Shown: positions 1-21,013 of the stretch, one piece after another
How positions within the stretch are numbered: position 1 is the stretch's first letter
How the letters are laid out: each line of letters begins with the position of its first letter
DNA from: a virus
IMG/VR virus record: IMGVR_UViG_3300048593_000456
Coordinates: 90,514-111,526 of that record
DNA: 21,013 bases
Reading direction: 5' to 3' (one strand)
Program-made: the position numbers and the translations under genes
Notes under the pieces: model-generated
The model's input: only the letters and a program-made list of their open reading frames with translations
What the model was told of the DNA's origin: nothing
Database searches by the model: none

Positions 1-1
1 A

Positions 2-166
2 AAACTTTGCCATTATTACAAAACAAATTGGCCGGAAACTGAAACTAACATTTGTCAATACGTAGAAAATAACATAAAATTGTACGGAATAGAAGAAACA
101 ACACAAAATTTAAAGAAAAAGGGGTTTGAAACAAGTTTTTATCAATCTCCGGGATCAGTAAAATAA
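2..166 (+). CDS. 3' end of an unidentified gene (partial at left edge)
   Basis: The frame is open from the left edge to a TAA at 164-166, about 54 residues, Lys/Glu/Asn-rich, ending in QSPGSVK. The stop lies one base before the next ATG at 168. This tight spacing is the same as in the rest of the plus-strand block and supports it as a real upstream gene of the same operon. Its start is outside the window. No motif is recognisable in the visible part, so no function is proposed. Confidence 0.6.
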   Translation, partial: KLCHYYKTNWPETETNICQYVENNIKLYGIEETTQNLKKKGFETSFYQSPGSVK

Positions 167-167
167 T

Positions 168-683
168 ATGATTGAATTTAAAATTACAGACGAAATGGTT
201 AGAAAAGCTTGGGCTAAATCTATTGATATGGGCAAGCTTAAGAATTCCATAACCGAGGGCGATGGAAATATTGCGGGATTTATCGGAGAGCAGGTTGCAA
301 ACCTTGTGATCGGTGGTACAATAGTCAATACGAAGGATTACGATCTTGTCGGGCCTGATGGAACGACTTATGATGTCAAGACGAAGCGGTGTACTTCCGA
401 GCCTATGACTCACTATGAATGTAGTGTTGCAGCTTATAATACAGTCCAAAAGTGTGATAAGTATATTTTTATTAGAGTTGAGTTTGTTGATAATAAATAT
501 ACTAGAGCGTGGTATCTTGGCAGTATAGATAAAAATCTATATTTCAATAAGGCCCGAAAGCTATACAAGGGCCAAAAAGACGGTTCTAATTGGTTTACTG
601 TTAAAAGTGATTGTTACAATTTGAAAATTGAGGATTTGAATGACAATAACAATGCGGACAACTCAGAAGAGGGAAAAGTTTAG
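168..683 (+). CDS. PD-(D/E)XK nuclease-like protein
   Basis: 171-residue protein with the layout of a small restriction-endonuclease-like fold. An acidic residue lies in an early helix (GFIGEQVANL, Glu41), a strand follows with DYDLV (Asp57/Asp59), and a turn leads to YDVKTK, giving the Asp69-x-Lys71 half of the motif. This spacing of Glu, Asp and D-x-K is typical of metal-dependent nucleases of the PD-(D/E)XK superfamily. The C-terminus is Asp/Asn/Glu-rich and probably disordered. It sits directly upstream of proofreading exonuclease and polymerase genes, which fits a role in DNA processing (recombination, repair or host DNA attack). The substrate cannot be told. The start at 168 follows the previous stop by one base; a GGGA about 14 bases upstream is a weak ribosome site. 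The assignment rests on motifs only; an inactive relative is possible. Confidence 0.6.
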   Translation: MIEFKITDEMVRKAWAKSIDMGKLKNSITEGDGNIAGFIGEQVANLVIGGTIVNTKDYDLVGPDGTTYDVKTKRCTSEPMTHYECSVAAYNTVQKCDKYIFIRVEFVDNKYTRAWYLGSIDKNLYFNKARKLYKGQKDGSNWFTVKSDCYNLKIEDLNDNNNADNSEEGKV

Positions 684-1017
684 TTATTTTTTAAGTATTA
701 TTAAGTCAGCCGGTCTTATGTATGAATATGGCGGCATATCTCAACTATTTGACAAACTTGACTCTATAGATACCATTGGTATATTATACGTTGACGGGCT
801 TGCTTGTTCTTGTGCTATAACAACTAAAAGTAATGCAATATTTGATATGTATAATATTGCTGCATATACAAGTATGCCGTTCAGACGTAAGGGTTATAGT
901 AAAATGCTTTTGAAAAAAGTGCTATCTAGAGACAAGCGAAAGTTTAAAAATAAACTATACAAATCTTCCGACTATAAATTTTACTCTAGAATAATTACAA
1001 AGAATTTGGTGTTTTAA
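640..1017 (+). CDS. Small GNAT-like N-acetyltransferase domain protein
   Basis: 125 residues, overlapping the nuclease-like gene by 44 nt in another frame. The central part has the look of GNAT motif A: a hydrophobic strand (MYNIAAYTSMP), then Arg82-Arg-Lys-Gly85-Tyr-Ser87, matching the R/Q-x-x-G-x-G/A acetyl-CoA loop, then an amphipathic helix (KMLLKKVLS). The family moves an acetyl group from acetyl-CoA to an amine; the acceptor here is unknown. Full GNAT enzymes are usually 140-180 residues, so this is short and its C-terminal half is very basic (many Lys/Arg). Start at 640 is preferred because TTGAGGA lies about six bases upstream; an in-frame ATG at 652 has no comparable site. It could be a remnant or a non-acetylating binding protein. 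Confidence 0.5.
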   Translation: MTITMRTTQKREKFSYFLSIIKSAGLMYEYGGISQLFDKLDSIDTIGILYVDGLACSCAITTKSNAIFDMYNIAAYTSMPFRRKGYSKMLLKKVLSRDKRKFKNKLYKSSDYKFYSRIITKNLVF

Positions 1018-1018
1018 T

Positions 1019-1711
1019 ATGAATAAGAATCATTTTTGTGTTTTCGATTTTGAAACGGGCGGCGGCGAAAATCCGTCCAAGTGCCAGATAACTCAATTAT
1101 CGGCAATTATAATTAATCCTAGAAGTTTAAGGGCAGAACCCGGAGGAATATTTGATTCCGAGGTTCAGCCCATATTTGATAACGATAAAGCTATTGCGGC
1201 GGACCTAAACCCTGTTCAGCAAGAAGCTTTAGATGTTACACGTAAGACTAAAGAAAAACTTATGGAAGCTCCACCGGAAAAAATTGTATGGGAAAAATTC
1301 AAGCAGTTTATCAAGCGATTTAATATAAAAAATAGCGTATATACCGCACCTATTCCCGTGGGATATAATATAATAAATTATGACATGCCCATTATTAATA
1401 GGTTGTGCCTGCAATACGGGCCTGCATCTAAAGATAAACAATCGATATTTAATCAATTATACAAAGTCGATTTGCTTGATTATTTTATGATGATGACTGA
1501 AAATTCGGTCAATATAACTTCCCGCAAGCTTGTTGACATGATGGATTTTATGGGAATGCCCTCTCATATGAAAGCTAACGCACACGATGGATTACACGAT
1601 GTAAAATGCACCGCTAATATTTTTATTAAGCTAATGCATTACCAGCGTGCTATTACACTAAAAACAGATTATTCCAAGGCTTTTGCCGACAGCCCTTTAT
1701 TTATAGAATAA
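1019..1711 (+). CDS. DnaQ-like DEDDh 3'-5' exonuclease (proofreading type)
   Basis: 230 residues with all three DEDDh exonuclease motifs. Exo I is FDFET (Asp10, Glu12). Exo II is GYNIINYD (Asp122). Exo III is HDGLHD (His189, Asp194), with the His-x4-Asp spacing of the epsilon subunit of DNA polymerase III. The family uses two metal ions to remove nucleotides from 3' ends. An insertion of roughly 40 residues separates Exo I from Exo II (around residues 40-90). The gene lies four bases before a DnaE-type polymerase, as a separate chain rather than fused as in PolC. This strongly suggests it is the phage's own proofreading subunit; host epsilon would then not be needed. No good Shine-Dalgarno sequence is visible before the start, so translation may be coupled to the upstream gene. 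Confident in fold and activity, less in the partner. Confidence 0.88.
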   Translation: MNKNHFCVFDFETGGGENPSKCQITQLSAIIINPRSLRAEPGGIFDSEVQPIFDNDKAIAADLNPVQQEALDVTRKTKEKLMEAPPEKIVWEKFKQFIKRFNIKNSVYTAPIPVGYNIINYDMPIINRLCLQYGPASKDKQSIFNQLYKVDLLDYFMMMTENSVNITSRKLVDMMDFMGMPSHMKANAHDGLHDVKCTANIFIKLMHYQRAITLKTDYSKAFADSPLFIE

Positions 1712-1715
1712 AAAA

Positions 1716-4700
1716 ATGACAGAATTTGTTCCTTGGGTTCCTCTACACCAACACTCAAATCTTAGCCTGCTAGACGGTTTCTCCGTTCCTAAGGATATTG
1801 CGAAGACATGTGCGAGTTATGGTTATCGGGCCGCAGCTATTACTGACCACAGAAACGTAGCCGCCCACGTAAAATTCTTTAAGGCTTGTAAAGATGCCGG
1901 TATTAAACCGATTTTAGGCTGCGAATTTGATATATCAGATGATTTGTCCACTGTTAGAACTGCGGCAAATCGCTCTACTAATCACTTAGTAGTTCTGTGT
2001 AAAAATTTGGCCGGATGGTATGAAATGCTTCGGGCCGTATCGAAAACAAACGATCCTAATTCTTTTTATTACAAGGCCCGCATATCTTTAGAAGAATGCA
2101 AAGAGTTTCTATCTAGCGGAAACCATGTAGCTATCAGCGGCCATGCCGGAAGTACAATTTGTGATATACTTTTTACTTCCACATCTGTTTACAGAAGCAA
2201 GAGTGAAGAACAAGCCCGGACATTTTTACGCGAAGACTGGGAAACAGTTCTGGAGCAACATATACAAAAGCATATTGATGTATTCGGCAAAGAGAATTTT
2301 TTTCTTGAGATTCAACTAATCGATAAAGAACATTTACCCATGACTTCCGTAACGGCTGAATGTCTAAGGTGTATGTCTCAAAAATTAAACATTAAAACAG
2401 TGGCGACCGCAGATAGTCATTACGTTCGTAAGAGCGATGCTATTTACCAAAGAATTTTGCTATGTTCTAACTTAGGACGTACCTTGCCGGGAGTCATACG
2501 AGATATCCAGAACGGAAAAGACGTTCCTCTTGGTACATTCTTCGTGTCTGATAACTATCATATTCCTACATATGCTGAAATGCAAGCATTGCACACTCAG
2601 GAAGAACTGGAGAATGCAGTTTTGATAGCGGACATGTGTGAAGAGTACGACATTCTTTCAACTCCACAATTGCCAAAATTTGATTGTCCAAACGGTATAT
2701 CTGAAATCGAATATGTAAAACAATTATGCCGTGAAGGATGGAAAAAACTTCCTTTTAAAAAACAAAAAGATCAAGTTTATATTAATCGTGTGAAGGAAGA
2801 ACTTCAAGTTATTGAGGAAGCTAATCTGGCTGGATATTTTCTTATTGTTTGGGATATCATCAGGTTTTGTAAGTCTAAAAATTGGAAAACGGGCGTGGGT
2901 AGAGGGTCGGCTGCGGGGTGTTTAATGTCATATCTTATAGGTATTACAGGTATTGATCCTATTCCGTATAATCTACTGTTCAGTAGGTTTTATAACTCCG
3001 GAAGAAAAGGTACTTTGCCAGATATTGATCTTGATATTCCGAGTCAACATAGGGATGAAATCATTCAGTATATTAAGACTAAATATGGTGAAGATAAAGT
3101 TTCACAGATGGCTACATTCTCTTCCTTAATGGGTAAGTCTGCCATGAAAGAAGTCCTACGCATTGAAGATGTTGTAACTCCAGCAGAAGCGAATGAAATC
3201 ACGGAACATATTCCCGATAAAGCAGAAATTGCCGATGAATTAGAAAACATGGAAGATGCATCTATTATTAAATGGGCATTGATTCATAGAGCAAGCAAGC
3301 TGTCTCAATGGTGTACTATCGATGAAGACGATAACTTGTCCGGGCCTTTGGCGGGATCTTTTTATAGGGCCATACAAATTGAAGGCTGTTATAAATCTCA
3401 AGGCAAGCACCCAGCGGGCGTTATTATCTCTTATAGGCCGCTACAAGAGATTTGCCCCATCGTTAGGGATAAAGACGGGGCACCCATCGCGGGCTTAGAA
3501 ATGGGCGATTTGGAGGCTTTGGGGCACGTAAAATTTGATATTCTTGGTGTGTCTATCTTAGATAAGTTAATGGATATAATTCCGCATTTGCCAGAAGGGT
3601 GTAATGTTGAAAATCTAGAAGATAAAGCGACTTGGAAAACTTTCGCAGATGGTGACGTAAAGGGTATATTTCAGCTAGAAAAACAAAAACGATGGGTTAA
3701 AAAATTAAAACCAGAAAACATTCACCATTTAGCTGCTCTAGTTTCAATTATCCGTCCGGGATGCGTTGAATCACTGGGAGAAGATGGTGTATCTATGACT
3801 CAGCACTATATCGACAGAAAAAACGGAGAAGAAGAAGTTCCAAGTATACATGAGGTTGTAGATAAGACCCTTAAGGATACATATGGAGTTTTGGTATATC
3901 AAGAAACAGCGATGTTATTGTCCAGAGATGTCGCGGGATTTACTCTGGATGAAGCCGATGAATTAAGAAAAGCTATTGGTAAAAAACGCACCGATGTTAT
4001 GGCTAAAGTAAAAGATAAATTCTTCAAAGGTTCTTCTAGAGTATCAGTTACATCAGAAGAGATTACTAAAAAAATATTTGACTGGATTGAGAAATCGCAA
4101 CGTTACAGCTTTAACGCGAGTCATGCGTACTCATATGGACACAATGCTTATTATTCCGCCTATTGTAAAACTCATAATCCGATTAAGTTCTACGAAGTCT
4201 ATCTAAATCATTCTAAAAATGGTCCCGACCGAATGGAAGAAATAAAAGATTTAGTAAATGATGCCAGACAGCATGGAATTAATGTTGTACCGCCATCTTT
4301 GAGTAATTTATATGAAAATTTTACTGCTGTTCCGGAACAAAATTCGATTGCTTTTGGATACGGGCACGTTAAAAATGTAGGTGTAAAAGAAGCAGCTAAA
4401 ATAGAAGATATAAAATCCAAACACGATGTAGAGAAATTCAATTGGATAGATATATTATGCATTTTTAATAAAATCAATAGCCTTTCAATGAATGCACTCA
4501 TCGCAGTCGGTGCTTTTAATGGTGACTATAATAAAAACAGTAGAGATAAAATGCTTTACGAATATAATACCTTTAAGGATCTTACCGATAAAGAAATATT
4601 ATTTATTAAAGAAAACGTAGAAAAGGACAAAGGTTTGCTGTATCATATAAATTTGCTTATAAATAAATATAAGCTTACAAGTAGTAGAATGGCTAAAGTT

Positions 4701-5135
4701 TTAGGAATGAAGTCGGCACTGGAAAATCCAATGTACGATATTAATGATTCTGCGGCTATGATATTACAAAAAGAGCGTTTTTATATGGGGCTTCCTCTTT
4801 CTTATTTAGGTAATGTGTCTCCGGGAAGTTATTCTTCCGATACTACATGTCTTGATGTTGTGAGCGGAAATGCTAAGGGGACGATTAATCTTATAGTTAA
4901 TATAACAAATGTTAGAGAGCATAAGGTCAAAAGCGGTAAGACGGCGGGTCAAATGATGGCTTTTATTAGTGGTGAAGATAGTACAGGATGCTTGAAGTCT
5001 ATTGTTGCTTTTCCTAAAGAATATGCAGAATATAGAGCTTTGTTAGTTGAAAATAACAACATTATGATTCAGGGATCGGTAGAATCTAGAAATGATGAAT
5101 ACTCGTTAAATGTTAGGAAAATTGTACAGGTTTAA
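1716..5135 (+). CDS. dnaE: DNA polymerase III alpha subunit (C-family, DnaE-type)
   Basis: 1139 residues, close to the length of bacterial DnaE. Domains in order: an N-terminal PHP domain (about 5-290) with HQH (His11, His13), LLDG (Asp20), TDH (Asp44, His45), GCE (Glu70), His90 and ADSH (Asp233, His235); a palm/catalytic core with GVGRGSAAG (393-401), PDIDLD (Asp436 and Asp438) and VKFDILG (third catalytic Asp608); the fingers/tandem HhH region with RPG (680-682), ELRKAIGKK (749-757) and FNASHAYSYG; and a C-terminal OB fold (about 1040-1139). It synthesises DNA at the fork. Most metal-binding positions of active PHP domains are kept; the usual Cys in the SGCxxG segment is replaced by His143. 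No visible C-terminal beta-clamp peptide. There is no clear Shine-Dalgarno before the start, only an A-rich leader. It lies between an exonuclease and an SSB-like gene, forming a replication cassette. C-family polymerases are uncommon in phages. Confidence 0.96.
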   Translation: MTEFVPWVPLHQHSNLSLLDGFSVPKDIAKTCASYGYRAAAITDHRNVAAHVKFFKACKDAGIKPILGCEFDISDDLSTVRTAANRSTNHLVVLCKNLAGWYEMLRAVSKTNDPNSFYYKARISLEECKEFLSSGNHVAISGHAGSTICDILFTSTSVYRSKSEEQARTFLREDWETVLEQHIQKHIDVFGKENFFLEIQLIDKEHLPMTSVTAECLRCMSQKLNIKTVATADSHYVRKSDAIYQRILLCSNLGRTLPGVIRDIQNGKDVPLGTFFVSDNYHIPTYAEMQALHTQEELENAVLIADMCEEYDILSTPQLPKFDCPNGISEIEYVKQLCREGWKKLPFKKQKDQVYINRVKEELQVIEEANLAGYFLIVWDIIRFCKSKNWKTGVGRGSAAGCLMSYLIGITGIDPIPYNLLFSRFYNSGRKGTLPDIDLDIPSQHRDEIIQYIKTKYGEDKVSQMATFSSLMGKSAMKEVLRIEDVVTPAEANEITEHIPDKAEIADELENMEDASIIKWALIHRASKLSQWCTIDEDDNLSGPLAGSFYRAIQIEGCYKSQGKHPAGVIISYRPLQEICPIVRDKDGAPIAGLEMGDLEALGHVKFDILGVSILDKLMDIIPHLPEGCNVENLEDKATWKTFADGDVKGIFQLEKQKRWVKKLKPENIHHLAALVSIIRPGCVESLGEDGVSMTQHYIDRKNGEEEVPSIHEVVDKTLKDTYGVLVYQETAMLLSRDVAGFTLDEADELRKAIGKKRTDVMAKVKDKFFKGSSRVSVTSEEITKKIFDWIEKSQRYSFNASHAYSYGHNAYYSAYCKTHNPIKFYEVYLNHSKNGPDRMEEIKDLVNDARQHGINVVPPSLSNLYENFTAVPEQNSIAFGYGHVKNVGVKEAAKIEDIKSKHDVEKFNWIDILCIFNKINSLSMNALIAVGAFNGDYNKNSRDKMLYEYNTFKDLTDKEILFIKENVEKDKGLLYHINLLINKYKLTSSRMAKVLGMKSALENPMYDINDSAAMILQKERFYMGLPLSYLGNVSPGSYSSDTTCLDVVSGNAKGTINLIVNITNVREHKVKSGKTAGQMMAFISGEDSTGCLKSIVAFPKEYAEYRALLVENNNIMIQGSVESRNDEYSLNVRKIVQV

Positions 5136-5137
5136 AT

Positions 5138-5431
5138 ATGAATAATTGTTATTTTGTCGGAAGAATATTAGAAGATTTAACTCTTAATGTTGAGCATGAT
5201 TGTAATGTGTGTGATTTTGTCATAGAAGTTGAAGAGAAGTGGCAAGGAAAAACTGATGGTAAAAAAAATATCATTAAAACTATGATTAACTGCACTGCTT
5301 GGGATAAAGGTGCTGACGCATTATATGCCAAACTTGTCAAGGGCGATATGATTTTTATTGAAGGCTCCTTACGTCATGACGAAGACGGAATAGATTACAT
5401 AAGAGTTAACAGTTTCAGAAAGGCATATTAA
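5138..5431 (+). CDS. SSB-like single-stranded DNA-binding protein (short, no acidic tail)
   Basis: 97 residues matching the OB-fold core of bacterial SSB. The N-terminus MNNCYFVGRI corresponds to the usual MN-x-V-x-LVGRL strand. It is followed by CDFVIEV, then MINCTAWDKGAD, equivalent to the I-x-C-x-AWxKxAE segment, and LVKGDMIFIEGSL, equivalent to KGxxVxVEG. It should coat single-stranded DNA made by the neighbouring polymerase. Bacterial SSB carries a flexible tail ending in an acidic DDIPF-like peptide that recruits partner proteins; here the protein stops at FRKAY right after the OB fold, so that recruitment function is absent. The gene begins two bases after the polymerase stop, and AGG lies just upstream. 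Its stop overlaps the next start (TAATG). PriB-like or other OB proteins are alternatives, but the match to SSB strands is good. Confidence 0.85.
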   Translation: MNNCYFVGRILEDLTLNVEHDCNVCDFVIEVEEKWQGKTDGKKNIIKTMINCTAWDKGADALYAKLVKGDMIFIEGSLRHDEDGIDYIRVNSFRKAY

Positions 5432-7065
5432 TGAAAAAAATATTGCTATGCACAGAGTTTAGCGGATTTAGTACGGGATACGGAGTTTACGGTAGAGAGC
5501 TTCTAAGCAGGCTGTCTAAACACTACGAAGTAGCTGAGCTAGGTTGTTACATAACACCTGATGATCCAAGAATGTCTAATTATCCTTGGAGGGTTTATCC
5601 GAACAAGCCTAGCGAAAACAGTCCTGATTATAATAATTATCTAGCGTCTAGTTCTTTTGAATACGGCGAATATACATTCAACAATGTATTATTAGATTTT
5701 AAACCTGACTATGTCATAGACTTTAGAGATCCTTGGGCATTTGAATATCAAAGCAGGTCGCCGTTTCGAAATTTTTACAACTGGCTTATATGTCCAACTG
5801 TAGACGCTAGACCACAAAATGCTGACTGGATGGAATTGTATGGAAATGCCGATGGTGTTTTAACATACTCTGAATTCGGCAGAAAAACTATTCTGGCTCA
5901 ATCTAGCAATATTAACGTCCTCGGAGTTGCAAGTCCTGCGGCAAGCGAAAACTACAAGCCTTTTACTATAGAAGAAAAAAATCAGTTACGGGCCTTCAAT
6001 AATATTCCTCAAGATATTTATATTCTAGGCACCGTTATGCGTAATCAGCCTAGAAAATTGTTTCCGGAATTATTTAAACTATTCAAGAGATATGTCAAAG
6101 AGTCGGGCCGTAGAGATGTTTACTTATACTGTCATACTGCATTTCCTGATGTTGGGTGGAATATTCCGGAATTATTAATGGAATCAGAATTATCCAGCAG
6201 AGTTATTTTTACTTACAAGTGTAAGACTTGTCAAAATATATCTGTGGAGCATTTTTCCGATACAGTAAAATACTGCAATAAATGCGGAAACTTTAGTAAA
6301 AATATTGCAGGCGTTAATAATAGCCTGACAGAACAAGAGCTTAACTTTGTATATAACCTATTTGATGTATATATTCAATACGCTACAAATGAGGGTTTTG
6401 GAATTCCTATAGTAGAAGCGGCTAAAGCGGGTGTTCCGGTAATGAATGTTAATTATTCTTCAATGGAAGATTTTTCACAAACGATATCTACTATACCTAT
6501 TGATGTAAAAGAATATGTTAAAGAGGCTTCTACTTCAAGATTGCTTGCAGTCCCCTGTGAAAATTCGGCAGTAGATATTTTGTTTGATTTATTCTCTCTC
6601 CCAAGAGATTACATGCATTCATCTCTTGGAAAAGCCTATCATAAATTATCTAGTGATTTTTATTCTTGGGATAAAAACGCACAGGTTTGGATCGACGCAA
6701 TCGAATCAATTCCTTTAAAGAGTAAAAAATGGAATGATCCCGTTGAAATTTTGCAGCCGGACCCTATAATGAACGTGGGCATGTCTCCGTGCGAACAGGC
6801 TGTATTTTTAATCAATAACGTTTTAAAGAAGCCGGAATTTATGTTTTCTAATTTATGGAGAAGGCTTGTTAAAGATCTTACTTATAGAAGTACAATGCCG
6901 GGCGTGGGACTATTATATTTTAATGAAAATTCATTCAAGGATAATTTAAAAGGCAGACCATTTACATTTGAAGATGCATATGAATCAATGGTTCAGCTAA
7001 GAGATTTTTATAATAAATGGGAACAGAACAGAAATGAAAGTATTGTACATAGGTCATTACGCTGA
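5431..7065 (+). CDS. GT-B (GT4-type) glycosyltransferase with inserted zinc ribbon
   Basis: 544 residues. The N-terminal Rossmann half (about 1-175) starts with KKILLCTEFSGFSTGYG, a glycine-rich opening typical of GT4 enzymes. The C-terminal half has the nucleotide-sugar site: GTVMRNQPRK (200-209) and EGFGIPIVE (Glu321 to Glu329, the E-x7-E signature). Unusually, a CxxC-x14-CxxC element (Cys264, 267, 282, 285) is inserted between these two parts, apparently a zinc ribbon. A further C-terminal extension of about 110 residues (430-544) matches nothing I recognise. The enzyme should move a sugar from an activated donor to an unknown acceptor. It opens the sugar cassette; its ATG shares one base with the SSB stop (TAATG), and AGAAAGG about nine bases upstream is the ribosome site. 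Certain as a GT4-like fold; donor and acceptor unknown. Confidence 0.88.
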   Translation: MKKILLCTEFSGFSTGYGVYGRELLSRLSKHYEVAELGCYITPDDPRMSNYPWRVYPNKPSENSPDYNNYLASSSFEYGEYTFNNVLLDFKPDYVIDFRDPWAFEYQSRSPFRNFYNWLICPTVDARPQNADWMELYGNADGVLTYSEFGRKTILAQSSNINVLGVASPAASENYKPFTIEEKNQLRAFNNIPQDIYILGTVMRNQPRKLFPELFKLFKRYVKESGRRDVYLYCHTAFPDVGWNIPELLMESELSSRVIFTYKCKTCQNISVEHFSDTVKYCNKCGNFSKNIAGVNNSLTEQELNFVYNLFDVYIQYATNEGFGIPIVEAAKAGVPVMNVNYSSMEDFSQTISTIPIDVKEYVKEASTSRLLAVPCENSAVDILFDLFSLPRDYMHSSLGKAYHKLSSDFYSWDKNAQVWIDAIESIPLKSKKWNDPVEILQPDPIMNVGMSPCEQAVFLINNVLKKPEFMFSNLWRRLVKDLTYRSTMPGVGLLYFNENSFKDNLKGRPFTFEDAYESMVQLRDFYNKWEQNRNESIVHRSLR

Positions 7066-8155
7066 TGGAACTGGTTGGGGCAATGCCGCACTCCATAACA
7101 TTATAGCTATGAACAGAATTGGAATAGATGTTATTCCAAGGAGAGTTTCATACAAGCCAGAAGAAGCACAATCAGTACCTCAAGAAATAGCAGAGCTAGA
7201 ACAAAAATCTTTGTACGGAGTAGACGTATGCGTTCAACATACATTACCGACTAATTATAGTTATTACTCCGGTAGGTCAAAAATCAGAAACATATGCATG
7301 TACGAAACTGAGACTAGCGATTTTAGATATACTCAGTGGTATAAGTATATCGATATGTTTAAAGAATGTTGGGTTCCAAATAATGATATGGTTATGGACT
7401 CATTTTTGTCCGGGGTAAAAAAATGCAAAGCAACTGTAGTTAATCATTGTATTGATGTTGATAAGTATAAAAATTTTGTACCGCAAAATGTTATAGCGGG
7501 ACTTAAAGATAAAAATGCTTATAACTTTTGTTACGTCGGGGAATTAAGTAAGAGAAAAAATGTTAAAGCTATCTTGCAGGCTTTCCATTTGGAGTTTGGT
7601 ATGCATGAGAATGTGAACTTATTTTTAAAACTTAATATGCCCGGAAAGAGTGCTAATGAAACGCTTCAAATAGCAAGCGAATTAAATAAATATGTTACTC
7701 GCGGCCTTAAAATAAGAAATAAATACAAGGAGCCGTTTGTTTTATGCGGGCACTGCGATGACAACGATCTTTTGTCTTTCATGAGTCAGTGTCATTGCTT
7801 CGTATGCGCTAGCAGTGGCGAGGCATGGTGCATTCCGGCACTAGAAGGAATGGCATTAGGTCTAGACTTAATATATACTAAAGGTACTGGTTTATCAGAA
7901 TTTGCTTTTAGTGACGCAATAGCGGTTAATAGCACGATTAGTCCCTGTACAGATGCTTTAGACACATTACTTGAAATATACACAGGTTTTGAAACATGGA
8001 GAAATATTAACATATCATGTTTACAGATGGCTATGAGACGGGCATTTTATAGAAAAAATTCTATAGATAGAGAAAAAATTAAGGGGCGTGCTTTTGAATT
8101 CGGTTACGAGAGAACCGGAAAGCAAATTATGGAGGCATTAAATGATACAAAATAA
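7034..8155 (+). CDS. GT-B (GT4-type) glycosyltransferase
   Basis: 373 residues, overlapping the preceding glycosyltransferase by 32 nt. The first strand MKVLYIGHYADGTGWGN is a standard GT-B opening, which fixes the start despite the overlap; GGGA lies upstream. The acceptor half is followed by a second Rossmann domain with YVGELSKRKN (168-176), containing the Arg/Lys that bind donor phosphates, and SSGEAWCIPALEG, which supplies the E-x7-E pair (Glu263, Glu271). Length is normal for the family. It likely transfers a hexose or related sugar; specificity cannot be read from sequence. It is one of several different, not obviously duplicated, glycosyltransferases in a row, so they probably act in sequence on one glycan. 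Confidence 0.88.
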   Translation: MKVLYIGHYADGTGWGNAALHNIIAMNRIGIDVIPRRVSYKPEEAQSVPQEIAELEQKSLYGVDVCVQHTLPTNYSYYSGRSKIRNICMYETETSDFRYTQWYKYIDMFKECWVPNNDMVMDSFLSGVKKCKATVVNHCIDVDKYKNFVPQNVIAGLKDKNAYNFCYVGELSKRKNVKAILQAFHLEFGMHENVNLFLKLNMPGKSANETLQIASELNKYVTRGLKIRNKYKEPFVLCGHCDDNDLLSFMSQCHCFVCASSGEAWCIPALEGMALGLDLIYTKGTGLSEFAFSDAIAVNSTISPCTDALDTLLEIYTGFETWRNINISCLQMAMRRAFYRKNSIDREKIKGRAFEFGYERTGKQIMEALNDTK

Positions 8156-9125
8156 AATAAGGCAATATTTAAGATCCGCAGATTTATTGAATAACGCCGA
8201 CCCGCTAAATATATTAGTTATAGGATCTACACACGAACGCTATGAACAACAATTATGTAAAACCGGACATAACTTTTTCTCAATTAATCATGGGAAGCAA
8301 TGGGATTTAAACTGCGGTGATATTCCGAAAAATTATCATATCATAGATTACATTCCCCATGATTTAAAACCCGACTTAATTTTAACTCATGTCTCCGGAG
8401 AAAGACTTGATATAGCTAATGAATACGCAAGAATTTTTAATGTAAAAGTAATACGACATACGCATACATTGCCCGAAAATGATTATGAACTAAAAGTATT
8501 CCGTTCTCAATATGCAGATTTAAATACATTCATATCTGAATACAGTAAAAATGCATGGGGTTTAAATAATCAGAAAACCGATGTTATTACACACGGAATT
8601 GACACGAGTTTTTTTTCTGATAAAAATATAGAAAGAAAAAATACAGTATTATCTGTTGTGAACAAATGGGCTAGTCGAGATTGGGCCTGCGGCTGGAAGT
8701 TATACCAAGAAATCGTTAATGGAAATAAAGATAAAACATTTATTGTTGCGGGAGATAATCCGGGTTTATCTAAACCAGCCAGTAGCACAAAGGCACTCGT
8801 TGATTTGTATAACGAATCATCTATATTTCTAAATACATCACAATTTTCTCCCGTTCCAATGGCTTTAATTGAAGCTATGGCTTGCGGCTGTGCTGTTGTG
8901 TCGAGTAATACATGCATGATACCCGAAATCATTACGCATGAATTTAACGGATTTCTAGCTAGCACGCCCGACGAATTTAATAAATACTTAACGCTATTAT
9001 ATAATAATAAAGAATTGGCCGAACAAATCGGTGCTAATGCCCGAATGACAATTTTCGAACATTACAACCTTATTAATTTTTGCCGGTCGTGGGATTCAAT
9101 TTTTAGAAAGACAATATTATCATGA
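8142..9125 (+). CDS. GT-B (GT4-type) glycosyltransferase
   Basis: 327 residues. About 20 N-terminal residues precede the first Rossmann strand (LNILVIGSTHERYE). The middle has HGIDTSFF (151-158), common after the first domain of GT4 enzymes. The donor domain contains SVVNKWASRDW, IVAGDN, then PMALIEAMACGCAVV and IPEIITHEFNGFL, one of the clearest GT4 signatures in the window. Of the E-x7-E pair, the second is Glu244; the first position (236) is Ser, a change seen in some active members of the family. It overlaps the upstream gene by 14 nt and has a strong GGAGG about nine bases before the ATG. It acts with its neighbours in glycan assembly; the sugar is unknown. Confidence 0.9.
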   Translation: MIQNKIRQYLRSADLLNNADPLNILVIGSTHERYEQQLCKTGHNFFSINHGKQWDLNCGDIPKNYHIIDYIPHDLKPDLILTHVSGERLDIANEYARIFNVKVIRHTHTLPENDYELKVFRSQYADLNTFISEYSKNAWGLNNQKTDVITHGIDTSFFSDKNIERKNTVLSVVNKWASRDWACGWKLYQEIVNGNKDKTFIVAGDNPGLSKPASSTKALVDLYNESSIFLNTSQFSPVPMALIEAMACGCAVVSSNTCMIPEIITHEFNGFLASTPDEFNKYLTLLYNNKELAEQIGANARMTIFEHYNLINFCRSWDSIFRKTILS

Positions 9126-9568
9126 AGTTATTACTAACAAGAAACCGTAAAGAAGCAATAAACGGATATGAAACCATAAGTGCTCCGCTAGCTTTAGTCA
9201 GAAACGATATAAAAAATATAGATGACATATGCTGTGATGCTGAGGCTATCAATATTAAAGTTGATAATTTTTTATCTCTATATGATTATGACGCAGTCAG
9301 AATGGTACTTCTAAAAATTTGCTCAAAACTAAGAATTGGTGGAGAGATAGTTGTAACCGATCTAGACTTTGATTTAATCGCTTATGCGTCCGGGAGAGGA
9401 TTAATTGAAGAAAAAGTTTTAAATGAATTGCTTTTTACGGAAGGTGCCTTATCATCTTTCTTTGGGTCTGAATCCATAGTGGAAACACTAACTTCGGCGG
9501 GCATTCATATTACCGAAAGATACATAGAAAACAATAGAAATTTTGTAGTAAAGGGAGTAAGATGCTAA
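9122..9568 (+). CDS. Truncated SAM-methyltransferase-like protein
   Basis: 148 residues, starting in a 4-nt ATGA overlap with the previous gene. The middle resembles the post-motif-I half of class I SAM methyltransferases: a DDICCDAEAINI segment, a helix (AVRMVLLKICSKL), then RIGGEIVVTDLDF (71-83), equivalent to the L-K-P-GG-x-L-x-I-x-D strand. The C-terminus (LTSAGIHITERYIENN) fits the last two strands. The usual glycine-rich motif I (GxGxG), which binds SAM, is absent and there is too little N-terminal sequence to hold it. It may be a shortened, non-catalytic relative, or it may take its SAM-binding part from another chain. Small methyltransferase-like genes are commonly found among glycosyltransferases, where they methylate sugars. 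Fold moderately supported; activity doubtful. Confidence 0.55.
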   Translation: MKLLLTRNRKEAINGYETISAPLALVRNDIKNIDDICCDAEAINIKVDNFLSLYDYDAVRMVLLKICSKLRIGGEIVVTDLDFDLIAYASGRGLIEEKVLNELLFTEGALSSFFGSESIVETLTSAGIHITERYIENNRNFVVKGVRC

Positions 9569-10305
9569 AGTTTGAAGTTCACTGTAAAGATTGTGTTTTT
9601 GCTGGAGTAAAAGACGGCGTTCAGAATGAATGTCTGCTGGGAAAGACGGATAGCATTGAAAATAAAGTATTAGAGGAAGGTTTCTATAAATTCGGTAGAC
9701 ACTGCAATTCTTTCAGAGATGAGCAATGGCTTAAAAATGTAGATGGCTGTCCAAAGGAAAAAGTCGCACTAGAAACAAAGGCAAGGCTCGGTGTTTGTAT
9801 TAACTTTATAGGAAGTTACGATAATGAACTGCTAAGAGAAACTGTAAAAAGTATTAATAATGCACAATACTATATAATTATTAATGACAGGCCGGAACAT
9901 AATAAAGATCTTTATGATATAGTCAAACAAGAAACTAATGTTCATCCGTCCAGAATTAATATAGTTCAAATTATCAATCAAAAACCTGAATATTATATAG
10001 ATGAAGGCTTTAATGCGGGCGGTAGAAACGGTTACTTCTGCTATGTAAACTCCGGAACGTTTTTTCCTCCTAATTTTATAGATCAATTAAACAATGTAAT
10101 AAATAATCAGATGAAGCCCGTGATGGTTTGTTATGACGGCAACTTTATACTGTTTCAATCTATGTTATTTAAATATCTAAACGGTAATAAAGCTAGAATG
10201 CTATCTGATGGATCTGTTGACAATAGAAATTTCTTGGAAAAAGCAGGTGACTTAAATTCGGAGAATAACTGCATTTTTGCTTGGGGAGAAATATTTAATG
10301 CATAA
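9562..10305 (+). CDS. Cys-cluster protein with GT-A-like domain lacking DxD
   Basis: 247 residues in two parts. Residues 1-65 hold Cys8, Cys11, Cys24, Cys48 and Cys63 in a CxxC-x12-C-x23-C pattern, suggesting a bound zinc or an iron-sulfur cluster. Residues 75-247 resemble a GT2/GT-A glycosyltransferase: RLGVCINFIGSYDNELLRETV, then GFNAGGRNGYFCYVNSG. The NxGxxxARN loop of GT2 enzymes is recognisable as FNAGGRN, but the metal-binding DxD that should follow is replaced by Asn163-Ser-Gly165. The chain is therefore either inactive, metal-independent or a regulatory subunit. It overlaps the methyltransferase-like gene by 7 nt, with AAGGGAG just upstream of the ATG, and precedes a canonical GT2 with which it might pair. 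Function not established. Confidence 0.55.
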   Translation: MLKFEVHCKDCVFAGVKDGVQNECLLGKTDSIENKVLEEGFYKFGRHCNSFRDEQWLKNVDGCPKEKVALETKARLGVCINFIGSYDNELLRETVKSINNAQYYIIINDRPEHNKDLYDIVKQETNVHPSRINIVQIINQKPEYYIDEGFNAGGRNGYFCYVNSGTFFPPNFIDQLNNVINNQMKPVMVCYDGNFILFQSMLFKYLNGNKARMLSDGSVDNRNFLEKAGDLNSENNCIFAWGEIFNA

Positions 10306-11059
10306 AGTAACGACTGTTATAGCCAACTTTAACTATGGAGACAAGTTAATTGCATGTTTAGATAGTGCTTTTAATTGTGATACTACGGGCTTTGTGCATA
10401 AAATAGTTTTAGTAGACGATGGTTCAACGGATAACTCAGTTGAGCGTGTGAAACAAGCCTTCGGACACAAATTTAAAACTGTTTATACTAAAGGTTATTT
10501 AACTATACATACTTCGGATAATTTTGATTTTATAGTTAGTCCTAACATGGGTGCTTCCGCAGCTAGAAATACAGCAATTAAACATAGCTGGAACAATACT
10601 GAATTCTTTCACATTTTAGATTCTGACGACAAAATGACTGATAGTAAAATCGTGAAAATGCTTGAAAAAATGGAGCATCCGGAAGTAGGTGTTGTCTATG
10701 CAGATTATATCATAAAACGCCCTCTGTATTCAAAAATAGAGTTTAAATATCCTTACGATCAAAACCATTTAAAGCATGAGTGTATAGTCCATAGTGGATC
10801 TCTAATTAGAAAGCATTATTTGAATTTAGTTAAATTTTCCAATGGAGATATTTATGACATAAATTTACACGGACCCGCTAGCACTACTTTTATAGGATGC
10901 ACTGAGGATTATGATCTTTGGCTTAGATTGTCAAATGTATGTGTTATGGTTCATATTCCAGAAACACTAAGTATCGTAAGTGAGCACGGTAATAACCAGT
11001 CAATGAAAATGAGTAATGAAATTTATAAAAAAAACATGGAGTACATACAAACAAGATGA
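10298..11059 (+). CDS. GT-A (GT2 family) glycosyltransferase
   Basis: 253 residues from the ATG at 10298. Canonical GT2 motifs: VTTVIANFNYGDKLIACLDS, VLVDDGSTDNS (Asp40-Asp41, nucleotide binding), NMGASAARNTAIK (83-95), and the metal-binding ILDSDD (Asp108, Asp110, Asp111). A later ED (TEDYDLWLR) is the usual catalytic-base region. It should use a nucleotide sugar with an inverting mechanism. The frame also opens with a TTG at 10277, but GGGGAG at 10283-10288 is correctly spaced for the ATG at 10298, and that start aligns with the first beta strand. The gene overlaps the previous one by 8 nt (ATGCATAA) and ends in a 4-nt overlap with the next. Among the best-supported enzymes in the cassette. 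Confidence 0.9.
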   Translation: MHKVTTVIANFNYGDKLIACLDSAFNCDTTGFVHKIVLVDDGSTDNSVERVKQAFGHKFKTVYTKGYLTIHTSDNFDFIVSPNMGASAARNTAIKHSWNNTEFFHILDSDDKMTDSKIVKMLEKMEHPEVGVVYADYIIKRPLYSKIEFKYPYDQNHLKHECIVHSGSLIRKHYLNLVKFSNGDIYDINLHGPASTTFIGCTEDYDLWLRLSNVCVMVHIPETLSIVSEHGNNQSMKMSNEIYKKNMEYIQTR

Positions 11060-11724
11060 CCACAAACTTTTTATCGCTAGCGGCCAGTATAGGCAAAAGA
11101 ATAAAATCTAAAGAGCCTAGAGCAGCACTTTCTATTCGCGGAGTCCCAGTTGTATTGCGACAGTATTTTACAATTAGAAATAACTTTATAAAAGATGAAG
11201 ATTTCGCTTTTACTGTAATAGCCGGATATAAGCCCGGAAAAATTAAACGTGTCATAAAAGGATACGAAGACATCAAAATATTGATTAATGAAAATCACGC
11301 CAGTACAAATCAAGCCGAAAGCATTAGAATTTACTTGAAAGATAACAAAGTGGATAACTTGATTATTTTTCATGGAGACTTGCTTTTTATTGATGCCCCA
11401 ATGCCTAAAGAGGAATCTACATGCTTCTACGATGGATCATACGATTTTAGGCAGGATGAAGTGGGGGTCAACATACAAGATGGATATGTAAACAACTTAT
11501 CATATGGATTAGAAACAAAGTGGTCCCAAATGCTTTATTTAACAGGCAAGGAGCTTGATTTATTATATTCAATATGCGAAGCACCAAACTTTAAAAGTTA
11601 TTTCATGACATTTGAATTAATTAACCAAATCATCGCTTTGGGCGGAAAATTTAAAGCGGTGCCTCATATTGGCACTATAAACGAAATAGATTCGCTTGAA
11701 GATATTAATAACCTAGAGGGCTAA
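11056..11724 (+). CDS. Sugar nucleotidyltransferase-like protein (MobA/GlmU-type, divergent)
   Basis: 222 residues resembling the Rossmann-like NTP-transferase fold that makes nucleotide sugars (LicC, GlmU, MobA relatives). The opening LSLAASIGKRI (7-16) corresponds to the LAAGxGxRL loop, PRAALSIRGVPVV (21-33) to PKxLxxxxGxPLL, and NENHASTNQAESI (78-90) to the Ny-x-tN-x-Sl segment. LIIFHGDLLF (102-111) carries the metal-binding Asp108. Two normally conserved residues differ: a Gly of the nucleotide loop is Ser11, and the PK lysine is Arg22. The protein may make an activated sugar or alcohol-phosphate for its neighbours, or may have lost activity. Start in an ATGA overlap, with no well-placed ribosome site, suggests coupled translation. 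Fold well supported; activity uncertain. Confidence 0.68.
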   Translation: MTTNFLSLAASIGKRIKSKEPRAALSIRGVPVVLRQYFTIRNNFIKDEDFAFTVIAGYKPGKIKRVIKGYEDIKILINENHASTNQAESIRIYLKDNKVDNLIIFHGDLLFIDAPMPKEESTCFYDGSYDFRQDEVGVNIQDGYVNNLSYGLETKWSQMLYLTGKELDLLYSICEAPNFKSYFMTFELINQIIALGGKFKAVPHIGTINEIDSLEDINNLEG

Positions 11725-12744
11725 ATGAGAATACTTATAAGTAATGATGGAATGCACGCCCACTTTTTTGAACGAATGGCATGGGCTAACGCATTTAAAG
11801 CTTCCGGAATTGAGTGTGTTGTTTATAACTGCAAAACACTTAGAGCATTTGATGTATTCGATAAATTTCAGCCGGATATTTTTATTGGACAGTTGTACAA
11901 TCTTGACCGGGCTACAATTAAGTGCATATCCGAAAGACCGCACTTAAAAGTAGCTTTACGCGCAGGTGAATATAGAAATGAAAAAATGCCACCGGAGATA
12001 TTACAAACAACTGGTGCGGATTTAAAAAATCTGAATGAATTGATTGAAAATCATGGACTTCCAAGTTTTATATATACTCACTATTTTCAACAAGACATTG
12101 AAGATACGCACCATTTGTTTAAGGATAAATTCGGAATAAAGCTTACGGGCGTTCCTATGTCGGGAGACATTCTGGCGTATGGCAATGCTGAATTCAAAGA
12201 CTATTTACAGTGCGATATAGGATTCGTCGGGGGTTATTGGCCATACAAGGGTAGAATCATAGATCAATATTTAACTAGAATACTTAACGACTTTAGATTT
12301 CACGTTAAGATTTTTGGCAATCAATTGTGGCCGCATGTTAATCAGTATTGCGGAGTTCTTAATGACGAAGATGTAAAAAACCTATTTGTTTCAGCCAAGA
12401 TATGCCCTAATTTAAGTGAGCCTCACTCACATACCTATGGTATCGATGTTAATGAAAGAGCCTTTAAGGTTCTAGCTGCGGGCGGATTTTGTATTATGGA
12501 TAATGTAAAGCGTGCTAAGGAAATATTCAAAGATGGTGTTGTATTCGTAGATAGCGATGCAGGATTTGAAGAAGCTGTTGAATACTTCGTCATGGAATCT
12601 AACACCGAACAAAGAATGGAAATAGCTAGGAAGGGTCATGAAATTGTTATGAAAGAGCATACAAACTTTCATCGGGCCAGTACAATACTGGAAAATTTTG
12701 GCGAACACTCACATGCCGATAATATATTAAAGGGCTTACAATGA
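11725..12744 (+). CDS. CgeB-like glycosyltransferase
   Basis: 339 residues. The first strand is MRILISNDGMHAHFFERMAW, and the N-terminal half contains DVFDKFQPDIFIGQLYNL, as in GT-B proteins related to spore-maturation protein CgeB. The C-terminal domain has CDIGFVGGYWPYKGR (163-177), FHVKIFGN, then NERAFKVLAAGGFCIMDN (243-260) with Glu244 at the donor-ribose position, and VVFVDSDAGFEEAVEYF. The family ends with an EQRMEIARKGHEIV helix, also present. It probably transfers a sugar onto a polymer or protein. It begins immediately after the previous stop, with GAGGG about six bases upstream. Full length for the family; donor unknown. Confidence 0.82.
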   Translation: MRILISNDGMHAHFFERMAWANAFKASGIECVVYNCKTLRAFDVFDKFQPDIFIGQLYNLDRATIKCISERPHLKVALRAGEYRNEKMPPEILQTTGADLKNLNELIENHGLPSFIYTHYFQQDIEDTHHLFKDKFGIKLTGVPMSGDILAYGNAEFKDYLQCDIGFVGGYWPYKGRIIDQYLTRILNDFRFHVKIFGNQLWPHVNQYCGVLNDEDVKNLFVSAKICPNLSEPHSHTYGIDVNERAFKVLAAGGFCIMDNVKRAKEIFKDGVVFVDSDAGFEEAVEYFVMESNTEQRMEIARKGHEIVMKEHTNFHRASTILENFGEHSHADNILKGLQ

Positions 12745-13217
12745 AAATAGCATCAGTTGTAGAAAATCTTTCTCTTAACCAGAGTAATTTTTTCATGACT
12801 AAAACATTTAACAGGCTGGGTGAACACGGAATAGAGCCATTTTGTTTTTACGGAGATCTTACGGCCACCGGAATAAAACCTAATTTTGCCATTATGAATG
12901 TTTATTATTTAAATAACTTTTATAACGGAATCATTATATGCAATACTATTAATACCCTAAAGATATTAAAAACTATTAATACTAATGCCCGTAAAATGTT
13001 TTATGTTTGGGACTTAGAATGGCTAAGGCTAAATAAGTCGGGAGTTCTCAATTACAAAGAAACTGTAGATATTTTGTGTAATCATAATATAGAGTTAATA
13101 GCTAGATCTGAAAATCATGCAAGTGCTATTAAGAACTATTGTAACCGAAAGGTTGATTATATTATCAGTGATTGGAATATAGATGAAATAAGAGGACTTT
13201 ATGACAGAAGACGTTAA
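12741..13217 (+). CDS. Small protein resembling an N-terminal GT-B half
   Basis: 158 residues, starting in an ATGA overlap with the CgeB-like gene and preceded by AAAGGG. It opens with a Rossmann-type strand (KIASVVENLSL), has GIIICNT and ARKMFYVWDLEWLR in the middle, and ELIARSENHASAIKNYC near the end, an order of strands and helices like the acceptor half of GT-B enzymes. The donor-binding half is missing. It could be a stand-alone small family that pairs with the CgeB-like protein, or a glycosyltransferase cut short when the endonuclease gene next to it arrived; the last residues (YDRRR) are read through the 17 nt shared with that gene. I do not assign an activity. Confidence 0.55.
   Translation: MKIASVVENLSLNQSNFFMTKTFNRLGEHGIEPFCFYGDLTATGIKPNFAIMNVYYLNNFYNGIIICNTINTLKILKTINTNARKMFYVWDLEWLRLNKSGVLNYKETVDILCNHNIELIARSENHASAIKNYCNRKVDYIISDWNIDEIRGLYDRRR
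13190..13196 (+). promoter_or_regulatory. Strong ribosome binding site of the endonuclease gene
   Basis: AAGAGGA ends four bases before the ATG at 13201. It is inside the coding sequence of the upstream small GT-B-like gene and is one of the strongest such sites on the plus strand. The same heptamer precedes two minus-strand genes (16517-16523 and 16926-16932). It supports the start at 13201. Confidence 0.7.
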
Positions 13218-13983
13218 TTTTAAAATGAAGGAAGACTATGAAACTGGTTTAAGTATGGGCGAAATAGCAAAAAAATATAAGCGAAGCCAAACTACCGTTC
13301 ATAGAATATTTAAAAAGATGGGTGTTCACATTAGAAGTGCATCAGAGGCTCAAAAATTAGCCCTAGCAACTGGCCGTTCTAAGAACCCGACAGCAGGAGT
13401 TGGTCATAGTGTAGAGGCCAAGGTTGCCATGAGCGACAAAGCGGCTAATAGGTGGGCTAGAATGACTGATGCGGACAGAGACAAGTTCAAAGCTGCCGCA
13501 AAGGAGCGTTGGTCTAAATTAAGCGATTTCGATAAAAAAGAAATGCTTAGACTTGCCGGTGTTGCCCTACGAAGAGTTGCTACAGAAGGCTCTGAAATAG
13601 AACAGTATTTAGAAGGAGCTTTGGTTAAAGAAGGTTTTGTTGTACTGAAACACGTAAAGAATTTTATGGGTGGAGAATACGAAATCGACCTTCTTTTAAA
13701 GGATGAAGGTATTGCTATAGAACTAGACGGGCCGCATCACTTTCTGCCTATCTTCGGAGAAGAAAGACTAGAAAAAACAATGCGTTTCGATGCGGCGAAA
13801 AACGGTAGTCTTATAGGAATGGGATTAACAATTGTACGTGTTAAATGTATGTATAAAAATTTAACAGAAAAAATGAAAAGAGATACGTTATCTCTTATAG
13901 TGGAAAGCGTAAGGAAAATTCGTGCTGGCGAAGTTACCAGTAAACTTGTAGAGGTTGAATTAAGCAATGGGAAAGAAGATTGA
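13201..13983 (+). CDS. HTH + Vsr/PD-(D/E)XK endonuclease (probable free-standing homing endonuclease)
   Basis: 260 residues. Residues 10-45 form a resolvase-type helix-turn-helix (GLSMGEIAKKYKRSQTTVHR). Residues 50-128 are basic and helical, like the NUMOD-type DNA-binding linkers of homing endonucleases. Residues 130-240 look like a Vsr/DUF559/RAP-type nuclease core: Glu132/Glu134 in a helix, EYEIDLLL (Asp163), AIELDGPHHF (Glu174, Asp176, His179, His180), a helix with Asp197, then IVRVKC. The arrangement resembles the EDxHD homing endonucleases described from phage introns. Such enzymes cut DNA site-specifically and spread their own gene; some nick mismatched DNA. It overlaps both neighbours by exactly 17 nt, as expected for a gene inserted compactly between two others. 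The cleavage site and exact subfamily are unknown. Confidence 0.75.
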   Translation: MTEDVNFKMKEDYETGLSMGEIAKKYKRSQTTVHRIFKKMGVHIRSASEAQKLALATGRSKNPTAGVGHSVEAKVAMSDKAANRWARMTDADRDKFKAAAKERWSKLSDFDKKEMLRLAGVALRRVATEGSEIEQYLEGALVKEGFVVLKHVKNFMGGEYEIDLLLKDEGIAIELDGPHHFLPIFGEERLEKTMRFDAAKNGSLIGMGLTIVRVKCMYKNLTEKMKRDTLSLIVESVRKIRAGEVTSKLVEVELSNGKED

Positions 13984-14698
13984 AGCTGTTGTAGGAAGTG
14001 ATGTTATCGCTAGCGAAACTCCTGAGTATGGTTCGGAGGGGTGGGATTCATACGTAATGTCATTATTTAAACCCGAGGAATTAATTGATGGTAAACCGCG
14101 ATGCGTAGGGCTTAGGCGTGTTGGACGTACAGTGCTCGGAGACCCCGTTTTTACCGGACCTATTCACGTATCTCCTGCCACCGATAATGATGGTCCGGGG
14201 CGAGCCACGGTTGTATACCAGATGGTGTTTAAGTTTGCTGATGGACAGCGTACATTCGGTGATGTTGCTGACGTTTGGCACGGTAATACCGACGACATGT
14301 TTGCGGCCCACCCTGTAGCTTGTGCGTCCACCAAAGCAGAAGCCCGTTGTTGGCGTAAGGCTTTATTAATCAGTGCTGTTTCGGCGGAAGAGTTAACAAT
14401 TAAAGATACGGCCTCTATAGTAAGGGATTTAGTATCCAAGTCTGTTAAAGTTGGAGCCGTAACAAATGGGGAAATTAATGACTCGGACAAAATGAGTGAT
14501 CAGCAACGTAACCTGATTAGTATCAAGTGTAAGCAGCTTAATGTCGATCCTAGAAATCTTGCTGGTTGCGATAAGCCCGAAAAATGGACCAAAAAGTTTG
14601 CTTCTTCGTTAATCACTAAGATCAACGAGGCTCAGCAAACAGGAGTTCCTGCGGAAGTATCCGGGTTTAGTTATAACCCCAACTGGTTTAGTCTATAG
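13967..14698 (+). CDS. Putative single-strand annealing / recombination protein
   Basis: 243 residues. The N-terminal domain (about 22-145) has PEELIDGKPRCVGLRRVGR, a strand series ending in VVYQMVFKFADGQ, and VACASTKAEARCWRKALLI, resembling the A-x-T-x-A-x-x-R-x-x-x-K/R-A-L helix of Rad52/Sak/Erf-type annealing proteins. The C-terminal piece (175-222: MSDQQRNLISIKCKQLNV to WTKKFASSLITKI) resembles the small C-terminal domain often found in phage annealing proteins. Such proteins coat and pair complementary single strands during phage recombination. The gene is more G+C-rich than its surroundings: I count 34 G/C in the 60 bases at 14281-14340, against 11 of 60 at 12901-12960. GAGG lies 12 bases before the ATG. 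Family assignment is from pattern likeness only; an unknown conserved phage protein is the alternative. Confidence 0.55.
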   Translation: MGKKIEAVVGSDVIASETPEYGSEGWDSYVMSLFKPEELIDGKPRCVGLRRVGRTVLGDPVFTGPIHVSPATDNDGPGRATVVYQMVFKFADGQRTFGDVADVWHGNTDDMFAAHPVACASTKAEARCWRKALLISAVSAEELTIKDTASIVRDLVSKSVKVGAVTNGEINDSDKMSDQQRNLISIKCKQLNVDPRNLAGCDKPEKWTKKFASSLITKINEAQQTGVPAEVSGFSYNPNWFSL

Positions 14699-15545
14699 AA
14701 AGAAAAAAACTATCAAAGTGCTCTTTCATGAATGCTCTGATATTTTCTGCGTCCGGGGACGTTTTTAAATTCGTTAGTATTTCTTCCTGATTTTTGTAGG
14801 GATAGATATTTCTTCCGGCTTTAAAAATGCTCTCGGACTTTTTCATTGTGTCATACATAAAATCTTGAAACTCTTGATTGTTCCAATACTCAGGATCTAA
14901 GTCTTTAATTGCCATACATGTAGCTACTGAGTAAACCGCGAATTCTATCGGGCCTACCATCGGATCTAACGAATCAACCCTTTTTCCGTTTTTATGATCA
15001 TCCAGAGCTACTATAGAACCGTTTATATATGATACGAATTCATCTATGATGTATAACGGATATTCTGCCCACGATTTATTTCTCCCGAAATAAGTGTTGA
15101 ACCTACTAAACCTTAAGGACGCAGGAATATATCTCTCGATTTCTTTTCTTAGGAATTTTGGTTGTTCGATATGAAAAGATTTGTCAGGAAATATATAAAA
15201 TGCCCCCGGAAAAGTTTTTACCCTATGACTTAAAACATCATCGTTTCTTAATTGTGAATGTATAAAATGAGTGCTTTCATGAGCATTTGTCATTCTCTGA
15301 TTATCTAGTTGGGGAGTTCTACATCTAGATATAATTTGCCCGTAAGCATCTTTCATATCGAAATTATTTACCACCGGGACATTTCTGGTTGTAAAAAAGC
15401 GTTTGCGGGCCGGAACAGGTTTCGGTTCAGGTTTTATGACTACTTCTTTTTTTTCTTCCGCACGGGTTTTATCCTCGGGATCTTGTGGGTTATAAAATGC
15501 AAAAAATAGCAAGCCTATGATAATTAGTATTTTCATAATATTCAT
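14688..15545 (-). CDS. Membrane-anchored HExxH zinc metalloprotease-like protein
   Basis: 285 residues. An N-terminal hydrophobic stretch (IMKILIIIGLLFFAF, 3-17) should act as signal peptide or membrane anchor; no lipobox cysteine. A Pro/Lys/Glu-rich linker follows (21-47). The folded part has NAHESTHFIH with the zinc motif His89-Glu90-x-x-His93, and a downstream YIIDEFVSY helix with Glu169 as plausible third ligand, the gluzincin arrangement. It would hydrolyse peptide bonds outside the cytoplasm, or in the virion, with an unknown target. It is the last minus-strand gene, after a terminator, and its stop lies 11 nt inside the convergent annealing-protein gene. Start at 15545 or the in-frame ATG at 15536. 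Metal motif is clear; protease activity is inferred. Confidence 0.68.
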   Translation of the reverse strand: MNIMKILIIIGLLFFAFYNPQDPEDKTRAEEKKEVVIKPEPKPVPARKRFFTTRNVPVVNNFDMKDAYGQIISRCRTPQLDNQRMTNAHESTHFIHSQLRNDDVLSHRVKTFPGAFYIFPDKSFHIEQPKFLRKEIERYIPASLRFSRFNTYFGRNKSWAEYPLYIIDEFVSYINGSIVALDDHKNGKRVDSLDPMVGPIEFAVYSVATCMAIKDLDPEYWNNQEFQDFMYDTMKKSESIFKAGRNIYPYKNQEEILTNLKTSPDAENIRAFMKEHFDSFFLSID

Positions 15546-15551
15546 GATAAT

Positions 15552-15576
15552 AAAAAAACCCCTTCAAACGAAGGGG
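15552..15576 (-). terminator. Rho-independent terminator
   Basis: On the minus strand a perfect 7-bp stem (CCCCTTC / GAAGGGG, plus positions 15559-15576) with a 4-nt loop (GTTT) is followed by seven T (15552-15558 on the plus strand as A). It lies 28 bases after the stop of the virion-like gene at 15604 and should end that transcript. It is not functional as a plus-strand terminator because no T run follows on that side. The metalloprotease start is only seven bases beyond the T run. Confidence 0.88.
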
Positions 15577-15603
15577 CCGATAAAAACTTAGAATAAAAAT
15601 ATC

Positions 15604-16512
15604 TTAGAGGTATTCGCAGCTAAATTGTAGTGCATAATTACTCTTACTTCCTACTGTTAATGGAGTCGCTGAAATTGCTACTCTCCAAGTATGTCTTGTG
15701 TCTACACCAGTTCCGCCGAAAGTTCTGGTTGTTGAGTTAGCCCCAATGTTTGCTAGATTAGGACTTGATGTATTATAGTATTGTAGCCACTTAGGTTTAT
15801 ACGCTGTATCATAAGTTCCATCCAAGAATCTTTGTCCAGATCCGGGATTATCTAACAGAGGAACAACAATTCCACTTCCGCCAACAGTATCGTCGTCACC
15901 AGTTAAAGCACCCAGACGAGAATCGCCGTTAAGCTTAGGGTCTGCCGTTGATCCATTGCGGAACACAATACCGCTACTATTTTGCCATGTAAATTGAGCA
16001 CACTGATTAGAGGGCCAAGCCTCGCCCCACCAAACATGATCACCAGAACCGATTGGGTTTCCTCCGATTCCATCACCGGATGTATTTGCACTTCCGGGAC
16101 CAGCCACCCAAGTAGCATATGCCTGACCGTTAAAATTAACTAATTCAGCAACTTTAGTGTTAACGCCCGAGGCGGGATTGTTAATACTGACTCTATCGTA
16201 TATTCTTAGTTGGGCATTTTGAACGTTTACGGCAGTGCTATGAGTAAAATTTATATCAAGAGTTCTGTGATGGCTATTTAGCCTAGACAAAGGAATGCCG
16301 GAAGTATCTGTATCTGGTATACCAGAAGCGGCTGCGGTAAACTTAAAGTTATAAGCATTTCCGCCATTTATGGTTCCGTCAGCATTAGTGATAAATGTTT
16401 TATCTTGATAAGCACCTATTTGTACTGAGCTTCCGAAAGAAGACCCGTAAAAACCAAGTCCAGACCCGTTTAGGTTAGGTGTGTTGTATGTTCCAAAAGA
16501 AATTTCTGCCAT
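15604..16512 (-). CDS. Gly/Ser/Asn-rich virion structural-like protein
   Basis: 302 residues, very rich in Gly, Ser, Asn and Thr, with few charged residues and a single Cys-pair region (one Cys near residue 170, one at the end). It starts MAEISFGTYNTPNLNGSGLG and continues as alternating short polar and hydrophobic stretches, as in all-beta phage surface or tail proteins. There is no signal peptide and no catalytic motif. It is the last gene before the terminator and is preceded by 52 non-coding bases. A strong ribosome site precedes the start, fitting high late expression. Likely a capsid-decoration, neck or fibre-type component; which one cannot be told. Confidence 0.55.
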   Translation of the reverse strand: MAEISFGTYNTPNLNGSGLGFYGSSFGSSVQIGAYQDKTFITNADGTINGGNAYNFKFTAAASGIPDTDTSGIPLSRLNSHHRTLDINFTHSTAVNVQNAQLRIYDRVSINNPASGVNTKVAELVNFNGQAYATWVAGPGSANTSGDGIGGNPIGSGDHVWWGEAWPSNQCAQFTWQNSSGIVFRNGSTADPKLNGDSRLGALTGDDDTVGGSGIVVPLLDNPGSGQRFLDGTYDTAYKPKWLQYYNTSSPNLANIGANSTTRTFGGTGVDTRHTWRVAISATPLTVGSKSNYALQFSCEYL

Positions 16513-16516
16513 TTAA

Positions 16517-16523
16517 TCCTCTT
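16517..16523 (-). promoter_or_regulatory. Strong ribosome binding site of the Gly/Ser-rich virion-like gene
   Basis: On the minus strand AAGAGGA ends four bases before the ATG at 16512, preceded by an AT-rich AATAAAT run. The 52-base gap to the upstream gene also contains the perfect palindrome TTGTTAACAA (16539-16548). No convincing sigma-70 promoter is visible in the gap. Confidence 0.65.
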
Positions 16524-16564
16524 ATTTATTGAAAAATGTTGTTAACAATTATAAATACACAATT

Positions 16565-16918
16565 TTACTTATTACAGTCGCAGTCGCCCCCGGAGTTAAC
16601 TGCTGACCATTTTTTTAAAGGGCAAGATTCTCCAGCCCAGCTAGTTTTAATTTTTAAGAAGCATCCACACTCATTACATCGGGGATTATTTGGATCGTTA
16701 GAATTATATCTATCGCAAGATCTACATATTTCCAGACGTTTCGCCTGATCGTTATCGTTAGTCTGAGGCATTCCGCCAGCCATATGTTTTACTATAGAAG
16801 TAGAAAAATTCACAGCCTGAGTAAGAAAACCGGGTATTTCCTGCTTGGGCAAAGGGTCTTTTTTAGGAAAACTTTCAGGCTGATCAGAATAAGAAAAAAC
16901 GAAAGGTTCATTATGCAT
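16565..16918 (-). CDS. Small zinc-finger protein (multi-Cys C-terminus)
   Basis: 117 residues. The first 60 are polar and Pro/Gln-rich with one helix (FLTQAVNFSTSIVKHMAGG). The C-terminal half is a compact cysteine motif: Cys65-x2-Cys68, Cys81-x2-Cys84-x-Cys86 and Cys99-Pro, ending LKKW, with two more Cys at 113 and 115. The order CxxC ... RCNECGC ... ESCPLKKW is a recurrent zinc-binding module in small phage proteins; its role is unknown. It overlaps the upstream gene by 8 nt (ATGCATAA) and is preceded by AAGAGGA seven bases before the ATG (plus 16926-16932). Zinc binding is likely; whether it is a virion part, an assembly factor or a regulator cannot be said. Confidence 0.65.
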   Translation of the reverse strand: MHNEPFVFSYSDQPESFPKKDPLPKQEIPGFLTQAVNFSTSIVKHMAGGMPQTNDNDQAKRLEICRSCDRYNSNDPNNPRCNECGCFLKIKTSWAGESCPLKKWSAVNSGGDCDCNK

Positions 16919-17948
16919 ATATGTTTCCTCTTATTTTTAATAAAGTATTGTTATATAAAAGATATTCTATGTTAAAGTTTTCGTATAAATCTATTAGTTT
17001 TTTTACTTCTCTAAACTGACTAACCGATACAGTGGCTTTTGGATATCTCATTCCGGATATTCGAAAATCGACTGCAAAAGTCATGTATATTTTATTGTTA
17101 AAATATTGAAGTCTTATTGCGGGCCTGAGATTATATATATTTAATGCCGATAGAGGTTCTTCTTCACCTATCAAACTGGCCGATGCGGGAAAATACATAT
17201 AAAAAGCTTTACCGTCGTTTTCATTATAAACACCGTCTGTAGGTATATCCTGATAATTTTCATCGTATTTTTGACATAAACTTGTGTCTAAACCAAATTT
17301 TGCAAAAATAGTTGTCTCGGAATTATTATAATCAAATACAACATTAGAATTGTTAGTCTCATTGTACTGTGGACTGATATCGAATAAAATTTCTTTTTCT
17401 TTGACACCGGCGATTTCGCGAGCGGGAAGCTTTACATCTAAAAATACGCCCTTGATTGGCGGAAGTTTATTATACCTTTCCATGAAAAAATTTGTAATAT
17501 CTTTAATGTAGCAGTTTTTATTTATTTCTCCAAAATTAGCTGTCACTTTCAGTTCGCCAGATTTATTTATACTATCTCCGCAAAAAGTTATATCTCCAAA
17601 GTAAGCAGGGTCAAGATTAATCCGTGTTAAGTCTATATTAAACCAGTTGATGAGTGGAAGTACCGATGCTGTAAAACTAAAACTCGCTGGTGCTGTATAA
17701 ACCATTTTATTTGTTTTTGAACAACAGCAAAATTGTGTAAGTTTCGAGTTTCCTATGTCAATAAAAGATCCGCCTGTGGGGTATTTACGTATAACATCAA
17801 CTTCTGCTGTAAAACTTGATTCATTTCTATATGTTGTTCTTACGATAACTGGTTGACACGTAGGACAATCAGCAGTTTTTTCTTCCGGGCAATAATCTAA
17901 ATATTCGTTAGATCTTTTAATTGTTTTGCAAGTAGTTTCTTTTAACAT
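16911..17948 (-). CDS. Cys-rich protein of the structural block, unknown function
   Basis: 345 residues, not recognised. The N-terminus has Cys7, Cys20, Cys28 and Cys31 (CPTC) and a Cys-Cys-Cys run at 74-76 (QFCCCSKT). The remainder is mostly beta-like, with repeated aromatic/hydrophobic alternation (FSFTASVLPLINWFNIDL, FYMYFPASASL, IYMTFAVDFRISG). No transmembrane segment or signal peptide. It starts eight bases after the previous gene's stop with no good ribosome site, so translation is probably coupled. Position and composition suggest a virion or tail component. The Cys clusters could bind metal or form disulfides with the likewise Cys-rich product of the neighbouring gene. Confidence 0.6.
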   Translation of the reverse strand: MLKETTCKTIKRSNEYLDYCPEEKTADCPTCQPVIVRTTYRNESSFTAEVDVIRKYPTGGSFIDIGNSKLTQFCCCSKTNKMVYTAPASFSFTASVLPLINWFNIDLTRINLDPAYFGDITFCGDSINKSGELKVTANFGEINKNCYIKDITNFFMERYNKLPPIKGVFLDVKLPAREIAGVKEKEILFDISPQYNETNNSNVVFDYNNSETTIFAKFGLDTSLCQKYDENYQDIPTDGVYNENDGKAFYMYFPASASLIGEEEPLSALNIYNLRPAIRLQYFNNKIYMTFAVDFRISGMRYPKATVSVSQFREVKKLIDLYENFNIEYLLYNNTLLKIRGNIYA

Positions 17949-17956
17949 TAGATATC

Positions 17957-18907
17957 TTAAATATTTGGCTCGTGAGTAAATCCTTCCCCTGCCGGGTTTT
18001 GAAAATTTCTTCTTAATTCACAATAGCTACGATAAATTTTTTCTCTATAATTATAAAATATCTTGTCGGGATAAGTATTTTCAGTCATTTCTGTATAATA
18101 TGTCGGATCAACAAGTAATCCGTTAGGTTCGTTTCCAGTATATACTATTAAAAATCCTGTATATTTAGTTGTGACTTTACAACAACCGCTCACTTCAAAT
18201 CCCCCCAATGTTTTACATGATGAAGAATAAGATATTATTCTTGACTGAGTATCGCATTCGGGGTCTAGAATACCAGTTTCCTGTGATTCGCTTCCTGTAA
18301 TTCCTCCCTCTACATCTAATGTAGAGCACAAGACAACTTCGTTTTTCCAGTCCAAGTCTGCTGCGTATCTATCTAAATGTTCCGATATATCCGTGGCGTT
18401 TGAATTATGTAATTCAGTAAATTTTGTATCATTAAAAGTCTGGGGGGCTTCAACTTCGGTTGTTCCTATAACTATTTGTTCGTTTTTATAATTTAAAACT
18501 ATTCTGCGAGGATCTAATCTTTCGTCGGGTATTTCTATAATTAATATATTGTTTTCTTGCGATATCTTTCCGTATTTAGCAAACATAGGCTGATAAAAGC
18601 GAATGTCGCTACCTCTATATATTGTAAAATCAGAAATAACAGATGTCGGATGAAACCTAATTCTAATTTTTCTATTTTTATAAGTTTTTCTAACCGCGAT
18701 TGGTGGAACTTGACCCGTACTATCACTCTGAACATAACTATAATAAGCAGTCCCGTCTCCCACGTAAAAATATTCAAAACAACCCATGCTTGAAATAGTT
18801 TTATTCACAGGCAGGGTGACTTTATTACCAAATAGTTCTATATCTATAGTTTTCAGTAATCTATCGCATGTACAAACACTTTTATCGCAGCATTTACAAT
18901 TTGACAT
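17957..18907 (-). CDS. Cys-rich protein of the structural block, unknown function
   Basis: 316 residues, not recognised. The first 14 residues hold five cysteines (Cys4, 6, 7, 12, 14: MSNCKCCDKSVCTC), and more occur later (DPECDT, SSSCKTLGG, SGCCKV, SYCEL). The body looks beta-rich, with VGDGTAYYSYVQSDSTG and FLIVYTGNEPNGLL. It has no membrane segment. It overlaps the large upstream structural gene by 14 nt and has no strong ribosome site, pointing to coupled translation. The order large virion protein, Cys-rich 316, Cys-rich 345, zinc finger 117 suggests one assembly unit. Metal binding by the N-terminal cluster is plausible but unproven. Confidence 0.6.
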   Translation of the reverse strand: MSNCKCCDKSVCTCDRLLKTIDIELFGNKVTLPVNKTISSMGCFEYFYVGDGTAYYSYVQSDSTGQVPPIAVRKTYKNRKIRIRFHPTSVISDFTIYRGSDIRFYQPMFAKYGKISQENNILIIEIPDERLDPRRIVLNYKNEQIVIGTTEVEAPQTFNDTKFTELHNSNATDISEHLDRYAADLDWKNEVVLCSTLDVEGGITGSESQETGILDPECDTQSRIISYSSSCKTLGGFEVSGCCKVTTKYTGFLIVYTGNEPNGLLVDPTYYTEMTENTYPDKIFYNYREKIYRSYCELRRNFQNPAGEGFTHEPNI

Positions 18908-21013
18908 TTGAGCAAGAATAATTAATTATTCTCCATTCGTAATTAATTCTGTTACATAAGACATACGTACCCTTTTTAAGCGATAATGAAGTGTCTCTAT
19001 TCATTCCAACAATAGTTTCTCCACTTTCGGTAATTTTATTATCTAGTTTTGCACCTTCTGATTCTATATAATGAGAAGATCTAACTATATTTACTACGAA
19101 TTGCTTGGGATCATCAAAAGATTCCGGAGCATTTAAATCTTCCGATAAAAACCCTTCTATAAAATCAAAACCGCTGCCCCAAGTTTTTCTTTCTTCATCC
19201 CATCTTAAATCAACCGGGCCACTTTTCCATAAATGTCTTTTCCTTCCGATTTCTTCCAACTGATTAAAGCGGTTCTCAACGTCTCCTGACGTATCATAAG
19301 GTGCAGCCTTACCGTCAAGACCCATTCCCCATCCCGAAAGCATTAGCGGGCCTCTGAGACCCATAGAACGAACCACATCCGGCTTAGCATCCTGATTGTT
19401 TAAGTTCATGTCTAAATCGGGAGTAACTTCTTCTCCATGCACGACTAAAGTAAAATCGTTTTCTGTGAAATAATAGGGATCATAATTATCAGAATTTGGA
19501 GCTTTAAAGTTAGCATCTGCTTCTGACTTCTGTAATTCAGGTCCAGATACATTTAGTGTTTTTTCTTTTCTAGATCCTACTGGTGTTAATATTTGCTCCA
19601 TAGAGCAACCGTAACTATTGCTAAAATCTCTATTGATAGCAGCCACTTGATTTTGCGGTACTCCACAATTTACAACAGTTCTTTTCTTTTCGGTTTTTGG
19701 ATCTACAACTTCTTCGTTATTTTCTAATCCGGGCTGTTCTGGTTCGTCCGGATCATTTTTTTTCTCTTCGTCTTTAGCTATGTTCGCAACCGGAAAATTA
19801 ATACCAGCATTTAAAGTTAATAAGTGCCTAAATCCTTTGCCGTAAAAACTATCTTTGTAGGGCGGTGCTGAAAAAGGACGAGGCTCCATTTTGCTTCGTA
19901 TGTTCTGCATAAATGCTATGGCACTTTTATTTATAAGTGCAAATCTATCGGCATTATATTTAGCTAGCTTGCCGAACTGCGGAGTCCAAGTATTGAAGGA
20001 GTAGGATGTAGTAATTCCTCCCGTGTTATAATTAACAGACATTCCTGTTATGTACGGTCCCGATTGTAAAAATCTATCCGCAAGATTAGACTCAGGCATA
20101 CCATAAGTTTCTACAGTTCCGGTCTCTCTTCCACTAACCTCTGCATTAACAACTGCTGCATAGGTAAGACCGACATCATTCATATTTGATATGCCGCCGT
20201 AAGTTTCAGGAGTTAAAGATTCTTCCAGAATAAATTCGGCTTTACCGTTTTTAGCCTTATAATTCCACCACGGACCCCATCTATATCTTGTGCTTTGTTG
20301 AGGTATTCCTATTTGCATTGGTGCAACTCTTGCTGGTGCTATGCCATAGTTTGTAGTTCCAGATTCTGCCGTTAAAGCAAATAAAGGCTGTAAATCTTGA
20401 AAACTATATCCGAAATAAATATTAAGTAACCAAGCAAGTCCGTTGCTTTGGGTTGTGTACTGGTCTATATGGTTAACGGCTTGAACTTCCGCAACGCAGG
20501 AAGGGCCGTTGGCTCTCCATGTTATATCCTTCTCCAAATTAATAACTGACGCTATCGCTCCTGTAGAAGTAAAAGAATAACCATTACCAAGATTCGTGTA
20601 GTCCTTGTTAAATTTATCATAGTTCCAAGAAGCAGTCGGTTTTAATCTTCCTTCACCATCGTAAAAAGATACGTCTTGGAATCCTGAGTTTTCCGACCAA
20701 GCAGCATCTGATACTTCCCAACTATTAATGTACTGAAAATCAGTTAGTACAAACTTTAGGTTATTTGCTATTCCACCCGGCTCTTGCGGTAATGATACGA
20801 AATATTTTCTGCCCCAATATTCTTCACCGGCACTTTTTATAGCATTATGTATTTTTTCTAAATCTTCATACATAAACTTGCCGACTGTTATCAGATTTTT
20901 TTGCTGGGCGTATTTAAAAGTAGAATCCATAAAATCAATTGCACTAATTTTGCCCGTGGCAATTCTATTTAAAACAAACTGATCTATTCTTACGTTTGTA
21001 AATAGTGCATTTG
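18894..21013 (-). CDS. Large virion structural protein (5' end beyond right edge)
   Basis: At least 705 residues. The first ATG in the window (20930) has no ribosome site, and the same frame stays open without a stop for 27 more codons to the edge (…NRIATGKISAIDF before that Met). The true start is therefore outside. The visible part is Gly/Asn/Tyr/Trp-rich and beta-like, with no enzyme motif. From the ATG at 20930, residues 293-316 (YITGMSVNYNTGGITTSYSF) resemble segments of phage tail or neck proteins. Residues 385-418 form an acidic, Pro-rich linker (KDEEKKNDPDEPEQ), after which a second region contains MGLRGPLMLSGWGMG and GPVDLRWDEE. A two-domain virion protein with a flexible hinge is the simplest reading. 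No specific virion role can be assigned. Confidence 0.68.
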   Translation of the reverse strand, partial: NALFTNVRIDQFVLNRIATGKISAIDFMDSTFKYAQQKNLITVGKFMYEDLEKIHNAIKSAGEEYWGRKYFVSLPQEPGGIANNLKFVLTDFQYINSWEVSDAAWSENSGFQDVSFYDGEGRLKPTASWNYDKFNKDYTNLGNGYSFTSTGAIASVINLEKDITWRANGPSCVAEVQAVNHIDQYTTQSNGLAWLLNIYFGYSFQDLQPLFALTAESGTTNYGIAPARVAPMQIGIPQQSTRYRWGPWWNYKAKNGKAEFILEESLTPETYGGISNMNDVGLTYAAVVNAEVSGRETGTVETYGMPESNLADRFLQSGPYITGMSVNYNTGGITTSYSFNTWTPQFGKLAKYNADRFALINKSAIAFMQNIRSKMEPRPFSAPPYKDSFYGKGFRHLLTLNAGINFPVANIAKDEEKKNDPDEPEQPGLENNEEVVDPKTEKKRTVVNCGVPQNQVAAINRDFSNSYGCSMEQILTPVGSRKEKTLNVSGPELQKSEADANFKAPNSDNYDPYYFTENDFTLVVHGEEVTPDLDMNLNNQDAKPDVVRSMGLRGPLMLSGWGMGLDGKAAPYDTSGDVENRFNQLEEIGRKRHLWKSGPVDLRWDEERKTWGSGFDFIEGFLSEDLNAPESFDDPKQFVVNIVRSSHYIESEGAKLDNKITESGETIVGMNRDTSLSLKKGTYVLCNRINYEWRIINYSCSNVKL

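Follow-up and report, generated by a model that had tools for sequence, protein, structure and literature searches.

The window, that is, the whole 21 kb stretch of DNA analysed here, is the terminal part (positions 90514-111526) of a virus record of 111,526 bp. Nine ORFs, designated g1 to g9, occupy positions 5431-13217 of the window on one strand, with neighbours overlapping by 1-32 nt and a single junction with an overlap of 0. They continue a gene run on the plus strand that opens with a DnaQ-like 3'-5' exonuclease (EXO, 1019..1711; Pfam RNase_T, 1.5e-7; PHROG exonuclease subunit, 8e-24), which is a conserved upstream neighbour. This is followed by a DnaE-type DNA polymerase III alpha (POL, 1716..5135; Pfam DNA_pol3_alpha, 8.3e-68) and a single-stranded DNA-binding protein (SSB, 5138..5431; Pfam SSB, 2.2e-11), the stop of which shares 1 nt with the start codon of g1. 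A protein with a helix-turn-helix (HTH) and an endonuclease-like match (13201..13983; HTH_58, 6.6e-6; PHROG HNH endonuclease, 3.6e-7) forms the conserved right flank together with h2 (13967..14698), a conserved protein with no family match. From EXO through the cassette to h2 the run is continuous, with gaps of no more than 4 nt. The nine-gene cassette of the preliminary description was confirmed as a series of same-strand, overlapping ORFs that continues the POL-SSB run. Cassette, exonuclease, polymerase, SSB, HTH-endonuclease and conserved protein constitute one predicted operon, the genes of which are probably cotranscribed.

POL is a single ORF of 1139 aa in the clade to which the window belongs; most relatives (L007-L035, L072-L153) have two ORFs in its place, and the exonuclease gene usually separates them. 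In locus L005, POL contains an internal ORF of 278 aa.

Products of the cassette genes

Five of the nine ORFs (g1, g2, g3, g6 and g8) reached the Pfam glycosyltransferase cut-off. The first three, g1 (5431..7065; 4.7e-6), g2 (7034..8155; 9.2e-12) and g3 (8142..9125; 4.7e-20), all matched Glycos_transf_1 and are predicted GT4 glycosyltransferases, in keeping with the threefold GT4 assignment made previously. The GT4 E-x7-E motif of g1, the marker gene of the lineage, corresponds to E321/E329 and was invariant in an alignment of 14 members; g2 retains the motif (E263/E271) and g3 has lost its first Glu. The g1 product further carries a zinc-ribbon-like insert (C-x2-C...C-x2-C) and a C-terminal extension, and its profile weakly matched the chlorella virus glycosyltransferase B736L (3.7e-4). 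A predicted GT2 glycosyltransferase with a DSD motif is encoded by g6 (10298..11059; Glycos_transf_2, 1e-16), again as first proposed, for which a start at the ATG at 10298 is more likely than one at the TTG at 10277. A GT-B transferase is predicted for g8 (11725..12744; Glyco_trans_1_2, 1.2e-19), Glyco_trans_1_2 being the one family matched where a CgeB-like protein had first been described. The product of g7 (11056..11724) has a LicC-like sugar/alditol-phosphate nucleotidyltransferase fold (1jyk profile, 1.6e-12; model TM 0.81), which agrees with its earlier description as nucleotidyltransferase-like. The alignment shows the GxGxR...PK signature of this family to be intact in several relatives, with PK changed to PR in the window copy and its clade.

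The remaining three products had been described as a methyltransferase-like stub (g4), a DxD-less GT-A (g5) and half of a GT-B (g9). Searches of g4 (9122..9568) against Pfam, PHROGs and PDB profiles yielded no family or structural match and lend no support to a methyltransferase; the gene encodes a small conserved family, present in 14 of the 17 cassettes that reach the HTH-endonuclease gene. Alignment and a predicted model searched with Foldseek point to a degenerate GT-A/GT2-like fold for g5 (9562..10305), the N-terminus of which has four invariant Cys in the alignment. A PDB profile search with g5 gave no convincing match, and its GT-A assignment draws weak support from a model of pLDDT 76 and a Foldseek match at E 3e-5 with TM 0.40-0.46. 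Of the six or more distinct glycosyltransferases originally counted, five are thus assigned by Pfam (three GT4, one GT2 and one Glyco_trans_1_2) and the sixth, g5, corresponds to this weak fold match. An alignment of 9 sequences identified g9 (12741..13217) as a conserved stand-alone family of approximately 150-160 aa that closes the cassette at its 3' end, rather than a broken GT-B; no convincing match was obtained for it by PDB profile search.

Conserved core and exchangeable region among relatives

The carriers of the cassette belong to an uncultured and widespread lineage of large aquatic viruses represented by hundreds of metagenome contigs. A profile search with g1 detected relatives in at least 568 viral contigs, the best 80 of which were retrieved for locus comparison. 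A total of 101 g1 loci were compared, mostly fragments, from which near-duplicates had been removed by inspection rather than by a clustering threshold. In every one of the 101, POL or SSB was located upstream of g1 at a distance of no more than four genes, a neighbourhood that is partly built in for those loci found via the polymerase; the 80 loci found via g1 alone, which provide an independent test, exhibited the identical gene order. The order EXO-POL-SSB-g1..g8 is kept among relatives. Most of the 101 loci stop short of the 3' boundary of the cassette, and in the 17 that extend to the right flank (HTH-endonuclease) g1, g2 and g7 were present without exception. Distances between g1-g8 sequences correlated with those between EXO sequences, with Mantel r values of 0.67-0.88 (p = 0.001; shared ancestry handled by permutation only), including 0.85 for g1, 0.875 for g2, 0.82 for g3 and 0.84 for g7 (each p = 0.001). 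The preliminary description had asked for gene order to be compared in related phages and had regarded scattered, independently gained genes as evidence against its reading. The order proved to be conserved, and divergence of the core parallels that of the replication genes, so that independent gain does not describe the core.

In the relatives, interchangeable genes for nucleotide-sugar enzymes and transferases take the place of the region between g8 and g9 or lengthen it, and the arrays, where they could be followed, close with g9, the HTH-endonuclease and h2. The retrieved loci contained 226 such variable genes, forming 66 clusters once four longer arrays were included, the commonest of which encodes a GDP-L-fucose-synthase-like SDR (44 loci). 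The richest array, that of G008, encodes RmlA, RmlB, FdtA, KDO-8-P synthase, a PseF-like cytidylyltransferase, a GT29 sialyltransferase and a C-methyltransferase; in G007 a DegT aminotransferase and a formyltransferase are encoded between g1 and g2. The cassette therefore consists of a fixed core and an exchangeable part, resembling an O-antigen locus. With this 3' part exchanged between relatives, the type of sugar would be expected to vary while the core and its position stay. Contiguous glycosyltransferase genes accompanied by nucleotide-sugar and methyltransferase genes, the gene content expected of a phage-borne polysaccharide cluster of the P-SSM2 type, are found here, with the nucleotide-sugar and FkbM genes residing in the arrays of the relatives.

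No match to the cassette was found among named phages by blastn, nor to g7 or g8 by tblastn. Phages S-CBS4 and S-EIV1 were considered as relatives of the cassette on the basis of tblastn with g1 and were rejected, the match being weak and the gene neighbourhoods unlike that of the cassette. A full-text literature search, with most subscription journals outside its scope, returned no earlier description of the lineage. Contigs with g1 relatives that derive from metagenome-assembled genomes (MAGs) were binned with five unrelated groups, and for this reason no host is proposed. Two contigs assigned to one SAR202 MAG (L070 and L074) carry the g1 locus, possibly a hint at the host or possibly the result of binning contamination.

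A GDP-mannose dehydratase gene outside the window

The record IMGVR_UViG_3300042349_000541 (G001) is 99% identical to the window in g1 and the polymerase. It both starts and stops within g3 with an exact end overlap of 127 bp, and is most simply explained as a complete circular map of approximately 168.7 kb. Its minus strand bears a tail gene (PhageMin_Tail) and a gene at 46335-49475 (L055:8335-11475) for a terminase-like protein that contains intein splicing and LAGLIDADG domains; the terminase match is weak (E 1e-3) and the assignment is based partly on position. Adjoining the terminase-like gene on this virion strand, outside the window, is a gene for GDP-mannose 4,6-dehydratase (GMD). Orthologues with 44-48% identity were present in G004, G005, G007, G008 and G013, and in all six records GMD lies on the strand opposite the cassette. 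G005 and G013 have the full set of surrounding sigma-like, HTH, ERCC4-nuclease and terminase genes, and G007 and G008 have part of it; in the short stretch of G004, GMD alone was seen. Sugar-nucleotide genes outside the window, which the preliminary description had suggested be sought, are accordingly present. Together with the nucleotide-sugar pathways that the relatives add to the array, GMD supports the original proposal that the locus builds a multi-sugar structure.

Two further genes of the window-clade record G000 are located away from the cassette, namely a GT4 gene (28508-29641) and a weakly GT4-like gene (27126-28040; L047, 27126-29641). The same record encodes an RlaP-type RNA repair nucleotidyltransferase at 52258-53157 (L048:14258-15157; Pfam, 3.4e-22).

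Known systems and the probable acceptor of the glycan

The nearest described kind of locus is the 'LPS' cluster of Prochlorococcus phage P-SSM2 (PSSM2_258-271, 308-314), where a lytic phage likewise carries a run of glycosyltransferase genes with a methyltransferase and nucleotide-sugar epimerases, and where the proteins checked are similarly devoid of TM segments. P-SSM2 possesses homologues of the FkbM methyltransferase and epimerase of the variable region of the lineage, but not of its core: homologues of g1, g2, g4, g5, g7, g8 and g9 are lacking from the cluster and g3 and g6 have generic glycosyltransferase matches only. The P-SSM2 cluster is moreover situated near the tail-fibre genes of a T4-like phage, whereas the cassette is part of a DnaE-SSB gene run. 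Moraphages are large aquatic phages with four core glycosyltransferase orthogroups (PMC12619734). They carry a family B polymerase rather than DnaE, and membership of the same lineage was judged unlikely on this difference in polymerase type, as opposed to a sequence comparison.

For the mechanism proposed below, the nearest known counterpart is the glycosylation of chlorovirus capsids. Chloroviruses encode their own GMD, fucose synthase and at least eight glycosyltransferases, and their capsid protein is glycosylated in the cytoplasm (PMC7019647). Chlorovirus PBCV-1 shares with the lineage the virus-coded GMD/fucose synthase and glycosyltransferases, with cytoplasmic action in PBCV-1 and a lineage known from its genes. 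PBCV-1 is a eukaryotic virus, however, and its genes are not known to be arranged in an operon with those for replication.

Bacterial O-antigen and capsule loci resemble the lineage in having conserved ends and an exchangeable middle of sugar genes. Such loci normally encode a flippase, an initiating transferase and polytopic membrane proteins. Searches for the initiating sugar-phosphate transferase (Bac_transf, PF02397) and the Wzx-type flippase (Polysacc_synt, PF01943) found neither family in any of 11 records, with positive controls giving matches. By a simple hydropathy scan, none of 819 cassette proteins was polytopic and two had a single weak TM-like segment. These absences argue against self-contained surface export by the lineage, but not against the borrowing of the host's export machinery.

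The acceptor of the glycan was weighed in the light of these observations. Remodelling of the host surface, as proposed for P-SSM2, would divert lipid-linked O-antigen or capsule precursors to the phage transferases at an early stage of infection and thereby prevent superinfection. The precedent of the 24-gene 'LPS' set of P-SSM2 and its published interpretation (PMC2984593; PMC7824862) speaks for it, as do the variable genes held in common with that phage (FkbM methyltransferase, 45.6% identity; epimerase, 46.5%), the O-antigen-like sugar genes of the relatives and a co-expression with early or replication genes suggested by gene spacing. Set against the missing flippase and initiating transferase families and cassettes without a polytopic membrane protein, this explanation appears rather unlikely. 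A glycan chain attached to a modified base, shielding phage DNA from nucleases, would fit a cassette that shares its run with polymerase, exonuclease and SSB and that follows POL or SSB at every locus compared; phage glycosyltransferases are, according to the citation of Pyle et al. (2024) in PMC12619734, able to glycosylate DNA with diverse glycans. A gene of the thymidylate synthase family, at 68095-69030 of G000 (L049), could be seen in the same light, and occurs in just the two window-clade records, G000 and G001, among 22 searched. Its product nonetheless resembles an ordinary thymidylate synthase (scoring above the TIGR03284 cut-off), and the gene was not found in the cassette-bearing records of 161-230 kb, which are possibly incomplete. 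The C5-methyltransferase family DNA_methylase (PF00145) was likewise not detected in G001, G004 or G005. Searches for Tet_JBP and HMUDK_hel yielded no matches, including none to Tet/JBP in G001, with the controls equally silent. We consider DNA glycosylation improbable. Least probable is a soluble or secreted product, such as a nucleotide-sugar drain or a small glycoside formed without any macromolecular glycan. Enzymes without membrane proteins and a core that includes the predicted nucleotidyltransferase g7 are compatible with such a product; a series of three GT4, a GT2 and another GT-B that is conserved together with the replication genes suggests instead a chain built on an acceptor.

The explanation preferred here, to which we assign a probability of about 0.5, is that a multi-sugar glycan is assembled in the cytoplasm and placed, most likely, on virion proteins. 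The cassette would form the fixed core of a phage locus for glycan biosynthesis whose soluble transferases are encoded with the replisome genes. Nucleotide sugars would be supplied by the host as well as by phage genes, these being GMD and, in relatives, fucose synthase-like, Rml, KDO/CMP-sugar and amino-sugar genes. The soluble transferases would then build the chain in the cytoplasm, and g1 and g2 with their partners may transfer it to the virion. Catalytic activity is predicted from the protein families, and virion proteins emerge as the likeliest acceptor by elimination and from the position of GMD beside the terminase on the virion strand. The preliminary description held that the location of the cassette favours DNA or the host surface over the capsid. 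This now seems less well founded: no enzyme providing a base handle was found with the cassette in the searches above, those for Tet_JBP and HMUDK_hel having had silent controls, no export genes were found among the families and proteins screened, and GMD lies beside the terminase. Capsid or tail proteins are therefore no less likely targets than DNA or the host surface. Against glycosylation of the virion, a location in the replisome operon suits DNA modification equally, and soluble transferases could feed host lipid-linked glycans through host flippases. In addition, the window clade has another residue in place of the catalytic Lys of g7, and g3, g4 and g5 have a degenerate appearance.

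More tentatively, the lineage may possess a serotype-like locus, with a core in the replication operon and an exchangeable nucleotide-sugar region, that glycosylates the phage's own virions in the manner of chlorovirus capsid glycosylation. If this is correct, a widespread group of phages would make its own diversifiable glycan coat. The gene set allows the action of phage glycan loci on virion, host or DNA to be tested, a question that has stood since P-SSM2, and g1 provides a marker for the lineage in at least 568 viral contigs.
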